NCBI GenBank assembly: GCA_027490955.1
Contig: JAIXXB010000004.1
Location: 62,001-126,000 of the forward strand
Direction of reading: 5' to 3'
Length of the DNA stretch: 64,000 nucleotides
Source of the DNA: Rhodobacter sp.
Lineage (GTDB): Bacteria; Pseudomonadota; Alphaproteobacteria; Rhodobacterales; Rhodobacteraceae
Below the pieces are notes generated by a model. The model had not been told where the DNA came from and searched no databases. It saw nothing but the letters and a program-made list of their open reading frames with translations. Shown here piece after piece: positions 1 through 64,000 of this stretch (positions within the stretch are counted from its first letter, which is position 1; each line of letters begins with the position of its first letter). The position numbers were made by a program, and so were the translations under genes.

Positions 1-1
1 G

Positions 2-64
2 GACGAGGCATCGCAGCGGTTGGTATCCTTTCGCGAATTGCGCCACATCGCACAGGCGCAATAG
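2..64 (+). CDS. C-terminal end of an unidentified upstream gene (partial)
   Basis: An open frame enters from the left edge and stops at TAG 62-64. The visible tail is about 20 residues and ends FRELRHIAQAQ. It is basic and polar, like an ordinary protein C-terminus, and it lies 66 bases before purC on the same strand. This is too short to assign to a family, and it could be a chance open frame. Confidence 0.35.
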   Translation, partial: DEASQRLVSFRELRHIAQAQ

Positions 65-130
65 GCGCGGTTGGTTGACAGTGGGGGCCATGCGCCCTAT
101 CGCCGTGCCAGCACAATGGAGCGGCCTGCC

Positions 131-1117
131 ATGCCCGATTTCCCCCTTGATATGACGCGCGTGCTGGATCACGCCCGCATCAGCGAATTGTCCAACCCCT
201 ATTTCGGCAAAGTGCGTGATTGTTATGATTTGCCAGCGGGCGGCGGCCAACCTGCGCGGCGCATCTTAATCTCGTCCGATCGGATTTCAGCCTTTGACCG
301 CATTTTGGCGGCGATCCCCTTTAAAGGCCAAGTGCTGACGCAAATGGCGCGCTATTGGTTCGATCATACGGCAGATATTTGCCCCAATCATGTGCTATCT
401 TACCCAGACCCAAATGTGGTGATTGGTCGGCACTTATCAATCTTGCCCGTCGAAATTGTGGTGCGCGGGTATCTGGCTGGCACAACGTCAACTTCGATTT
501 TAACGCAGTATAAGGCTGGGGTGCGCCAGATGTATGGCCACCTTCTGCCCGATGGTCTGCGCGACAATCAGGCCCTGCCGCATGCGATCATCACCCCGAC
601 ATCCAAAGAATTTGACGGCGGCCATGATGCGCCGCTGACCCCAGATCAGATTATCGCCCAAGGTCTGCTCACCCCTGCACAATGGGATCAGGTATCAAAC
701 TATGCGCTGGCCCTGTTTGCGCGCGGGCAGAACATGGCCGCGAAACAAGGGTTGATTCTGGTCGATACCAAATACGAATTTGGTATCGATGAGACCGGCC
801 TCATGTTGCTGGCCGATGAAATCCACACCCCCGATTCCAGCCGCTATTGGATTGCGGCAGGTTATGAGGCTGCGTTCACCGCAGGCACCCGCCCGCCCAG
901 TTTTGATAAGGATGTCATCCGCGCATGGGTCGGGGCGCGCTGCGATCCCTATGTGGGCCCAATTCCAGACATCCCCGCCGAAATGATCACACAAACCGCG
1001 CAGACCTATATCGCCGCCTATCAGGCAATTACGGGGCAAGCCTTTGTGCCAGACATGCAGGGCGAAACCCCATTGGCCCGTATTCGCGCCAATCTGGCAG
1101 AATTTTTCGCCGCATAG
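131..1117 (+). CDS. purC: Phosphoribosylaminoimidazole-succinocarboxamide synthase (long form)
   Basis: This enzyme makes SAICAR from CAIR, aspartate and ATP in cytoplasmic purine biosynthesis. Family signatures are visible: GKVRDCYDL near the N-terminus, SSDRISAFD, the substrate-loop region [11 protein letters not shown], and [10 protein letters not shown] in the C-terminal half. At 328 residues it is the longer, yeast Ade1-like form rather than the compact form of about 240 residues. In-frame starts also exist at TTG 71 and ATG 116. I chose ATG 131 because GGAG at 118-121 sits 9 bases upstream of it and conserved sequence begins soon after. The next gene on this strand starts 64 bases downstream and is unrelated in pathway. 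Confidence 0.93.
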
Positions 1118-1160
1118 GCGGCCAATGTTTGCGCTAACATAGTGGGTAGTGTAAAGCTGC

Positions 1161-1173
1161 CCCAAAATTTGGG
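1161..1173. promoter_or_regulatory. Palindrome overlapping the sugar-kinase ribosome binding site
   Basis: CCCAAA-A-TTTGGG is a perfect 6-base inverted repeat around one central base. It ends in the GGGAGG ribosome binding site of the next gene. It could be a small operator or a translation-blocking element, but a chance palindrome of this size is possible. Confidence 0.3.
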
Positions 1174-1181
1174 AGGCTGTT

Positions 1182-2111
1182 ATGATTTTGTCCTGTGGCG
1201 AAGCCCTGATTGATATGTTGCCGCGCACCACCACGCTGGGCGAGCCTGCCTTTTCGCCCTATGCGGGGGGGGCGGTGTTCAACACGGCCATCGCGCTGGG
1301 GCGGCTTGGTGCGCCGTCGGCGTTTTTCTCGGGCATCTCCACCGATATGCTGGGCGAGATTTTGACCGATACTTTGGCCGCATCCAAAGTGACAACAGAC
1401 CTTTGCGCGCGGTCAAAGCGCCCCACGACTGTTGCCTTTGTCAAATTGGTAGACGGGCAGGCAAGCTACGCGTTTTACGATGAAAACACCGCAGGGCGGA
1501 TGCTGTCGCAAGACCAGTTACCCAGCCTGCCCGCCAGTATTTCAACGCTGTTCTTCGGCGGTATTTCTTTGGTCAATGACCCCGCCGCCGGCACCTACGA
1601 GGCGCTGCAATCGCGCGAGGCGGGCGGGCGCGTGATTATGATCGACCCCAATATTCGCCTTGGCTTTATCGCAGGGCAAGAGGACAGCTATCGCGCACGC
1701 ATCACGCGGATGGTGCAGCGCAGCGATATTGTCAAACTGTCGGACGAAGACCTGCATTGGTATGCGGGGGGCGGCGATTTGGCGGCGCTGGCGCGGGGCA
1801 TTTTGGCCAAGGGGCCAAAAGTCGTGTTCATCACCGAAGGGGCCAAAGGCGCGCATGCCATCACCGCAACCGAGAACCGATTCGTCGCCTCGCGCCGTGT
1901 CGAGGTGGTCGATACTGTGGGCGCGGGCGATACGTTTAATGCAGGTATTCTGGCCGCGCTGCACAGCCGCGGCGCGCTGACCAAGACAGGCGTGGCCAAC
2001 CTTGATGCTGCAACTTTGGATGCGGCGCTGGAATTGGGCACACAGGCTGCCGCCGTGACAGTGTCGCGCGCGGGGGCCAACCCGCCTTGGGCGCATGAGC
2101 TGACCGCCTAA
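1182..2111 (+). CDS. PfkB-family sugar kinase, probable fructokinase
   Basis: This is a ribokinase/PfkB-fold kinase that phosphorylates a sugar with ATP in the cytoplasm. The N-terminus [11 protein letters not shown] and the [15 protein letters not shown] region form the sugar-binding part. [12 protein letters not shown] near residue 250 carries the anion hole and catalytic aspartate (PfkB signature 2). Length (309 residues) is normal. The start is set by GGGAGG 7 bases upstream. Its TAA overlaps the ATG of dtd by one base, so the two are probably co-transcribed. Closest family resemblance is to fructokinases, but no fructose transporter or isomerase is adjacent, so the substrate is inferred. 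Confidence 0.85.
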
Positions 2112-2554
2112 TGCGCGCGGTTTTACAGCGCGTCTCGCAGGCCAGCGTGACCATCGCAGGCACGACTGTGGGGCGCATTGACCAAGGCCTGCTGATTTTG
2201 GTCTGCGCCATGGCGGGTGATACGCCTGCCGAGGCAGACCGCCTTGCCGCCAAAATCGCCAAGCTGCGCATTTTCAAAGATGCCGAGGGCAAGATGAATT
2301 TGGCCGTAACAGATGCGGGCAATGCGGCGCTGATTGTCAGCCAATTCACCCTTGCGGCGGATTTGCGTGGCAACCGCCCTGGTTTTTCGCCCGCCGCCCC
2401 GCCCGATATCGGTAAAGATTTGTACCAGCATTTCTGCAGCCGAATCGCTGCGGCAGGTATAGCTGTGCAAACAGGGGTTTTTGGTGCAGATATGGATGTG
2501 ATGCTGCATAATGATGGCCCTGTCACCATTTGGCTGGATACAGACAGCCTCTAG
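2111..2554 (+). CDS. dtd: D-aminoacyl-tRNA deacylase
   Basis: Dtd hydrolyses D-amino acids, and misloaded glycine, from tRNA, protecting translation. The 147-residue length and the family motifs are intact: the N-terminus [13 protein letters not shown], the active-site stretch [16 protein letters not shown], and [11 protein letters not shown] at the C-terminus (the Gly-cisPro-type region of the family is NxGPVT). It starts inside the stop codon of the sugar kinase (TAATG), which suggests translational coupling although the functions are unrelated. Cytoplasmic homodimer in known members. Confidence 0.95.
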
Positions 2555-2605
2555 CGCCACATCCCGTTGACATCAGCAAAGAATTAACGCTTGTGCGGCA
2601 GAATT

Positions 2606-2625
2606 GAATTGATTGTTTTCAATTC
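2606..2625. promoter_or_regulatory. Inverted repeat upstream of the DUF6478-type gene
   Basis: GAATTGA and TCAATTC form a perfect 7-base inverted repeat around a 6-base loop, 36 bases before the gene at 2662. A TTGACA at 2571-2576 could be a -35 element, but no clear -10 follows. The repeat may be an operator or a leader hairpin; the sequence alone does not decide. Confidence 0.35.
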
Positions 2626-2661
2626 GGGAACAATGTTATCGCAAAGAGTTTTGGGCATCCT

Positions 2662-3435
2662 ATGGCGTCTGCGCTGAAAAAAATCATGGACCGCGTCAAC
2701 CAACGACGCAGCCTGCGCCGCTGGGCCGCCCATGCGGGCGAGGTGAAAACCGCGCCTCTTTCGCAGGTGCGCGGGATGTATGCGCAGGCAGCGGCGCTGC
2801 GCCGTCTACTTGACCGCGTGATCCATCAATCTGAACAGCGGCTTGCCCTGCCCAGTATCGGCAGCAATGTGATTCGCCGCCAGATGGGCACAGATTGGGC
2901 ATGGCGGCCCGATCTGTGGCTGGGCCCTGTGGCCACGATGGGCTATGCAGCCATTGCCAACCGCACCCAAATTTGCGCAGGCGCAACAGTGTATCACGAT
3001 TGCAAACGCTCTGAACTGACGGCGCGCCAAATCCGCAATACACGCGAATCTGACATTGCCCCATTTGGCTTTCGTTTGGATGTGTTCCGCTTTGACGGCT
3101 CTTTCCTATCACTGGCGCTGGATTTCCCGCCCGAGGCAGCCGATGGGCTGAAACAAAAACATATCATCCGCGTGGATGTGATTGCCGAAATGGAAAAACC
3201 ACTGGAAATTTTCGCGCGGCTGAATGTGAAACATGGCCCGAACGTGGAAACAATCGTGCGCGAAATGCCCCTAAACGAAGAAGAGGTCATGGTGGAATTT
3301 GACCTTGGCTATTCCAAAATCAACGAAAAGCGGGTCGAGAAAATTTGGCTGGATCTTATCTTTGAGGGGCCAGAAATGAACCAAATCATTCTGCGTGATG
3401 TCACGCTTACGCGCCGCCCACGCGCCGAACTTTAG
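2662..3435 (+). CDS. Conserved Rhodobacterales protein, DUF6478-like
   Basis: The 257-residue soluble protein has no signal peptide or membrane segment. A basic N-terminal third (QRRSLRRWAAHAGEVK) is followed by a beta-rich remainder with the stretch WAWRPDLWLGP near residue 79, and an acidic C-terminal part. I recognise it as the family annotated DUF6478 in Rhodobacteraceae, for which no function is established. Nine bases separate it from the next gene, which therefore probably shares its mRNA. No catalytic motif was visible to me, so no biochemical role is proposed. Confidence 0.7.
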   Translation: MASALKKIMDRVNQRRSLRRWAAHAGEVKTAPLSQVRGMYAQAAALRRLLDRVIHQSEQRLALPSIGSNVIRRQMGTDWAWRPDLWLGPVATMGYAAIANRTQICAGATVYHDCKRSELTARQIRNTRESDIAPFGFRLDVFRFDGSFLSLALDFPPEAADGLKQKHIIRVDVIAEMEKPLEIFARLNVKHGPNVETIVREMPLNEEEVMVEFDLGYSKINEKRVEKIWLDLIFEGPEMNQIILRDVTLTRRPRAEL

Positions 3436-3444
3436 GAAAACCGC

Positions 3445-3807
3445 ATGGCAAGTTTCACCAAAACCCGTTTGCGCGCTGGTATCTGGCAAGGTGTTCTGAC
3501 CCTAGCCGAAGGCGAGGCACCCGAGATTGACGTGATGCATCTGGAATCACCCGTGCAGGGGGTAACGGTGAAGCCCTTGCAAGAAAATGATTTTTTGGTG
3601 TCAGTGCCAATACCGTTGCGGACGCTGAATGACGGGGTTCAAAGTTTCGTGGTGCAAAGCGCAAAAACAGGCGACACGCTGGCCAGCTTTGCGATTATCG
3701 CGGGCAGCGCGCTGGACGAAGATTTGCGCGCCGAAATCGACCTTTTGCGCGCGGAGTTGGATTTGCTGAAACGCGCGTTTCGGCGGCATTGCGTGGAAAC
3801 GGCCTAG
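3445..3807 (+). CDS. Small conserved hypothetical protein
   Basis: A 120-residue acidic, soluble protein. The first two thirds are predicted beta-rich (VMHLESPVQGVTVKPL). The last third is a heptad-like amphipathic helix, LRAEIDLLRAELDLLKRAF, which suggests a short coiled coil and self-association. It lies 9 bases downstream of the DUF6478-type gene, so the two are likely partners in one transcript. The gene ends 5 bases before the convergent TIGR02186 gene. I do not recognise a named family. Codon usage looks like that of its neighbours. Confidence 0.7.
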   Translation: MASFTKTRLRAGIWQGVLTLAEGEAPEIDVMHLESPVQGVTVKPLQENDFLVSVPIPLRTLNDGVQSFVVQSAKTGDTLASFAIIAGSALDEDLRAEIDLLRAELDLLKRAFRRHCVETA

Positions 3808-3812
3808 GCGCG

Positions 3813-4571
3813 CTATCTGCGCCAGATTCGGAACATCTCGGATGCGCCCCAGCCAGCAACCGCGGCCAATAGCAGCGACAAGATACCATATAGCAGCGGT
3901 TGGCGATGGGCCATATTGCTTAACTGACGCTCGATCCCCGTTTTGCGCACGTCGATGGTTTGCTCTTTGGTATCAATCACGCGGCCACCGCGCAGCAAAA
4001 ACATACGCACAGTAAAATCGCCCTCGGTCAAGTTGGCGGGCAGGGCAAAATCAGCACGAAAAAGGGTGTCTTCAGCCAGTTTCACCCCGCTGTGCTGGGT
4101 CACATAATTGCCCTTTGCGCTGCCAATCCGCTGGGTCGCCTGCAAAAAGTCGGCAAAATCCATCGCATCGCCAGTGATCTTGGTCACAGACATGCGGCGT
4201 TCAAGGCTGATCTGATGTTTCAAATCATCATCGGGCGATAGGATCTGATCCAGCGCACCCGAACTGGCGATGGCAAAATAACTGGGCACTTCGGCCAGAT
4301 CAACCGCAGCCCTGTTGACCCAAATGCCAAAAATGCGCTCTTTGCGCCGCACTGTTACAGGGCCAGAGGGGCCTTCCAGCGTGACAATCACATCCAAGGG
4401 CGGGGTTTGCGGTGCAGGGCTGTTGCGCCGCACGGCCCCATAGACCAGAATATCCGACCCCGTAAAATCGGCAGTGATCTGCACATCGTCGCGCGACAGA
4501 CCCGTCACCAGCGATTCTTCTGCCAAGGCAGGGCCAACAGACAGGGCAAGTGCGAAAAACAACGCCCTCAT
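3813..4571 (-). CDS. TIGR02186 family membrane-anchored periplasmic protein
   Basis: The 252-residue protein has a signal peptide (MRALFFALALSVGPALA), a large periplasmic beta-rich domain, and a C-terminal membrane helix near residues 226-247 (LLYGILSLLLAAVAGWGASE) ending in a short basic tail. This matches the TIGR02186 family, which in alphaproteobacteria is usually encoded next to a TauE/SafE exporter. That pairing holds here: the start codon overlaps the stop of the upstream exporter gene by 4 bases. The function is unknown; a role as an exporter partner is inferred from the conserved linkage. Confidence 0.8.
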   Translation of the reverse strand: MRALFFALALSVGPALAEESLVTGLSRDDVQITADFTGSDILVYGAVRRNSPAPQTPPLDVIVTLEGPSGPVTVRRKERIFGIWVNRAAVDLAEVPSYFAIASSGALDQILSPDDDLKHQISLERRMSVTKITGDAMDFADFLQATQRIGSAKGNYVTQHSGVKLAEDTLFRADFALPANLTEGDFTVRMFLLRGGRVIDTKEQTIDVRKTGIERQLSNMAHRQPLLYGILSLLLAAVAGWGASEMFRIWRR

Positions 4572-5491
4572 GGCAGCACCAATCGGGTGACAGAATACAG
4601 CTCGGCTGGCATCAGCAGCAAATCAAGCGCGATCTTGATGCTGACGGCCAGTACAAGCATGGCAAGCAAGATGCGCAACTGTTCAGGTTTCAGGCGCGTT
4701 GACATGCGCGATCCAATCTGCGCGCCAATCACCCCCCCAACGATCAAGACAAAGGCCAGCATCATATCGACTGTCTGGCTGTTGACGGCATGCATGATGG
4801 TCGTAAAGCCTGTCACAAAAATGATTTGAAACAGCGATGTGCCAACCACAACCTTGGTCGGCATGCCAAGCAGGTAAATCATCGCGGGCACCAAAATGAA
4901 CCCGCCGCCCACGCCCATAATGGCTGACAAAACCCCAACGCAGGCCCCCAGTGCCAGCGGCGGCAAAACCGAAATGAACAAGCCCGATTTGCGAAATTTT
5001 ACCTTAAAGGGCAGGCTGTGCATCCAACTGTGTTGATGTGCGCGGCGGATTTGCTGCGCGCCCTGACGCTGGCTGCGCCAAATCGCACGGGCCGATTCCC
5101 AAAACATGGTCACGCCAATAAAGCCCAAGAAAAACACATAGGAAAGCTGAACAAAAACATCGACTTGGCCCAAGGCCGTCATATAGGCGAAAATCTGAAC
5201 GCCGATGAAACTGCCGATCATACCGCCAATCAGCAGCACCGATCCCATGACAAAATCCACCCCTTTGCGCCGCAATTGCGCCAGCACACCCGAGATGGAC
5301 GACGCAACCACTTGATTCGCGCCCGTGGCCACAGCCACGCCAGGTGGCACGCCAATGAACAGCAAAAGCGGGGTAATCAAAAACCCGCCGCCCACACCAA
5401 ACATGCCCGAAAGAAACCCCACCAACCCGCCAAGGCCCAGCAGCAAAAACAAATTCACAGAGACTTCGGCAATGGGCAGATAAATTTGCAT
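4568..5491 (-). CDS. TauE/SafE family sulfite/sulfonate exporter-like permease
   Basis: A polytopic inner-membrane protein of 307 residues with about eight hydrophobic segments. It carries the duplicated family motif: FLSGMFGVGGGFLITPLLL in the first half and a second GVLSAIMGVGGGFILVPAM after a cytoplasmic basic loop of about 40 residues (RRAHQHSW). Family members move anions such as sulfite, sulfoacetate or other organosulfur compounds, but the substrate cannot be read from sequence. It is translationally coupled to the TIGR02186 gene downstream, and no sulfur-oxidation gene lies nearby. Confidence 0.88.
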   Translation of the reverse strand: MQIYLPIAEVSVNLFLLLGLGGLVGFLSGMFGVGGGFLITPLLLFIGVPPGVAVATGANQVVASSISGVLAQLRRKGVDFVMGSVLLIGGMIGSFIGVQIFAYMTALGQVDVFVQLSYVFFLGFIGVTMFWESARAIWRSQRQGAQQIRRAHQHSWMHSLPFKVKFRKSGLFISVLPPLALGACVGVLSAIMGVGGGFILVPAMIYLLGMPTKVVVGTSLFQIIFVTGFTTIMHAVNSQTVDMMLAFVLIVGGVIGAQIGSRMSTRLKPEQLRILLAMLVLAVSIKIALDLLLMPAELYSVTRLVLP

Positions 5492-5558
5492 AACCGCAGG
5501 CCTGTGTGGGGTGTTGAGTCTGGTGTGCGGCTTTTTATTCCGCGCGTCAATTCACTTT

Positions 5559-6365
5559 CTAGAATGCATGACGTCGCAGAAATGCGCGTAGGATTTTTTC
5601 CAGCTTGGCCGCACCCAAAGGGGCCATTGCCTTGGTATGTTCATGGCTGATCTGCTCGCTTGACATGCCAGCGGCCATGTTGGTGATGGTTGAAATGGCC
5701 GCAACCCGCAGGCCCAAAAACCGCGCCAAGATCACCTCGGGCACAGTGGACATGCCCACCGCATCGCCGCCCAAAATCTTGATTGCGCGAATTTCGGCAG
5801 GGGTTTCAAAACTGGGCCCCGAATACCATGCGTAAATGCCTTCGGGCAGGGCAATATCCAGTGACTGCGCGGCGGCGCGTAAACTGGCGCGCAAACTGGC
5901 ATCATGCGCCGTGGTCATCGGCACAAATCGGGCGTCGGTCTTTTCGCCAATCAACGGGTTTAGGCCCGAAAAATTGATGTGATCTGACAGCAGCATCAAA
6001 TCACCCGGCGCGATATCGGCGCGCAAACTGCCTGCGGCGTTGGTGGCAATCAAATCACCTGCGCCCAAATCGCGCAGCACCTCTAGGGCGGTGCGCATGG
6101 CCGATGGGTTGCCGTTTTCATAATAATGCTCGCGCGCACCAAAAATCGCAACGCGCACGCCTTCCAGATTGCCAATCACCAAATCGGGGTTATGGCCTGA
6201 CACTTGCGCATGGGGAAAGCCGTCTAAATCGCTGTAGGGGATCGACACGCCATCCACTGCCCCCGCCAAATGCCCAAGGCCAGAACCCAAGATAAGGCCC
6301 AGCTTCACAGGGGCATCGCCCGCGCGGGCGCGGATTTTGGCGGCGAGGTCAGCGCTCTTTGACAT
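5559..6365 (-). CDS. punA: Purine-nucleoside phosphorylase (trimeric type)
   Basis: The enzyme splits purine (deoxy)nucleosides with phosphate to the free base and (deoxy)ribose 1-phosphate. Family motifs are GSGLGHLAG (phosphate loop), HYYENG, TNAAGSL and YSGPSFETPAEI, typical of the mammalian-like PNP II class. Length is 268 residues. I placed the start at 6365 because GGAGGCGAG lies just upstream in the mRNA; a longer frame to 6407 would run further into the upstream permease gene. It already overlaps that permease by 17 bases, so salvage and nucleoside uptake appear to form one operon. Confidence 0.92.
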   Translation of the reverse strand: MSKSADLAAKIRARAGDAPVKLGLILGSGLGHLAGAVDGVSIPYSDLDGFPHAQVSGHNPDLVIGNLEGVRVAIFGAREHYYENGNPSAMRTALEVLRDLGAGDLIATNAAGSLRADIAPGDLMLLSDHINFSGLNPLIGEKTDARFVPMTTAHDASLRASLRAAAQSLDIALPEGIYAWYSGPSFETPAEIRAIKILGGDAVGMSTVPEVILARFLGLRVAAISTITNMAAGMSSEQISHEHTKAMAPLGAAKLEKILRAFLRRHAF

Positions 6366-7320
6366 AGGGCTCGCCTCCTGCGCGGGGCGGAATCGCCTTG
6401 CCCACAAATCCAGCCAGCACGATGACAGTCAAGATATAGGGCAGCGCATCCAAGAACGGGACAGGAATCGCCAAGCGCGTCATGCTTTCCACCACATCGG
6501 GGCGCAGGGCAAGGGCCTGCAAAAAGCCAAACAGCAGCGTAGCCCACAGTGCCTGCCACGGGCGCCATTTGGCAAAGATCAGCGCGGCCAGCGCGATATA
6601 GCCGCGCCCTGCCGTCATCTCGCGGCCAAAACCTGCTTGCAGCCCTGTCGACATATAGGCCCCCGCAAGCCCACACAAAACGCCCGCAATAATCACGGCG
6701 CTAAAGCGCAACCGCACCACCGATACGCCCGCTGTATCAACCGAGGCAGGGTTTTCCCCCACGGCGCGCAACCGCAGGCCAAAGCGCGTGCGAAACAACA
6801 CCCACCAAGATATCGGCACCAAGGCCAGCGCCACATAGACCAAAATCGTGTGGCCCGAAATCACCTCGGCATAAAACGGCCCCAAAATTGGGATGGCGCG
6901 CAGGGTCTCGGCCAGCGGCAATTCGATATTGGCAAAGCGCGCTGCACCTTCCAGCGGGGGTGTGCGCCCGCCTTGGCCAAACATACTTTCAGCAATCAAA
7001 ACTGTAATGCCAGAGGCCACGAAATTCAGCGCGACACCCGCGATCAGCTGATTGCCGCGAAAGGTGATCGAGGCCAGACCATGCACCGCCGCAAACAGCA
7101 GCGATCCCAAAATTGCCGCAAACAGGCCCAGCCAGACCGACCCCGTCACCGCAGCCACGGCCCCCGCGCTCATCGCGGCCATCAACATTTTACCTTCTAG
7201 GCCAATGTCAAAAATGCCAGCCCGTTCGGAAAACAGGCCCGCAAGACAGGCCAACAGCAAGGGGGTGGCAAACCGCAGGGCCGTGTCGCTGATTTGCAGA
7301 AAGGTTGCAAAATCCATCAC
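6349..7320 (-). CDS. Nucleoside ABC transporter permease (second subunit)
   Basis: A 323-residue inner-membrane protein of the BPD_transp_2 family, with about eight to nine helices and the family stretch ERAGIFDIGLEGKMLM near the N-terminus. It pairs with the permease encoded upstream (4-base overlap) and with the double ATPase and BMP-type binding protein of the same operon. The organisation matches the guanosine/nucleoside importers YufNOPQ and BmpDEFG. It overlaps the PNP gene downstream, supporting purine nucleosides as the substrate. Confidence 0.9.
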   Translation of the reverse strand: MMDFATFLQISDTALRFATPLLLACLAGLFSERAGIFDIGLEGKMLMAAMSAGAVAAVTGSVWLGLFAAILGSLLFAAVHGLASITFRGNQLIAGVALNFVASGITVLIAESMFGQGGRTPPLEGAARFANIELPLAETLRAIPILGPFYAEVISGHTILVYVALALVPISWWVLFRTRFGLRLRAVGENPASVDTAGVSVVRLRFSAVIIAGVLCGLAGAYMSTGLQAGFGREMTAGRGYIALAALIFAKWRPWQALWATLLFGFLQALALRPDVVESMTRLAIPVPFLDALPYILTVIVLAGFVGKAIPPRAGGEPYVKER

Positions 7321-8456
7321 GTCGCCCCTTTTTTGGCAAAGAACATCCCCATCAGCATCCGCACCATCTGATCCAGCGCGCCAGTGAACAAAATCACAAG
7401 TCCCTGCACCACAGTGCGCAACTCGATAGGAATATCGGTTTCCAGCCCCAGCGCCGCACCGCCTTGGAACAAAAAGCCAAACAAAACCGCCGCCAAGAAA
7501 ATGCCCAAGGGGTGGTTGCGCCCCATCAACGCCACGGCGATGCCAATAAACCCCGCCCCCGAGGCCGAGTTTTGCACCAACCGCTCTGCCTGCCCCATGA
7601 CATTGTTAATCGCCATCAATCCCGCCAGCGCGCCCGAAATCAGCATCGCAATCATGATGATTCGCAGCGGCGAGATGCCCGCATAAACCGCCGCCTTTTC
7701 CGATTTGCCAAAGGCGCGGATCGCATAGCCAAGGCGCGTGTGCCACAGCATCACCCAGACCAAAACACAGGCCAAAATGGCGATGAAAAAGGTCACATTC
7801 GCAGGCACTTGTTGATACAGCGGCAGGCCTTCGGCGTTCAGCCGTGGTTGGCCATCTGCACCAAAGCGCTGGAAAAGCCCTTGCAGAATGGGGATTTCCT
7901 GAAATTGCGGCAAATGCGCGCCGCTTGGGAAATTGGCCGAAGCAGGGTCCATCTGCCCATCAGGGCGCAGCACGTTCACCAGCAGGTAAATCATCAGCGC
8001 CGCTGCAATATAGTTAAACATGATGGTGGTGATCACGATATGGCTGCCACGTTTGGCCTGCAAATAGGCAGGAATGGCGGCCCATGCGGCACCAAACAGG
8101 GCTGCACCAAACATCGCCGCCACCAGCGCAATCGACCAATGCGGCCATGGTAAGGCGAGGCAAACCAGCGCCACGCCAAGCCCGCCCAATTGCGCCTGCC
8201 CTTCGCCGCCAATGTTAAACAGCCCCGCATGAAAGGCGACAGTCACCGCAAGCCCCGTGAAAATGAACGAGGTCGCATAATACAGCGTATAGCCCCAAGC
8301 ATAGCTAGACCCCAGCGCGCCGTTCACCATCACAGTCAGGGCCTGCATCGGGCTTTGACCAATGGCCAAAAGCACCCCCGCCGAAACCAACGCCGCCAGC
8401 GTCAGGCTGATCAAAGGCACAAGGCCGACATCGGCCCAAGTGGGAAGTTTTGTCAT
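7317..8456 (-). CDS. Nucleoside ABC transporter permease (first subunit)
   Basis: A 379-residue inner-membrane protein of the BPD_transp_2 family. The stretch FHAGLFNIGGEGQAQLG corresponds to the family's conserved cytoplasmic loop. A polar insert (residues about 165-205, rich in Pro, Gln and Asn) separates helices and probably faces the periplasm, as in YufP-like permeases. Its start overlaps the ATPase gene stop by 4 bases, and its end overlaps the second permease by 4 bases. Together the two permeases would form the membrane channel of the BMP-type importer. Confidence 0.9.
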   Translation of the reverse strand: MTKLPTWADVGLVPLISLTLAALVSAGVLLAIGQSPMQALTVMVNGALGSSYAWGYTLYYATSFIFTGLAVTVAFHAGLFNIGGEGQAQLGGLGVALVCLALPWPHWSIALVAAMFGAALFGAAWAAIPAYLQAKRGSHIVITTIMFNYIAAALMIYLLVNVLRPDGQMDPASANFPSGAHLPQFQEIPILQGLFQRFGADGQPRLNAEGLPLYQQVPANVTFFIAILACVLVWVMLWHTRLGYAIRAFGKSEKAAVYAGISPLRIIMIAMLISGALAGLMAINNVMGQAERLVQNSASGAGFIGIAVALMGRNHPLGIFLAAVLFGFLFQGGAALGLETDIPIELRTVVQGLVILFTGALDQMVRMLMGMFFAKKGAT

Positions 8457-10024
8457 TTGGCAATCATCCCCGCCATCATCATCCCCAATTCCCGTTCGTC
8501 CGTTTGGGCGGGCAGGCGTTCGCCCATGATCTGCCCGTCAAACATCACCAAAACGCGGTCAGACAGGGACATAATTTCGTCCAACTCGACAGACACCAGC
8601 AAAACCGCTTTACCTGCGTCACGCAAGGCTATGATTTGTTTATGAATAAACTCGATCGCGCCAATATCCACGCCGCGTGTGGGCTGGCCAATCAGCAGCA
8701 AATCAGGGTTGCGATCCATCTCGCGCGCCACGACGATTTTTTGCTGATTTCCGCCAGAAAAACTTTTCGCGGCCAATGTGGGAATGGGCGGGCGCACGTC
8801 ATAGGTGGCCATTTTTGCCGCCGTATCCGCGCGCAAGGCATCGTTATCCATCAGCCATGCATTTTTTTGATAGCGCGGATCATCATGGTAACCAAAGCCG
8901 ACATTTTCCCACGCGGCAAAATCCATGATCAGGCCCAGCGATTGGCGATCTTCGGGAACATGGGCAATTCCAGCATTCCGCCGCGCCTTGCCATTGGCCT
9001 GCGGCCCTGCCAGCGGCAATTCGGCCCCGTTCAAAACAACAAGGCCGCTTGCGGGGGCAATGCCGCCCAAAGCTTCCAGCAATTCAGATTGGCCATTGCC
9101 CGCCACACCAGCAATGCCCAAAATCTCGCCCGCGCGAATGTCAAAGGACACGCCTTTCAGACGTAATACGCCATGTTCGTCTTTCACCGCCAAATCTTTG
9201 ACAGACAACACAACATTGCCAGCCTTGGCTGGGTTCTTGACCACTTCCAGCAGCACCTTGCGGCCCACCATCAACTCGGCCAAGGCTTCGGGCGAGGTTT
9301 CGGCCGTTTTCACTGTGGCCACCATGGTGCCGCGCCGCATCACAGAAACGTTGTCCGTCGTCTCCATAATCTCGCGCAGTTTATGGGTGATCAAAACAAT
9401 GGTTTTGCCCTGATCGCGCAACCCGCGCAGAATCCGAAACAGATGGTCAGCCTCGTCAGGGGTCAGCACACCCGTCGGTTCGTCTAAAATCAAAATCTCG
9501 GCTTGGCGATACAAAGCCTTTAGAATTTCCACCCGTTGTTGATGGCCCACGGACAGATCTTCGATCAGGGCATCAGGATCGACATCCAGTTCATATTCGC
9601 GCGACAGATCGGCCAGAATCTTGCGTGCCTTGGCCAGACTGGAATTTAACATCGGGCCATCTTCGGCCCCCAAAATCACATTTTCCAGAACAGTGAAATT
9701 TTGCGCCAATTTGAAATGCTGAAACACCATGCCAATGCCCGCGCGGATGGCGCTTTGGCTATCGGGAATGGTAACGGGCGCGCCATTCACCAGTATCTGG
9801 CCCGAATCAGCGCGGTAAAACCCGTAAAGAATAGACATCAGCGTGGATTTACCCGCGCCGTTTTCACCGATGATCCCGTGGATCGTGCCGCGCGGAATAG
9901 CGATGTTTATGTCTTTATTGGCCTGAACAGACCCAAAGGCCTTGGATATGCCTTTTAATTCAATAGCATAGGGCGAAGCGGGGGCGGCAGTTGCCTGCCG
10001 CCCCCCCAAATCTGCTGACGCCAT
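8453..10024 (-). CDS. Nucleoside ABC transporter ATP-binding protein (two ABC domains)
   Basis: The 523-residue protein fuses two ATPase domains, as in sugar and nucleoside importers. Domain 1 has Walker A GENGAGKST, signature LSVGHQQRVEILKAL and Walker B ILILDEPTGVLTP. Domain 2 has a degenerate Walker A (GVAGNGQSE), signature FSGGNQQKIVVAREM and LLLIGQPTRGVD in place of a normal DE. This asymmetry is normal for the family, so only domain 1 is expected to hydrolyse ATP efficiently. The start codon overlaps the binding-protein stop by one base (TAATG). About 15 extra N-terminal residues precede the first beta strand. Confidence 0.93.
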   Translation of the reverse strand: MASADLGGRQATAAPASPYAIELKGISKAFGSVQANKDINIAIPRGTIHGIIGENGAGKSTLMSILYGFYRADSGQILVNGAPVTIPDSQSAIRAGIGMVFQHFKLAQNFTVLENVILGAEDGPMLNSSLAKARKILADLSREYELDVDPDALIEDLSVGHQQRVEILKALYRQAEILILDEPTGVLTPDEADHLFRILRGLRDQGKTIVLITHKLREIMETTDNVSVMRRGTMVATVKTAETSPEALAELMVGRKVLLEVVKNPAKAGNVVLSVKDLAVKDEHGVLRLKGVSFDIRAGEILGIAGVAGNGQSELLEALGGIAPASGLVVLNGAELPLAGPQANGKARRNAGIAHVPEDRQSLGLIMDFAAWENVGFGYHDDPRYQKNAWLMDNDALRADTAAKMATYDVRPPIPTLAAKSFSGGNQQKIVVAREMDRNPDLLLIGQPTRGVDIGAIEFIHKQIIALRDAGKAVLLVSVELDEIMSLSDRVLVMFDGQIMGERLPAQTDERELGMMMAGMIAK

Positions 10025-11136
10025 TAGAACGTCGCCGCAGGGCAGGTGTTGTCGGACATATAGTCATGCACCTTCAGCGTGCCTGCCTTGATGTCGGCTG
10101 CTGCCTTATCGACGGCGGCTTTCATTTCAGGGGTGACCAAAGCGGCGTTATGCTCGTCCAGCGCATAGCCAACGCCATCTGCAGCCAAATCCATCACAGT
10201 CACGCCAGGCTTCATATCGGTGCCTTCTTTGAACGCGTTATACACAGCCACGTCCACACGCTTCAGCATCGAGGTCAAAACCTTGCCAGGGTGCATGTAG
10301 TTTTGGTTGCTGTCCACGCCGATCGACAGAATGCCTTCGTCGGCAGCGGCCTGCAACACGCCCACGCCCGTGCCGCCAGCGGCTGCATAGATCACGTCTG
10401 CGCCTTGGGCCTTTTGGGCCTTGGCCAATTCAGCACCTTTCACAGGATCATTCCAAGCAGCGGGCGTGGTGCCCGTCATGTTCAGAACCACTTTCGCATC
10501 AGGCTTTACTGCCTTAACGCCTTGGGCATAGCCGCAGCCAAAACGGCGGATCAGCGGAATGTCCATGCCGCCGATAAAGCCAACAGTATTGGTTTTCGAT
10601 GCCAGACCTGCCATCATGCCAACCAGATAGCTGCCCTGATCTTCGGTAAAGACCACCGATTTCACGTTGGGCTGATCAACAACCATGTCGATGATCGCAA
10701 ACTTGGTATCAGGGAAGTCAGCCGCGACTTTGTTCAGCACATCACCAAAGGCAAAGCCCGTCATCACGACAGGGTTAGCACCTGCTTCGGCAAGGCTACG
10801 CAAGGCTTGCTCGCGCTGAGCTTCGTCTTGCATCTCCAACTCTTTAAACTTGCCGCCCGTTTCGGTGGCCCATTTTTGTGCGCCATTGAAAGCAGCTTCG
10901 TTGAAGGACTTGTCGAATTTGCCGCCAAGGTCAAAAATGATCGCAGGTTCAGCAGCAACGGCAGGCTCGGTCGCAGCAGCAGGTGCGGCTGGCGCGGCTG
11001 GTGCCTCGGTCGCGGCAGGCGCTGCGGGGGCTTCAGCGGCAGCTTCTGGCGCGGGGGCGGTTGTGCCCATGTAGTTATAGCCAACAATAGCAATTGCCGC
11101 TACTGCCACAACGGCAGCGAGAATTTTCGGGTTCAT
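10024..11136 (-). CDS. BMP-family nucleoside-binding protein with an Ala/Pro-rich membrane-tether-like N-terminus
   Basis: The mature domain from AEPAIIFDLGGKFDKSFNEA onward is a PnrA/Bmp-type periplasmic binding protein for purine nucleosides. Ahead of it lie a hydrophobic segment (residues about 5-20) and a linker of about 40 residues made almost only of Ala, Pro, Glu and Thr. There is no lipobox cysteine. The family more usually has a simple cleavable signal peptide or a lipobox. The start at 11136 is fixed by GGAGG 7 bases upstream; a longer frame to 11181 lacks a site. It is first in the operon with the ATPase, two permeases and PNP. Confidence 0.9.
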   Translation of the reverse strand: MNPKILAAVVAVAAIAIVGYNYMGTTAPAPEAAAEAPAAPAATEAPAAPAAPAAATEPAVAAEPAIIFDLGGKFDKSFNEAAFNGAQKWATETGGKFKELEMQDEAQREQALRSLAEAGANPVVMTGFAFGDVLNKVAADFPDTKFAIIDMVVDQPNVKSVVFTEDQGSYLVGMMAGLASKTNTVGFIGGMDIPLIRRFGCGYAQGVKAVKPDAKVVLNMTGTTPAAWNDPVKGAELAKAQKAQGADVIYAAAGGTGVGVLQAAADEGILSIGVDSNQNYMHPGKVLTSMLKRVDVAVYNAFKEGTDMKPGVTVMDLAADGVGYALDEHNAALVTPEMKAAVDKAAADIKAGTLKVHDYMSDNTCPAATF

Positions 11137-11206
11137 GGAATTCCTCCAGTTTGGTTTTTCTAATCTTCGCGCACGCGCCAACAGGCCCGCGCGGCAACCG
11201 TGCGCA

Positions 11207-11236
11207 ATTTAGGGGCCAGTAATAAGGAATCGTCAA
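11207..11236 (-). promoter_or_regulatory. Candidate promoter of the nucleoside importer operon
   Basis: On the minus strand, TTGACG (11231-11236) and CTAAAT (11207-11212) are separated by 18 bases, a reasonable -35/-10 pair. They lie about 70 bases before the binding-protein start. Just upstream, CCAAAA and TTTTGG (11237-11255) form a 6-base inverted repeat next to the -35, a possible operator. Both assignments are by eye. Confidence 0.4.
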
Positions 11237-11308
11237 CCAAAATCTTGCGTTTTGGTGCCCGATTCATGCGCAAATGGCCAAAAACAGGGCGGATTTTGCG
11301 CAACGCTG

Positions 11309-11725
11309 CTATAGCACGCAGAGCATGACAACCGCATCAACTGCGCCGCCGCCTTGGCTATGATAATAGGCGCGGCGCAGGCCAGATTGCGCAAAACCCG
11401 CAGCTTTATACAGCGCGATTGCGGCGGTGTTGGTGGCAGCCACCTCTAAAAACGCCGTCTGTGCGCCCTTTTGGCGGGCCATGGCGCAAAACCCGTCCAC
11501 AAGCGCGCGGCCAATGCCTTGGCGGCGCTGTTCAGGCGCAACGGCAAGGGTCAACAATTCCGCCTCGCCTGCCACAGTTTGGCCCAGCAAAAACCCATGC
11601 GGCACAGTTATGGCAAAGCTGTGCGGATTGGCCAAAATCTGCGCAATTTCCACCCCAGACCACGGGCGGGGCGTGATAAAGCAGCGGCCATGCAGCAGGG
11701 CCATTTCATCAATGCTTAGGGTCAT
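11309..11725 (-). CDS. rimI: Ribosomal protein S18-alanine N-acetyltransferase
   Basis: A GNAT acetyltransferase of 138 residues. The acetyl-CoA loop VAPEQRRQGIGRALV lies near residue 70 and the typical C-terminal stretch NTAAIALYKAAGFAQSGLRRAYY follows. RimI acetylates the N-terminal alanine of ribosomal protein S18. The start overlaps the tsaB stop by 4 bases, and the tsaB-rimI order is conserved in many bacteria, which supports the assignment over a generic GNAT. Confidence 0.88.
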   Translation of the reverse strand: MTLSIDEMALLHGRCFITPRPWSGVEIAQILANPHSFAITVPHGFLLGQTVAGEAELLTLAVAPEQRRQGIGRALVDGFCAMARQKGAQTAFLEVAATNTAAIALYKAAGFAQSGLRRAYYHSQGGGAVDAVVMLCVL

Positions 11726-12315
11726 GGCAAAATGACAGGCGGCGGATCGCTGGGCGGCGCTGCATCAGCGGGGCGCAGATAAAACGGGGCGGGACGGGGC
11801 TGTTCTTGCCCCATCCGCGCCGCTGCAATCTGCGCAATGGCAAGCGCAAGCGCATCGGGCGGCAAGGTTTCCATCTGCACCACCTGCGCGTCTATGGGCG
11901 GGGCATCGCGCAATTCGGCAGGGCTGGCCATGCCAAAACGCTGGGCATAAACCTGCCCGCGCGGGGCCGAAATGGTGACATAAAAATCAGTTAAATCAAT
12001 AGTTTGCGCGCGCGCTTCAAACCCTGTCACACCAAGTGCTGGAATGTTCAGCCCCAGCGCCAAACCCCGCGCCAAGGCCACAGAAATACGGATACCCGTA
12101 AAGTTACCCGGGCCCACGCCCACGCCAATGGCGGTGAAATCCGCCCATGCCAGCCCCTCGCCTAGCATCATCTCTTCGATCATGGGCAGCAGACGTTCAG
12201 CTTGGCCTTTGGCCATATCCTCGCGGCGCAGGGCGGGTGGGCGCGCAGTATCTTGCCAATAGATCGCCACCGCGCAATGCGCGCCTGATGTGTCAAAGGC
12301 AAGAATAGGCCGCAT
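11722..12315 (-). CDS. tsaB: tRNA threonylcarbamoyladenosine biosynthesis protein TsaB
   Basis: TsaB is the ASKHA-fold partner of TsaD in forming t6A37 on ANN-decoding tRNAs. The N-terminus ILAFDTSGAHCAVAI and the motif GVGPGNFTGIRISVALARGLALG are typical. The length of 197 residues is slightly short but normal for alphaproteobacteria. It sits 15 bases after the NifU-like gene and overlaps rimI. Its partner tsaD is in the same window at 51.4 kb, not adjacent. Confidence 0.93.
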   Translation of the reverse strand: MRPILAFDTSGAHCAVAIYWQDTARPPALRREDMAKGQAERLLPMIEEMMLGEGLAWADFTAIGVGVGPGNFTGIRISVALARGLALGLNIPALGVTGFEARAQTIDLTDFYVTISAPRGQVYAQRFGMASPAELRDAPPIDAQVVQMETLPPDALALAIAQIAAARMGQEQPRPAPFYLRPADAAPPSDPPPVILP

Positions 12316-12330
12316 CTTTAGGCGGCGCAG

Positions 12331-12888
12331 TTAGGCGGCAACGGGCCGCACTTCCAACACTTCGGGAATATAGTGGCGCAGCAGGTTTTCGATCCCCATT
12401 TTCAGCGTCAATGTCGAGGAAGGACACCCTGCACAAGCGCCTTTCATGTTCAGATAGACCACGCCGCGATCAAACCCGTGAAAGGTAATATCGCCACCAT
12501 CTTGCGCCACAGCAGGGCGCACGCGGGTATCGAGCAGCTCCATGATTTGGCGGACGACATCGCCGTCAGGCCCCTCATGCGCGGTATGGGCGGCCTGCGC
12601 GCCGCCTTCCATCACGGGTGCGCCAGATTGAAAATGCTCCATAATCGCGCCCAAAATCGCGGGTTTGATATGGTTCCAATCGGCGGCCTCGGCCTTGGTC
12701 ACTGTTACAAAATCGGTGCCCAGAAACACACCCGTCACCTGCCCCGTGGCAAAAATACGCTTGGCCAAGGGCGATGTCGCCGCCGCATCGGCGCTGGGAA
12801 AATCGGCCGTGCCCATGTCCAAGACTTCTTGCCCGGGCAAGAATTTCAGCGTGGCAGGGTTTGGCGTGGATTCGGTCTGGATGAACAT
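12331..12888 (-). CDS. NifU/Nfu-type iron-sulfur carrier protein
   Basis: An N-terminal Nfu_N domain (starting MFIQTESTPNPATLKFLPG) is followed by a C-terminal NifU domain with the cluster-binding C-x2-C in KGACAGCPSS. This is the two-domain Nfu1-like form of 185 residues that passes [4Fe-4S] clusters to client enzymes in the cytoplasm. I set the start at 12888 because GGAGAT is 7 bases upstream; a longer frame to 12915 lacks both a site and similarity. It lies 66 bases after the sitD-type gene and just before tsaB. Confidence 0.92.
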   Translation of the reverse strand: MFIQTESTPNPATLKFLPGQEVLDMGTADFPSADAAATSPLAKRIFATGQVTGVFLGTDFVTVTKAEAADWNHIKPAILGAIMEHFQSGAPVMEGGAQAAHTAHEGPDGDVVRQIMELLDTRVRPAVAQDGGDITFHGFDRGVVYLNMKGACAGCPSSTLTLKMGIENLLRHYIPEVLEVRPVAA

Positions 12889-12954
12889 CTGATAATCTCC
12901 GACTGTTATACTCACCTATGCAGGTGGGCGGGCAAAGTCAAGTTTGGAATTATT

Positions 12955-13782
12955 CTAAACTGAAACAACGCGCCGCGCCAGCAGGGTTTTGCGCGCAAAG
13001 GCCAGCAGGAACATCGCAGACAGCATGAGGATAATCGTGGGCGCAGGGGCCGAGTTCAGCCAAAAGCTGGCATAGACCCCGCCCAGCATCGCGGCCCATG
13101 TCACAAGCGTGGCCAGCAGCATCATGCTGGCAAAGCGGCGCACCAAAAGATAAGCAATCGCCCCGGGTGCAATCATCAGCCCAATGGCAAGGATCAGCCC
13201 CACGGCCTTTAGCGTGGCAACGATGGTGGCCGATAGCAGCACCAAAAAGCCGTAATGCAGCAGCCCCACATTCAAGCCCAGCGCGCGGGCAGAGGCAGGA
13301 TCAAAGGCATGCAGCAACAGGCTGCGCCATGTCAGCGCAAGGCTTGCCAAAACCAGCGCGGTGATGGCCGCCACTTGCGCCAAATCTGCGGCGTTAATCC
13401 CAAGGATATTGCCAAACAGAATATGATCCAGATGCAGATCAGATTCGATTTGGGTGTATAAAACCATGCCAAATCCAAACAGGCCCGAAAAGACAATGCC
13501 CATCACCGTGTCTTGTTTAATACGGCTGTTATCGCGCAGATAGCCAATGGCCAAGGCGCTGAATACACCTGCCAAAAACGCCCCCAGCAGCAGCGGCAGT
13601 CCCGCGATATAGGCCAGCACGATACCCGGCAATGTGGCATGGGCAATAGCATCGCCCATCAACGACCAACCTTTCAATACCAGATAGCACGACAGCAGGG
13701 CAGTGGGCGGGGCAAGGATCAGCGCCGCCCAAAAGGCGTTTTGCATAAACGGAAATTGAAAGGGCAGCAGCAGATCGCTCAT
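12955..13782 (-). CDS. sitD: Metal (Mn/Fe) ABC transporter permease, SitD-like
   Basis: A 275-residue ABC-3 family permease with about eight to nine helices and the family motif GWSLMGDAIAHATLPGIVLAY near residue 40. It is the last gene of a four-gene set in sitABCD order (binding protein, ATPase, two permeases). The start at 13782 gives a 4-base overlap with the preceding permease; the longer frame to 13866 lies wholly inside that gene and was rejected. The Mn rather than Zn assignment rests on the gene order and the adjacent Mur-like regulator. Confidence 0.85.
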   Translation of the reverse strand: MSDLLLPFQFPFMQNAFWAALILAPPTALLSCYLVLKGWSLMGDAIAHATLPGIVLAYIAGLPLLLGAFLAGVFSALAIGYLRDNSRIKQDTVMGIVFSGLFGFGMVLYTQIESDLHLDHILFGNILGINAADLAQVAAITALVLASLALTWRSLLLHAFDPASARALGLNVGLLHYGFLVLLSATIVATLKAVGLILAIGLMIAPGAIAYLLVRRFASMMLLATLVTWAAMLGGVYASFWLNSAPAPTIILMLSAMFLLAFARKTLLARRVVSV

Positions 13783-14609
13783 GCGCGGTGCGACCTCCGC
13801 ACTGCAAGGCGGCCATGTTTGGGGGCAAAGACAAAAGCCGCTAAAAAGACCAAACTTTGCAGGCAAATGATCAGCCCGCCCGTGGCCCCATCCAAAAAAT
13901 AACTGGCATAGGCCCCCAAAAACGACGTGCCCGCGCCTATGGCGACCGACAGCACAAGGATATGCCCAAAGCGGTCAGACAGCAGATAGGCCGTAGCCCC
14001 GGGTGTCACCAGCAGCGCCACCACCAAAAATGCCCCCACAGTTTGCAAGGCCGCCACGCAAGAGGCCGCCAGTAGCGCAAAGAAAACCGCTTTCAGCAGT
14101 GTTGTGTTCAGGCCAATCGATCGCGCATGGCTTTCATCAAAAAACACCGCCAGCAGCGCGCGCCATAGCACCAGTAAAACGGCCAGCGCCACCACGCCAA
14201 TGGCAACAAGTTGCGCAGTATCTTCGGGCGATATGGCCAGAATATTGCCAAAGATGATAGAGCGCACATCAATCGGCGTGGGCGATACCGAAATCATAAA
14301 CAGGCCCAACCCGAAAAACGCCGTGAACACCACGCCGATCACGGCATCTTCCTTTAGCCCCGTGCGGGCGGTGAAAAACAGCATCGCCGCTGCCGCCAGT
14401 CCGCCGCTGGCAAATGCGCCCAGCGCCAAGGGCAGGCCCAGCATATAGGCCCCCGCCACACCCGGAACGATGGCATGCGATAGGGCATCACCGATCAGCG
14501 ACCAGCCTTTCAGCATCAAGAACGCGGACAAGAACGCGCACAGCGCCCCAACCAGCGCCGATACAACCATCGCATTGGTCATATAGCTATAGGCGAATGG
14601 CTCTAGCAT
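13779..14609 (-). CDS. sitC: Metal (Mn/Fe) ABC transporter permease, SitC-like
   Basis: A 276-residue ABC-3 permease, homologous to the SitD-like partner downstream and carrying the same conserved loop (GWSLIGDALSHAIVPGVAGAY). About eight to nine hydrophobic segments. The start overlaps the ATPase stop by one base and the stop overlaps the sitD start by 4 bases, so the two permeases should be made in matched amounts as a heterodimeric channel. The two copies probably arose from an old duplication shared by the whole family. Confidence 0.85.
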   Translation of the reverse strand: MLEPFAYSYMTNAMVVSALVGALCAFLSAFLMLKGWSLIGDALSHAIVPGVAGAYMLGLPLALGAFASGGLAAAAMLFFTARTGLKEDAVIGVVFTAFFGLGLFMISVSPTPIDVRSIIFGNILAISPEDTAQLVAIGVVALAVLLVLWRALLAVFFDESHARSIGLNTTLLKAVFFALLAASCVAALQTVGAFLVVALLVTPGATAYLLSDRFGHILVLSVAIGAGTSFLGAYASYFLDGATGGLIICLQSLVFLAAFVFAPKHGRLAVRRSHRA

Positions 14610-15493
14610 CAGCCGCCATCCCGCGTTTGGGTGCGCTGATCGTATATCACCATCGGGCGTTCGTCATCGGTCAGAATGGTGACATGGCGCGCATCGTCAT
14701 CCGCATGCAGCGTGCCGCCGCCCAACACAAAATGGCGCAGCACACCGCCAAAGGCCGCTTGCAAATTGTCTTGCGTGAAAATCTGCGCCGTGGGGCCATA
14801 GGCCAACACCGTGCCTTTGACCAAGATCACTTGGTCGCAAAACTCGGGCACAGAACCAAGGTTATGGGTGGATACCAGCATCACGCGGCCTTCGTCGCGC
14901 AATTCGCGCAAAAGGGTGATGATCGCCTCTTCGGTCTGCACATCAACGCCGGTAAACGGCTCGTCCAGCAGAATCACTTGGCCATTTTGGGCCAGCGCGC
15001 GGGCAAGAAACACGCGCTTGCGCTGCCCGCCCGACAATTCGCCAATTTGGCGATGGCGATAGTCCGACATGCCCACGCGGGCCAGCGCATCATCGACGGC
15101 GGCGCGGTCAGCGGCGCGGGGGCGGCGCATGATGCCCATATGGCCATAGCGCCCCATCATCACCACATCCTCGACCAGAACGGGGAAGGTCCAATCCACC
15201 TCTTCGGCCTGCGGGACATAGGCAACAAGCCCTGCCTTCAGCGCATCTTTGACCGAATGGCCCAGCAGCGAAATCTGCCCCGTGGTGGTGGGCACAAAGC
15301 CCATGATCGCCTTAAACAAGGTAGATTTGCCCGCGCCATTCACCCCCACCAAGGCCGCAATCGTGCCTTTGGGAATGGCAAAACTGGCATCTTCCAGCGC
15401 CGTCAGACCATTGCGATACCGCACAGATATGCCATCTGCCCAAAGGCCAGCTTCAGCCTTTTGCACGCCCGTTAGGTTTGCGGTTGCCGTCAC
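14609..15493 (-). CDS. sitB: Metal (Mn/Fe) ABC transporter ATP-binding protein, SitB-like
   Basis: A 294-residue single-domain ABC ATPase: Walker A GVNGAGKST, signature LSGGQRKRVFLARAL, Walker B VILLDEPFTGVD, and the switch histidine in VSTHNLG. The C-terminal 40 residues (HFVLGGGTLHADDDARH onward) extend past the ATPase core and contain several His and Asp residues. It overlaps the binding-protein gene by 4 bases and sitC by one base. It energises uptake of a divalent metal. Confidence 0.88.
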   Translation of the reverse strand: MTATANLTGVQKAEAGLWADGISVRYRNGLTALEDASFAIPKGTIAALVGVNGAGKSTLFKAIMGFVPTTTGQISLLGHSVKDALKAGLVAYVPQAEEVDWTFPVLVEDVVMMGRYGHMGIMRRPRAADRAAVDDALARVGMSDYRHRQIGELSGGQRKRVFLARALAQNGQVILLDEPFTGVDVQTEEAIITLLRELRDEGRVMLVSTHNLGSVPEFCDQVILVKGTVLAYGPTAQIFTQDNLQAAFGGVLRHFVLGGGTLHADDDARHVTILTDDERPMVIYDQRTQTRDGG

Positions 15494-16383
15494 TGCGCCA
15501 CCCCAGTCAGTCCAGTCAGCCCATCCACCACAGTTTGGGTGGTGACGCGCAAAAGATCGGCATAGCTGGGCACCGGGCCATCTGCCGCGGACAGACTGTC
15601 CACATAAAGCACACCGCCAAATCGCGCACCCGTTTCGCGGGCAACCTGCTGGGCGGGGTCACTGCTGACCGTGCTTTCACAAAACACGGCAGGAATCGCG
15701 TTTTCGCGCACCACATCAATCACGCTGCGCACCTGCTGCGGGGTGCCCGTGGCATCGGCGTTGATCGGCCAAAGATAGGCCTCGCGCAGGCCCAAATCGC
15801 GGGCAAGATAGCTAAAGGCCCCTTCACAAGACACCAGCCACCGTTGCGCATCGGGTATGGCATCGATTTTCGCCTTGAGGGGGGCAATTTCGGCTGTCAG
15901 TTTGGCCTTATAGGCCGCCGCATTGGCGGCATAATCGGCGGCATTATCAGGATCACCCGCTGACAGGGCCTTTTCGATATTGTCGATATAAATCATCGCA
16001 TTATCCAGCGACATCCATGCGTGGGGGTTGGGTTTTCCCTGATATGACCCCGCGCTGATGGGCATAGGCACAATCCCATCAGACACAACCGCACTGGGAA
16101 TATCACCCAAATTGGAAAGGAACTGCTCAAACCAGCGTTCCAAATTCAGCCCATTCCACAAGATCAAGTCAGCATCCATCGCGCCAACCAAATCTTGCGG
16201 TGTCGGCTCATAGCCATGAATCTCGGCCCCAGGTTTGGTGATAGACACAATCGTAGCATGTTCCCCTGCCACTTGGGCCGCCATATCGGCCAGAACAGTA
16301 AAGGATGTTACCACCTTAAATTCATCCGCCAAAACGGGACTTGCGGCCAAAGACAGGGCCACAGTCAGCAACAGATTGCGCAT
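15490..16383 (-). CDS. sitA: Periplasmic metal-binding protein, SitA/TroA family
   Basis: A cluster A-I metal-binding protein of 297 residues with a signal peptide (MRNLLLTVALSLAASPVLADE). The expected ligands are visible: H in GAEIHGYEPTP, H in NPHAWMSLDN, E in VFCESTVSSDP and D in LYVDSLS. There is no His-rich loop, as seen in many ZnuA zinc carriers, which favours Mn or Fe. The start at 16383 is supported by TTGGAGG upstream; the longer frame to 16404 runs through that site. It heads the sitABCD operon and is divergent from the Mur-like regulator. Confidence 0.87.
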   Translation of the reverse strand: MRNLLLTVALSLAASPVLADEFKVVTSFTVLADMAAQVAGEHATIVSITKPGAEIHGYEPTPQDLVGAMDADLILWNGLNLERWFEQFLSNLGDIPSAVVSDGIVPMPISAGSYQGKPNPHAWMSLDNAMIYIDNIEKALSAGDPDNAADYAANAAAYKAKLTAEIAPLKAKIDAIPDAQRWLVSCEGAFSYLARDLGLREAYLWPINADATGTPQQVRSVIDVVRENAIPAVFCESTVSSDPAQQVARETGARFGGVLYVDSLSAADGPVPSYADLLRVTTQTVVDGLTGLTGVAQ

Positions 16384-16407
16384 GCGCCAGCCTCCAAACA
16401 TCACATT

Positions 16408-16460
16408 ATGATAATGAGAACGATTTGCGAAAAGTCAAGAGTTGCGAGCCATTCTCATGT
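16408..16460. promoter_or_regulatory. Divergent control region between sitA and the Mur-like regulator
   Basis: The 114-base interval holds an AT-rich, Fur-box-like stretch (ATTATGATAATGAGAA, 16405-16420) and an inverted repeat ATGAGAA (16414-16420) / TTCTCAT (16452-16458). A TTGCGA direct repeat lies between the arms. Fur-family repressors bind such AT-rich repeats, so this is the likely Mur operator controlling both directions. The exact binding unit is not certain. Confidence 0.5.
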
Positions 16461-16497
16461 CTTGAGCGGGCGGTCCAATCCGTGCTAGGCTGGCTTT

Positions 16498-16917
16498 ATG
16501 GATAACAGTGCCCAAATTGAAACCGATTTGCGCGCCGAGGGTGTGCGCGTGACGAGGCAGCGCCTTGCGATTTTGCATGTGCTGCGCATGGCCTCTGACC
16601 ATCCCCGCGCCGAGGATATTCTGACCCGCGCCAAAGTGCAGGATCCATCGGTCAGCCAAGCAACTGTCTATCGCACGCTGGCCATGCTGGAAAAAGCAGG
16701 CACAGTGCTGAAGAATGAATTTGACGGCGCAGGCGCGCGGTATGAATTGGCAGGCGGGGCGCATCATGACCATCTGATCGATCTAGACACAGGCGAAGTG
16801 ATTGAATTTCATTCGCAAAAGATCGAACGCCTGCAGGCAGAAATCGCCGCCGAACTGGGCTATGATATCGAATGGCATCGGCTGGAATTATATGGACGCC
16901 GCCCAAAGGCGCGTTAA
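16498..16917 (+). CDS. mur: Fur-family metal regulator, probably manganese-responsive Mur
   Basis: A 139-residue Fur-family repressor: winged helix with VRVTRQRLAILHVL and the recognition-helix region VSQATVYRTLAMLEKAG, then the dimerisation domain with HHDHLIDLDTGEVIEFHS. It lacks the C-terminal C-x2-C zinc motifs typical of many Zur and Fur proteins. In Rhizobiales and Rhodobacterales, Fur homologues next to sitABCD act as Mur, repressing manganese uptake when Mn(II) is high. The divergent placement here supports that reading; iron control cannot be excluded. Confidence 0.85.
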   Translation: MDNSAQIETDLRAEGVRVTRQRLAILHVLRMASDHPRAEDILTRAKVQDPSVSQATVYRTLAMLEKAGTVLKNEFDGAGARYELAGGAHHDHLIDLDTGEVIEFHSQKIERLQAEIAAELGYDIEWHRLELYGRRPKAR

Positions 16918-16923
16918 AGCGGC

Positions 16924-16938
16924 GATCACACTGTGATC
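16924..16938. promoter_or_regulatory. Perfect palindrome just after mur
   Basis: GATCACA-C-TGTGATC is a perfect 7-base inverted repeat around one base, 6 bases after the mur stop. It overlaps the most upstream possible start (GTG 16933) of the next gene. A one-base centre cannot form a hairpin, so it looks like a protein-binding site; its TGTGATC half resembles CRP/FNR-type half-sites. Confidence 0.45.
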
Positions 16939-19188
16939 ACGTTCGCTTGCGCTGGGCGAAACATCTGCGCAAATTTGTTGCTGCGGGGCGACGCTGTGCA
17001 CCATAAGCGACAAAATCGCAGCGCATTGGACCTTGTTTTGAAAAAACCCGCCCTTTTGATTGCCGCCCTTGCGCTGATTGTTGCGCTTTGCCTTGTCGTG
17101 CAGGGCCAAGGGCTGGATTTGGACAGACTGCGCGCAGGCTTGGCGCAAATACGGCTTTGGCAGCAAGATCACCCGCTGGCCTTGGCGGCAGTTTTCTTTA
17201 CCGCCTATATTGCCGCCGCAGCCCTGTCTTTGCCCATTGCCGTTTGGATGACCCTTGCCGCAGGGGCGCTGTTTGGGTTTTGGCAGGGGTTTATCCTTGT
17301 GTCTTTTGCCGCCAGCATTGGGGCCACGCTGGCCTTTCTGGCGGCGCGCTATTTGCTGCGCGATATGGTGCGGGCGCGGTTTGGCGCGCGCCTTGCCAGC
17401 ATCGACCAAGGCATCGCCCGCGATGGTGCGTTCTATCTGTTCTCGTTACGGATGATCCCTGTGGTGCCGTTCTTTGTCGTCAATTTGGCGATGGGGCTCA
17501 CGGGTATTTCGACCCGCGCCTATTTTTTCGCCAGCCAATTGGGTATGCTGGCAGGAACGGCGGTTTATGTGAACGCGGGCACGCAATTGGGCAAGTTGAC
17601 CTCCGTATCGGGTATTCTCTCGCCGCCTATTGTGATCTCTTTCGCGCTGCTGGGTGCGTTTCCTTGGCTGGCGCGCGGGATAGTGGCCTATTTGAACCGC
17701 CGCAAAATCTACAAAGGTTGGGCGCGGCCAAGGCGTTTTGACCGCAACCTGATTGTGATCGGCGCGGGCGCGGCTGGGCTGGTGTCGGCCTATATTGCAG
17801 CGGCCACCCGCGCCAAGGTGACCTTGATTGAGGCGCATAAAATGGGCGGGGATTGTTTGAATTATGGCTGTATCCCGTCCAAAGCGCTGATTAAATCGGC
17901 CACGCTGGCGCATCACATGCGGCATGCGGGCGATTATGGCCTGACCGATACCCCGCCAAAGATTGATTTTGCCGCGGTCATGGCCCGCGTCCACCGCGTG
18001 ATCGAAACCATCGCCCCCGCCGACAGTGTCGAACGCTATACGGGTCTGGGGGTAGAGGTGCTGCAAGGCTATGCCAAATTCGTTGACCCGTGGACTGTGG
18101 AAATTGCCCTGAACGCGGGTGGTGTGCAGCGACTGACCGCGCGCGCAATCATCATCGCCACAGGCGCACGGCCCTTTGTGCCGCCTTTGCAAGGGATCGA
18201 AGATGTAGGCTTTCTGACATCAGACACGCTGTGGGACGCATTGAAAACCCACAAAACCGCACCCAAGCGGTTGGTGGTTTTGGGTGGTGGGCCGATTGGC
18301 TGCGAACTGGCGCAAAGCTTTGCGCGGCTTGGCTCTGATGTCACCCAAATTGAAATGGCGCCGCGCCTGATGGGGCGCGAAGATGCCGATGTATCCGCTG
18401 TTGTGCAGGCGTCGCTGCAGGCCGATGGGGTGCAGGTTTTGACAGGGCACAAGGCACTGGCCTGCGGCGTGACAAAGGGTGAAAAGTGGATCGAGGTTGA
18501 GGCAGGCGGCACAACGCGCCGCATTATCTTTGACCAGATGATCGCCGCCGTTGGCCGCGCACCGCGTCTGACGGGCTTTGGTCTGGAAGAACTGGGCATC
18601 AAAACGGGCCGCGTTGTGGAAACCAACGCGTATTTGGAAACCCTATACCCACATATTCTGGCCGCGGGCGATGTGGCTGGCCCCTATCAGTTTACCCATA
18701 CCGCCAGCCATCAGGCGTGGTTTGCCGCCGTAAATGCCCTGTTTGGCCGTTTCAAACGATTCAAGGCCGATTACCGCGTGATCCCTTGGGCCACCTTTAC
18801 CGACCCCGAGGTTGCCCGCGTTGGCCTATCGGAATCCGAAGCTGTGGCGCAAGGCATCGCGCATGAGGTGACGCGCTATGACATTGGCCATCTTGACCGC
18901 GCTATTGCCGATGGGGCGGCACATGGCTTTGTCAAAGTGCTGACCCCGCCCAAAAGTGACAAGATCTTGGGCGCGACCATCGTTGGGCCGCATGCAGGCG
19001 ATGTGATGGCCGAATTTGTTCTGGCAATGAAGCATGGGCTGGGCCTGAACAAAATTCTGGGCACGATCCATATTTACCCTACCTTGGCCGAGGCTAATAA
19101 ATTCGCCGCAGGCACTTGGCGGCGCGCACATGTGAACCCGCGCTTGCTGGCTTTGGTGGAACGATTCCACACATGGCAGCGCGGTTAG
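16933..19188 (+). CDS. Fused VTT (TVP38/TMEM64) membrane domain and FAD-dependent dithiol oxidoreductase
   Basis: Residues about 40-240 form a VTT/DedA-like membrane domain, including SLRMIPVVPFFVVNLAMG and several helices. Residues about 275-745 form a mercuric-reductase/lipoamide-dehydrogenase-like flavoprotein: GAGAAGLVSAYIA for FAD, redox pair C308-x4-C313 (GGDCLNYGCIPSK), NAD site GGGPIGCELA, and the C-terminal His-Glu dyad in HIYPTLAEANK. It therefore looks catalytically intact. There are no extra N-terminal mercury-binding cysteines, so the dithiol substrate is unknown. The start is uncertain: GTG 16933 overlaps a palindrome, and GTG 16996 or TTG 17026 are alternatives. The ynjB-type gene follows after 25 bases. 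Confidence 0.88.
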   Translation: MITFACAGRNICANLLLRGDAVHHKRQNRSALDLVLKKPALLIAALALIVALCLVVQGQGLDLDRLRAGLAQIRLWQQDHPLALAAVFFTAYIAAAALSLPIAVWMTLAAGALFGFWQGFILVSFAASIGATLAFLAARYLLRDMVRARFGARLASIDQGIARDGAFYLFSLRMIPVVPFFVVNLAMGLTGISTRAYFFASQLGMLAGTAVYVNAGTQLGKLTSVSGILSPPIVISFALLGAFPWLARGIVAYLNRRKIYKGWARPRRFDRNLIVIGAGAAGLVSAYIAAATRAKVTLIEAHKMGGDCLNYGCIPSKALIKSATLAHHMRHAGDYGLTDTPPKIDFAAVMARVHRVIETIAPADSVERYTGLGVEVLQGYAKFVDPWTVEIALNAGGVQRLTARAIIIATGARPFVPPLQGIEDVGFLTSDTLWDALKTHKTAPKRLVVLGGGPIGCELAQSFARLGSDVTQIEMAPRLMGREDADVSAVVQASLQADGVQVLTGHKALACGVTKGEKWIEVEAGGTTRRIIFDQMIAAVGRAPRLTGFGLEELGIKTGRVVETNAYLETLYPHILAAGDVAGPYQFTHTASHQAWFAAVNALFGRFKRFKADYRVIPWATFTDPEVARVGLSESEAVAQGIAHEVTRYDIGHLDRAIADGAAHGFVKVLTPPKSDKILGATIVGPHAGDVMAEFVLAMKHGLGLNKILGTIHIYPTLAEANKFAAGTWRRAHVNPRLLALVERFHTWQRG

Positions 19189-19213
19189 ACGATGGAATGA
19201 AAGGAAAAACGAC

Positions 19214-20401
19214 ATGAAACGCCTGATCACCGCCGCAGCCTTGGCCACTGGCCTTGCTACCCCCGCACTTGCCGATTGGCAGGCCACCTTGGATGCAGCA
19301 CGGGGCCAGACAGTGTATTGGAACGCATGGGGCGGCGATGCGCGCACCAATGATTTCATCGCATGGGCCAGCGCGCAGCTAGAGGCGGATTATGGTGTTC
19401 GGATCGAACAGGTCAAATTGACAGACACCGCCGAGGCGGTCAGCCGCGTTATCTCGGAAAAGGCGGCGGGGCAGGATACGGGCGGCAGTGTGGACATGAT
19501 TTGGATCAACGGGCCAAACTTTTTGGCGATGAAGGATCAGGGCCTGCTGCACGGCCCATTTGTGGCCGATTTGCCCAATGCCAAATATCTTGACCTATCG
19601 CCGACTTCGCCCAATTCGGTCGATTTCACCACCCCTGTCGAAGGGTTGGAAAGCCCGTGGCGGCTGGCCAAATTTGTATTTACCTATGACAGCGCCCGCA
19701 CCGCCGCGCCGCCAGCCAGCATGGCCGAGATGGCCGATTGGGCCGCATCCAATCCTGGCCGTTTGACGCATCCGAACCCGTCAGATTTCATGGGGGCAAC
19801 CTTTCTAAAGCAGGCGCTGATCGAACTGGCCCCCAACCCTGCTGCCTTACAAATGCCGGTCACGGATGCTGCATTTGCAACCGCTACCGCGCCGCTATGG
19901 GCATGGTATGACAGGCTGCGCCCAAACCTTTGGCGCGGCGGGGCGGCCTTTCCTGAAAACCAATCGGTGCAAGATCAATTGCTGAACGACGGCGAGGTTG
20001 ATATTTCGCTATCTTTCGATCCTGCCTCAGCCGCAGCGGGCATTGCGCAGGGTCTTTTGCCCGAAACCACCCGCGTTTTTGTGCCAAAGGGGGGCAGTCT
20101 GGGCAATGTCAGCTTTGTAGCCATTCCCTATAACGCCGCCCATATCGAAGGGGCAAAGGTTGTGGCAAATTTCCTGCTTGACCCTGCAACGCAGGCCCAT
20201 ATGCAAAATATTCAGGTGCTGGGTTCCTATTCGGTGCTAGATCCCGCCAAGCTGGACGATACAGCCAAAGCGGCCTTTGCCGCCCTGCCCACTGCGCCTG
20301 CCTTACCAAAACTGGAAGATTTGGGCGCAACTTTGGCCGAACCTCATGCCAGTTGGATGACGCGCTTGGCCGAGGAATGGGCCACGCGTTATACCAAGTA
20401 A
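19214..20401 (+). CDS. YnjB-like ABC transporter substrate-binding protein
   Basis: A 395-residue periplasmic protein with a signal peptide (MKRLITAAALATGLATPALA). The stretch VYWNAWGGDARTNDFIAW is typical of the YnjB family of bacterial extracellular solute-binding proteins, related to thiamine and iron(III) binding proteins. It lies 25 bases after the VTT-oxidoreductase gene and one base before the permease gene, so the four genes are probably one operon. Known YnjB proteins have no settled ligand. The GGA of AATGAAAGGAAAAACGAC upstream supports this start. Confidence 0.85.
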   Translation: MKRLITAAALATGLATPALADWQATLDAARGQTVYWNAWGGDARTNDFIAWASAQLEADYGVRIEQVKLTDTAEAVSRVISEKAAGQDTGGSVDMIWINGPNFLAMKDQGLLHGPFVADLPNAKYLDLSPTSPNSVDFTTPVEGLESPWRLAKFVFTYDSARTAAPPASMAEMADWAASNPGRLTHPNPSDFMGATFLKQALIELAPNPAALQMPVTDAAFATATAPLWAWYDRLRPNLWRGGAAFPENQSVQDQLLNDGEVDISLSFDPASAAAGIAQGLLPETTRVFVPKGGSLGNVSFVAIPYNAAHIEGAKVVANFLLDPATQAHMQNIQVLGSYSVLDPAKLDDTAKAAFAALPTAPALPKLEDLGATLAEPHASWMTRLAEEWATRYTK

Positions 20402-20402
20402 G

Positions 20403-22091
20403 ATGCGGCAAGCCCTGCCAGAAAAAATATTGCGCGCAGGGGTGCTGGCCGCTGGGGCCATAGTTCTGCTTGCGCCCATCGCCGCAGGGCTGTGGCACAG
20501 CATGGGCGCGGCGCTGGGCCATGTTCCAGCGCTGGGCAGCGAGGGCCCCAGCCTTGGGCCGCTGCGCGATGTCGCTTCGCAGCCTGGTTTTTCCACGGCA
20601 CTGCGGCTGACAGTGGTTACAGGAATTAGCGCAACCCTTCTGTCATTGGCCCTTGCCATTGCACTGGCGGCGGCCATCACACAGGGGCCTGCACGCGTTG
20701 TTTCGCGCCTTTTGGCCCCGTTTCTGGCCATGCCCCATGCCGCCATGGCCGTAGGGCTGGCCTTTGTTCTGGCTCCATCGGGGTGGATCGCCCGCGCGCT
20801 GGCCCCTGTTTTTGGCTGGGCGCGCCCGCCTGATTTGGCAACAGTGAATGATGCCTTTGGCGCGGCGCTGATTTTGGGGTTGGTTATCAAGGAAACACCA
20901 TTCTTGCTGCTGATTATTCTGACAGCGCTGACGCAAATACCCCTGCGCGCGCACATCAGCGCGGGGCAATCGCTGGGCTATGGGCGGGGTGCGATCTGGG
21001 CCAAAGTGATTGTGCCGCAGCTTTGGCCGCTGATCCGCCTGCCTGTCTCTGTGGTGCTGATTTATAACCTATCCGTGATTGACATGGCGCTGATCCTTGG
21101 CCCTTCAAACCCGCCAACTGCCGCTGTTTTGATTGCGCGGTTGTTTTCCAGCCCTGACTTGGCGCAAATCATGCCCGCCTCGGCAGGGGCGATTGTGCTG
21201 GGCCTTGTGGCGGCGGCCAGTATTGCCGCGCTGGCGGCAGGCGCGCGCGCTTTGGCCTATCTTGGCCCGATCTGGCTGCGGCGCGGCGGGCGCGAGGCAT
21301 GGATGGATATGCCATTTCGTGCCATTGCACCCATGGGTGCTGCGCTATTGCTGCTGGGCGCTGCCGCGATGGTGTTGCTGGGCCTGTGGTCGCTGGCGTG
21401 GCGCTGGCCTTGGCCGATGCTTTGGCCCGAAACCCTGACCGTCGCGGCTTGGGCCAGCGCGCTGCAAGATTTTGGCCCAGCGCTGCACAACACGGCCCTG
21501 ATTGCACTGGCCAGCACTGCATTTTCCCTTACGCTGGCCGTGGCGTGGCTAGAGACGCAGGCCAAATCTGGGCGCGAGGCGCTGATATATCTGCCGCTGC
21601 TGATCCCGCAGATTTCCTTTCTTTTTGGGATGAACACACTGCTGCTGCAATTGGGCGCACAAGGCAGCATGGGCGCGGTGATTTGGGCGCATGTGCTGTT
21701 TGTGTTTCCCTATATGATGATGGCGCTGACGGGGCCATGGCGCAGGCTTGATCCGCGCTATGGGCAGGCAGCGGCCTCGCTGGGGGCGGGACGCATACGC
21801 CAGCTTTGGGCGGTGAAACTGCCCCTGCTGCTGACCCCGATCTGCGCCGCCGTGGCTATTGGGCTGGCCGTATCAGTGGCGCAGTATTTGCCCACGCTGT
21901 TTCTGGGCGCTGGGCGCATTGGCACGCTGACAACTGAGGCGGTAACGCTGGCCTCTTCCTCGGATCGGCGGATCACGGGGGTGGTGACCAGCTTGCAGGC
22001 AGCCCTGCCTTTGGCGGCCTATGCTGGGGCATTCATCATCCCGAAACTGGCGCACCGAAATCGCAGCGCGCTGCAAGGAGCCGCTGCATGA
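20403..22091 (+). CDS. YnjC-like double-length ABC transporter permease
   Basis: A 562-residue inner-membrane protein made of two fused BPD_transp_1 permease modules, about twelve helices in all. Each module has its own cytoplasmic coupling loop: RAHISAGQSLGYGRGAIWAK in the first half and YGQAAASLGAGRIRQLWAV in the second. Fused permeases are the rule in the YnjBCD, ThiP and FbpB group. One base separates it from the ynjB-type gene and it overlaps the ATPase gene by 4 bases. Confidence 0.87.
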   Translation: MRQALPEKILRAGVLAAGAIVLLAPIAAGLWHSMGAALGHVPALGSEGPSLGPLRDVASQPGFSTALRLTVVTGISATLLSLALAIALAAAITQGPARVVSRLLAPFLAMPHAAMAVGLAFVLAPSGWIARALAPVFGWARPPDLATVNDAFGAALILGLVIKETPFLLLIILTALTQIPLRAHISAGQSLGYGRGAIWAKVIVPQLWPLIRLPVSVVLIYNLSVIDMALILGPSNPPTAAVLIARLFSSPDLAQIMPASAGAIVLGLVAAASIAALAAGARALAYLGPIWLRRGGREAWMDMPFRAIAPMGAALLLLGAAAMVLLGLWSLAWRWPWPMLWPETLTVAAWASALQDFGPALHNTALIALASTAFSLTLAVAWLETQAKSGREALIYLPLLIPQISFLFGMNTLLLQLGAQGSMGAVIWAHVLFVFPYMMMALTGPWRRLDPRYGQAAASLGAGRIRQLWAVKLPLLLTPICAAVAIGLAVSVAQYLPTLFLGAGRIGTLTTEAVTLASSSDRRITGVVTSLQAALPLAAYAGAFIIPKLAHRNRSALQGAAA

Positions 22092-22735
22092 GCCTGATTT
22101 TGAAAGATGTTTCAATCACCCCAAAAGGCGGGCCAGCCTTATTTGCGCCTCTGTCACTGACCATTTTGGCAGGACAGATCGGCGCGGTCATGGGCCCATC
22201 TGGGGTGGGAAAATCTACCCTGCTTGCCGCGATTGCGGGGCATCTGCCACAGGGCTTTGCCCTGACAGGACAGATTATCCTGAACGGCGCGCGGGTAAAT
22301 GACACCGCCGCGCAGATGCGCCGTATTGGGCTGATGTTTCAAGATGCGCTGCTGTTTCCGCATTTGTCTTTGGCCGATAATCTGGCCTTTGGCCTACCAG
22401 CCCAAATCAAGGGGGCTGCGGCGCGCGCAGCGGCGGTGGCACAGGCGCTGGCCGCAGCAGGGCTTGCAGGGATGGGCGCGCGCGATCCTGCAACCCTATC
22501 AGGCGGCGAGCGCGCCCGCGCTGCATTGATGCGCAGTTTGCTGGCCGAACCACTGGCGATATTGTTGGACGAGCCGTTTTCAAAACTCGACACCGCGCTG
22601 CGGGGCGAGATTCGCGCCTTTGCCTTTGACCATATCCGCGCGCGCGCCATTCCTGCGCTGATTGTCACCCATGATGACAGTGACGCGATGGCGGCCAACG
22701 GGCCCGTGCTTCGCCTTACTGGGCAGTCGGGCTAA
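22088..22735 (+). CDS. YnjD-like ABC transporter ATP-binding protein
   Basis: A compact 215-residue ABC ATPase: Walker A GPSGVGKST, Q-loop LMFQDALLFPHLS, signature LSGGERARAALMRSL, Walker B ILLDEPFSKLD and H-switch IVTHDDSDA. It lacks the C-terminal TOBE regulatory domain of larger relatives. Two copies would serve the single double-length permease. It overlaps the permease gene by 4 bases and ends the operon. Confidence 0.88.
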   Translation: MSLILKDVSITPKGGPALFAPLSLTILAGQIGAVMGPSGVGKSTLLAAIAGHLPQGFALTGQIILNGARVNDTAAQMRRIGLMFQDALLFPHLSLADNLAFGLPAQIKGAAARAAAVAQALAAAGLAGMGARDPATLSGGERARAALMRSLLAEPLAILLDEPFSKLDTALRGEIRAFAFDHIRARAIPALIVTHDDSDAMAANGPVLRLTGQSG

Positions 22736-22796
22736 GGTCTGCACTGGCAGGCCAAGCCAAGCTGTGGCACAGTTTGGCAAACGGAGCGTTTGATCC

Positions 22797-23834
22797 ATGC
22801 AGCAAAACCCAGCACCCCAAAAAACCGCCCTAGTGACGGGCTGTTCGGGGTTTATCGGCTATCACCTTTGCGCGCGGCTATTGGCGGCGGGATGGCGTGT
22901 GGTTGGGGTAGACAGCCTGTCAGATTACTATGATGTCGCCCTAAAACAGCGCCGCCAAGATATGCTAGCCGCGCATAGCGCGTTTTTGGTGGTCAATGCC
23001 CCTATTGAGACGCCCGATTTGTTGATGGATTTGTTCAAAACTCATCATCCAACGGCGGTGTTTCATTTGGCGGCGCAGGCGGGGGTGCGCCATTCTATCG
23101 AAGCGCCGCGCAGCTATCTGACCAGCAACATCAACGGCACGTTCGAACTGCTAGAGGCCGCGCGCGCCCATCCGCCGCAGCATATTCTTCTGGCCTCGAC
23201 CTCCTCGGTTTATGGGGCAAATACGATGATGCCTTACCGCGAAATCGATGCCGCCGATCATCAAGTCAGCTTTTACGCCGCCAGCAAAAAGGCTGTCGAG
23301 ATGATGGCGCACAGCTATGCGCATTTGTATCATCTGCCCATCACAGCTTTTCGGTTTTTCACTGTATATGGGCCATGGGGCCGCCCTGATATGGCGCCCA
23401 TGAAATTTGCCAAGGCGATTTTGGCGGGCATGCCGATTGATGTGTATAACCACGGCGATATGCAACGCGATTTCACCTATATCGATGATCTGATCGAGGC
23501 GATCATGCGCCTGATCCCAGCCGCACCGCAGCGCCCAAGTGCAGGTGCAGCGCCAGATGCAGGCGATAGCCTGTCGCCTGTGGCCCCGTTTCGCGTGGTC
23601 AATATTGGCAATGCGCGCCCTGTGGCGCTGCTGGATTTTATCGCAGCCATGGAACAGGCCTTGGGCGCGGCCGCGCAGCGCAATTTGCTGCCGATGCAGG
23701 CGGGCGATGTGGCCGCAACTTGGGCCGATACGCAGCTTTTGCAGAAATTAACGGGCTATGCCCCCAGCACCGATATTCACGCAGGTCTTGCCGCCTTTGC
23801 CGCGTGGTATCGCGGCTATCGCCCCAACCTATAG
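22797..23834 (+). CDS. NAD-dependent nucleotide-sugar epimerase (UDP-glucuronate 4-epimerase-like)
   Basis: A 345-residue extended SDR with the NAD motif TGCSGFIGYHL at the N-terminus, the catalytic serine region LLASTSSVYG and the Y-x3-K pair in FYAASKKAVE. RFFTVYGPWGRPDMA and YNHGDMQRDFTYIDD are typical of UDP-glucuronate 4-epimerases (CapI/LspL group), which provide galacturonate for polysaccharides. A low-complexity Pro/Ala/Gly insert (QRPSAGAAPDAGD, near residue 245) interrupts the C-terminal part. No glycosyltransferase is adjacent, so the polymer it serves is unknown. Confidence 0.85.
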   Translation: MQQNPAPQKTALVTGCSGFIGYHLCARLLAAGWRVVGVDSLSDYYDVALKQRRQDMLAAHSAFLVVNAPIETPDLLMDLFKTHHPTAVFHLAAQAGVRHSIEAPRSYLTSNINGTFELLEAARAHPPQHILLASTSSVYGANTMMPYREIDAADHQVSFYAASKKAVEMMAHSYAHLYHLPITAFRFFTVYGPWGRPDMAPMKFAKAILAGMPIDVYNHGDMQRDFTYIDDLIEAIMRLIPAAPQRPSAGAAPDAGDSLSPVAPFRVVNIGNARPVALLDFIAAMEQALGAAAQRNLLPMQAGDVAATWADTQLLQKLTGYAPSTDIHAGLAAFAAWYRGYRPNL

Positions 23835-23845
23835 GCAAGCGCGCC

Positions 23846-24988
23846 TTAGGCCACGCGTTTGCCTGCCACCCATGTGCCGCGCGGGCAGGCCAGCCCAGCC
23901 AATCGCGCCACGCGGATGATATCGGCACGCGCGCCCAACACCAGCGCACCGCGATCCTGCAGCCCCGCGGCTTGGGCGGGGGCCGATGTAACAGTGCGCA
24001 ACCCGCGCGCCACATCGCCCCATAAATCGCCCAACATCAGCGCGGCTGACAACAGGGCAGACGGCACATAATCGGACGAGACGATATCGAGCAAATCCAT
24101 TTCCGCCAAGACATGCGCAGCGACATTACCCGAATGCGATCCGCCGCGAATCAGATTTGGCGCGCCCATCATCACCGCGATACCTGCCGCGCGACAGGCG
24201 CGGGCCGCCTCGAGTGTGGTGGGAAATTCGGCAAAATGCGCGCCGTGTTTGGCCGAAATTGCCACCTGATCGGCGGTGGTATCATCATGGCTGGCCAGCA
24301 CCGCGCCAAAACGGCGGGCCTCTGCCACAGCGGCAGCCTCGTGTGCGGGGCCTAAACGGGCAGATAGGGCGATTTGGCCTGCAACATGGCTGTCAAATTC
24401 AGCGTCATTAAGCCCATGTTTGCCGCAGACATAGGCGCGCAACTGGGCCAAATCCCGAAACTGCCGCTGACCAGGAGTATGATCCATCAGGCTTACGATG
24501 CCGATGCCGTCTTTGGGGCCAAATTTGGCAAGTTCTTCGATCAGGGTTTCGGAACAAACCTCGGCACGCAGATGCAGCAAATGGCTGATGCGCAGCGCGC
24601 CCTTGCTGCGCAAATCTAAAATCTCATCGGCCAAAAGGCGGGCATATTCGCCATAATTGGCCTTGTTATTCGAAACAACCGAGCCGACGCGCAGTGCATC
24701 GAACACAGTCGTGATGCCCGTGCTGGCAAGTTCCCCATCATGGGCGATGATCGCGCTGGCATGGGGCCAATCTACGCGCGGGCGCGGTTCGATATGGCGT
24801 TCCAGATTGTCTGTGTGCAATTCAATCAGGCCTGGCGCGAGCAAATCACCCTCGCAATCCAGCGCATCGGCGGCCACAGTCTTGCCTTGGTCGATCGCCG
24901 TGATATGCCCAGAGTCAAGCGTTATCGCACCGCGGATCACCTCGCTGGGCATCACCAGCGTGGCATTGGCAAGGATGGTCTTGGTCAT
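23846..24988 (-). CDS. phnM: Alpha-D-ribose 1-methylphosphonate 5-triphosphate diphosphatase
   Basis: PhnM is an amidohydrolase-fold metal enzyme that removes diphosphate from the PhnGHIL product to give ribose 1-methylphosphonate 5-phosphate, the PhnJ substrate. Metal-site motifs are visible: LIELHTDNLERH, the carboxylated-lysine/His region, and LASHDDTT. Length (380 residues) is normal. It is divergent from the DUF1045 gene, with 84 bases between the two, and is therefore transcribed separately from phnG-phnN. Start at 24988 (MTKTILANA) or 25003; neither has a strong binding site. Confidence 0.93.
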   Translation of the reverse strand: MTKTILANATLVMPSEVIRGAITLDSGHITAIDQGKTVAADALDCEGDLLAPGLIELHTDNLERHIEPRPRVDWPHASAIIAHDGELASTGITTVFDALRVGSVVSNNKANYGEYARLLADEILDLRSKGALRISHLLHLRAEVCSETLIEELAKFGPKDGIGIVSLMDHTPGQRQFRDLAQLRAYVCGKHGLNDAEFDSHVAGQIALSARLGPAHEAAAVAEARRFGAVLASHDDTTADQVAISAKHGAHFAEFPTTLEAARACRAAGIAVMMGAPNLIRGGSHSGNVAAHVLAEMDLLDIVSSDYVPSALLSAALMLGDLWGDVARGLRTVTSAPAQAAGLQDRGALVLGARADIIRVARLAGLACPRGTWVAGKRVA

Positions 24989-25031
24989 GATCGAAACTTT
25001 CAAACAGATTGGGCGCGGTATGGCGCAGAAC

Positions 25032-25049
25032 TGTCACAGGCTTGTGACA
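25032..25049. promoter_or_regulatory. Palindrome / Pho-box-like site between phnM and the DUF1045 gene
   Basis: TGTCACA-GGCT-TGTGACA is a perfect 7-base inverted repeat. Read from 25031 it is also CTGTCAC-AGGC-TTGTGAC. That matches the PhoB direct-repeat layout (7+4+7), with a perfect first half and five of seven in the second. It sits in the only intergenic space shared by the two divergent genes. Confidence 0.5.
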
Positions 25050-25072
25050 TTTGGCGGCTAGGCGGCGCAGTT

Positions 25073-25750
25073 ATGATGAAGATGAACCGATATGCGATTT
25101 ATTATGCGCCGCCCGAAGGCGAATTTGCCGATGCTGCAGCGCAGTGGCTGGGCTGGGATTTGGCCCATGGCCGCGCCCTGCCCCCTGTTGGCGTGCTGGA
25201 TGGGCAAGATATCACGCAAACTCCGCGCAAATACGGCTTTCACGCCACGATAAAACCGCCGTTTCGGCTGGCGGGTGGGGTGGATTTGGCCCAATTTTGC
25301 ACCGCCACTGAAAGGTTGGCCGCCAGTTTGCAAAAGGTCACCCTGCCCGCGCTGAAGTTTGCGCTGCTGGAGGGATTCTTGGCCCTGATCCCCGCCGCGC
25401 CCAGCGCCGATTTGCAGGATTTGGCCGCCGAAGTGGTGCGCGCACTTGACCCCTACCGCGCGCCGTTGACCCCCGCCGAAATCGCCCGCCGCAGGCCCGA
25501 AATGCTGACCCCGCGGCAACGCGAATTGCTGGGGATTTACGGCTATCCCTATGTTATGGAACAGTTTCAGTTTCATTTGACCCTGTCTGGCGCACTGGGG
25601 CCAGACCAGACTGCGGCCGCGATGGCCGCCGCACAAAGCCATTTCGCGGGCGTGGTACCGCAGCCCTTTATCCTTGCCGATCTGTGCCTGTGCGGCGAGG
25701 ATGATCTGGGCCAATTCCACCTTTTGCACCGCTATCCCCTAATGGCCTGA
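25073..25750 (+). CDS. DUF1045 phosphonate-metabolism protein, 2H phosphoesterase fold
   Basis: A 225-residue protein of the TIGR03223/DUF1045 family found in C-P lyase clusters. It shows the two H-x-T motifs of 2H phosphoesterases, FHATIKPPF (near residue 60) and FHLTLSG (near 166). Such enzymes open cyclic phosphates, and no phnP is present here, so it may handle the ribosyl 1,2-cyclic phosphate released by PhnJ; that is inference. The frame is open back to 24740, but the upstream part lies opposite phnM and shows no homology, so I start at 25073 (25076 and 25082 are alternatives). It converges on phnN with a 19-base overlap. Confidence 0.85.
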   Translation: MMKMNRYAIYYAPPEGEFADAAAQWLGWDLAHGRALPPVGVLDGQDITQTPRKYGFHATIKPPFRLAGGVDLAQFCTATERLAASLQKVTLPALKFALLEGFLALIPAAPSADLQDLAAEVVRALDPYRAPLTPAEIARRRPEMLTPRQRELLGIYGYPYVMEQFQFHLTLSGALGPDQTAAAMAAAQSHFAGVVPQPFILADLCLCGEDDLGQFHLLHRYPLMA

Positions 25751-26277
25751 AGCAGGCGCGCGATACCAATGTCTGGCGCGCCATCGTTGCACACTTGGGT
25801 ATGGGGCAGCCCATTGGGCAAGGCAAAATCAGCGCGGGCAAGGCGGGCTTTGATATCGTCGCTGTTTTCGCGCCCCCGCGCGGCAAGACGCTGTGCCAGC
25901 AGGGCGGCGGGTGCAGTGATCAGTAAAATCTGCATCTGCGGAAACGCCGCCCGCGCCTGCGCAATCGCCGCGCGCGAGCCGTTCAGCAAGACAGTGCGCC
26001 CCGCCGCTAAAGGTGCCAATTGCGCATGGCACACACCATAGAACAAGCCGTGCGCCTGCCAATGCAGAGCAAAATCGCCCGCCGCCAAACGGGCCTGAAA
26101 CTGGGCCTCGGTACACGGCTCAAAAGGCTCTCCTTGCCCAGTTTGCGGGCGCGAGATTACCCGCTGCGCCCAATGCAAGCTGGGATCGGCGGCCAGCGCA
26201 CCTGCAAGCAGCGTATCTTTGCCTGCGCCCGATGGGCCAACCACAAAGACCAGTTTGCCCTGCGATGTATCTGTCAT
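25732..26277 (-). CDS. phnN: Ribose 1,5-bisphosphokinase
   Basis: PhnN phosphorylates ribose 1,5-bisphosphate to PRPP, the exit of the C-P lyase pathway into nucleotide metabolism. It is a P-loop kinase of 181 residues related to guanylate kinase, with GPSGAGKDT near the N-terminus and the conserved VISRPQT stretch. The start overlaps phnL by 4 bases. The stop lies inside the 3' end of the convergent DUF1045 gene. Confidence 0.92.
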
Positions 26278-26957
26278 GCGGCGGCCTTGGGGGTAAAGGC
26301 GCGCACATCGATCAGGCGGTCACAAACCCTGTCGCGCGCAGCTTCATCATGGAAAATTCCCAAAATCGCCGCGCCGCGCGCCTTGGCCTCTTGGATCAGG
26401 GTCAGAACCACCTCGCGGTTGGCCGCATCAAGGCTAGCGGTAGGCTCGTCCAGAAGCAGGGCGGGAAACGGGTGCGCAAAACCGCGCGCGATATTGACGC
26501 GCTGCTGCTCGCCCCCCGAAAAGGTGGTGGGTGACAACTCCCACAACCGCTGCGGAATGTTCAACCGCGCCAGCAAATCGGCGGCGCGGGCGCGGGCAAT
26601 ATCGGCAGGCACGCCAAGGAAAAGCAGGGGTTCGGCCACCACATCCAGCGTGGGCACGCGCGGCACCACACGCAAAAACTGGCTGACATAGCCCAAAGTG
26701 CTGCGCCGCAGGGCGATGATCTGGCGCGGGCTGGCGGTGACAACATCCAGATCACCCACCCATATACTGCCCGAAGCGGCCAGATAATTGCCCCAAACCA
26801 TGCGCATCAGAGTGGATTTACCCGCCCCCGATGCCCCAATCAGCCCCACACATTCGCCGCGCGCCACGGCCAAATTGGCCCCCGCCATAACGGGAATAAC
26901 AGCGCCATTTTGGTTGTGCAAGGTAAAGCTTTTGCAAAGATTTTCGATGGTTATCAT
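26274..26957 (-). CDS. phnL: C-P lyase complex ABC-type protein PhnL
   Basis: An ABC ATPase-like subunit that with PhnGHI attaches methylphosphonate to the ribose of ATP, displacing adenine. Motifs: Walker [10 protein letters not shown], signature [15 protein letters not shown], Walker [13 protein letters not shown], switch [12 protein letters not shown] (His as in PhnL, not a transporter). It has 227 residues from the start at 26957, one base after the phnK stop; a longer frame to 27002 would run inside phnK. It overlaps phnN by 4 bases. Confidence 0.93.
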
Positions 26958-26958
26958 G

Positions 26959-27762
26959 TCACACCTGCAAAACCGAGCTGACCAAAAGTTGGGTATATTC
27001 ATGCTGCGGGTCGTCGAGCACCTGATCGGTCAGGCCCCTCTCTACAACATGGCCGTCTTTCATCACCATCAAACGATCTGCCAGCAGGCGCACCACGGCC
27101 AGATCATGCGTGACGATAATGGCCGACAGCCCCATTTCGCGCACCAACCCGCGCAGCAAATCCAAAAGCCGCGCCTGCACCGAAACATCAAGCCCGCCCG
27201 TAGGTTCATCCATAAACACAAGGCGCGGCGCGGTGACCAGATTGCGCGCAATTTGCAGGCGCTGTTGCATGCCGCCCGAAAAGGCGCTGGGCCGTTCGTC
27301 AATGCGGCCCGCGTCAATTTCCACGCGGCCCAGCCAATCGATAGCCGATGCGCGAATATCGCCGTAATGGCGCGCACCAATGGCCATCAGCCTTTCGCCG
27401 ACATTGCCGCCAGCTGAAACCCCCATGCGCAAGCCGTCGCGCGGGTTTTGGTGAACATAGGCCCAATCAGTGCGGGCAAGTCGGCGGCGTTCTGCTTCGC
27501 CCATTTGCACCGTATCGCGTGCGCCTTGCGCGGTTTGAAAAAACACCTCGCCCTGATCGGGGCGCATATGGCCCGCAAGGCAGGACAGAAGGGTTGATTT
27601 GCCAGACCCGCTTTCGCCGACAATGCCCAGCACCTCGCCTTGGTAGACGTCAAAGGAAATATCCGCACAGCCCATGCGCGCGCCATAGCGTTTGGTCAGA
27701 TTTTTCACCTGCAACAAAGGCGTATCTGCCGCCGCTGCAAAAGCATGGGAAAGATCGGTCAT
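26959..27762 (-). CDS. phnK: C-P lyase complex ABC-type protein PhnK
   Basis: PhnK is an ABC-fold subunit that docks on the PhnGHIJ core as a dimer, despite the resemblance to oligopeptide-transporter ATPases. Motifs: Walker [10 protein letters not shown], signature [15 protein letters not shown], Walker [14 protein letters not shown]-switch IVTHDLAVV. It has 267 residues, of which about 12 at the N-terminus precede the core. Its start overlaps phnJ by 4 bases. The presence of both PhnK and PhnL in order confirms a complete catalytic cluster. Confidence 0.93.
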
Positions 27763-28643
27763 TCTGCGGCCTTTTCAGTGATGGTCTGCCCGCCCAGCGC
27801 ACCGATGTGGCCCGCCGCGCGCCGCGTTGCGCAATAGTCGGTGTCAGAACAGACAAACATCCGCCCGCCTTGATCGTCGGTAATCACCTCGTCCAGATAG
27901 CTGGTATCTGAGGCGCAAAGATCGCAGCTATGGTTGGCCTTGCTGGGGCTGAACGGGTGATCGTCAAAATCCAAACTGACAACGTGGGTAAAGGGCGGTA
28001 TGGCATAGATGCGCTGTTCGCGCCCCGCGCCAAACAATTGCAGCGCCGCATTTCCCGACAGTTTGGGGTTGTCAAATTTCGGAATTGGCGAAGGATCCAT
28101 CACATAGCGCCCCTCCACCCGCACAGGATAGGCATAAGACGTGGCAATTTGCCCATGTTTGGCGATGTCTTCATACAGCTTCACATGCATCAGCCCGTAT
28201 TCTTCCAATTCATGCATTTTGCGGGTTTCCACCTCGCGCGGTTCTAAAAAGCGCAGAGGTTCGGGAATGGGCACTTGGTAAACCATAATCTGCCCCGCGG
28301 TCAGCGCGGCCTCGGGTATACGATGGCGGGTTTGGATGATGGTGGCCTTATCGGTGGCTTCGGTCACCGCAATGCCTGCTGTGGCCACGAAAAACTTGCG
28401 GATGGAAACGGCGTTGGTCGTATCATCCGCACCTTGATCGATGACCTTTAGCACATCATCAGGGGTTAGGCAGGCGGCCGTCACCTGCACACCGCCCGTG
28501 CCCCAGCCATAGGGCATGGGCATTTCGCGGCTGGCAAAGGGCACTTGATACCCCGGAATGGCTACGCCTTTTAGAATGGCGCGGCGGATCATGCGTTTGG
28601 TATCTTCGTCCAGATAGGCAAAGTTATAGGCTTGGTCGGTCAT
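27759..28643 (-). CDS. phnJ: C-P lyase radical-SAM catalytic subunit PhnJ
   Basis: PhnJ cleaves the carbon-phosphorus bond using a [4Fe-4S] cluster and SAM. All essential cysteines are present: cluster ligands C240, C243 and C265 (SCDLCASD and FVCSDTDYC) and the catalytic thiyl C271, the same spacing as in E. coli PhnJ. Length 294 residues. The start at 28643 (MTDQAYNFAYLDED) overlaps the HAD gene by 4 bases; the longer frame to 28793 is a shadow of that gene. It should be fully active on sequence grounds. Confidence 0.95.
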   Translation of the reverse strand: MTDQAYNFAYLDEDTKRMIRRAILKGVAIPGYQVPFASREMPMPYGWGTGGVQVTAACLTPDDVLKVIDQGADDTTNAVSIRKFFVATAGIAVTEATDKATIIQTRHRIPEAALTAGQIMVYQVPIPEPLRFLEPREVETRKMHELEEYGLMHVKLYEDIAKHGQIATSYAYPVRVEGRYVMDPSPIPKFDNPKLSGNAALQLFGAGREQRIYAIPPFTHVVSLDFDDHPFSPSKANHSCDLCASDTSYLDEVITDDQGGRMFVCSDTDYCATRRAAGHIGALGGQTITEKAAE

Positions 28644-29254
28644 TGCAGGCCCCGCTGGATCAGGCCCGCGCGCAACGCATCGGGGCTGGTGAAATGGATG
28701 GTGTCCATGCCAAAGGCCGCCGCACCTGCAATGTTGCGCGCCGAATCGTCGATAAACAGGCATTCGCGCGGGGCTAGGCCAGCGCGGCTGCACAGCAGGT
28801 CAAATATGCCCGCATCGGGTTTGATCACGCCTTCGCGCCCCGACACGATTGTCACGCCAAAGGCGCGGCCAAGACGGGGATGCGCGGCCACGCCGATGGG
28901 CCAAGTTTCCGCCGACCAATTGGTGATGGCGTGAATGAACAGCCCACGCGCGCGCAAATCTTCCATGGCCTGCCAACTCGATTCAATCGCATGTGCCACA
29001 GTTGCCGCAAATCGAGACGGATAGGCCGCAAACAGGGCGCGGTCGGCAGGATCATCGATTTCGCGCGCCAAGTCAGCCCAGCTTGCGCCCGCATCTGCAC
29101 GCAGGTTACGGGCAAAGAAATCGGTGCGCGCCAAAAAGTCATCCACCAAAGCTTGGCTGCCCAAATCGGGCAAAAAGGCTTGGCTTGGCTGCCAATCCAC
29201 CAGCACATTACCAATATCAAATACTACCGCGCGCAGGGGAAAAGACTGGGTCAT
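28640..29254 (-). CDS. HAD-IA phosphatase (YihX-like) embedded between phnI and phnJ
   Basis: A 204-residue haloacid-dehalogenase-superfamily hydrolase. Motif I is VVFDIGNVLVDW (nucleophile D13, with Gly instead of the usual second Asp, as in YihX-type sugar-1-phosphatases), motif II ITNWSAETW, motif III GVIKPDAGIF and motif IV CLFIDDSARN. An alpha-helical cap lies between motifs I and II. It overlaps phnI and phnJ by 4 bases each, so it is translated as part of the C-P lyase core. It is not PhnX phosphonatase, whose own lineage differs. A role on ribose phosphates of the pathway is inference. Confidence 0.87.
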   Translation of the reverse strand: MTQSFPLRAVVFDIGNVLVDWQPSQAFLPDLGSQALVDDFLARTDFFARNLRADAGASWADLAREIDDPADRALFAAYPSRFAATVAHAIESSWQAMEDLRARGLFIHAITNWSAETWPIGVAAHPRLGRAFGVTIVSGREGVIKPDAGIFDLLCSRAGLAPRECLFIDDSARNIAGAAAFGMDTIHFTSPDALRAGLIQRGLQ

Positions 29255-30348
29255 TCGGCGGCCTCGCGGGCGGCAATGGCCTCGCTCCGCAGACGGCGAA
29301 TCAATTCCAATTCGGATTGAAAATCCACGTAATGCGGCAGTTTGATATGTTCCAAAAAGCCCGTTGCCTGCACATTATCGGCATGCATCAGCACAAATTC
29401 TTCGTCTTGGGCAGGCGCGCCGATGTTATCTTCGCCCAATTCGCGCCAGCGCAGGGCGCGATCGCACAGGCTCATAGAAATCGCCTTGCGTTCCGATTGG
29501 CCGAAAACCAGCCCATAGCCGCGCGTGAACTGCGGCGGGATGGTTTTGCTGCCCTGAAATTGGTTGACAGTTTCACATTCGGTGAGCTCGACCTCGCCAA
29601 TATCAATGGCAAAGCCAAGCTCGGGGATGTGCATTTGCACCGCCACCATGCCAATGCGCAATTCGCCCACAAAGGCATGGGTGCGCCCATAGCCGCGCTG
29701 TGTGGAATAGGCGATCGACAGAACAAACCCCTCGTCTGCGCGCGCCAAGGCTTGCAGGCGAAGGGCGCGGGTGGCGGGCAGCTCCATCGGCGCGCGCGTC
29801 AGATCGGGCGGGGAGGCATCGCTGGATGCTTCGGTTTCGATCAGATCATCGCGGTTTAGAAATTCCATCACATGGGGAATATGGGCGGGCGGGGTTTGGG
29901 AGGGGCGCTCCTGTTCAGCTTGGCCCAGCGGCGAATCCCCTTCGGCCATTAGGGCAAAGTTTAGCAGCCGATGGGTATAGTCAAAGGTTGGCCCCAGTAT
30001 CTGCCCACCTGGCAAATCCTTGAACGTGGCCGATACGCGGCGGATCACCGCCATACGGGCCGTATCCACAGGGATCGACGCGCCAAAGCGCGGCAATGTG
30101 GTGCGATAGGCGCGGATCAGAAACACTGCCTCGATCAAATCACCGCGCGCCTGTTTTATTGCCAGCGCGGCCAGATCAGGATCATACAGCGATCCTTCGG
30201 CCATCACGCGGTTTACGGCCAATGTCAGTTGCGCGCGGATTTGGGCGACGGAAAGGGCGGCAAGGCCCCTATCGCCGCGCCGCTCCTCGGCCAGCCATGC
30301 ATGGGCTGCGTCAATTGCCCTTTCGCCCCCTTTGACGGCAACATACAT
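29251..30348 (-). CDS. phnI: C-P lyase core subunit PhnI
   Basis: PhnI is the nucleosidase-type subunit of the C-P lyase core that, with PhnG, PhnH and PhnL, exchanges the adenine of ATP for methylphosphonate. The 365-residue length and family stretches such as MYVAVKGGERAIDAAHAWL at the N-terminus and QLTLAVNRVMAEGSLYD are typical. It overlaps phnH by one base (TGATG) and the HAD gene by 4 bases. Nothing in it looks degraded. Confidence 0.94.
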   Translation of the reverse strand: MYVAVKGGERAIDAAHAWLAEERRGDRGLAALSVAQIRAQLTLAVNRVMAEGSLYDPDLAALAIKQARGDLIEAVFLIRAYRTTLPRFGASIPVDTARMAVIRRVSATFKDLPGGQILGPTFDYTHRLLNFALMAEGDSPLGQAEQERPSQTPPAHIPHVMEFLNRDDLIETEASSDASPPDLTRAPMELPATRALRLQALARADEGFVLSIAYSTQRGYGRTHAFVGELRIGMVAVQMHIPELGFAIDIGEVELTECETVNQFQGSKTIPPQFTRGYGLVFGQSERKAISMSLCDRALRWRELGEDNIGAPAQDEEFVLMHADNVQATGFLEHIKLPHYVDFQSELELIRRLRSEAIAAREAAE

Positions 30349-30917
30349 CAGATATCCCCCACAATGGTGCTGCGCGGCAAACCTGCCACCTGCGCGCCTG
30401 CCGTGAAAAAACAGTCAAACCCCAATGGGAATAGCGCATGATTGGCCTTGAATGCCGCTGTTTCGGGCAAGGAAAGAAAGGCTTCGGTTTCGATTCCGGG
30501 GCCAGTCAACCGCGCACCTACCTTGGCAATGGTGGGCATTTCCACGATCAATGTTGCGGCGCGGTCAGGATAATCAGGCAGACCAATGGCAAAGCGCTGG
30601 ATCGGCTGCAGCGCCGCCCAAGTGCCGATGGCAAAGCTGGCCGCCCCCGCATCAACCAAGGGCGCGCCCGTGTGAAAGGTGATCCATGCGCGCAGGGCGG
30701 CTGTGTCATGTGTGCCTGCCAGATGAACGGGCGTTGTCGCGTCAAACAGCGTCACCGCCAGCGTTGCCGCCGCTGTAGAGAGCGGCGCTGGCGCGCTGGC
30801 CCCGTGCAGCGTTTCTATTTGGCCAGGCCGCGACAGGGCATTAAGCGCCGCGCGAAACGCATGCGATGCTTGCACAGGCGCATCGGTAAAGCCGCCAATC
30901 AGCGCGTCTGGGTTCAT
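30348..30917 (-). CDS. phnH: C-P lyase core subunit PhnH
   Basis: A 189-residue PLP-transferase-like fold subunit (without PLP) needed in the PhnGHIJ core. Recognisable family sequence includes AFRAALNALSRPGQIETL near the N-terminus and HTGAPLVDAGAASFAIGTW in the middle. It overlaps phnG by 4 bases and phnI by one base. Its position second in the operon matches the usual phnGHIJKL order. Confidence 0.92.
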   Translation of the reverse strand: MNPDALIGGFTDAPVQASHAFRAALNALSRPGQIETLHGASAPAPLSTAAATLAVTLFDATTPVHLAGTHDTAALRAWITFHTGAPLVDAGAASFAIGTWAALQPIQRFAIGLPDYPDRAATLIVEMPTIAKVGARLTGPGIETEAFLSLPETAAFKANHALFPLGFDCFFTAGAQVAGLPRSTIVGDI

Positions 30918-31360
30918 TGGTCTTCTCCGCGAACTAGGGTGAAAAACTCGACCTTGGTGGCGGCGGCGCGGGCAGCGCGGGTGGCGCGGGCAGCGGCCTC
31001 TTCGGCAGCAAGGGGGGCCAGAACGGCGGCTTGTAACGCGCTGAATTGATCGGTTTGCAGCAGCGCATCCAAAATGGCGGCGCGGGTCGCATGGTCTTTG
31101 TCGCGGCCTTGCACGTGGCCATAGCCCAACTCGCCTGTGGTCAGGCGCAGCGCACAGCGCGTGACCGTCATTTCGCCCAGATTGAACGGCGCACCCGTAC
31201 CGCCTGCCCGCCCCTGCACCATCACTGTGCCAATTTCAGCAGGGCGCAACACCTCATGGGGCGGCAAGTCTGGAAACAGGGCGCGCAGGCGGTCAGGCTT
31301 GGCGCGCGCCAGTTGGCCCATCCATGCGGCGCGGGCAGTGGTTTCGGGCGGGTGGGGCAT
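30914..31360 (-). CDS. phnG: C-P lyase core subunit PhnG
   Basis: First gene of the catalytic operon; 148 residues. PhnG forms the dimer interface of the core with PhnI. Family sequence includes RAAWMGQLARAKPDRLRALF at the start and FNLGEMTVTRCALRL with GYGHVQGRDKDHATRAAILDAL in the middle. A strong GGAGATGCC binding site precedes the ATG. A palindrome about 25 bases upstream and a Pho-box-like site further upstream suggest double control. An Ala-rich helix fills residues 110-135. Confidence 0.92.
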   Translation of the reverse strand: MPHPPETTARAAWMGQLARAKPDRLRALFPDLPPHEVLRPAEIGTVMVQGRAGGTGAPFNLGEMTVTRCALRLTTGELGYGHVQGRDKDHATRAAILDALLQTDQFSALQAAVLAPLAAEEAAARATRAARAAATKVEFFTLVRGEDQ

Positions 31361-31383
31361 GGCATCTCCGACATCTTGCGAAG

Positions 31384-31411
31384 TTGTCTAGAATACTATA
31401 CAACTAGACAA
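31384..31411. promoter_or_regulatory. Candidate PhnF operator between phnG and phnF
   Basis: TTGTCTAG (31384-31391) and CTAGACAA (31404-31411) form a perfect 8-base inverted repeat with a 12-base spacer. Inside it, GTTGT (31383-31387) and ACAAC (31400-31404) are inverted too. The AT-rich spacer GAATACTATA could hold a -10. GntR/HutC regulators bind such repeats, and the gene facing phnG is the HutC-type PhnF. Confidence 0.65.
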
Positions 31412-31440
31412 ACATTAACCCATCCCGCGCCAGATTGCAC

Positions 31441-31458
31441 GTGAAGTTTTCATGACAG
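31441..31458 (-). promoter_or_regulatory. Pho-box-like direct repeat overlapping the phnF start
   Basis: Read toward phnG on the minus strand, CTGTCAT-GAAA-ACTTCAC has the 7+4+7 layout of a PhoB site, perfect in the first half and four of seven in the second. It includes the ATG of phnF at 31452. PhoB binding here would favour phnG expression and could interfere with phnF. Confidence 0.35.
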
Positions 31459-32180
31459 GCCTGCGAACCCCCATCTGGCAATCTATCGCACAAACCCTGC
31501 GGGGCGAGATTGCGCAGGGCCATTTTTCAGCGGGCGATAAACTGCCAACCGAGGCGGAGTTGGCCCTGCGTTTTGGCGTGAACCGCCATACTGTGCGCCA
31601 TGCTTTGGCCGAATTGGCACAGGCAGGCGTGGTGCATGCGCGGCGCGGCGCGGGGGTATTTGTAACCATCCGCCCCACCGATTACGCGCTGGGCCAGCGC
31701 GTGCGGTTTCATCAAAATATCCAAGACTCGGGCCGCACCCCCTCGCGCCAAATCACGCGTCTGGCCACCCTGCCCGCCAGTCCTAAAGAGGCGGCGGCGC
31801 TTGGCCTGCCCGCAGGGGATATGGTGCAGGTGGTCGAAGGAACCTCTCTGGCAGATGGGCAACCCTTAGCGGTGTTTCGGTCTTGCTTTCCTGCCGCGCG
31901 CTTTCCCGGCTTGCTGGCCCATATGCGGGGGCAAAATTCGGTCAGCGCGGCGCTGGCGGCTTGTGGGGTGCCTGACTATACCCGCGCGCATACCCGCATC
32001 ACCGCGAAACTCGCCGATAGTTTGCTGGCCCATACGCTGCGCCTGCGCGAAGGCTCTGCGCTGATTCGCACCGAAGCGGTCAACATAGACCGCGCTGGCC
32101 AACCCATCGAATTTGGCACCACATGGTTTGCGGGCGAAAGGGTCGCGCTAACTGTGCAAAACCAAGATCGAAACGGCTAG
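31452..32180 (+). CDS. phnF: GntR/HutC-family phosphonate operon regulator PhnF
   Basis: The N-terminal winged helix of about 75 residues (GDKLPTEAELALRFGVNRHTVRHAL) is followed by a UTRA ligand-binding domain (VVEGTSLADGQPLAVFRSCFP, then EFGTTWFAGERV). At 242 residues it is typical of PhnF. It is divergent from phnG across a palindromic intergenic region, which fits repression of the C-P lyase operon and relief by a phosphonate or a pathway intermediate. The start ATG lies within a Pho-box-like sequence. Confidence 0.9.
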   Translation: MTGLRTPIWQSIAQTLRGEIAQGHFSAGDKLPTEAELALRFGVNRHTVRHALAELAQAGVVHARRGAGVFVTIRPTDYALGQRVRFHQNIQDSGRTPSRQITRLATLPASPKEAAALGLPAGDMVQVVEGTSLADGQPLAVFRSCFPAARFPGLLAHMRGQNSVSAALAACGVPDYTRAHTRITAKLADSLLAHTLRLREGSALIRTEAVNIDRAGQPIEFGTTWFAGERVALTVQNQDRNG

Positions 32181-32195
32181 CACAGCGCCGCGGCC

Positions 32196-32213
32196 CTGTC
32201 ACAAATCCGTCAC
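32196..32213 (+). promoter_or_regulatory. Pho box upstream of the second phnM-like gene
   Basis: CTGTCAC-AAAT-CCGTCAC matches the PhoB direct-repeat consensus at 13 of 14 half-site positions, with the correct 4-base AT-rich spacer. A third partial unit, CTGTGGC, follows immediately. It lies 36 bases before the ATG at 32250, which predicts induction under phosphate starvation. Confidence 0.65.
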
Positions 32214-32249
32214 CTGTGGCAGATAGCAGCGCAGCAAAAAGGATTTAGA

Positions 32250-33416
32250 ATGCCGCAGATTTCCCCTTTGCGCCTGACAGGCGCGCAGTGCCTGATGGAT
32301 GGTCAGATGATGGGCGAGGCTTTGACCATAACACATGGCCTGATCGGGGACGGCCCAGCGCGCGAGGTGAATTTGACGGGCTATCTGCTGCTGCCCGCCA
32401 TCATCGATCTGCATGGCGATGGCTTTGAACGCCACCTTTCCCCGCGCCCCACCGCCCCCTTTGACAAGCGCCGCGCGCTGACATCGGTTGCAACCGAATT
32501 GGCCGCCAATGGAATCACAACCGCATGGCTTGCCCAAAGTTGGAGTTGGGAAGGCGGGTTTCGATCTGGCGCCGCCACTTTGGATTTGCTGGCCGCGCTG
32601 CAGGATCGGCGCGCGAGCCTGTTGGCCGATTGCCGCGTGCAAATCCGCCTTGAAACCCATATTCCGCAAGAATTTGCCAAAGTGTTGCAGGCGGTTCGCA
32701 CCTATGGTGTAGATTATGTTGTGTTCAACAACCATCTGCCCGAAGCCTTGGATATGGCAAAAAACCAACCCAAGCGCTTTGCCAATTGGGCCGCGCAAAC
32801 CAAACGCACGGCGGAAGACATGTTGCAGATCGTGCAGGCGGCAGATGCGGCGGGGCCACAAGTGCCCAGCGCCCTTGCCGATTTGGCCGCGCAGTTTGCC
32901 GCCCTTGGCCTGCGGATGGGATCACATGATGATGCCAGCCCCCAGACCCGCACGTTTTTCCGCAGCATCGGCGCGCGAAACTGCGAATTTCCAACGACTC
33001 TGGCTGCAGCACAGGCGGCGCGAGATTCTGGCGAGCCTGTGCTAATGGGTGCGCCAAATGTGGTGCGCGGTGGCAGCCAATCTGGCAATATCGCTGCGCA
33101 ATCGCTGATAGAAGCGGGGTTATGCGATGCGCTGGTGTCGGATTACTACTACCCCGCCCTTGCCCAAGCAGCGTTTCATTTAATGGACGCTGGCGTGATG
33201 GATTTACCCGCCGCTTGGGCAATGATTTCAACACATCCCGCCCAAATCGCAGGTCTGCAGGATCGCGGCGCTTTGACAGTGGGCAAACGCGCCGATTTGG
33301 TGGCCGTGAACGCCGAAACCCGCGCTGTTGAGATGACCCTCAGCGCAGGCCGCATTGCGCATTTGTCTGGCGAGGCGGCGCGGCGTGTTTGGTCGGCAGC
33401 CATGATCGGGGGGTAG
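32250..33416 (+). CDS. Second PhnM-like amidohydrolase
   Basis: A 388-residue homologue of PhnM encoded beside phnF. It keeps the metal-binding pattern (IIDLHGDGFERH and MGSHDDAS), the NFVR/G-type loop MGAPNVVRGGSQSGN and the C-terminal LQDRGALTVGKRADLV. It is divergent from the other PhnM in this window: for example IDLHGDGFERH replaces IELHTDNLERH. AAGGATTTAG precedes the start. It may be a paralogue with another phosphonate-sugar substrate or a phosphate-controlled backup copy. The frame is intact. Confidence 0.87.
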   Translation: MPQISPLRLTGAQCLMDGQMMGEALTITHGLIGDGPAREVNLTGYLLLPAIIDLHGDGFERHLSPRPTAPFDKRRALTSVATELAANGITTAWLAQSWSWEGGFRSGAATLDLLAALQDRRASLLADCRVQIRLETHIPQEFAKVLQAVRTYGVDYVVFNNHLPEALDMAKNQPKRFANWAAQTKRTAEDMLQIVQAADAAGPQVPSALADLAAQFAALGLRMGSHDDASPQTRTFFRSIGARNCEFPTTLAAAQAARDSGEPVLMGAPNVVRGGSQSGNIAAQSLIEAGLCDALVSDYYYPALAQAAFHLMDAGVMDLPAAWAMISTHPAQIAGLQDRGALTVGKRADLVAVNAETRAVEMTLSAGRIAHLSGEAARRVWSAAMIGG

Positions 33417-33423
33417 CGGCCAT

Positions 33424-34041
33424 TTAGCCGCGATACTTTTCCAAAAACGCCTCGGCCTTTAGGCTGCGAAAATCTATCAGCGCGGTGCGCAGGGCGTTAT
33501 GGCTCCAATTCCACCACGCCAGCGCAAGCATCCGTTCAATCACCGCATCAGAAAACCGCGCGCGGATGGGGGTGGCGGGGCAGCCAGCGACAATCATGAA
33601 AGGTGCCACATCTTTTGTCACCACAGCGCCGCTGGCGACGATTGCACCGATTCCGATGGTGATTTCAGGCTTGATAATCGCGCCGTGGCCAACCCAGCAA
33701 TCGGCCCCCAGCGTGGTGCGGCGCGCGGCGCGGGCGGCGAAGAATTCGGGATCATCTTCCACGTCATCCCAGTAATAGGATGAACGATACAGGAAATGGT
33801 GTTGCGCGGCGTTTTGATAGGGGTGGTCGGTTGGCCCGATCCGCGTCATGGCGGCGATATTGGAAAAACGGCCCACCGTGGTATTGGCAATATCCGCCAT
33901 GCGGTCGCAATAGGCGTAATCTTCGAATGTGGAATTCACCACGACCGAGCGTTCTCCCACCTCGCAAAAGGCACCAAAGGTGGAATTCACAATCTTGCAG
34001 CCCTCATGTAGGCAGGGCGCGTCTGGAGACAGTTTCGGCAT
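33424..34041 (-). CDS. Hexapeptide-repeat acetyltransferase of phosphonate clusters (TIGR03308-like)
   Basis: A 205-residue left-handed beta-helix transferase. Hexapeptide-like turns run through residues 15-75 and 110-150, with RTTLGADCWVGHGAIIKPE and ATPIRARF at the end. The inserted loop HHFLYRSSYYW is typical of this CAT-like subgroup. In phosphonate loci this family probably acetylates aminoalkylphosphonates or a related amine, but no substrate is proven. The start at 34041 overlaps the phnE stop by one base; the longer frame to 34143 is antisense-like to phnE and was rejected. Confidence 0.85.
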   Translation of the reverse strand: MPKLSPDAPCLHEGCKIVNSTFGAFCEVGERSVVVNSTFEDYAYCDRMADIANTTVGRFSNIAAMTRIGPTDHPYQNAAQHHFLYRSSYYWDDVEDDPEFFAARAARRTTLGADCWVGHGAIIKPEITIGIGAIVASGAVVTKDVAPFMIVAGCPATPIRARFSDAVIERMLALAWWNWSHNALRTALIDFRSLKAEAFLEKYRG

Positions 34042-35378
34042 CACGCGCCTTTGATCAACTTGCGGCGCAGCCAGCCTGAAAGGCTGTCCATCAGCATCAC
34101 CATCAACACGATCAGCACCATGTAATAGGCGACTTCTTCCCAATCTTTCTGCGTCACAATGGCTTGGGTCAAAAGCAAACCAATGCCGCCGCCCACAATG
34201 GCCCCGATGACAGTGGCGCTGCGGGTGTTGGATTCAAGATAATACAAAACCTGCGCCAAGAGCACGGGCATCACCTGCGGGATCACGCCGAAACGGGCGC
34301 GTTGCAGCGCATTCGCGCCTGTGGATTGCACACCCTCGACTTGCTTTTCATCAATGTTTTCCAGTGCTTCCGAGAACATCTTACCAAAACTGCCCGTATC
34401 CGTCAGCGCAATGGCAATTGCCCCTGTCATCGGGCCAGGCCCAAAGGCGCGCGACAGAATAACCGTCCAAATCAACCCATCCACCCCGCGGATAAAGTCA
34501 AACATGCGCCGCACGGCCCCGCGCAAAAAGCCAAGTGGCATGAAATTGCGCGCCGCCAAAAACCCAAGGGGAAGCGAGACGATTGCTGCACTCATCGTGC
34601 CCAGAAAGGCCATCAGGATTGTTTCAAAAATAGCCCAAACCACCACGCCATGCTGCCACATGCGGTTGTTCCACCATTCCGACAGCATATAGGCAGCGTT
34701 AAGCCGCGTTTCGTCCAAGCGCGGCCCGATAGTGGCCAAATAGGCCATATCGGCCAAAGATTTGCCATAAAACGGGCTATCAAGGGTGAAAAACCACAGC
34801 TCCCACCCAGCCTGATATTTGAAGGTTTCCACTTTTGACCGCGAATAGCTAAAGCGCCCTGCATCAGTGGTGACCGATACTTTGTTCGGCGCAACAGATA
34901 TCCAATCAGGAATGGGCAAAGGCGCGTCCAAAACGGGCTTGCCCCCGACTTCGCGGATGTTGATCGTGCCATAGCTTGGCACAACCATCCGCGCACCAGC
35001 CAGATCATAGGTCACGATATGGCCCGCGCCCAGATCAATCGTGGTCACATCGCCGTTTATACTGACCCAATCGGGCTGCATGCCCTTGGGATAGGTGCCT
35101 TTATTTTCACCCTCGATGGCCACCACAACTTGGCCCGTGCGGTTATCGCGCGTGACATGGGTTTTATGCGACCAGAAATCGGACAAAAGGATCGCCGCAT
35201 TGTCGATCCGCGCGCGCGCGGCCAAACCTGCCAGATCAAAGCTGATGGAAGCATAGATCAGATAGGCCAATATCATCAGCGGCACGGCAAAGGCGATGCG
35301 GCGCTTGCGTGCAAAGCTTTGCAAAACGGCGGCGTGCAAGGGGGTGGTTGGCAGGGAGGCGTTTGCAAACATGGTCAT
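34041..35378 (-). CDS. phnE: Phosphonate ABC transporter permease PhnE, long form
   Basis: The C-terminal 200 residues (GFLAARNFMP, FIRGVDGLIW, EALENIDEKQVEGVQSTGA) are a PhnE-type BPD_transp_1 permease. Before them, between the first helix (about residue 31-50) and the core (from about 245), lies an extra domain of some 180 mostly polar, beta-rich residues that should face the periplasm. Typical PhnE proteins have about 260-290 residues, so 445 marks the long variant seen alongside a normal PhnE. It starts one base after the first permease gene ends and overlaps the transferase gene by one base. Confidence 0.88.
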   Translation of the reverse strand: MTMFANASLPTTPLHAAVLQSFARKRRIAFAVPLMILAYLIYASISFDLAGLAARARIDNAAILLSDFWSHKTHVTRDNRTGQVVVAIEGENKGTYPKGMQPDWVSINGDVTTIDLGAGHIVTYDLAGARMVVPSYGTINIREVGGKPVLDAPLPIPDWISVAPNKVSVTTDAGRFSYSRSKVETFKYQAGWELWFFTLDSPFYGKSLADMAYLATIGPRLDETRLNAAYMLSEWWNNRMWQHGVVVWAIFETILMAFLGTMSAAIVSLPLGFLAARNFMPLGFLRGAVRRMFDFIRGVDGLIWTVILSRAFGPGPMTGAIAIALTDTGSFGKMFSEALENIDEKQVEGVQSTGANALQRARFGVIPQVMPVLLAQVLYYLESNTRSATVIGAIVGGGIGLLLTQAIVTQKDWEEVAYYMVLIVLMVMLMDSLSGWLRRKLIKGA

Positions 35379-35379
35379 A

Positions 35380-36258
35380 TCAGTGGCCCTTTACCAGCCT
35401 GTGCCGAAAGTAGTCCGAGATTTGATCCACCACCACAATCGCCACAAACAGCAGCGCAAATATCGCCACAACACTGTCATAGCGCCCTTGGCCCCATTGC
35501 ATGGCCAGTTTCAAATCATGGCCAATGCCGCCTTCGCCCACAAAGCCCAAAATGGCACTGGCGCGGAGGTTGATTTCAAACCGCAGCAGCGCATAAGACA
35601 ACCAATTTGGCGCAACTTGCGGCATCACGCCCAGCCACATGCGCTGGATCCACGTAGCCCCAACGGATTGCAGCCCTTCGATGGGCTTTAAATCGGCGTT
35701 CTCGGCCACTTCGGAAAACAACTTGCCCAGCGCACCGCCTGTATGCAGCCCTATGGCGATGACGGCAGGCACAGGGCCACCGCCCAGAATGTAAATCAGC
35801 ACCAGCGCGATGACGATTTCGGGAATAGCGCGCATTGCGTCCATCGTGCGGCGAAACACAGGAATCAGGCGCGGCCAGCGGGCAAGGCCGCGCGTGGCAA
35901 GCAGCGACAGGGCAATCGCAAACAGCGCGCCCAAAAGGGTGGAGACAGCCGCGATGTTCAACGTTTCAATCAAGGACGGAACATGCTGGGCAAAAATTGG
36001 GGCCAAATTCGCGCGGTCGCGCCATGCTTCGGAAAATACCTCGGCTGGGAAATCAAGGATATTGGGCAGGCCATCCCAGAAACCGCCTGCGTTGCGGTCA
36101 TCGGCCAAAACCCAGCCCGAATACAAAAGGGCCATAAACAGCAGCAGCAAGATACCGCCATACATGCGCTTGCGCCGCACCATTTCCATATAGGCGCTTT
36201 TTGGGTCGTTCATATCTGGGCGCGGGCCGGGAGTGGGGCCAAAGGCGATATCGACCAT
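35380..36258 (-). CDS. phnE: Phosphonate ABC transporter permease PhnE, short form
   Basis: A 292-residue permease with an N-terminal helix (YGGILLLLFMALLYSGWVLA) and the PhnE core: LLATRGLARWPRLIPVFRRT, AMRAIPEIVIALVLIYILG and the coupling loop ENADLKPIEGLQSVGATW. It should pair with the long PhnE downstream. I took the start at 36258 (MVDIAFGP), with AGGAAC upstream; MNDPKSAY at 36213 is an alternative. It follows phnD after a strong hairpin. Confidence 0.88.
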   Translation of the reverse strand: MVDIAFGPTPGPRPDMNDPKSAYMEMVRRKRMYGGILLLLFMALLYSGWVLADDRNAGGFWDGLPNILDFPAEVFSEAWRDRANLAPIFAQHVPSLIETLNIAAVSTLLGALFAIALSLLATRGLARWPRLIPVFRRTMDAMRAIPEIVIALVLIYILGGGPVPAVIAIGLHTGGALGKLFSEVAENADLKPIEGLQSVGATWIQRMWLGVMPQVAPNWLSYALLRFEINLRASAILGFVGEGGIGHDLKLAMQWGQGRYDSVVAIFALLFVAIVVVDQISDYFRHRLVKGH

Positions 36259-36288
36259 TGCTGTTCCTGCCAAAACGGGTGTGAAGCA

Positions 36289-36318
36289 GCCAAGCCGCCC
36301 CCCATGGGACGGCTTGGC
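36289..36318 (-). other. Intercistronic hairpin after phnD
   Basis: GCCAAGCCG (36289-36297) and CGGCTTGGC (36310-36318) form a perfect 9-base stem, and inner CCC/GGG can extend it. It lies 14 bases after the phnD stop, with no T-run. Such hairpins commonly protect binding-protein mRNA from 3' decay, so more PhnD than permease would be made. Confidence 0.55.
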
Positions 36319-36332
36319 CAAACTTTCAGAAA

Positions 36333-37232
36333 TTACATACCTTCTTGCAGTTTGCGGGCCGCCAAAACGCCCTCATAGGCCGAATGTTCGACGGGAACGA
36401 AATCTTTCGCATCGCCCGCAGCCACGCCATAGGCGCATTCTTTGTCAGTTTCCCACAAATCAGCAGTCAAAGCGGTAACTTTGTCTTTCACGTCCTGCGG
36501 CAAAGCTTTGCGTAGAACCATGGGGCCTTCGGGGATCAGCTTGCTGCGCCAAATCTCGACGATATTGTTCATGTCAACCAAACCCGCATCGGCAGCCTTA
36601 CGGAATGCGCCCGAATTGTAACCATCTTCCCAGTTGCCAACGCCATCGGCCCAAGACACGCCCGCGTCAAAATCGCCATTGGCCACGCCAACGATGGTCT
36701 GCTCGTGACCGCCCGACATCTTCACTTCGCCAAAATAATCTTCCAGCTTACCATAGGTTGCGGTCAGCTCTGCACCAGGCACCAAATACCCCGAGGTCGA
36801 GTTTGGCTCTGCAAAAGCAAAGATTTTGCCCTTTGCATCATCCATCGACGTGATACCGCTGTCTTTGCGGGCAAAGCCAATCGAGTAATAGCCCGTGGAA
36901 TCGTTCAGGTTTTGCTTGGTCAATTTCACTTCAACCGCCTCTGGGTTGGTCAAGTAAATCTTGGCATAGGCCGAAGCGCCCAGCCATGCATAGTCCAGCG
37001 TGCCGCCAAGCAGGCCCTGAATAACGCCGTCATAATCAGCAGGGGTGAACAGTTTGACGGGGACACCCAGCGCCTCTTCCACTTTGGCGCGCAAACACTC
37101 GTTCGAGGTCATGCGGTCTTGGGCATTTTCACGGCCCAGAATGCCGATGTTAAACTCTTTGATCGCGTCTTGTGCAAAAGCTGCGCCAGACAGCGCGGTG
37201 GTTGTGGCAAGTGCCAAAAGAACGGTTTTCAT
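36333..37232 (-). CDS. phnD: Phosphonate-binding periplasmic protein
   Basis: PhnD captures alkylphosphonates in the periplasm for the PhnCE importer. It has a signal peptide (MKTVLLALATTTALSGAAFA), then FNIGILGRENAQDRM and the ligand-site stretch LDYAWLGASAYAKIY. STSGYLVPGAELT contributes phosphonate-oxygen hydrogen bonds in known structures. It has 299 residues. GGAGAAGACG sits directly before the start at 37232; the frame is open 4 codons further. Hairpins lie on both sides of the gene. Confidence 0.93.
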   Translation of the reverse strand: MKTVLLALATTTALSGAAFAQDAIKEFNIGILGRENAQDRMTSNECLRAKVEEALGVPVKLFTPADYDGVIQGLLGGTLDYAWLGASAYAKIYLTNPEAVEVKLTKQNLNDSTGYYSIGFARKDSGITSMDDAKGKIFAFAEPNSTSGYLVPGAELTATYGKLEDYFGEVKMSGGHEQTIVGVANGDFDAGVSWADGVGNWEDGYNSGAFRKAADAGLVDMNNIVEIWRSKLIPEGPMVLRKALPQDVKDKVTALTADLWETDKECAYGVAAGDAKDFVPVEHSAYEGVLAARKLQEGM

Positions 37233-37250
37233 CGTCTTCTCCAAGGTTGA

Positions 37251-37269
37251 GCCTGCTTTGCGGGCAGGC
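37251..37269 (-). other. Hairpin between phnC and phnD
   Basis: GCCTGC (37251-37256) and GCAGGC (37264-37269) form a 6-base GC stem with a 7-base loop in the 49-base gap between phnC and phnD. No T-run follows on the transcribed strand. It may mark an RNA processing site that separates phnC from the highly expressed phnD. Confidence 0.4.
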
Positions 37270-37281
37270 AGGGTGGGAACG

Positions 37282-38100
37282 TCAGGCCAGCATCGCAGAG
37301 GCGAATTTCACATCTGCGGCTGTATTGGTGGGGATGGCGGTGGATGTCGCGGCTTCGTCAAAGCTGGCATCAGCGCCATAAATCTCGCGCGCAACGCCGG
37401 TGGACAACTGGTCAGGCGTGCCATCGAACACGATGCGCCCATCACGCATACCAATCACGCGGTCGCAATATTTGCGCGCAGTATCAAGGGTATGCAGGTT
37501 GGCAATCACCATGCGCTTATCTTCGACATTGATGCGCTTTAGCGTATCCATCACGATTTGCGCATTCATCGGGTCTAGGCTGGCGATGGGTTCATCTGCC
37601 AAAATGATCTTTGGGTCTTGCATCAGGGCGCGAGCAATGGCCACGCGCTGCTGCTGTCCGCCCGATAGGGCCTCGGCCCGTTTGGGGGCCTGTTCGGCAA
37701 TGCCAAGACGATCCAGAATATCCAAGGCGCGCAAGATATCGGCGCGCGGCCATAGGTTGAACAGGGTTTGCAGGGTCGATCGGCGGTTCAAAATACCATG
37801 CAGCACATTGCTGGCCACATCCATGCGCGGCACCAGATTGAACTGTTGAAAAATCATCGCGCATTGGCTTTGCCACGCCCGCGCCTGTGCGCCGCGCAGG
37901 GCCAGAACATTTTGACCATCTACCAAAATCTCGCCCGAAGTGGCATCGGTCAGGCGGTTCATCATGCGCAAAAAGGTGGACTTTCCCGCACCAGAGCGCC
38001 CAATAATGCCCACAAAGGCAGGGCCTTCGATGGAAAATGTGGCGCGGTCAACTGCAGCCTTTTCCCCGAATCTCTTTGTCACGTCTTTGACGTTCAGCAC
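37282..38100 (-). CDS. phnC: Phosphonate ABC transporter ATP-binding protein
   Basis: PhnC energises phosphonate uptake. Motifs: Walker [11 protein letters not shown]-loop [12 protein letters not shown], signature [15 protein letters not shown], Walker [14 protein letters not shown] and the switch [12 protein letters not shown]. The coding frame is open to 38223, but similarity starts at [12 protein letters not shown], so I use GTG 38100, which is preceded by GGGGGAAGC. This gives 272 residues, with a C-terminal extension of about 35 residues beyond the ATPase core. It is the first gene of phnC-phnD-phnE-phnE-transferase. Confidence 0.9.
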
Positions 38101-38160
38101 AACAGCTTCCCCCAGATCGCGGCCCGAATGCACGGCTTGGACGGGGTTTAGCGGCAGTAT

Positions 38161-38205
38161 GTGACAGCAATGTTCAGCTTCGGCGAAGATTTTGTAACAA
38201 AATCG
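38161..38205. promoter_or_regulatory. Upstream region of phnC with a 17-base palindrome and a Pho half-site
   Basis: GATTTTGT-A-ACAAAATC (38189-38205) is a perfect palindrome about 90 bases before the phnC start. Closer to the gene, the minus strand has CTGTCAC (complement of 38162-38168), a perfect single PhoB half-site without a convincing partner 11 bases away. Together they mark the likely control region of the phosphonate transporter. Confidence 0.45.
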
Positions 38206-38561
38206 CCCCACGCAGGGTTGCATGGGGCTATTTTGCGGCTTTCGTCTTTTGGGGCGGGTGGGCGCTGTCCCTCATCCGCAGCTATCTGCGACGGCACAGC
38301 GCCGCGCGCATCAGCATGGGCACAATCAGGGCCAGCGCCGCCGCTGATCGCAACCCAGCCGACAGGGGCGTTGAGACCAGCGTTGTCCAATCGCCCTGCG
38401 CAATCGCCCCGCGCAATCGCCGCAGTTTGCGCGTTGAGGTGATTTTCCCCGCGGCCAAGCCAAGCCGCCCTGACGCGCATCGCTTTCTTATCCCGCACCA
38501 CTGCTGCCATCTTCCCTAGGGGCGCTTTGGCTGCTAACGCTAGGGTATCGCAACGGGCGGG
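38206..38561. other. Gap between phnC and the galactoside operon, no convincing gene
   Basis: These 356 bases are GC-rich and open in several frames. None has a good start with a ribosome binding site. One minus-strand frame without a usual start ends in a hydrophobic tail (SAAALALIVPMLMRAAL). It could be a decayed gene end or chance. A short imperfect direct repeat, GCGATTGCGC followed by GGGGCGATTGCGC-like units, lies near 38395-38420. It must also contain the promoter of the downstream operon. Confidence 0.4.
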
Positions 38562-39344
38562 ATGGGAATGGCGATGAAAGATCTTCCAGTTTTTCCAGAC
38601 CTTAAGGGCGCGTCGGTGTTTATCACGGGCGGGGGGTCGGGCATTGGCGCGGCCTTGACCGAGGGGTTTTTGCGCCAAGGCGCGCGCGTGGCCTTTTGCC
38701 AGCGCAGTGATGGGACTGCCTTTTGTGATGCCATGGCTGCCGCAACAGGCAACCGCCCTTTGTTCTTGCGCGCCGATATCACCGATTTGCAGGCGCTGAA
38801 TGCGGCCTTGGCCAGTGCCGCTGCCACCCATGGGCCGATTTCGGTTTTGGTCAATAATGCGGCCAATGATCAGCGCATGGGCACGTTGCAGGTGGATGAG
38901 GCGTTTTTTGATGCCTCGATTGCGGTCAACCTGAAATCCTATTTCTTTGCGGCCAAGGCTGTGATCCCTGCCATGCAGGCCGCGGGCGGCGGGGTGATCG
39001 TGAATTTTTCCTCTATCAGCTATATGATGGCAACGGCGGGCTATCCTGTTTACATCGCAGCCAATGCAGCCATCACGGGGCTGACGCGCACTTTGGCGCG
39101 CGAATTTGGCGCAGGGCGCATTCGCGTCAACGCCCTTGCCCCAGGCTGGGTGCTGACGCAAAAGCAAAAGGATCTTTGGGTTACACCCGAAGGGCTGGCC
39201 GCGCATTTGGCGCAGCAATGCCTGCCCGATCCGCTAGAGCCGGACGATATTGTCGGAGGATGTTTGTTCTTGGCATCCAAAGCCTCGCGCGCGATGACGG
39301 GGCAAGTTTTGGTGATTGATGGCGGCGTGGTGCATAGCGGATGA
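38562..39344 (+). CDS. SDR-family dehydrogenase with Asn in place of the catalytic Lys (possible galactose dehydrogenase)
   Basis: A 260-residue classical SDR: NAD(P) motif TGGGSGIGAAL, NNAAND, catalytic Ser in NFSSISYMM and Tyr164 in YPVYIAANAA. The residue four after the tyrosine is Asn168 (AAT), where nearly all active SDRs have Lys; the +13 Ser-Tyr spacing is preserved. C-terminal APGWVLT and VIDGGV are normal. Its stop overlaps dgoK by 4 bases, so by context it would oxidise galactose (or a related sugar) to the lactone. Starts at 38568 and 38574 are also possible. Confidence 0.82.
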   Translation: MGMAMKDLPVFPDLKGASVFITGGGSGIGAALTEGFLRQGARVAFCQRSDGTAFCDAMAAATGNRPLFLRADITDLQALNAALASAAATHGPISVLVNNAANDQRMGTLQVDEAFFDASIAVNLKSYFFAAKAVIPAMQAAGGGVIVNFSSISYMMATAGYPVYIAANAAITGLTRTLAREFGAGRIRVNALAPGWVLTQKQKDLWVTPEGLAAHLAQQCLPDPLEPDDIVGGCLFLASKASRAMTGQVLVIDGGVVHSG

Positions 39345-40252
39345 AACCTGTTTGGATTGCAATTGATTGGGGCACAACCAATTTGCGCGGTTGGGCCATG
39401 GGGAACGATGGTATTCTGGCCGAAGCCAGTTCTGACAAAGGCATGTCCAGCCTAAAACCTGCCGAGTTTGAGCCAGCCTTACTGGCGATGATCGGCCCTT
39501 GGCTGGTGGGCCATAGCGGCGCGCCGATTCCTGTTTACGCCTGCGGAATGGTGGGTGCGCGTCAAGGCTGGGTCGAGGCACCCTACCGCGCCGTGCCCTG
39601 CGCGCCAGTGCATGGCGGCGCTTTGATGGCGGTGCCTGTGCAAGACCAACGCATCGCGGTGCACATCACTCCGGGTTTAAGGCAAGACAGGCCTGCCGAT
39701 GTGATGCGCGGCGAAGAGACACAAATTGCGGGCGCGCTGGCGCTGTATCCAAATTTTGATGGGGCCATGTGCCTGCCTGGCACGCACAGCAAGTGGGCAC
39801 AGGTTTCTGCAGGCGAAGTTGTGTCTTTTCAAACCTTTATGACGGGCGAGATGTTTGCGCTTTTGTCCACACAGTCGGTATTGCGGCTGGGGATGGCTGG
39901 GGATGGTTGGGATGACACCGCCTTTGATGCAGGCGTGGCCGACGGCATGGCGCGGCCCGAACGCCTGCCCGCCAGCCTGTTTCGCCTGCGCGCCGAGGGG
40001 TTGCTGGCGGGGCTAACCCCTGATGGTGCGCGTGCGCGTCTGTCTGGCCTGCTGATCGGGGCAGAGCTGGCAACTGCCCGCGCCTATTGGCTGGGCATGG
40101 ATGTGGCGCTGATCGGATCATCCAAAACCACACCGCTTTATGCCCGCGCGCTGGCAGCCCAAGGGGTCACGGCGCGCATATTGTCTGTCACCGACTGCAC
40201 GCTTGCGGGGCTGACCCGCGCTGCTGGCCATTTGGCAAAGGATAAACCATGA
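39341..40252 (+). CDS. dgoK: 2-dehydro-3-deoxygalactonokinase
   Basis: DgoK phosphorylates 2-keto-3-deoxygalactonate at O6. Family sequence: [17 protein letters not shown] (ATPase-fold phosphate loop), the SDKGMSSL stretch and [13 protein letters not shown] in the centre. Length 303 residues. It overlaps the SDR gene upstream and the aldolase gene downstream by 4 bases each, so the kinase-aldolase pair is translationally coupled. Assignment over the related glucose-pathway kinase is clear because KDG kinases are PfkB-type. Confidence 0.93.
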
Positions 40253-40851
40253 CCCGCAACCTGATCGCCATTTTGCGAGGGCTAACACCGCCCGAAGCCC
40301 TGCCCATTGCCGAGGCCTTGATTGACGCGGGCATCACCACCATCGAAGTGCCGCTGAACTCGCCCCAGCCGTTTCAATCGATTGCGTCGATGGTGCGCAC
40401 CTTTCCGCAGGCGCATATTGGCGCAGGCACGGTGCTGACAGTGGCGCAAGTGCAAGAGCTGGCCGATGTGGGGGGGCAAATCGTGGTCTCGCCCAATGTG
40501 GATGCCGAGGTTATCGCCAAAAGCCGCGCGCTGGGCCTGCAAAGCTGGCCCGGAATCATGACCCCGACCGAGGCTTTTGCCGCCCTGAAGGCAGGAGCCA
40601 CGGGGCTGAAACTGTTTCCTGGATCCTTACTTGGCCCAGATGGGCTGAAAGCTATTCGCGCGGTGTTGCCAACGGGCACGCAAGTTTATGCTGTGGGCGG
40701 CGCTGGGCCAGATAACTTTGCCGCATGGCGCAGGGCAGGGGCCGATGGGTTTGGAATTGGCACAGCGCTGTATGTGCAGGGCCTCTCGGCTGCCGAAGTC
40801 TTGGCCCGCGCGCGCGCGATTGTAACTGCATATGACGAGGCGATGCGATGA
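40249..40851 (+). CDS. dgoA: 2-dehydro-3-deoxy-6-phosphogalactonate aldolase
   Basis: A class I KDPGal aldolase of 200 residues that yields pyruvate and glyceraldehyde 3-phosphate. The Schiff-base lysine is in [14 protein letters not shown], and the catalytic glutamate is in [11 protein letters not shown]. Compact size and adjacency to dgoK favour KDPGal over KDPG as substrate, though the families overlap. It overlaps both neighbours by 4 bases. Confidence 0.93.
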
Positions 40852-41690
40852 TCTTTGACAGCCGCAGGTGCGAATTGGGCGAAGGGCCCTTGTGGCATCC
40901 GAAACGAGGGCAATTGTTTTGGTTCGATATTTTGAACAAAACGCTGCTGACACAGGTGAATGGGGCCGCGCAGGAATGGGTCTTTGGCGAAATGGTTTCT
41001 GCTGCGGGCTGGGTCAGTGAGGCGGAATTGCTGATCGCCAGCGAGACACAGCTTTTCTTGTTTGATGTAGAAACAGGGGCGCAGCGCGCTGTTGCGCCGC
41101 TAGAGGCGGATAACCCCGTCACGCGTTCCAACGATGGCCGTGCCGATGCGCAAGGCGGGTTTTGGATTGGAACAATGGGCAAACGCGCCGAAAAAGGCGC
41201 GGGGGCGATTTACCGCTATTATCGCGGGCAGCTGCGCCGCCTTTATGGCGATATCACCATTTCCAACTCCATCTGCTTTGCGCCAAATGGCAAAACCGCC
41301 TATTTCACCGATACGGCCACCGCCAAAGTGTTGCGCGTGGCGCTGGATGTAGATGGCTGGCCACTGGGCACGCCAGAGGTATATCTGGATTTGAAAACCA
41401 ACCCCGATGGTGCGGTGATCGACAGCTTTGGCAATATGTGGCTGGCGGAATGGGGATCATCGCGGGTTGCCTGCTATGACCGCGCTGGCGCGATGATCAG
41501 CCAAACGGCGTTTGACGCGCCCCATACCTCTTGCCCTGCCTTTGGGGGGGCTGAACTGACCACGCTTTATTGCACGACCGCCCAGCAAGATATGGACGCA
41601 GCCGCCCGCGCGGCGCATCCACAATCGGGCATGGTTTTTGCGGCGCAGGGCGTGGGCAAGGGCCAAGCCGAACATATGGTGATTTTATGA
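40848..41690 (+). CDS. SMP-30/gluconolactonase-family sugar lactonase
   Basis: A six-bladed beta-propeller lactonase of 280 residues that opens an aldonolactone. Divalent-metal ligands are visible: Glu in LGEGPLWHP, Asn in [17 protein letters not shown] and Asp in NPDGAVID. The operon suggests galactonolactone as substrate. It is cytoplasmic, as no signal peptide is present. The stop overlaps the beta-galactosidase start by 4 bases (ATGA). Confidence 0.9.
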
Positions 41691-43615
41691 ACCGCACATT
41701 GGGCGTGTGCTATTACCCCGAACATTGGGAAGAATCGCAATGGGCCATTGATGCTGCCCGTATGGCCGAAGTGGGGCTCACATGGGTGCGTATCGGCGAA
41801 TTTGCATGGTCGCGGATGGAACCCAGCTATGGCCAATATGATTTGGGCTGGCTTGACCGCGCGATTGAAACCTTGGGCGGGGCAGGGCTGAAGGTGGTGT
41901 TGGGCACGCCCACCGCCACGCCGCCACGCTGGATGCTGAACCGCCACCCTGATATGCTGGCCCATGACAAAATGGGCAATCCGCGCGGCTTCGGCTCGCG
42001 CAGGCATTATGATTTTGCGCATGAGGGCTATCGCAGCGACTGCGCCCGCATCACCGAGGTGCTTGCAAAACGCTACGGCGCAAACCCTTATGTCGCCGCA
42101 TGGCAGACCGATAACGAATATGCCTGCCACAACACAGTCTTGTCATATTCGCCCACCGCGCTGGCGGCCTTTCGCAACTGGCTGGCCCAGAAATATCAAT
42201 CGCCGCAGGCGCTGAACCGCGCTTGGGGCAATGTGTTTTGGTCGATGGAGTATGCCAGCTTTGACGAGGTAGGACTGCCCAACCTAACCGTGACCGAGGC
42301 AAACCCCGCCCATGTGATGGATTTTCGCCGCTTTTCCAGCCAGATGGTGGTGGAATTCAACCGCATTCAAACCGACATCATCCGCGCCCATTCCCCCGCG
42401 CCGATTGCGCATAACTACATGGGCCAAGTCACGGATTTTGACCATTTCGCCGTGGGGGCCGATTTGGATATTGCCTCTTGGGATGCCTATCCGATTGGGT
42501 TTTTGTCTGACCGCGTTGTTGCCAGCCCAGAATACAAGCGTCGCTTTTTGCGCCAAGGCGATCCTGACTTTCAGGCGTTTCACCACGATCTTTACCGCGC
42601 CGTGGGGGCGCAACGGCAAGGCGGATCTGTCGCCGCTGGCCGTTGGTGGATCATGGAGCAGCAACCCGGCCCTGTGAACTGGGCCCCGTGGAACCCCGAT
42701 CCTTTGCCTGGCATGGCACGGCTTTGGGCGCATGAGGCCTTTGCCCATGGGGCAGAAGCCGTGTGCTATTTCCGCTGGCGGCAAGCGCCCTTTGCCCAAG
42801 AGCAAATGCATGCGGGGCTATTGCGTCCCGATAGCGCGCCTGCCCCCGCCTATCACGAGGCGATGGAGGTTGCGCGCGAAATTGCCGCCATGCCGCAGGT
42901 GGGAACAGCGCGCGCGCGCGTGGGTTTGGTGTTTGATTATGCGTCCGATTGGGCATGGGCCACCCAGCCGCAGGGGCGCGATTTCAGCTATTTTAGGTTG
43001 GTGTTTGAAACCTATCGCGGACTGCGCCGCCTTGGGCTGAACGTAGATATTCTGCCGCCCCATACGGGCGATCTTTCGCCCTATGCCTTGGTGCTGGCAC
43101 CGGGCGTGGCCACGCTGACCGATGCGTTTTTGGCCGCTTTGCGCAGCCATAAAGGCCTGTCGCTGATTGGCCCGCGCAGCAATAGCAAGACGGCAGATTT
43201 TGCTATTCCCGTGCCATTGCCCCCCAACCTGCCCAATCTTGATGCCACAGTAGCCCGCGTTGAAAGCATGCCCCCCGATTGCAGCGAGGCTTTGGCCATG
43301 GGCGCGGCCTTTGTGCATTGGCGCGAAAAGGTGGAAACCAGCGCAGAGGTGGTCGAACGCACCGCCGATGGCTGGCCTGCACTGATCCGATCAGGCGGGA
43401 TTCACTATTTGGCAGGCTGGGCAGATGCCGCAGCCTTGGCCCGTATCTTAAGCAATTTATGCGATGAAGCGGGAATCGAGACAACCCCCCTGCCCGAAGG
43501 TCTGCGCCTGCGCGACAGCGCCACGCATCGGTATCTGTTCAACTACAACGCCTTTGCCGTGGAATGGGATGGCCGCACCATTGCGCCTGCTGGGGTGGAT
43601 TGGCAAACGCTCTAG
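41687..43615 (+). CDS. GH42 beta-galactosidase
   Basis: A 642-residue glycoside hydrolase family 42 enzyme with three parts: TIM barrel (residues 1-380), trimerisation Rossmann-like domain (GLRRLGLNVDILPPH region) and a small C-terminal beta domain. The acid/base is Glu144 (WQTDNEYACH) and the nucleophile Glu324 (WWIMEQQPGPVNW). The N-terminus CYYPEHW is typical. No signal peptide is present, so small galactosides must enter the cell first; no transporter is adjacent. I set the start at 41687 from the 4-base overlap; the frame to 41570 is inside the lactonase gene. Confidence 0.93.
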   Translation: MNRTLGVCYYPEHWEESQWAIDAARMAEVGLTWVRIGEFAWSRMEPSYGQYDLGWLDRAIETLGGAGLKVVLGTPTATPPRWMLNRHPDMLAHDKMGNPRGFGSRRHYDFAHEGYRSDCARITEVLAKRYGANPYVAAWQTDNEYACHNTVLSYSPTALAAFRNWLAQKYQSPQALNRAWGNVFWSMEYASFDEVGLPNLTVTEANPAHVMDFRRFSSQMVVEFNRIQTDIIRAHSPAPIAHNYMGQVTDFDHFAVGADLDIASWDAYPIGFLSDRVVASPEYKRRFLRQGDPDFQAFHHDLYRAVGAQRQGGSVAAGRWWIMEQQPGPVNWAPWNPDPLPGMARLWAHEAFAHGAEAVCYFRWRQAPFAQEQMHAGLLRPDSAPAPAYHEAMEVAREIAAMPQVGTARARVGLVFDYASDWAWATQPQGRDFSYFRLVFETYRGLRRLGLNVDILPPHTGDLSPYALVLAPGVATLTDAFLAALRSHKGLSLIGPRSNSKTADFAIPVPLPPNLPNLDATVARVESMPPDCSEALAMGAAFVHWREKVETSAEVVERTADGWPALIRSGGIHYLAGWADAAALARILSNLCDEAGIETTPLPEGLRLRDSATHRYLFNYNAFAVEWDGRTIAPAGVDWQTL

Positions 43616-43889
43616 CGCAGCCTTCGCCACCGAAATGCGCAGATACGGGGTTGACAGGCCAATGACCTTGGCGGACGCTGCAGCCATAGCAACAAAGATG
43701 GTGTGCGCGATGCGCGCGGTTGAATGGACAAATAATTTGCAACAGATCAATCACCTGCAAGATCGCTGCGGGTTAGATTGCTGGCCGCGCAAACCAGAAT
43801 TTGGCGGCGCGCCCAGCCCCCGATAATGCACCAACATCACCGTGCCGCCCGCTAAGGGCCAATTCAACCCAATTAAGTATGAGGCTGCT
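43616..43889. other. Intergenic stretch before the glutamine-synthetase-like gene
   Basis: These 274 bases separate the galactoside operon from the next operon. No frame in it has a plausible start, binding site and family resemblance. A TTGACA at 43652-43657 lacks a matching -10. It should contain the terminator of one operon and the promoter of the next, but I could not identify either with confidence. Confidence 0.4.
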
Positions 43890-45257
43890 ATGCCTGGAAA
43901 TATGACTCTGGATCAATTAAAGCTTGCCGTATCCAGCGGCGAAATTGACACTGTTATCGTTGCCCTGATCGACATGCAGGGCCGACTGATGGGCAAACGC
44001 TTTCACGCGCAATTCTTTGTGGATGGTGGGCATACCGAAACCCATTGCTGCAATTACCTGCTGGCCGTGGATATGGAGATGAACCCCGTTCCGGGATACA
44101 AATCAGCAGGTTGGGAACAGGGCTATGGCGACTATGCGCTGCGCCCCGATCTCGCCACGTTGCGCCGCATTCCTTGGCTGCCCGCCACTGCGTTGGTGCT
44201 GGGCGATTTGGTCGATCATCACACGGGCGAAGATATTGCCATTTCCCCCCGCGCGATCCTAAAGCGGCAGGTTGCCCGCGCCCGCGCCATGGGGTTTGAA
44301 CCCATGATGGCGACCGAGTTAGAGTTCTTCATCTTTGAAAACTCGTATGAAAATCTGCGCGATGGCGGTTTGCGCGCGCTGGCCCCGATTTCGGCCTATA
44401 ACGAAGATTACAACCTGTTCCAAACCACCAAGGAAGAGGGGCTGATGCGCGCGGTGCGCAATGGGCTTTATGGCGCAGGCGTGCCTATCGAGAATACCAA
44501 GGGCGAGGCGGATTCAGGCCAGCACGAGGTAAACTACAAATATTCCAACGCCTTGGATACCGCAGACAACCATGTCATCGTCAAGCAGGGGGTTAAGGAA
44601 ATGGCCCATGCAGCGGGCAAATCTGTGACCTTTATGGCGAAATATGATCACCGCAAAGCAGGCAGTTCCAGCCATATCCACCAATCCTTGTGGTCGCTGG
44701 ATGGCAAAGCCAGCTTTGCAGATCATGACGATGCGCATGGCATGTCCGCTGTGATGAAACATTTTCTGGCGGGGCAACTTGCCCATGCCCGCGACATCAC
44801 CGCGTTTTTGGCGCCCTATGTGAACAGCTATAAACGCTTTACCATTGGTATGTTTGCCCCGACCAAGGCCGTTTGGTCGGCAGATAACCGCACGGCAGGT
44901 TTTCGCGTTTGTGGTGCGCATACCAAGGCCGTTCGGGTGGAATGCCGCATTCCGGGATCGGACGTAAACCCCTATCTGGCCTGCGCGGCCCTGCTGGCGG
45001 CGGGCCTTGACGGGATCGAAAAGAAAATGGCGCTAGAGCCCGAGATGAAGGGCGATATGTACAGCGCGCAAGGCATCCGCGAGATTCCCCATAATCTGCG
45101 CGAAGCAGCCGATTTGCTGAAAGGTTCTGCGATGCTGCGCGCAGCCTTTGGCGGCGATGTCGTTGATCACTACCACCATGCCGCCCAGTGGGAGATTTCG
45201 GAAACCGACCGCGTGGTAACCGATTTCGAATTGCAGCGGCTGCTGGAACGGGCCTAA
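43890..45257 (+). CDS. Glutamine-synthetase-family gamma-glutamyl amine ligase
   Basis: A 455-residue type-I-like glutamine synthetase of the GlnT/PuuA/IpuC group rather than housekeeping GlnA. Active-site stretches are complete: ATELEFFIFE, ADSGQHEVNY, GSSSHIHQSLW, FAPTKAVWSADNRTAGFRV and RVECRIPGSDVNPYL. It lacks the adenylylation-loop tyrosine context of GlnA. Such ligases join glutamate to a primary amine using ATP. With the adjacent aldehyde and alcohol dehydrogenases, an amino alcohol is the likely amine (inference). GAGG six bases upstream fixes the start at 43890; the frame is open to 43842. Confidence 0.88.
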   Translation: MPGNMTLDQLKLAVSSGEIDTVIVALIDMQGRLMGKRFHAQFFVDGGHTETHCCNYLLAVDMEMNPVPGYKSAGWEQGYGDYALRPDLATLRRIPWLPATALVLGDLVDHHTGEDIAISPRAILKRQVARARAMGFEPMMATELEFFIFENSYENLRDGGLRALAPISAYNEDYNLFQTTKEEGLMRAVRNGLYGAGVPIENTKGEADSGQHEVNYKYSNALDTADNHVIVKQGVKEMAHAAGKSVTFMAKYDHRKAGSSSHIHQSLWSLDGKASFADHDDAHGMSAVMKHFLAGQLAHARDITAFLAPYVNSYKRFTIGMFAPTKAVWSADNRTAGFRVCGAHTKAVRVECRIPGSDVNPYLACAALLAAGLDGIEKKMALEPEMKGDMYSAQGIREIPHNLREAADLLKGSAMLRAAFGGDVVDHYHHAAQWEISETDRVVTDFELQRLLERA

Positions 45258-45326
45258 ATCAAACTTTGGGCGGGCGATTGCCCCGCCATATTTCACATGG
45301 CCTAATTCGATCAACAAGGTGACGAA

Positions 45327-46706
45327 ATGAAACCCATTCAACTGATTTCGCCCGTCGATGGCAGCGTTTATGCCGAACGGGTTCCACTAAGCCAAGATGC
45401 CGCCATTGTGGCTGCAAAGGCCGCAAAAGCCGCGCAAAAGGCATGGGCCGCGCGCACATTGGACGAGCGTATCGCGCTGGTTAAGGCCGGCGTTGCCCGC
45501 CTAAACGAGATGAAAGACGTGGTGGTTGAAGAACTGGCTTGGCAAATGGGCCGCCCCACGCGGTTTGGCGGGGAATATGGCGGGGTAAACGCCCGCACAG
45601 ATTATATGTGCGAGATTGCTGCCAAAACCCTAGCGCCGCAAATGGTGGAAGATTCGGGCGCATTTCGCCGCTATCTGGCGCGCGAGGCGCTGGGCGTGGT
45701 TTTTATCATCGCGCCTTGGAACTATCCCTATTTGACCACCATCAACACGCTGGTCCCCGCATTGGTGGCGGGCAATACAGTGGTGCTGAAACACGCCAGC
45801 CAAACCCTGCTGGTGGGCGAACGCCTTGCGCAGGCGTTCCACGAGGCGGGCGTTCCCAAGGACGTGTTCCAAAATCTTGTGCTGGATCATGCCACAACCG
45901 AACATCTGATCGCGCACCGCTATTTCAACTTTGTGAACTTCACAGGGTCGGTGGCAGGTGGCCAAGCGATCGAGCGTGCGGCGGCGGGCACATTTACTCC
46001 GCTGGGGCTGGAATTGGGCGGCAAAGACCCAGGTTATGTGCGGGCCGATGCCAATTTGGATGCTGCAGTTGATACGCTGATGGATGGTGCGTTGTTTAAT
46101 GCAGGCCAATGCTGCTGTGGAATCGAACGGATTTATGTGCATGAAAGCCTGTATGACGCCTTTGTCGAAAAGGCGGTGGCATGGACAAATGCGCTGAAAC
46201 TTGGCAACCCGTTTGATGCGGGCAGCACGCTTGGCCCAATGGCGAACACCCGTTTTGCCAAAGTGGTGCGCGACCAAATCGCCGAGGCGGTTGCGCAGGG
46301 CGCAAAGCCGCTGATCGACCCCAAGAATTTCCCCGCCGATGATGGCGGTGCCTATCTTGCCCCTCAGGTCTTGGTCAATGTCACCCACAAGATGCGGGTG
46401 ATGATGGAGGAATCATTTGGCCCCGTAGTCGGCATTATGAAGGTGAAAGATGATGCCGAGGCGATTGCCCTGATGAATGACAGCCCCTACGGCCTGACCG
46501 CCAGCATCTGGACGCAAGATTATGACACAGCCGCACAGATTGGCGCACAGATCGAAACGGGCACAGTGTTTATGAACCGCGCCGACTATCTTGACCCAGC
46601 GCTGTGCTGGACAGGCTGCAAAGACACGGGGCGGGGTGGCAGCCTGTCTTACCTTGGGTATATGTCTGTGACCCGTCCAAAATCCTATCATTTGAAGAAA
46701 GTTTGA
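45327..46706 (+). CDS. NAD(P)-dependent aldehyde dehydrogenase
   Basis: A 459-residue aldehyde dehydrogenase with all core residues: IAPWNYPY (Asn of the oxyanion hole), NTVVLKHAS (cofactor Lys), LELGGKDP (general-base Glu), NAGQCCCG (nucleophilic Cys) and ESFGPVVG. It is shorter at the N-terminus than betaine-aldehyde types. It lies 69 bases after the ligase, with a GGCGGG/CCCGCC hairpin in the gap, and 4 bases before the alcohol dehydrogenase. Proposed role: oxidation of a gamma-glutamyl amino-aldehyde. Confidence 0.9.
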   Translation: MKPIQLISPVDGSVYAERVPLSQDAAIVAAKAAKAAQKAWAARTLDERIALVKAGVARLNEMKDVVVEELAWQMGRPTRFGGEYGGVNARTDYMCEIAAKTLAPQMVEDSGAFRRYLAREALGVVFIIAPWNYPYLTTINTLVPALVAGNTVVLKHASQTLLVGERLAQAFHEAGVPKDVFQNLVLDHATTEHLIAHRYFNFVNFTGSVAGGQAIERAAAGTFTPLGLELGGKDPGYVRADANLDAAVDTLMDGALFNAGQCCCGIERIYVHESLYDAFVEKAVAWTNALKLGNPFDAGSTLGPMANTRFAKVVRDQIAEAVAQGAKPLIDPKNFPADDGGAYLAPQVLVNVTHKMRVMMEESFGPVVGIMKVKDDAEAIALMNDSPYGLTASIWTQDYDTAAQIGAQIETGTVFMNRADYLDPALCWTGCKDTGRGGSLSYLGYMSVTRPKSYHLKKV

Positions 46707-46710
46707 ACCC

Positions 46711-47871
46711 ATGACGCATAACGTGCCAAACCGCAATTTCAGCTATCCCACCGCAATCAAATTCGGTGTGGGCCGCGTGCGCGAACTTGCAGAACATTGC
46801 GCCAGCGTGGGTATCAAAAAACCCCTATTCGTGACCGATAAGGCATTGGCCGCCCTGCCCATTACCGCCGAAGCTGTTGGCGTTCTAAAGGCGGCAGGTC
46901 TGGGCACGGCCGTGTTTTCCGAAGTTGACCCGAACCCGAACGAAGCGAATATGTCCGAGGGTATCGCCGTATATCTGGCGGGCGGGCATGATGGGGTGAT
47001 TTGCTTTGGCGGGGGCAGCGCCCTTGATTTGGGCAAGATGATCGCCCTAATGGCGCATCAGCGCAAAGATCTGTCCGTCTGGGATTTAGAAGATATCGAT
47101 GATTGGTATACGCGCGCCGATGCCGCGAAAATCGCCCCCATCATCGCCGTTCCCACCACGGCTGGCACAGGCAGCGAAGTGGGCCGCGCAGGAGTTTTGA
47201 CCAATTCGGCAACTCACAAGAAGAAAATCATCTTCCATCCCAAATTGATGCCCGTTGTCACCATTTGTGACCCCGCCCTGACAGTGGGCATGCCGAAATT
47301 CATCACCGCAGGCACCGGAATGGATGCGCTGGCCCACTGCCTCGAGGCCTATTGCAGCCCGTTTTACCACCCGATGAGCCAAGGTATTGCGCTAGAAGGG
47401 ATGCGGTTGGTCTTCGAAAATCTTGCCCGCGTTTACGCCGCCCCCGATGATTTAGATGCCCGCGCCCATATGATGAGCGCGGCCGCCATGGGCGCGGTGG
47501 CCTTTCAAAAAGGGCTGGGCGCGATCCATTCGCTTTCGCACCCCATCGGCGCGGTATATGGCACGCATCACGGCACCACGAACGCCGTTGTCATGCCATG
47601 GGTGCTGGATATGAACCGCCCCGCCATTGAAGAGCGCATTGAAAAAGCGGCGGCCTATTTGGGCATTGCGGGCGGTTTTGATGGGTTCCGCGCCAAGGTG
47701 ATGGAACTGCGCGCGGTGCTGAACATCCCCGCCAATCTCACCGCATTGGGCGTGACGAACCCCGATCTGGACACCCTGGCTGATATGGCGCTGGAAGATC
47801 CGTCTTGCGGCGGCAATCCTGTGGAAATGACAAAGAAAAACACCCGCGCCCTGTTTGAGGCGTGTTTGTAG
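46711..47871 (+). CDS. Iron-containing (group III) alcohol dehydrogenase
   Basis: A 386-residue Fe-ADH with NAD motif GGGSALDLGKMIAL and the metal ligands in GTGMDALAHCLEAY (Asp, His) and HSLSHPIGAVYGTHHG (two His). A GTGSEVGRA stretch precedes the metal site. It lies 4 bases after the aldehyde dehydrogenase. In the proposed route it would oxidise a gamma-glutamylated amino alcohol to the aldehyde. Alternatively it could reduce aldehydes for detoxification; the sequence does not say. Confidence 0.9.
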   Translation: MTHNVPNRNFSYPTAIKFGVGRVRELAEHCASVGIKKPLFVTDKALAALPITAEAVGVLKAAGLGTAVFSEVDPNPNEANMSEGIAVYLAGGHDGVICFGGGSALDLGKMIALMAHQRKDLSVWDLEDIDDWYTRADAAKIAPIIAVPTTAGTGSEVGRAGVLTNSATHKKKIIFHPKLMPVVTICDPALTVGMPKFITAGTGMDALAHCLEAYCSPFYHPMSQGIALEGMRLVFENLARVYAAPDDLDARAHMMSAAAMGAVAFQKGLGAIHSLSHPIGAVYGTHHGTTNAVVMPWVLDMNRPAIEERIEKAAAYLGIAGGFDGFRAKVMELRAVLNIPANLTALGVTNPDLDTLADMALEDPSCGGNPVEMTKKNTRALFEACL

Positions 47872-47897
47872 CAAAAAAGTCGGGGGGATCAGAAGGA

Positions 47898-47973
47898 TGG
47901 TGCCGCTGAAGGGACTCGAACCCCCGACCCCATCATTACGAATGACGTGCTCTACCAGCTGAGCTACAGCGGC
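47898..47973 (-). tRNA. tRNA-Thr (anticodon CGU)
   Basis: Full cloverleaf on the minus strand: acceptor GCCGCTG / CAGCGGC, D arm GCTC...GAGC, anticodon stem CGTCA / TGATG with loop TTCGTAA (anticodon CGU, reads ACG), T arm GGGGG-TTCGAGT-CCCTT region, discriminator A and encoded CCA. Length 76. The flanks AGAAGGAT (47891-47898) and ATCCTTCT (47974-47981) are inverted repeats, so the precursor's acceptor stem can be extended. A T-run lies about 20 bases past the CCA on the transcribed strand. Confidence 0.95.
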
Positions 47974-48050
47974 ATCCTTCTGGCGCTTGCGATACAGGCG
48001 CGGGGGGGCTTAGGCAAGATGGAAAATGCGGGCGGGTTTCATTGCCCGCC

Positions 48051-49508
48051 TTAATTTCCAGACCTGACCACATCGGCCAAATCAATCACGGCATCCTCTG
48101 TCTTGGTGGGATGATCTGCCTTGTCCTTGGCGGGTTTGCCTACCATCAGCGGCAGCAATTCGGCCCCCGTGGCGCTGGGGCCCGATTTTTCATTCGGCGC
48201 ACGCCATGACAGGGTGTCAAAGCCGTGGCAATTGCTGCAAGTGGGCAGCCATTCTGAATGGATGGCTTGGCAGGAATCGCAGCACCATTGCGGGCCGCGC
48301 GGGGCGGTCAGCGCGCGCGACATCCAGCCGCGCACCACGGCCTCGTCACTGCCTTCGCCGCGCTCGATCGCGGCCATGATCACCATGGCACGGGTCGTGG
48401 GCTGCGTTTCGATCACATCGCCCAGCGCACGGCGGGCGGCGGGGAAATCTTCGGCGGCGATCAGCAATTCGGCACGCGACAGACGCGATTCGGTGCTGTC
48501 CTTGGCACAATCCAGCAGCGCGGCCATGCGTTTCACCCGTGCCGCTGGCGTCTCGTCTGGTGCGATTTCGGCATAGGCGGCGGCCAAATCGGGATGCGGC
48601 AGGGCGGTGTAAGCCTTTTTCAAAATCCGCTCGGCGGCCTTCGTCTCGCCCTTTTCAATCAGCGCGCGGGCCGCCATGGCGGCGGCAGGGATCAGATCGG
48701 GCGACTGTTTGTTGGCCTCTATGGCTGCTTCGCGCGCCTCAATACTGGCCCCTTCGTCCAAAATCCCTTTGGCCTGTTGCAAGGCCATCACCGCATCACG
48801 GCGGCGGAACACATCTTTGGGCAGGCTTCCACCGCGCGCCTTGGCCCCCAATGTGGCCCGCGCGCCCGCCCAATCGGCGGAATCTGACTGTAATTGCAGC
48901 AAGATATCCTGCGTTTCGGCGTGTTTGGGGCGCAATTCAAAGGCCTTTTGCGCCAGCTTCAGGGCGGTGTCACGATCACCCTCGGCCAATTTTTGTTTTA
49001 GCAAACCGCGCACGCCAACAAAGCGGGTGCTGTCATTGGCCAGCAGGGTTTTATAGGCTGCCGTGGCGCGCGCGGAATCCCCTGCCACCTCGGCCGCTTG
49101 GGCAACCAAAAGGGCAGTGATTTCGGGCTTGCCCAAGTATTTTTCGGCCCGCTGGGCGCGCAGCAGGGCAAGCCGCCCTTCGCCAGATGCCAGTGCAATC
49201 AACCCTTCGTTCAGCGCTGCATAGCCCTTGCGTTCGCGGTTGCGATCAAAATACCGCGACAGGGCCGTTTCATCCCCCGTGACAAAGCGCAAACTTGCCA
49301 CAAGCAGGCCGACTGCGCGCATCATCAGCCACAGCACCGCCAATAAAAGAAGCATCATAATCGTGGCTTGCAACGGGCCTAGGTGAAATTCCCATCCCGC
49401 ATAGGCGATGCGCAGACCCGCTTGGGTGTTTTGCAATAATGTCGCAGCAAAACTCAGCGCCGCCACAAAGGCAACAAACAAGACCACTTTCAGCAACGAC
49501 CAAAGCAT
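48051..49508 (-). CDS. hemY: HemY-type TPR membrane protein with C-terminal zinc ribbon
   Basis: A 485-residue inner-membrane protein with two N-terminal helices (LLKVVLFVAFVAALSF and TIMMLLLLAVLWLMMRAVG), then TPR-like helical repeats through about residue 380. A C-terminal ribbon with four cysteines (CDSCQAI and CSNCHG) follows, as in LapB-like proteins. The name HemY follows its long association with heme genes in proteobacteria; it is not protoporphyrinogen oxidase. It follows the mitofilin-like gene by 3 bases, and hemD is upstream. Confidence 0.87.
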   Translation of the reverse strand: MLWSLLKVVLFVAFVAALSFAATLLQNTQAGLRIAYAGWEFHLGPLQATIMMLLLLAVLWLMMRAVGLLVASLRFVTGDETALSRYFDRNRERKGYAALNEGLIALASGEGRLALLRAQRAEKYLGKPEITALLVAQAAEVAGDSARATAAYKTLLANDSTRFVGVRGLLKQKLAEGDRDTALKLAQKAFELRPKHAETQDILLQLQSDSADWAGARATLGAKARGGSLPKDVFRRRDAVMALQQAKGILDEGASIEAREAAIEANKQSPDLIPAAAMAARALIEKGETKAAERILKKAYTALPHPDLAAAYAEIAPDETPAARVKRMAALLDCAKDSTESRLSRAELLIAAEDFPAARRALGDVIETQPTTRAMVIMAAIERGEGSDEAVVRGWMSRALTAPRGPQWCCDSCQAIHSEWLPTCSNCHGFDTLSWRAPNEKSGPSATGAELLPLMVGKPAKDKADHPTKTEDAVIDLADVVRSGN

Positions 49509-49511
49509 AGG

Positions 49512-50573
49512 CTACATCCCCTCTTTGGTCAGCTTGGCAAAGGCGGCCAAGGCATCGGCGCGCAGCTGGGCCTGCTGGGCCCACGCCTGCATGGCGTTTT
49601 GGGCGGCGTCAGGCAGGGCGGCCATTTCAGCAACGACAGTTTGCATATCGGCTGCTTTCAACGCCGCGTCAATGCGCGACAGAATGGCATCGGGGTCATT
49701 GCCCTCGCGCGGGGTGAGTGCGCGCGCACCTGTCTGGCTGCGCAGAAAATTGGTGATGCGTTCACCCCATGTCGCCCCCATGTTGGATGTCAGCGCGGCA
49801 TCCAGCCCAGCGCGGGCAGCATCAGGGAAAGTATCACGCAGCAGCGTAAGGCTGGGGATTCCCGTTTCCGCATGTGCAGCAAGCACTTCGGGCAAAGCGA
49901 TTTGCGCGCTGGCCGAGGCATAGGGCGCCCCTGTATCTAGCGCCGCCTGCAGCAGCGTCATTGCAGAAAGGCGGGCAGCTTGGGCAGCAGCCGTATTCAC
50001 CTGCGCCACCATATCCTGCGCTGTTTTTTCAACGGCGCCCATCTGCGCTGCGATGGCGGCTTTGATGGCAGGAGCAGGGTCTGATTGGGCCAATTTCGCG
50101 CGAATATCAGCAAGTTCAGCGCGCAGGTCGGAATTGGGCGGTGACGCAGCCAGTTTTGTTTCAAGTGCTGTGAGGCGCGCCTCAAGCGCCGAGGTATCAC
50201 TTACAACCTTAGGTTCATTTTCTTGGGCGGTGATTCGCGCCTGAAGGTCGGCTTCGACCCCGTCTAGTTTGCTGGTGATCTCTGCCAAAGCGGCTTGATC
50301 AATGGCCGCTGTTCCTGCCCCCCCAATGGGATAGACCACCGCCGCGCCATAGCCCAGCGCCGCCATGCCAAGCCCAAGACCTGCCCCCAAAGCCAGCGTC
50401 AAAACCCTATTTGATTTGAGTTTTGCAGGGCTGGAATCGCTGGTGGGGCTATTGTTCGCCTCTGCAATTGGCGGCGACTCTGGCGCAAAACTTGCTTCAA
50501 CAGCACTGTCTACAACAGGTTCAACTGCTGCTTCTATCGCTGGATCTGGGGTGGTGGGTTTACGTCTGGCCAT
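49512..50573 (-). CDS. Mitofilin-like (IMMP-related) membrane protein
   Basis: A 353-residue protein with an acidic, Pro/Ala-rich cytoplasmic start, one transmembrane helix near residues 45-70 (ALGAGLGLGMAALGYGAAVV), a coiled-coil segment (residues about 85-140, EITSKLDGVEADLQARIT) and a helical C-terminal domain. This is the layout of the alphaproteobacterial mitofilin homologue, typically encoded between hemD and hemY and linked to intracytoplasmic or cristae-like membrane shape. ATG 50573 is preferred to TTG 50585. Confidence 0.82.
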   Translation of the reverse strand: MARRKPTTPDPAIEAAVEPVVDSAVEASFAPESPPIAEANNSPTSDSSPAKLKSNRVLTLALGAGLGLGMAALGYGAAVVYPIGGAGTAAIDQAALAEITSKLDGVEADLQARITAQENEPKVVSDTSALEARLTALETKLAASPPNSDLRAELADIRAKLAQSDPAPAIKAAIAAQMGAVEKTAQDMVAQVNTAAAQAARLSAMTLLQAALDTGAPYASASAQIALPEVLAAHAETGIPSLTLLRDTFPDAARAGLDAALTSNMGATWGERITNFLRSQTGARALTPREGNDPDAILSRIDAALKAADMQTVVAEMAALPDAAQNAMQAWAQQAQLRADALAAFAKLTKEGM

Positions 50574-50654
50574 TGTTACATCCAATCTGGCAAGGTCGCC
50601 TTAGCCTAAGCACGAATGGGCCGCGCTTCAAGGATGCGCGCGCAGGCCAAGCGC

Positions 50655-51356
50655 TTAATCCAACACTTGGGCAAAAGCATCCAGCAAAGCGGCGGAGTTT
50701 GGCCGATGCGCCACCGCCTTGCGCGCGAAAGGCAAGCTATAGGCATCGGTCACGGCGTTGCTCAGCCCCAACAGATAAATGGGGGCGGCGGGCTGGGCTT
50801 GCGCGCAAAACACCTGCGCGGTGCGGGGCGAAAACAGCGGCAAAATCACTGGGTGCGATCCTGCAAGTAGCGCCTGCGCCTCTGGGTTTAATGGCTGGGC
50901 ATCTTGGGTGTAAACTTCGATGCGTTCGATATGGTGTCCTGCGGCTGTCAGCACTGTTTGCAATTGGCTTGCCGCCTGCCGCGCGCATAAAAATGCCAAA
51001 GATTTTCGCCCACCTTCGCGGGTGATCAACGCGGCCACATCCTGCCAATCGCCCTGTGCATCGCGCGCATCAAACCCCGCCTGCCGCGCCGCCGCGGCCG
51101 TGCGCGCGCCCACACAATAGGCAGCTTCGCCCCGCGCCTGCACACCCGCAGCCAATGCGGCGGCAACCCCCGTTTCCGAAGTGAAGATCACCCCGTCCAT
51201 CCCGCTGGGCGGCGTGGCTGGCAAGAATCGCGGTATCAAAAGCGGCGAGATGACCACCTGCAACGCGCCGAACCGCGCCGCCACCTCGCCTGCAAAGCGC
51301 TGGCTTTGCGCCAAGGGCCGCGTCAGCAACAGGTGGGGGCGGGATTGCTGTGTCAT
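50655..51356 (-). CDS. hemD: Uroporphyrinogen-III synthase
   Basis: HemD cyclises hydroxymethylbilane to uroporphyrinogen III. The family is poorly conserved, but the pattern fits: N-terminal [44 protein letters not shown], and the [13 protein letters not shown] stretch. Length 233 residues. The start at 51356 is taken from the conserved beginning; the frame is open to 51530 opposite tsaD. It is divergent from tsaD with only 50 bases between, and upstream of the mitofilin-like and hemY-type genes. Confidence 0.88.
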
Positions 51357-51406
51357 GGCCAAAGTGTTACCGCTTTGAGGCATATCGCGCAACGCGCAGG
51401 TTTGGG

Positions 51407-52504
51407 ATGATGGCCAAAGAGCTGACGATCCTTGGAATTGAATCCAGTTGCGATGATACCGCAGCCGCCGTGGTGCGTGGGGATGGCGCGCGCGGGATGG
51501 TGCTGTCTTCGGTTGTCGAAGGGCAGACAAACCTTCATGCGCCCTTTGGCGGTGTTGTTCCCGAAATCGCCGCCCGCGCCCATGCCGAAAGATTGGATAC
51601 CTGCGTTATTGCCGCCATGGCGCAAGCGGGGGTTAGCTTTGAGTCATTGGACGCGATAGCTGTCACATCGGGGCCGGGTTTGATTGGTGGGGTTTTGTCG
51701 GGTGTCATGCTGGCCAAAGGGCTGGCAGCAGCGCGCGGATTGCCGCTGATGGGGGTCAACCACTTAGCAGGCCATGCGCTGACGCCGCGCCTGACCGACG
51801 GGTTGGACTTTCCCTATTTGATGCTGCTGGTGTCGGGCGGGCATTGCCAGTTTCTGATTGCGCATGGGCCGCGCCAGTTTACCCGCCTTGGTGGCACCAT
51901 TGACGATGCCCCCGGCGAGGCGTTTGACAAAATCGCCAAGCTGCTGGCCCTGCCGCAACCAGGTGGCCCACAGGTCGAAGAACAGGCGCTTCTGGGCGAT
52001 GCGCGCCGCTTTAACTTTCCGCGTCCGCTGCTGGATAGGGCGGGGTGCGATATGTCTTTTTCAGGGTTGAAAACCGCCGTATTGCGCGCCCGCGATGCGA
52101 TTATCGCGGAAAAATCGGGCCTGACGCTGCAAGATCGCCGCGATTTATGTGCAGGGTTTCAATCTGCCGTGACCGATGTGTTGGGCGAGAAAACCCGCCG
52201 CGCTGTGGCAGAATATCTGGCGCTGAATCCAGCGCAGCCTGCCTTTGCAGTGGCGGGCGGTGTGGCGGCAAATCAGGCCATTCGCGCGCGTCTCAAGGCG
52301 GTTTGCGCAGATTTGGGCACGGGCTTTTTCGCCCCACCTTTGCGCCTGTGCACCGACAATGCGGCCATGATCGCTTGGGCGGGGATAGAGATGTTTCGCA
52401 CAGGCGGATCGCCCCCCGAAGATCTGGTTGCGCGCCCACGCTGGCCGCTGGACGGCAGTGCGGTGCCGATGATCGGGTCTGGCAAAAAGGGGGCCAAGGC
52501 ATGA
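51407..52504 (+). CDS. tsaD: tRNA N6-adenosine threonylcarbamoyltransferase TsaD
   Basis: TsaD transfers threonylcarbamoyl to A37 of tRNAs, with TsaB and TsaE. Motifs: [28 protein letters not shown], the metal-binding [10 protein letters not shown] (His-x3-His) and LVSGGHCQF. It is 365 residues from ATG 51407; ATG 51410 is equally possible. The stop overlaps gpsA by 4 bases. The other t6A gene in this window, tsaB, is 39 kb away. Confidence 0.95.
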
Positions 52505-53460
52505 TTGGCGTGGCAGGCGCGGGGGCATTTGGCACGGCTTTGGCCATCGCTTTGGCGCGCAAAGGGCAAGATGTGATGCTGTGGGCGCGCGATGGGGGCC
52601 ACGCGCGGGCAATGCAGGCGGAGGGTGAAAACGCGCGCTATTTGGCGGGGGTGGGTTTTCCGAAAAATCTGCGCATCACATCTGAGTGCGCAGATTTGGC
52701 GGCCACACAGGCGCTGCTTTTGGCTGTGCCGATGCAATCTTTGGCCAACTTTCTGCAATCCCAAACAGCGGCATATGCGAAGCAGCCTTTGATTGCCTGT
52801 TGCAAAGGGGTTGATTTGACCACCCTGCAAGGGCCAAGCGCCGTGATCGCAACGGCCTATCCTGATGCCCAAATTGGCGTTCTGACAGGCCCCAGTTTTG
52901 CCACTGATATCGCGCGTGGCTTGCCAACAGCGCTGACCTTTGCCTATCGGGGGGCGCAGGCAGAGGCCCTGCAAGACTTGCTGTCCACCCCAACGCTGCG
53001 GCTGTATTTGTCCGCCGATGTTCTGGGGGCGGAACTGGGCGGCGCGCTGAAAAATGTCATCGCGATTGCGGCGGGGGTGGTTATGGGCGCAGGGCTTGGC
53101 GCATCGGCCCGCGCCGCCCTGATGACACGCGGATTTGTGGAAATGCAGCGCATGGCGCAGGTGCTGGGCGGCAATCCTGAAACGCTGACGGGCCTGTCTG
53201 GCTTTGGCGATTTGGTGCTGACCTGCGCCTCGGACCAATCGCGCAATTTCCGCTATGGGCTGGCTTTGGGCGCGGGGCAAGGTTTTGATCCCCGCGTCAC
53301 AGTCGAAGGCGCAGCCACAGCGCAGGCGGTTGCGCGGCTGGCCGCCGAGCGCGGCATTGATATGCCCATCACGGCGATGATTGCCGCGCTTATTTCACAG
53401 AAAATCGATTTAAACCAAGCGGTTGCGGCACTCATGTCGCGCCCACTGAAGCAGGAGTAG
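52501..53460 (+). CDS. gpsA: Glycerol-3-phosphate dehydrogenase (NAD(P)+)
   Basis: GpsA reduces dihydroxyacetone phosphate to sn-glycerol 3-phosphate for phospholipid synthesis. The N-terminal [15 protein letters not shown] binds NAD(P)H; the catalytic lysine is in [14 protein letters not shown] and the family stretch [12 protein letters not shown] follows. It has 319 residues from ATG 52501, which overlaps the tsaD stop; the frame to 52045 lies within tsaD. Confidence 0.94.
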
Positions 53461-53463
53461 ACC

Positions 53464-53733
53464 ATGCGCGTTGCACTGATTTGTATCGATAAAGCGGGGG
53501 CGTTGCAGGTGCGTCTCGACACCCGCGCCGCCCATCTGGACTATATCGCCGCAACGGGCGTGGTCGAAATGGCGGGGCCGTTCCTAGAGGCAGGCGCGAT
53601 GGTGGGCAGTTTGGTTGTGCTGAACGTCGATGATCTGGCCGCCGCGCAGGCATGGGCGGCGGGTGATCCCTATGCCAAGGCAGGGCTGTTTGCATCGGTC
53701 GATATTCGTGAATGGAAAAAGGTCATCGGATGA
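53464..53733 (+). CDS. YciI-family protein
   Basis: An 89-residue ferredoxin-like-fold protein of the YciI family, with the conserved His-Asp pair in RAAHLDYIAATG and the GSLVVLNVDDLAAAQAW middle. The family is mostly uncharacterised; some members act as dehalogenase-like enzymes or stress factors. It begins 3 bases after gpsA and overlaps the EVE gene by 4 bases, an arrangement common in this group. Confidence 0.88.
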   Translation: MRVALICIDKAGALQVRLDTRAAHLDYIAATGVVEMAGPFLEAGAMVGSLVVLNVDDLAAAQAWAAGDPYAKAGLFASVDIREWKKVIG

Positions 53734-54143
53734 GGTTTTGGCTGCTGAAAACCGAAGCGGACGAATTTGGCTGGCACGATCAAATCGCGGCGGGGACGGC
53801 GGGGGCCGAATGGCACGGCATTCGCAACTATCAGGCACGGGGCAATTTACGGGCGATGGAATTAGGTGATTTGGCCTTTTTCTACCATACTGGGCGGGAA
53901 AAGGCGGTGGTCGGCATTGTCGAGGTCACCCGCCGCGCCGCGCCTGACAGCACCACCGATGATCCGCGCTGGGACAGTGTCTGGGTGCGCGCCCAGCGCC
54001 CACTTTTGCCCGTTTCTTTGGAACGCTGCCGCCAAGAGCCAGCCTTGAAGGATATGGTTTTGCTGCGCAATCCCCGCCTGTCGGTGCAGCCCGTGACCGC
54101 AGCCGAATGGGCCACGATTTGCAAAATGGGCGGCATGGATTGA
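53730..54143 (+). CDS. EVE domain protein
   Basis: A 137-residue single-domain EVE protein: FWLLKTEADEFGW at the N-terminus, IRNYQARGNLR, LGDLAFFYHTG and VVGIVEVTRRA. EVE/PUA-like domains bind modified bases in nucleic acids; the free-standing form is a probable RNA- or DNA-modification reader. ATG 53730 overlaps the YciI stop by 4 bases, better than an ATG at 53712 inside that gene. Confidence 0.88.
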   Translation: MRFWLLKTEADEFGWHDQIAAGTAGAEWHGIRNYQARGNLRAMELGDLAFFYHTGREKAVVGIVEVTRRAAPDSTTDDPRWDSVWVRAQRPLLPVSLERCRQEPALKDMVLLRNPRLSVQPVTAAEWATICKMGGMD

Positions 54144-54211
54144 CAAAATGTCGCAGGCCCTTAGCCTGACCGCGCAGTAACTGGCCAAAGGGCCAAGAAA
54201 GCGAGGGAAAG

Positions 54212-54610
54212 ATGGAATTTATCAGCGTAATCGCAGCGGCCTTTGCGGCCTTTGCCTATGGCGCAGTGCATTATATGGCTTTGTCAAAGCAATGGCTGCC
54301 AGTCTCGGGTGTAAAGCTGGATGAAAATGGCCGCCCTGCGCAATCGGGCAATATGGTGTTTCAATTTGGATCATCCTTTATCGCGCTGATTTTGGTCGCT
54401 GGGATGATGCGCCATGTTTTGGCGAGTTCTGGCGTGGATACGCTGGGCGGCGCGGTTGTGTCGGGCCTTGGGGTTGGTGCCTTTTTCATCCTGCCTTGGG
54501 TTTGGATGAACAATACCTATACCAGCCGCCCCATCATGCTGACAGTGATTGATGGGGCTTATTCGATTATCGGCTGCGGGATTATCGGCGCGGTTTTGGC
54601 GCTGCTGTAA
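54212..54610 (+). CDS. DUF1761 membrane protein
   Basis: A 132-residue inner-membrane protein with four predicted helices, starting FISVIAAAFAAFAYGAVHYM and ending in a hydrophobic helix IIGCGIIGAVLALL. The pattern, with a polar loop WLPVSGVKLDENGRPAQSG after helix 1 and WVWMNNTYTSRP before helix 4, fits DUF1761. No function is known. GCGAGGGAAAG precedes the start. A strong hairpin follows 4 bases after the stop. Confidence 0.8.
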   Translation: MEFISVIAAAFAAFAYGAVHYMALSKQWLPVSGVKLDENGRPAQSGNMVFQFGSSFIALILVAGMMRHVLASSGVDTLGGAVVSGLGVGAFFILPWVWMNNTYTSRPIMLTVIDGAYSIIGCGIIGAVLALL

Positions 54611-54614
54611 AGAA

Positions 54615-54646
54615 TTGGGGGGTCTTCACCCCTAAAGACCCCCCAA
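54615..54646. terminator. Strong hairpin after the DUF1761 gene
   Basis: TTGGGGGGTCTT (54615-54626) and AAGACCCCCCAA (54635-54646) form a perfect 12-base stem with an 8-base loop. No clear T-run follows on either strand, so it is either a T-poor terminator or an mRNA-stabilising structure. It lies between the plus-strand DUF1761 gene and the minus-strand gene at 54771. Confidence 0.55.
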
Positions 54647-54770
54647 CCACCCCACGCGCTCCCCCGCACCGCACGTGTTCTGTCTAAAGGGTCTTGAGCT
54701 CCTGCTCATGGGATTACATTAACCGAAGGCCCCGCTTTTTGCAAAAGCCAAGCGCATAAACCTTGAATGA

Positions 54771-55106
54771 TTAATGGCCCGCGCTGCGGCTGGGCAAGGC
54801 GAAATTCTGCGCAATCAGATAGGTGATCACGGCGCGATAGCGCTGGGGCGATGGGTAGCTGTCTTTGATTGCCAGCACCATCGGCTGCACCAAAGCTGTG
54901 GGCAGATGATGGCGCGACATAAAGCTGGCTACAGCCTTGTGCAGCGCCGTGTCATCGTGGTCAGAAATCTGGGCCGACTTGGGCGCAAGCATCAGCGGCC
55001 CCAGCGCGCGCATCACCCAATCTAGCAGGGCCATATCAGGCACAATACCGCAACGCTCGCGAAGGTCTTGCGCAAAAATGGCCTTCATATCGTGCAGCTT
55101 TGACAT
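54771..55106 (-). CDS. Small DUF2853-like protein
   Basis: A 111-residue soluble protein. Its pattern of MSKLHDMKAIFAQDLRERCG, PDMALLDWVMRALGP, SDHDDTALHKAVASFM and RYRAVITYLIAQNF follows DUF2853 proteins from start to end, though similarity is partial and the loop lengths differ. Those are small helical proteins without known function. It lies 48 bases downstream of ahcY on the same strand, so read-through from ahcY is possible. Confidence 0.65.
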   Translation of the reverse strand: MSKLHDMKAIFAQDLRERCGIVPDMALLDWVMRALGPLMLAPKSAQISDHDDTALHKAVASFMSRHHLPTALVQPMVLAIKDSYPSPQRYRAVITYLIAQNFALPSRSAGH

Positions 55107-55154
55107 AGCCTACCTGCGGTAAACAGGCCCCGCTTGCGCGGGGCCAATTCAAAC

Positions 55155-56543
55155 TCAATAGCGGTAATGTTCGGCCTTGAAGGGGCCTTCAACCTTGACG
55201 CCGATGTAATCGGCCTGATCTTTGCGCAACTCGGTCAGCTTGACGCCAATTTTCTTCAGATGCAGGCGCGCCACCTTTTCGTCCAAGGCCTTGGGCAGAA
55301 TGTAAACGCCAGGCTTATACTCGCTGCCCTTTGTCCACAGTTCGATCTGCGCCAGCACTTGGTTGGTGAAAGAGGCCGACATCACAAAAGATGGGTGACC
55401 CGTGGCATTGCCAAGGTTCAAAAGACGGCCTTCCGAGAGCAGAATAATGCGATTGCCCGAGGGCATTTCGACCATATCCACCTGTTCTTTGATATTCGTC
55501 CATTTGTGATTGCGCAGTGCTGCCACTTGGATTTCGTTGTCAAAATGGCCGATGTTGCCGACGATGGCCATATCCTTCATCTCGCGCATATGCTCGATGC
55601 GGATCACGTCGCGGTTGCCCGTGGTGGTGATAAAGATATCGGCGCTGGCGACTTCATCTTCCAACAGGGTCACTTCGTACCCGTCCATCGCGGCTTGCAA
55701 GGCGCAAATCGGGTCAACTTCGGTCACCTTCACCCGCGCACCCGCGCCGCGCAGCGATGCGGCCGAACCTTTGCCCACATCACCATAACCGCAAACAACA
55801 GCCACTTTGCCGGCCATCATCGTATCGGTGGCGCGGCGGATGCCGTCTACCAGCGATTCTTTGCAGCCATATTTGTTGTCAAATTTGGATTTGGTGACGG
55901 AATCATTCACATTGATCGCGGGGAAGGGCAATTGACCATTCTTATGCAATTCATACAGGCGATGCACGCCTGTGGTGGTTTCTTCGGACACGCCCTTAAT
56001 CGCGGCGCGGGTTTTGGTGAACCAACCGGGGCTTTCTTTCATCCGCTTGTGGATTTGCAGTTTGATGACCTCTTCCTCTTCCGAGGCAGGCACGGGGATA
56101 ATCTCTTCGCCCGCTTCGGCGCGCGCGCCCAGCAGAACATACAGCGTGGCATCGCCGCCATCGTCAAGGATCATATTCGCGCCGTCGGGGAACATAAAGG
56201 ATTTGTCCAGATAGTCCCAATGTTCGGTCAGGGTCTGCCCCTTGATTGCAAAGACGGGAATGCCAGCGGCGGCAATAGCGGCGGCGGCGTGATCTTGGGT
56301 TGAGAAAATGTTGCACGAGGCCCAGCGCACATCAGCGCCCAACGCGACCAGCGTTTCAATCAGCGCTGCGGTTTGAATGGTCATATGCAAACTGCCAACA
56401 ATGCGCGCGCCTTTCAGCGGTTTGGCAGCGCCAAACTCTTCCCGCAGCGCCATCAGACCTGGCATTTCGGTTTCGGCAATGGTCAGCTCTTTGCGGCCAA
56501 ACTCGGCCAATGCGATGTCTTTTACGATATAATCCTTGGCCAT
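55155..56543 (-). CDS. ahcY: Adenosylhomocysteinase
   Basis: AhcY hydrolyses S-adenosylhomocysteine to adenosine and homocysteine using bound NAD. It has 462 residues with the active-site stretches [29 protein letters not shown] and the NAD motif [17 protein letters not shown], and the bacterial insert of about 35 residues ([15 protein letters not shown]). The C-terminal KAEHYRY, which reaches the neighbouring NAD site, is present. AGGAGA 9 bases upstream selects the start at 56543. I looked for an SAH riboswitch in the leader and saw none. Confidence 0.96.
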
Positions 56544-56660
56544 GTGCCATTCTCCTATTTCTTTGGGGGCAATTAGCACGGATACCCCAAGCCGACAACT
56601 GGCGCGGGCAGTGTCATTAAAATGCGGCGAAAATGAGGAAGGCGATATCGCGGTGCAGCC

Positions 56661-57593
56661 TTATCTGCCGCTGGGCGGTTCGGCTGAAGGCTGCCTGAAC
56701 GCCCGCCACAAAAGCCACAGCCATAGCCCAAGGCCCAAGGGGGCAAGCGTGCTGGCCGCCACGATATTTGCTGCAAACCCCGATGTTCCACGCACAGCAA
56801 AAGCCGCGATCAGCGCGGTGACAAGGGGCGCAATAAGCACCAGCATATGGCGCAGCAGCGGTGGTTGCGGCACAGATAGGGCATCACCGATGGGCTTGCC
56901 TTGCCCCAATCGCCACATCGCCCAAAGCGTCAGACCCAGCATTGGCAGCAAAGTCAAACGTTCGGCTCGCGGGTCGTAGATTCCCTGAAACACCCACAAT
57001 GCTGCAGCCAAAACAGGCACAATCAGCAGCACCCAAGAGGAAGGGCGTGGCACGCGCCCCAACTGCGCAACCATCATACAGCCAAGGGCCGCCGCCGCGC
57101 CCGTTCCCAGATGATACAGCAATATCTGCGGCGCAGAGGGCAAAGTGGCGCGCTCAAGCGGCCAATAGCCAGCAAAGAACCCACCCCCAAGGCCAAGCAC
57201 GCCAAGGGCCAGCGCATGGCGATAGGCAGGCATTTTTGCCATCATAAAATGCACACCAAACAGCCCAAGGCCAGTGACCAGCGCATGCCAAGCCAAGGGC
57301 GTCCAGACCAATTGGAAGGGCATTGCATCATACATGGTTGAAACAATCACACCTTCAACAATAAACCCCAGAATAGCACCCCCAAGAAAGACGGCCTTCC
57401 ACCCACCAAGCCCAGACCAGATCACCGCAGACAGGGCGCAGGCCGCAGCACCGCTATAGGCGATAACTGTTATGGCCCATTGCTGGGGAGTGATATCTTG
57501 TGGCGGAAAGCTCCAAAACATGGATTCTGATGCCCAGTAGGAAATCATCCCCATGGCAATTGCCATGCCAAAATACCTAAACGCTTGGGTCAT
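56661..57593 (-). CDS. Unrecognised polytopic membrane protein
   Basis: A 310-residue protein with about nine to ten hydrophobic helices and short loops; the C-terminus is Arg/Pro-rich (RAFRQPSAEPPSGR). Recurrent aromatic stretches (YWASESMFWSFPPQD near residue 20) sit at the first periplasmic loop. I do not recognise a transporter motif, active site or named domain. AAGGGATGCCG precedes ATG 57593. It is encoded 117 bases upstream of ahcY on the same strand, and may or may not share its transcript. Confidence 0.75.
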   Translation of the reverse strand: MTQAFRYFGMAIAMGMISYWASESMFWSFPPQDITPQQWAITVIAYSGAAACALSAVIWSGLGGWKAVFLGGAILGFIVEGVIVSTMYDAMPFQLVWTPLAWHALVTGLGLFGVHFMMAKMPAYRHALALGVLGLGGGFFAGYWPLERATLPSAPQILLYHLGTGAAAALGCMMVAQLGRVPRPSSWVLLIVPVLAAALWVFQGIYDPRAERLTLLPMLGLTLWAMWRLGQGKPIGDALSVPQPPLLRHMLVLIAPLVTALIAAFAVRGTSGFAANIVAASTLAPLGLGLWLWLLWRAFRQPSAEPPSGR

Positions 57594-57729
57594 CGGCATC
57601 CCTTGTTTTTCGCAGCGCCGACACTGTATCACATGGCCAGTTTCGCAAAAAAGGAAAATTCATACTGTAAGCGCGCAATACACCTTTCTATCCATGGCAA
57701 AGTAGGTAGCAAACAGTGATGAGGTCGGC

Positions 57730-58308
57730 ATGAAACAACCACGGGCATGGCAGCGGATGTTATCGGGGCGGCGGCTGGATTTGCTGGATCCAACCCCGAT
57801 GGATATTGAAATTGCCGATATCGCACATGGGCTTGCCTTTGTGGCGCGCTGGAATGGGCAAACGCGCGGCGATTTTGCCTATTCCGTGGCCGAGCATTCG
57901 CTTTTGGTCGAGGCTATTTTTGCCCGCACAGTCGCCGATACCAAATGGCAATTGGCCGCGCTTTTGCACGATGCGCCCGAATATGTGATTGGCGATATGA
58001 TCTCGCCCGTAAAATCGGCTGTGGGCGAGGGGTACGGCCAAATGGATTTGCGCCTGACGGCGGCCATTCATTTGCGCTTTGGCCTGCCTGCCACCCTGCC
58101 CGCCCCCGTGAAAAAGGCGATTAAGGCCGCAGACAAAGTGTCGGCATGGTTAGAGGCCGTTGAAATTGCGGGCTTTGATCGCAGCGAGGCCGACAAACTG
58201 TTCGGCGCGCCAGATCCCACGATCTTGCGCGGGCTGACCATCCGCTTGCGCCCCCCTGCCGAAGTGCGCGCTGATTTTCTGGCGCGGTTTGGCCAATTGT
58301 TCCGCTAA
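57730..58308 (+). CDS. HD-domain phosphohydrolase (YfbR-like)
   Basis: A 192-residue metal-dependent HD hydrolase. The metal ligands are the His of VAEHSLLVEA, the HD pair of LLHDAPEYVIGDM and a distal Asp in KAADKVSAWLEA. The layout, with EHS before LLHDA-E and a C-terminal helix, is that of YfbR-type 5'-nucleotidases acting on dNMPs, but alphaproteobacterial members are untested. It converges on moaE, overlapping it by 4 bases at the 3' end. Confidence 0.85.
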   Translation: MKQPRAWQRMLSGRRLDLLDPTPMDIEIADIAHGLAFVARWNGQTRGDFAYSVAEHSLLVEAIFARTVADTKWQLAALLHDAPEYVIGDMISPVKSAVGEGYGQMDLRLTAAIHLRFGLPATLPAPVKKAIKAADKVSAWLEAVEIAGFDRSEADKLFGAPDPTILRGLTIRLRPPAEVRADFLARFGQLFR

Positions 58309-58742
58309 CCCCAACGCGCCAGCAATGCTTCGTCGCTGTCTTTGGCCGCAACCCATGCGGCGCCATCGCGGTGATGTTCTTTTTTCCAAAAAGGCGCGCG
58401 GGATTTCAGATAATCCATCAAATACTCGGCCCCTGCAAAAGCATCTTTGCGATGCGGGGCAGAGGTTGCGACCATCATAATCATCTCGCCCACAGTCAGC
58501 CGTCCATAGCGGTGAATGACCCACGCATCCAGCAGGCCAAAACGCGCGCGCGCGCCATCTACCATATCCGTGATCGCGGGCAGGGTCATGGCGGGATAAT
58601 GTTCAATCTCTAACGCAAGCAGACCGCCATCGCCGCGCACCACGCCCGAAAAGGTGACAATCGCGCCAGCCCCTGCTTGTGCCACGGCAAAGCGGTTTGC
58701 GATATCGCCCAGATCGAAGGGCGCAGATTGCACGCAAATCAT
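58305..58742 (-). CDS. moaE: Molybdopterin synthase catalytic subunit
   Basis: MoaE converts cPMP to molybdopterin using sulfur from MoaD. It has 145 residues with the active-site residues in EHYPAMT, SAPHRKDAF (Arg/Lys) and FWKKEHH. It starts directly after the moaD stop, so MoaD and MoaE are made together. A TauE/SafE exporter and other sulfur genes are far away; the rest of the moa pathway is outside the window. Confidence 0.94.
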   Translation of the reverse strand: MICVQSAPFDLGDIANRFAVAQAGAGAIVTFSGVVRGDGGLLALEIEHYPAMTLPAITDMVDGARARFGLLDAWVIHRYGRLTVGEMIMMVATSAPHRKDAFAGAEYLMDYLKSRAPFWKKEHHRDGAAWVAAKDSDEALLARWG

Positions 58743-58991
58743 TCAGCCCCCCGTCATGGGCGGGAAAAACGCCACCTCTTTTGCCGCAGCGATTGGCGTG
58801 TCAAAATCGCAAAGCACCTGATCGACCGCCACCCGCACTGCGCGCAAATCGGCAAATGCGGCGGCATGATAGCTGTCTTGCGCGGAAAGTTCTGCCACCA
58901 ATTGCGCCACAGTTTTGGCCTGCGTTTCAATTTCTTCGCGGCCTGTCCCAATGCGTTCACGCAGCCACGCGAAATAGACCACCGTGATCAT
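58743..58991 (-). CDS. moaD: Molybdopterin synthase sulfur carrier subunit
   Basis: An 82-residue ubiquitin-like sulfur carrier whose C-terminal Gly-Gly (FPPMTGG) is thiocarboxylated and donates sulfur to MoaE. The start overlaps the pgsA stop by 4 bases and its stop abuts moaE. The N-terminus ITVVYFAWLRERIG is typical of MoaD. Confidence 0.92.
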   Translation of the reverse strand: MITVVYFAWLRERIGTGREEIETQAKTVAQLVAELSAQDSYHAAAFADLRAVRVAVDQVLCDFDTPIAAAKEVAFFPPMTGG

Positions 58992-59653
58992 CTTTTGTCT
59001 TTCAAAAACGGGCGCGATTTGTTGAAATAATCAAGCCCCGTTAGGGCCGTCAAAACTGCGGCAACCCACATCAACACCAGCCCAATATCCCAAATCACCG
59101 AAGCGCAGTCGCGCTTGCCGCAGGCGCGGATCGGATCGGCAAGGCCAGCGGAAACGGCAGCAGAATATTGATCCGTTGTCATGCCCTGCATGGCCACACC
59201 ATTCAAGTATTCCAGCCCCGTTCCAAGGAACAAAACCGCAATGGCCACCATTTGCGCCGTGGTTTTCCATTTGGCCAGTTTGGTCACGGGCAGCGCGCCC
59301 GCTTTGGCCCCCAAAAACTCGCGCAGGCCCGAAACAAAAACCTCGCGGAACAAAATGACAGTGGCAGGCAAGATCAGCCATGGGTTCATGCCCGAATAAC
59401 CCGTCAGCACCATAATGGCGATCACCACCATCGCCTTGTCGGCAATCGGGTCAAGCATCGCGCCGAATTTGCTTTCTTGGTGCCAAAGACGCGCCAGATA
59501 ACCATCAAACCAATCTGTCACAGCCGCGCCCACAAACAGCGCCAATGCAAACCAATCAGCCCAAGGGCGGTGGAAATACAAAAACATAACCGCCACACCG
59601 GGGGCAGCAAGCAGACGCAGAACGGTCAAAGTATTGGGCAAATTCCACTGCAT
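58988..59653 (-). CDS. pgsA: CDP-diacylglycerol-glycerol-3-phosphate 3-phosphatidyltransferase
   Basis: PgsA makes phosphatidylglycerophosphate at the inner membrane. The CDP-alcohol phosphotransferase motif is complete: DWFDGYLAR, then GAMLDPIADK (D-x2-D-G-x2-A-R-x8-G-x3-D-x3-D). It has 221 residues with about five helices. A periplasmic-facing stretch of about 40 residues (residues 150-190, DPIRACGKRDCASV) carries two cysteines and is unusual in length. It overlaps moaD by 4 bases. gpsA, which makes its substrate, is also in the window. Confidence 0.92.
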   Translation of the reverse strand: MQWNLPNTLTVLRLLAAPGVAVMFLYFHRPWADWFALALFVGAAVTDWFDGYLARLWHQESKFGAMLDPIADKAMVVIAIMVLTGYSGMNPWLILPATVILFREVFVSGLREFLGAKAGALPVTKLAKWKTTAQMVAIAVLFLGTGLEYLNGVAMQGMTTDQYSAAVSAGLADPIRACGKRDCASVIWDIGLVLMWVAAVLTALTGLDYFNKSRPFLKDKR

Positions 59654-59705
59654 GGGGCCAGCTTATCCTGTGGTTGCGCAGGGGGGAAGGGGCAAAACCT
59701 GCCCC

Positions 59706-60740
59706 CTATGGCACGGGAGTCCACAGAACATCATCAATACGGGGCGCACCCGTGGCCAGCATGACCACGCGGTCAAAGCCCATAGCAATGCCCGCAGCAT
59801 CGGGCATTTGGGCCAAAGCAGCCAAGAAATCTTCGTCAACGGGATAGGTTTCGCCATAAACGCACTGCTTCTCGGCCATTTCGGCAGCAAAGCGGCGGCG
59901 CTGTTCGTCTGGGTCGGTCAATTCGCCAAAACCATTGGCCAGCTCGACACCGCAGGCATAAACTTCGAACCGCTGGGCAAGACGCGAATCATCGGGCAGT
60001 TTGCGGGCAAGGGCCGCCTCGGCGGCGGGGTAGTGATCCAACATTGTCAGTCGGCCCATGCCCAGATGCGGCTCGACCCTTTCTGATAGGATGCGCGACA
60101 AAATATCGCTCCATGTATCGTCATCAGCCACGCGCAAACCAATGGCGCGGGCCTGCACCGCCAAGGCATCGCAGTTGGTTTCGCCCGCTGTATCCAGTGT
60201 CGCCAGCAGATCAATGCCAGCAAATCTTGCAAAGGCATCATGCAGCGAGATGCGTTCAAAGGGCGCAAAGGGATCGCACAGCTTATCACGAAAGCGTAAC
60301 CCATCGCTGCCCGCCGCCCGAACCGAAACCGCAATCAGCGCAGCAATATCATCCATCAAGACGCTGTAATCTGCGCCCGCACGATACCATTCCAACATGG
60401 TGAATTCTGGACTGTGCAACGCGCCCCTTTCGCGGTTGCGAAACACATGGGAAAAGGCGGCGATCTGCGTCTCGCCCGCGGCAAGCAGCTTTTTCATCGC
60501 AAATTCGGGACTGGTATGCAGATACATCTGCCGCGCCGCGCCATCATTGCCCAGCGCCTGCGTTGCAAAGCCATGCAGATGCGCCTCATTTCCAGGGCTG
60601 ATGGCCAGCGCGCTTGGGTCAACCTCGATAAATCCAGCATCTGCCAACCATGCCCTCTGCGCCGCCAGAATGCGATTCCGCGCCAGCAGCACAGGGCGGC
60701 GATCGGCGTGCGTTTGGGCATTCCACCACGGGTTTTGCAT
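59706..60740 (-). CDS. epmA: Elongation factor P beta-lysylation ligase EpmA
   Basis: A class II lysyl-tRNA-synthetase homologue without the anticodon domain (344 residues) that attaches beta-lysine to EF-P. Class II motifs are in place: motif 2 HVFRNRERGALHSPEFTMLE and motif 3 IAMGFDRVVMLATG. It is divergent from efp, its substrate gene, across 105 bases. EpmB, which makes beta-lysine, is not in the window. Confidence 0.93.
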   Translation of the reverse strand: MQNPWWNAQTHADRRPVLLARNRILAAQRAWLADAGFIEVDPSALAISPGNEAHLHGFATQALGNDGAARQMYLHTSPEFAMKKLLAAGETQIAAFSHVFRNRERGALHSPEFTMLEWYRAGADYSVLMDDIAALIAVSVRAAGSDGLRFRDKLCDPFAPFERISLHDAFARFAGIDLLATLDTAGETNCDALAVQARAIGLRVADDDTWSDILSRILSERVEPHLGMGRLTMLDHYPAAEAALARKLPDDSRLAQRFEVYACGVELANGFGELTDPDEQRRRFAAEMAEKQCVYGETYPVDEDFLAALAQMPDAAGIAMGFDRVVMLATGAPRIDDVLWTPVP

Positions 60741-60845
60741 GATTTTGGCTATCCTCTGGAGATTTGCAAAAAACTAGGCTAAAGCGCAGCCAGTCTGCGC
60801 AGCCCCCGATAGGGCTGGTCGCGCCCAAAAACAAGGATCAAACCC

Positions 60846-61412
60846 GTGAAAGTCATCGCTTCTAGCCTGCGCAAAGGCAATGTGGTTGAAATGGAAGGCA
60901 AGCTTTATGCCGTTCTAAAGGCCGAAAATTTCCATCCGGGCAAGGGCACCCCCACGACCTCGGTCGATATGCGTCGCATTTCTGATGGGGTGAAGGTGGC
61001 CGAACGCTGGCGCACCACCGAAATGGTGGAAAAGGCCAATGTGGACGAGCGGGAATATGATTTTCTGTATGAAGATGGTGAAGGCTACCACTTTATGGAG
61101 CCGACAACCTATGAACAATTCGCCGTGCATCCCGATGTGGTGGGCGACGATAAGGTGTTTTTGACCGAAGGCATCAAAGTATATCTGAAAACCTATGACG
61201 GCGTGGCGATTGCCATAGAACTGCCCCAGCGCGTTACTGTAGAAATCGCCGAAACCGAACCCGTGGTCAAAGGGCAAACGGCATCGTCCAGCTATAAGCC
61301 TGCCGTCTGCACCAACGGCTTGCGCGTGATGGTTCCGCCCCATATCGGGCCAGGTGTGCGCATTGTCATCAACACCGATGACTATGCCTACCAAGGGCGC
61401 GCGCAGGACTGA
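60846..61412 (+). CDS. efp: Elongation factor P
   Basis: EF-P rescues ribosomes stalled at polyproline. Its 188 residues form KOW, OB and C-terminal OB domains. The modified lysine is Lys33 in [11 protein letters not shown], equivalent to E. coli K34, and the surrounding PGKG loop is kept, fitting beta-lysylation by the neighbouring EpmA. The hydroxylation site of the C-terminal part, and the final [11 protein letters not shown], are also normal. AAGGATCAAACCC precedes the start. Confidence 0.95.
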
Positions 61413-61455
61413 ACACGCAGCTTTTGGTTGATATTTGAGACGATTTTTTGCCCCC

Positions 61456-61484
61456 TTGTTTTTTGCATTGAAAAGGCGCATAGG
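61456..61484 (+). promoter_or_regulatory. Candidate promoter of the cold-shock gene
   Basis: TTGTTT (61456-61461) and CATAGG (61479-61484) with a 17-base spacer form a plausible -35/-10 pair. Transcription would begin near 61491, leaving a leader of about 115 bases. That leader includes a small hairpin CATCC-TGC-GGATG near 61570-61583. Long structured leaders are usual for cold-shock mRNAs. Confidence 0.35.
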
Positions 61485-61606
61485 GTGGGGGCGAAAAACG
61501 CTAATCTCGAAAAATCTGTGTCCTTACGGCTTCAGCTATCGATACTAACGTGACTGAGCCGCGCCATCGCATCCTGCGGATGGGACACTAAAACGGAGAT
61601 ATCACT

Positions 61607-61813
61607 ATGGCCAATGGCACAGTGAAATGGTTCAACGCAACCAAGGGTTTTGGCTTTATCGCCCCCGCAAATGGCAACAAAGACGTGTTCGTTCACGTCT
61701 CGGCGCTAGAGCGTGCAGGCATCCGCCAATTGAATGATGGTCAGGCAGTGACCTTTGACATCGAAGCAGGCCGTGATGGCCGCGAGTCGGCTGTCAATCT
61801 GGCACTGGCATAA
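61607..61813 (+). CDS. CspA-family cold-shock protein
   Basis: A 68-residue single-domain RNA chaperone with RNP1 (KGFGFIAP) and RNP2 (VFVHVSAL), starting [14 protein letters not shown]. It binds single-stranded RNA and DNA. ACGGAGATATCACT before the ATG provides a good ribosome binding site. It is followed by two hairpins, the second a clear bidirectional terminator. The divergent, long leader suggests temperature- or growth-dependent control of its own mRNA. Confidence 0.95.
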
Positions 61814-61828
61814 TCTGACGTAAACAGC

Positions 61829-61842
61829 GGGGCTTTCGCCCC
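61829..61842 (+). terminator. Short hairpin after the cold-shock gene
   Basis: GGGGC-TTTC-GCCCC forms a 5-base GC stem 16 bases after the csp stop. It lacks a T-run and is probably an accessory structure before the main terminator. Confidence 0.4.
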
Positions 61843-61860
61843 AAAGTTTCAGACAAAAAG

Positions 61861-61890
61861 AAACGGGAAAGGTTTGCGCCTTTCCCGTTT
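61861..61890. terminator. Bidirectional terminator between csp and hvrA
   Basis: AAACGGGAAAGG (61861-61872) and CCTTTCCCGTTT (61879-61890) form a perfect 12-base stem with a 6-base loop. TTCTTT follows on the plus strand and TTTCTTTTTG on the minus strand, so it can end both the csp and the hvrA transcripts, which converge here. Confidence 0.85.
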
Positions 61891-61913
61891 TTCTTTAGAT
61901 CGCGTCTTGTCGC

Positions 61914-62222
61914 TTAGATCATCATATCTTCGGGTTTTTTGCCCGATTTCAGCGCAGCCACAAACCACAACGGCTTGCGCCCGCGTCCCGACCACGTTTC
62001 TGAACCATTGGCGGGGTTGGCATATTTTGCCACCGCTGGCGAGCGCTTGCGCATTTTCGATGCGCCCGTCAGTTCCGAAATAGAAAATCCAAGTTCCCGC
62101 GCTTTTTCTTCCAGCGCGAGCAGAGCTTCGCGTTTTTTGCGGTCTTTGAAGCCCGCGATTTCCTTGGCAATGCGTGTTTGTAAATCCTTCAACTCTTTCA
62201 ATGAATACTGGGAAAGATCCAT
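61914..62222 (-). CDS. hvrA: H-NS-family regulator, HvrA-type
   Basis: A 102-residue H-NS-like nucleoid protein: an N-terminal coiled-coil dimerisation region (YSLKELKDLQTRIAKEIAGF) and the C-terminal DNA-binding motif YANPANGSETWSGRGRKPLWF. The order senC-regA-hvrA is that of Rhodobacter, where HvrA affects photosynthesis and nitrogen genes. The start at 62222 is chosen because AAGGAGA is 6 bases upstream of it, while the ATG at 62228 directly abuts that site. Confidence 0.9.
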   Translation of the reverse strand: MDLSQYSLKELKDLQTRIAKEIAGFKDRKKREALLALEEKARELGFSISELTGASKMRKRSPAVAKYANPANGSETWSGRGRKPLWFVAALKSGKKPEDMMI

Positions 62223-62307
62223 GGTCATTCTCCTTTATTGGTAACTGCACACTTTATTATGCCTGCCTTTGAAATTCTGCAATGGTTTTATGAAAATGCA
62301 ATCCATT

Positions 62308-62859
62308 CTATTTTGGGCTGCGTTTGGCCAAAATACGTTGCAAGGTGCGCCGATGCATCGACAATCGCCGCGCTGTTTCGGACACGTTTCTGTTACACAT
62401 CTCGTAAACGCGCTGAATATGTTCCCACCGCACCCGATCTGCCGACATCGGATTGTCCAATACGGGGGGCATTGCGCTGCCCTTAATCAGCAGGGCATTG
62501 GTAATGTCATCCGCATCGGCAGGCTTTGAAAGATAATCTGTTGCGCCAATTTTCACCGCAGCCACGGCGGTGGCAATCGCTCCGTATCCGGTCAAAACCA
62601 CGATACGGCAATCTGGGCGGCGTTCGCGCAGCAGCTCTACAACATCTAGGCCATTTCCATCCTCTAACCGCAGATCTACCACGGCATAGGCGGGCGGGCG
62701 GGCCGTTGCCACTGCGCGGCCCGCGGCCACAGATGTGACGGTTTCCACAACAAAACCGCGCTTTTCCATCGCCTTTGCCAGACGTTTGACGAATGTTTCA
62801 TCGTCATCCACCAAAAGCAGGCTGCGATCTGTGCCAAGCTCGGCTATCGTATTTTCCAC
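62308..62859 (-). CDS. regA: Redox response regulator RegA/PrrA
   Basis: A 183-residue two-component response regulator: acidic pocket LLVDDDETF, phospho-acceptor Asp62 (VVDLRLEDGNG), TGYGAI and the conserved SKPAD lysine. A Fis-like helix-turn-helix at the C-terminus follows (RNVSETARRLSMHRRTLQR), nearly invariant in RegA/PrrA/ActR. It controls energy-generating and redox pathways such as photosynthesis, carbon fixation and respiration. It lies between senC and hvrA and is divergent from regB. Confidence 0.95.
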   Translation of the reverse strand: MENTIAELGTDRSLLLVDDDETFVKRLAKAMEKRGFVVETVTSVAAGRAVATARPPAYAVVDLRLEDGNGLDVVELLRERRPDCRIVVLTGYGAIATAVAAVKIGATDYLSKPADADDITNALLIKGSAMPPVLDNPMSADRVRWEHIQRVYEMCNRNVSETARRLSMHRRTLQRILAKRSPK

Positions 62860-62920
62860 GGCATTCCCCTTTTCGTTTCTTTTAATCTAGGCCGCTAAAG
62901 GGATTAGGTCAAATCACCGA

Positions 62921-63547
62921 CTATTTTGCCGCATCTACAAAGCATTCCACCTGTGCAGCCATATCGGCAGCGCTGATATTGCGGTCAAAAAAGTCTACAA
63001 AACCAACATCAGGCAGCATGAGATAGCTAAAGGTAGAGTGATCCATCAAGTAATACTGCGGATCACCATCTGTCTGTTTCTGGTAATATGTTTTGTAAGC
63101 CAGCGATGCCGCCTTAACTTGGTCAGGCGTGCCCGTCAGCCCAATCATGCGGGGATGCAGCGCATCGGTAAAATCGCGCAACACCTCGGGCGTGTCGCGC
63201 TCGGGGTCGAAAGAGATGAAAACTGGGGTGACAATCTTTCCCGCGCTTTCCAAAATATCCACGGCTTCGGCGTTGCGGGCAGCATCCAAGGGGCAGATAT
63301 CTGGGCAAAACGTATAGCCGAAATAGACTAGGGTCGGCCCTGTAATCACGTCTTTGTCGGTCACAGTCTTTCCGTTTTCATCGGTCAGGGTGAAGGGGCC
63401 ACCAATCGCCCCGCCGCCGACCGCGCCGCCACGGCACTGGGCAAAGGGATCATCACCCGAGTGTTGCATGACATATAAAACACTGGCCCCGATCAGCCCC
63501 ACCACAGCCACAGCTGCAAAGCCCGCAATCAGACCTTCGTTTTTCAT
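62921..63547 (-). CDS. senC: SCO1/SenC/PrrC copper protein
   Basis: A 208-residue membrane-anchored thioredoxin-fold protein with one N-terminal helix (residues 6-27) and the copper site C-x3-C in YTFCPDICPLD plus the distal His in LMDHSTFSYLM. It delivers copper to cytochrome oxidase and, in Rhodobacter, modulates RegB signalling. An unusual Gly-rich linker (CRGGAVGGGAIGG) with an extra cysteine follows the helix. GGGAAAGGGCG precedes ATG 63547; the open frame extends to 63892 opposite regB. Confidence 0.94.
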   Translation of the reverse strand: MKNEGLIAGFAAVAVVGLIGASVLYVMQHSGDDPFAQCRGGAVGGGAIGGPFTLTDENGKTVTDKDVITGPTLVYFGYTFCPDICPLDAARNAEAVDILESAGKIVTPVFISFDPERDTPEVLRDFTDALHPRMIGLTGTPDQVKAASLAYKTYYQKQTDGDPQYYLMDHSTFSYLMLPDVGFVDFFDRNISAADMAAQVECFVDAAK

Positions 63548-63616
63548 GTCGCGCCCTTTCCCTTTTTGCTGCGCGACCCCTATATCACATCTATACCCAT
63601 GCGCGAGGCTGACAAT
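63548..63616. promoter_or_regulatory. Divergent regB-senC control region
   Basis: The 69-base gap contains the inverted repeat GTCGCG (63548-63553) and CGCGAC (63572-63577), 18 bases apart. RegA sites contain GCGAC/GTCGC halves, so self-regulation is conceivable. A TATATCACATCTATACC stretch (63581 onward) is the AT-rich part likely to hold a -10 for regB. Confidence 0.35.
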
Positions 63617-64000
63617 ATGACACGCCAAGACACTGGCAATATGCGGCTTTTGCAAATTGATTGGTTGCCCCTGCGCACGCTGATTTTGCTGCGTTGGCTG
63701 GCCGTTGTGGGGCAGCTTTTGGCGATATTTGTCGCCAGCCAAATCTATGCCTTCCAACTGCCGCTGGGCCTGTGCCTGCTGGTTATCAGCGCGGCGATGA
63801 GCGCCAATTTCATCCTTTCGGCAGTTTACCCGCCAACCAAACGCCTGTCTGAAAAAGAATCGATCGCAGCTTTGATGTTTGATTTGGTGCAACTGGCCGT
63901 CTTGGTGTTTTTGACGGGCGGTTTGACCAACCCCTTTGCCTTGTTGATGCTGGCACCTGTGATTGTGTCAGCCTCGGCGCTGAATTTGCGCGCAACTTTG
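63617..64000 (+). CDS. regB: Redox sensor histidine kinase RegB/PrrB (N-terminal part)
   Basis: The first 128 residues are present and the gene continues past the window. Four hydrophobic helices can be seen (RTLILLRWLAVVGQLLAIF, GLCLLVISAAMSANFIL, LMFDLVQLAVLVFL, and LMLAPVIVSASAL). GGLTNPF, the quinone-sensing heptad GGXXNPF of RegB, lies between helices 3 and 4. The redox-active cysteine and kinase domain are beyond the edge. GAGG 8 bases upstream supports ATG 63617; ATG 63599 is in frame too. Confidence 0.94.
   Translation, partial: MTRQDTGNMRLLQIDWLPLRTLILLRWLAVVGQLLAIFVASQIYAFQLPLGLCLLVISAAMSANFILSAVYPPTKRLSEKESIAALMFDLVQLAVLVFLTGGLTNPFALLMLAPVIVSASALNLRATL

Follow-up and report, generated by a model that had tools for sequence, protein, structure and literature searches.

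What does a phosphatase gene do between phnI and phnJ in a C-P lyase operon? The question is raised by a HAD gene of Rhodobacter sp., found in the stretch of 64,000 nucleotides analysed here (the window). The gene occupies positions 28640..29254 on the minus strand. It is an intact ORF with an ATG start and encodes a YihX-like HAD-IA phosphatase of 204 amino acids, assigned from the ORF, Pfam and NCBIfam matches, an AF2 model and fold matches in the PDB. The plus strand reads TCAT at 29251..29254, where the phnI stop meets the HAD start, and again at 28640..28643, where the HAD stop meets the phnJ start. Both correspond to ATGA on the coding strand, that is, to overlaps of four nucleotides. 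Such overlaps imply that translation of the HAD would be coupled to that of phnI and phnJ. The sequence-only reading had described a complete HAD-IA gene with four-base overlaps on both sides within the C-P lyase core, and both the sequence and the Pfam matches agree with this.

The neighbours on the minus strand are, on the upstream side, phnI (29251..30348; PF05861, 538.1 bits), phnH (30348..30917; PF05845, TIGR03292) and phnG (30914..31360; an ORF with homologues in the same order). Downstream lie phnJ (27759..28643; PF06007, 476.1 bits), the ORFs assigned by order as phnK (26959..27762) and phnL (26274..27002, start unsure), the ribose 1,5-bisphosphokinase gene phnN (25732..26277; TIGR02322, 166.3 bits, cut-off 156) and phnM (23846..25003; TIGR02318, 407.1 bits, cut-off 390.55). 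Between phnN and phnM, on the plus strand, is a gene for a DUF1045 or RcsF-type 2H phosphoesterase, a proposed substitute for PhnP (25088..25741; PF06299, 180.1 bits; TIGR03223, 243.6 bits, just below the cut-off of 248.95). The plus strand also carries the regulator gene phnF (31452..32180; an ORF, by order) and, adjoining it and opposite in strand to phnG-N, a second phnM-like amidohydrolase gene (32250..33416; NF011987, 381.8 bits, cut-off 253). A similar second phnM-like gene is recorded in a section of PMC3840354. A phosphonate-operon hexapeptide transferase was also identified in the window by Pfam and NCBIfam. The names phnG, phnK, phnL, phnF and phnC-E are presumptive, as they follow from gene order. 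Near the operon, at 39341..40851, are genes that we take to encode a 2-dehydro-3-deoxygalactonate kinase and an aldolase-like protein. The same pair is annotated at L182:55-1556, in a plasmid stretch with a stand-alone Paracoccus HAD, maybe by coincidence.

Within one bacterial family, the HAD is a real, recurrent accessory gene of the C-P lyase operon. The family sample comprised 295 genomes, about one per genus, and PhnJ was present in 147. Confinement to this genome, which the sequence-only reading had named as telling against its proposal, was not found: 34 of the 147 PhnJ genomes share the order phnI-HAD-phnJ. With start codons chosen by script, a four-nucleotide overlap was observed with phnI in 28 of these 34 loci, with phnJ in 31, and with both in 25. 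One locus (L091) has a stop within the HAD and a gap of 559 nt upstream of it. The other 113 PhnJ genomes have no HAD at the site, 80 of them by fetched loci and 33 as counted from the search listing; among them is G247 (locus L121), the only further member of the window's genus that was sampled. Gene order was compared in 120 family stretches and the window, 121 in all. The HAD query matched 241 of the 295 genomes at E <= 1e-12, and most of the matches listed are paralogues with about 31-41% identity. Matches with E < 1e-40 occur in 39 genomes; they adjoin PhnJ in 34 and do not in five (G160, G286, G151, G269, G228). Second, divergent PhnJ copies are present in some genomes of the family.

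The same order was seen in a scan of GTDB contigs with the HAD alignment, from which the best 80 of at least 572 relatives were kept. Among these best 80 loci, phnJ is directly downstream of the HAD in 63. This holds for 61 of the 66 top-ranked loci (L188-L253; the exceptions are L207, L224, L233, L249 and L253) and, in the lower 14, for L256 and L260 only. The nearest relative among the best 80 (90%) comes from a MAG titled Pseudorhodobacter antarcticus; the genera in other record titles include Gemmobacter, Ruegeria, Jannaschia, Roseovarius, Marivita, Paracoccus and Loktanella. For two records in phn context whose titles point to other families (L234, L248), a wrong label or wrong binning is probable.

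In the class sample, 38 of 240 alphaproteobacterial genomes had both PhnI and PhnJ, giving 39 pairs including the window. The gap between the PhnI and PhnJ matches is 649 nt in the window. In all 36 pairs from other alphaproteobacterial families it is 26-149 nt, which leaves no room for such a HAD. Nor is there room in the two pairs of G210, a class-sample genome of the same family (71 and 234 nt).

The HAD is accessory, not obligatory, and most complete operons have none. On a tree of PhnI and PhnJ from 113 loci, 33 of them with the HAD, its presence requires 26 changes, at least 10 of them forced by well supported branches; labels shuffled at random give a mean of 28.5. Loci without a single full PhnI and PhnJ (L079, L082, L084, L096, L097, L099, L101, L103) were left out. 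Both this tree and the HAD tree are quick builds with SH-aLRT support only. The presence of the HAD on the operon tree is thus patchy and close to random.

The evolutionary linkage to the neighbouring genes is loose. Pairwise HAD distances in 32 loci correlate with those of PhnI at r 0.13, and 139 of 999 permutations are as high. Correlations of the HAD with PhnM (r 0.43) and PhnH (r 0.37) are better than with PhnI. Against PhnI, the coefficients are 0.34-0.75 for PhnG, H, J, K, L and N and only 0.25 for one permease. Sequence windows near the junction gave no better correlation with the HAD. The distance tests exclude L091, and the near-junction test excludes L084 and L091. In the close operon pair L092/L093, dN is 0.36 for the HAD vs 0.08 for PhnN and 0.06 for PhnH. 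Given these weak correlations and the dN values of this pair, the HAD seems to have been moved or swapped largely independently of the genes that flank it.

The HAD tree, which excludes L091, L253, L241 and 12 identical rows, contains one clade of 80 rows (SH-aLRT 99) made of 75 phn-context HADs and five others. Nine further phn-context HADs fall outside this main clade, mixed among other HADs. The phn label changes nine times on the tree, five of them forced; hence several entries into, or exits from, the phnI-phnJ junction are likely.

Some HADs are found away from phn operons. Three genomes contain a main-clade HAD and no detected PhnJ (G160, the Paracoccus aurantiacus genome and the L224 genome); PhnJ may have been missed in these draft assemblies. 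In the L249 and L253 genomes PhnJ is encoded elsewhere with no HAD beside it, and the HAD of L253 is divided between two pieces. In G286 (L082:5332-8403) the HAD is flanked by a phnM-like gene and a DUF1045 gene, away from the phn operon of that genome (L083). This arrangement is single, as none of 20 other DUF1045 regions examined contains a HAD, and a module of HAD, second phnM and DUF1045 was dropped as a candidate. Relatives with 37-43% identity, on plasmids of Shinella, Ensifer and Rhizobium, are in or beside sugar-utilisation operons, as annotated. A relative with 58% identity on a Paracoccus plasmid adjoins TRAP transporter genes, with no phn gene in the stretch of 18 kb compared. Distant HADs occur elsewhere in the HAD-less stretches L102, L128 and L107. 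Those at L102:16684-18872 and L128:5413-6036 (39% and 35%) are located near the phnF side of two phn operons that lack the HAD and are sisters in the HAD tree; the former is beside a sulfatase-family gene. The outgroup HADs of L255, L257 and L262 adjoin a PhnD-like substrate-binding protein, as judged by eye and, for L262, also by a match to the PhnD reference.

The protein itself belongs to the HAD superfamily class IA (PF00702, 50.3 bits, cut-off 26.4; TIGR01509, 59.7 bits, cut-off 29.4). Motif I is D13-I-G-N-V, and T111, K145 and D169-D170 complete the catalytic set. All 84 phn-context HADs share D13, T111, N112, K145 and D169, and 83 of them have D170 as well. In most HAD phosphatases an acid/base Asp stands two residues after the nucleophile. 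This position is occupied by Gly in 83 of the 84 phn-context HADs, and YihX has the same Gly (G8). The AF2 model of the window HAD has a mean pLDDT of 97.2, and its top structural relatives are 3cnh (Z 21.5), the phosphatase domain of soluble epoxide hydrolase 5mwa (Z 19.4) and YihX 8pno (Z 19.3, rmsd 2.7 over 189 aligned positions). The sequence-only reading had placed the protein with YihX and likened its motif I to that of sugar-1-phosphatases, a placement that the shared Gly and the fold match uphold.

YihX (HAD4), the alpha-D-glucose-1-phosphatase of E. coli, resembles the window HAD in its class, length of about 200 residues, D-x-G-N-V motif, K and DD motifs and fold. However, identity over the structural alignment is 21%, and yihX is not part of a phn operon. 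PMC4251788 describes YihX as a relatively specific alpha-glucose-1-phosphatase, and its main text does not contain the word ribose. Scores below the cut-offs were obtained with the YihX equivalog NF006991 (34.1 bits, cut-off 295), the halophile RuBP 5-phosphatase model NF053830 (27.4 bits, cut-off 330) and the HAD-1A3 model TIGR02247 (67.2 bits, cut-off 125.4). The last, which covers the N-terminal phosphatase of soluble epoxide hydrolase, is nevertheless the best NCBIfam match of the window protein and is matched by all 61 members of alignment A2, and the folds are similar (Z up to 19.4); unlike that domain, the phn HAD is a stand-alone protein. Comparison with the nearest relative L188 (dN 0.058, dS 0.71) and with L189 (dN 0.10, dS 0.80) indicates that the gene is under purifying selection. 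A role in anti-phage defence was rejected, since PADLOC gave no hit.

In E. coli, according to the passages of PMC10574752 on the pathway, phosphorus leaves via PhnP and PhnN: the PhnJ product PRcP is converted by PhnP to ribose 1,5-bisphosphate and this by PhnN to PRPP. The same passages give an RcsF-type 2H phosphodiesterase as the ring-opening enzyme in operons without phnP. We searched for both ring-opening enzymes in 80 PhnJ genomes of the family, the 34 with the HAD and 46 of the 80 fetched ones without it. A DUF1045/RcsF match was found in all 80, with the HAD or without it, and 45 of these matches are above the curated cut-off. In some genomes the match is away from the phn operon. No PhnP above the curated cut-off was found in any of the 80, and all have weak metallo-beta-lactamase matches. 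This fits RcsF as the substitute for PhnP in this family, and the HAD was rejected as a replacement of PhnP. It was likewise rejected as a replacement of PhnN, since phnN is kept in all 31 HAD-containing loci that reach it; the other three (L068, L076, L098) stop at the contig end. The genes phnF, phnN and phnM occur together with phnI and phnJ in 76 of 80 loci without the HAD. Taken with the RcsF matches, this means that the known pathway is largely complete without it. The DUF1045 gene is inside the operon in 17 of 28 loci with the HAD vs 64 of 76 without (Fisher p 0.016, uncorrected, one of seven traits). On phylogenetically independent pairs, few of them informative, the association is not significant (median p 0.375), and it was not upheld.

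The fosmid B3_TF_MPn_2 from marine Rhodobacteraceae (PMC3840354) is similar to the window in its phn core, RcsF-type phosphoesterase, second phnM-like gene, second phnE and hexapeptide transferase; however, the section and figure legend that describe it name no HAD. The fosmid lets E. coli grow on methylphosphonate, according to the same section, so the HAD would be dispensable there if the fosmid, whose content we know from this description, has none. The halophile RuBP phosphatase described in a part of PMC9700705 is another HAD enzyme in a pathway through ribose 1,5-bisphosphate. It differs in that it is reported to remove the 5-phosphate of ribulose 1,5-bisphosphate and in that it is archaeal and found with an R15P isomerase. 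No description of a phosphatase in the order phnI-HAD-phnJ was found in the literature searched, including the passages of PMC8774927, PMC5649143 and PMC6852614, which do not mention the HAD; some key reviews may mention it.

The HAD may be a pathway or clean-up phosphatase, as the sequence-only reading had proposed. The best explanation, tentative and somewhat short of an even chance, is an accessory sugar-phosphate phosphatase of YihX type that would be coupled to PhnI and PhnJ and would act on ribose 1,5-bisphosphate or a relative of ribose 1-phosphate. Through translational coupling, the HAD would be made in step with both proteins. It would form an aspartyl-phosphate on D13 with Mg. With Gly in place of the acid/base Asp, it would be suited to substrates whose leaving group is good, for example sugar phosphates at the anomeric carbon (C1). 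As this Gly is shared with YihX, and the pathway compound of this kind is ribose 1,5-bisphosphate, the candidate substrate is alpha-ribose 1,5-bisphosphate, with the phosphorus of the phosphonate at C1. The products would be ribose 5-phosphate and Pi. The HAD might then work alongside PhnN, without replacing it, as an overflow branch or one that releases Pi directly. In its strictest form, the proposal is a C1-phosphatase of ribose 1,5-bisphosphate that frees the phosphonate phosphorus as Pi, a PhnN-independent exit for the C-P lyases of this family that is acquired and dropped at the phnI-phnJ junction in the manner of a cassette; we regard this form as rather doubtful.

In favour of the YihX-type phosphatase we counted the recurrence at the junction, the short junctions of other families, the overlaps, the YihX-like motifs and fold, purifying selection, the relative specificity of YihX for alpha-glucose 1-phosphate, the course of the pathway through ribose 1,5-bisphosphate, the PhnN and RcsF-type genes of the window and the arrangement in G286. 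Against it we counted the retention of phnN, the near-random presence, the weak tracking of PhnI, the three genomes without PhnJ and the fact that G286 is a single case. The relatives in or beside sugar operons also count against it, as they would suit a general sugar phosphatase.

An alternative is nearly as likely, namely that a general sugar-phosphate phosphatase has settled at an insertion-tolerant junction and does not act on C-P lyase intermediates. The operons of phn genes are expressed under phosphate starvation, which would suit any Pi-releasing enzyme. The phnI-phnJ junction is indeed an insertion hot spot in this family. Of the 80 loci without the HAD, 41 have a gap of more than 60 nt there, and in 14 it is longer than 400 nt. 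Gaps over 60 nt elsewhere in these loci number one at G-H, none at H-I, 12 at J-K, 26 at K-L and none at L-N. The genes phnI and phnJ overlap in 34 of the 80, and this looks like the plain state. No HAD remnants were detected at E <= 1 in the I-J gaps of at least 60 nt in loci without the HAD. Five loci have DUF559-type ORFs in the gap (L107, L113, L121, L167, L177; Pfam on L121 and L177). These inserts have repeat-like leaders, and the gap sequences of several genera are alike. A histidine phosphatase (PF00300), unrelated to the HAD, is encoded in three of the 121 stretches, between phnI and phnJ in L146:9023-9595 and between phnJ and phnK in L081:8861-9478 and L083:10232-10885. At K-L, 19 of the 121 stretches contain a CorA-like Mg transporter gene (PF01544 on L121:7821-8840).

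The tolerance of the junction, its other inserts, the evolution of the HAD out of step with its flanks, the relatives in or beside sugar operons and the three genomes with a main-clade HAD but no detected PhnJ all agree with a general phosphatase. On the other hand, among the inserts seen at the junction no intact enzyme family that could be recognised, apart from DUF559 and the HAD, occurs in more than one locus, and the HAD is the only insert with overlaps on both sides in most loci. Purifying selection also argues against a mere passenger, and merely five of the 80 main-clade rows are outside phn operons.

Less likely again is that the HAD clears a dead-end or side product, for example ribose phosphates formed by PhnI when it is idle, or ribosyl phosphonates unsuitable for PhnJ. 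The patchy distribution suits an optional clean-up enzyme, and coupling between PhnI and PhnJ would match the amounts. The non-homologous histidine phosphatase, which one locus has at I-J and two have at J-K, hints at recurring use of phosphatases there. However, it is no simple substitute for the HAD, as it occurs in only three stretches and coexists with the HAD in two of the genomes concerned (G105, G286). Moreover, no damaged metabolite is known as a substrate of the HAD, and the missing acid/base Asp would favour anomeric phosphates over 5-phosphates.

The weakest candidate is a direct attack on the phosphonate substrate by the HAD, as a phosphonatase or dehalogenase. PhnX shares the HAD superfamily and the phosphonate context with our protein, and in both PhnX and the L-2-haloacid dehalogenases motif I also lacks the acid/base Asp. 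PhnX needs a lysine of the cap domain to form a Schiff base. The sole lysine of the window HAD is K145 of motif III, outside the cap, which excludes a phosphonatase of PhnX type; with no PhnX model among its 16 NCBIfam hits and the haloacid dehalogenase type II model at 33.6 bits (cut-off 125.4), a phosphonatase or dehalogenase is very improbable despite the dehalogenases among the sequence and fold matches. The absence of PhnX from the 50 rows of the VIA-align structural table excludes nothing. The sequence-only reading had also decided against a phosphonatase.

C-P lyase releases methane from methylphosphonate, and Rhodobacterales accounted for about half of the C-P lyase reads in one seawater experiment, as stated in a section of PMC3840354. 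The survey marks the phnI-phnJ junction of this family as a site of repeated gain and loss of accessory genes. About one operon in four has a HAD phosphatase coupled to both of these genes. Should it act on ribose 1,5-bisphosphate, it would give phosphorus a second exit from the pathway; otherwise it may be a clean-up step.
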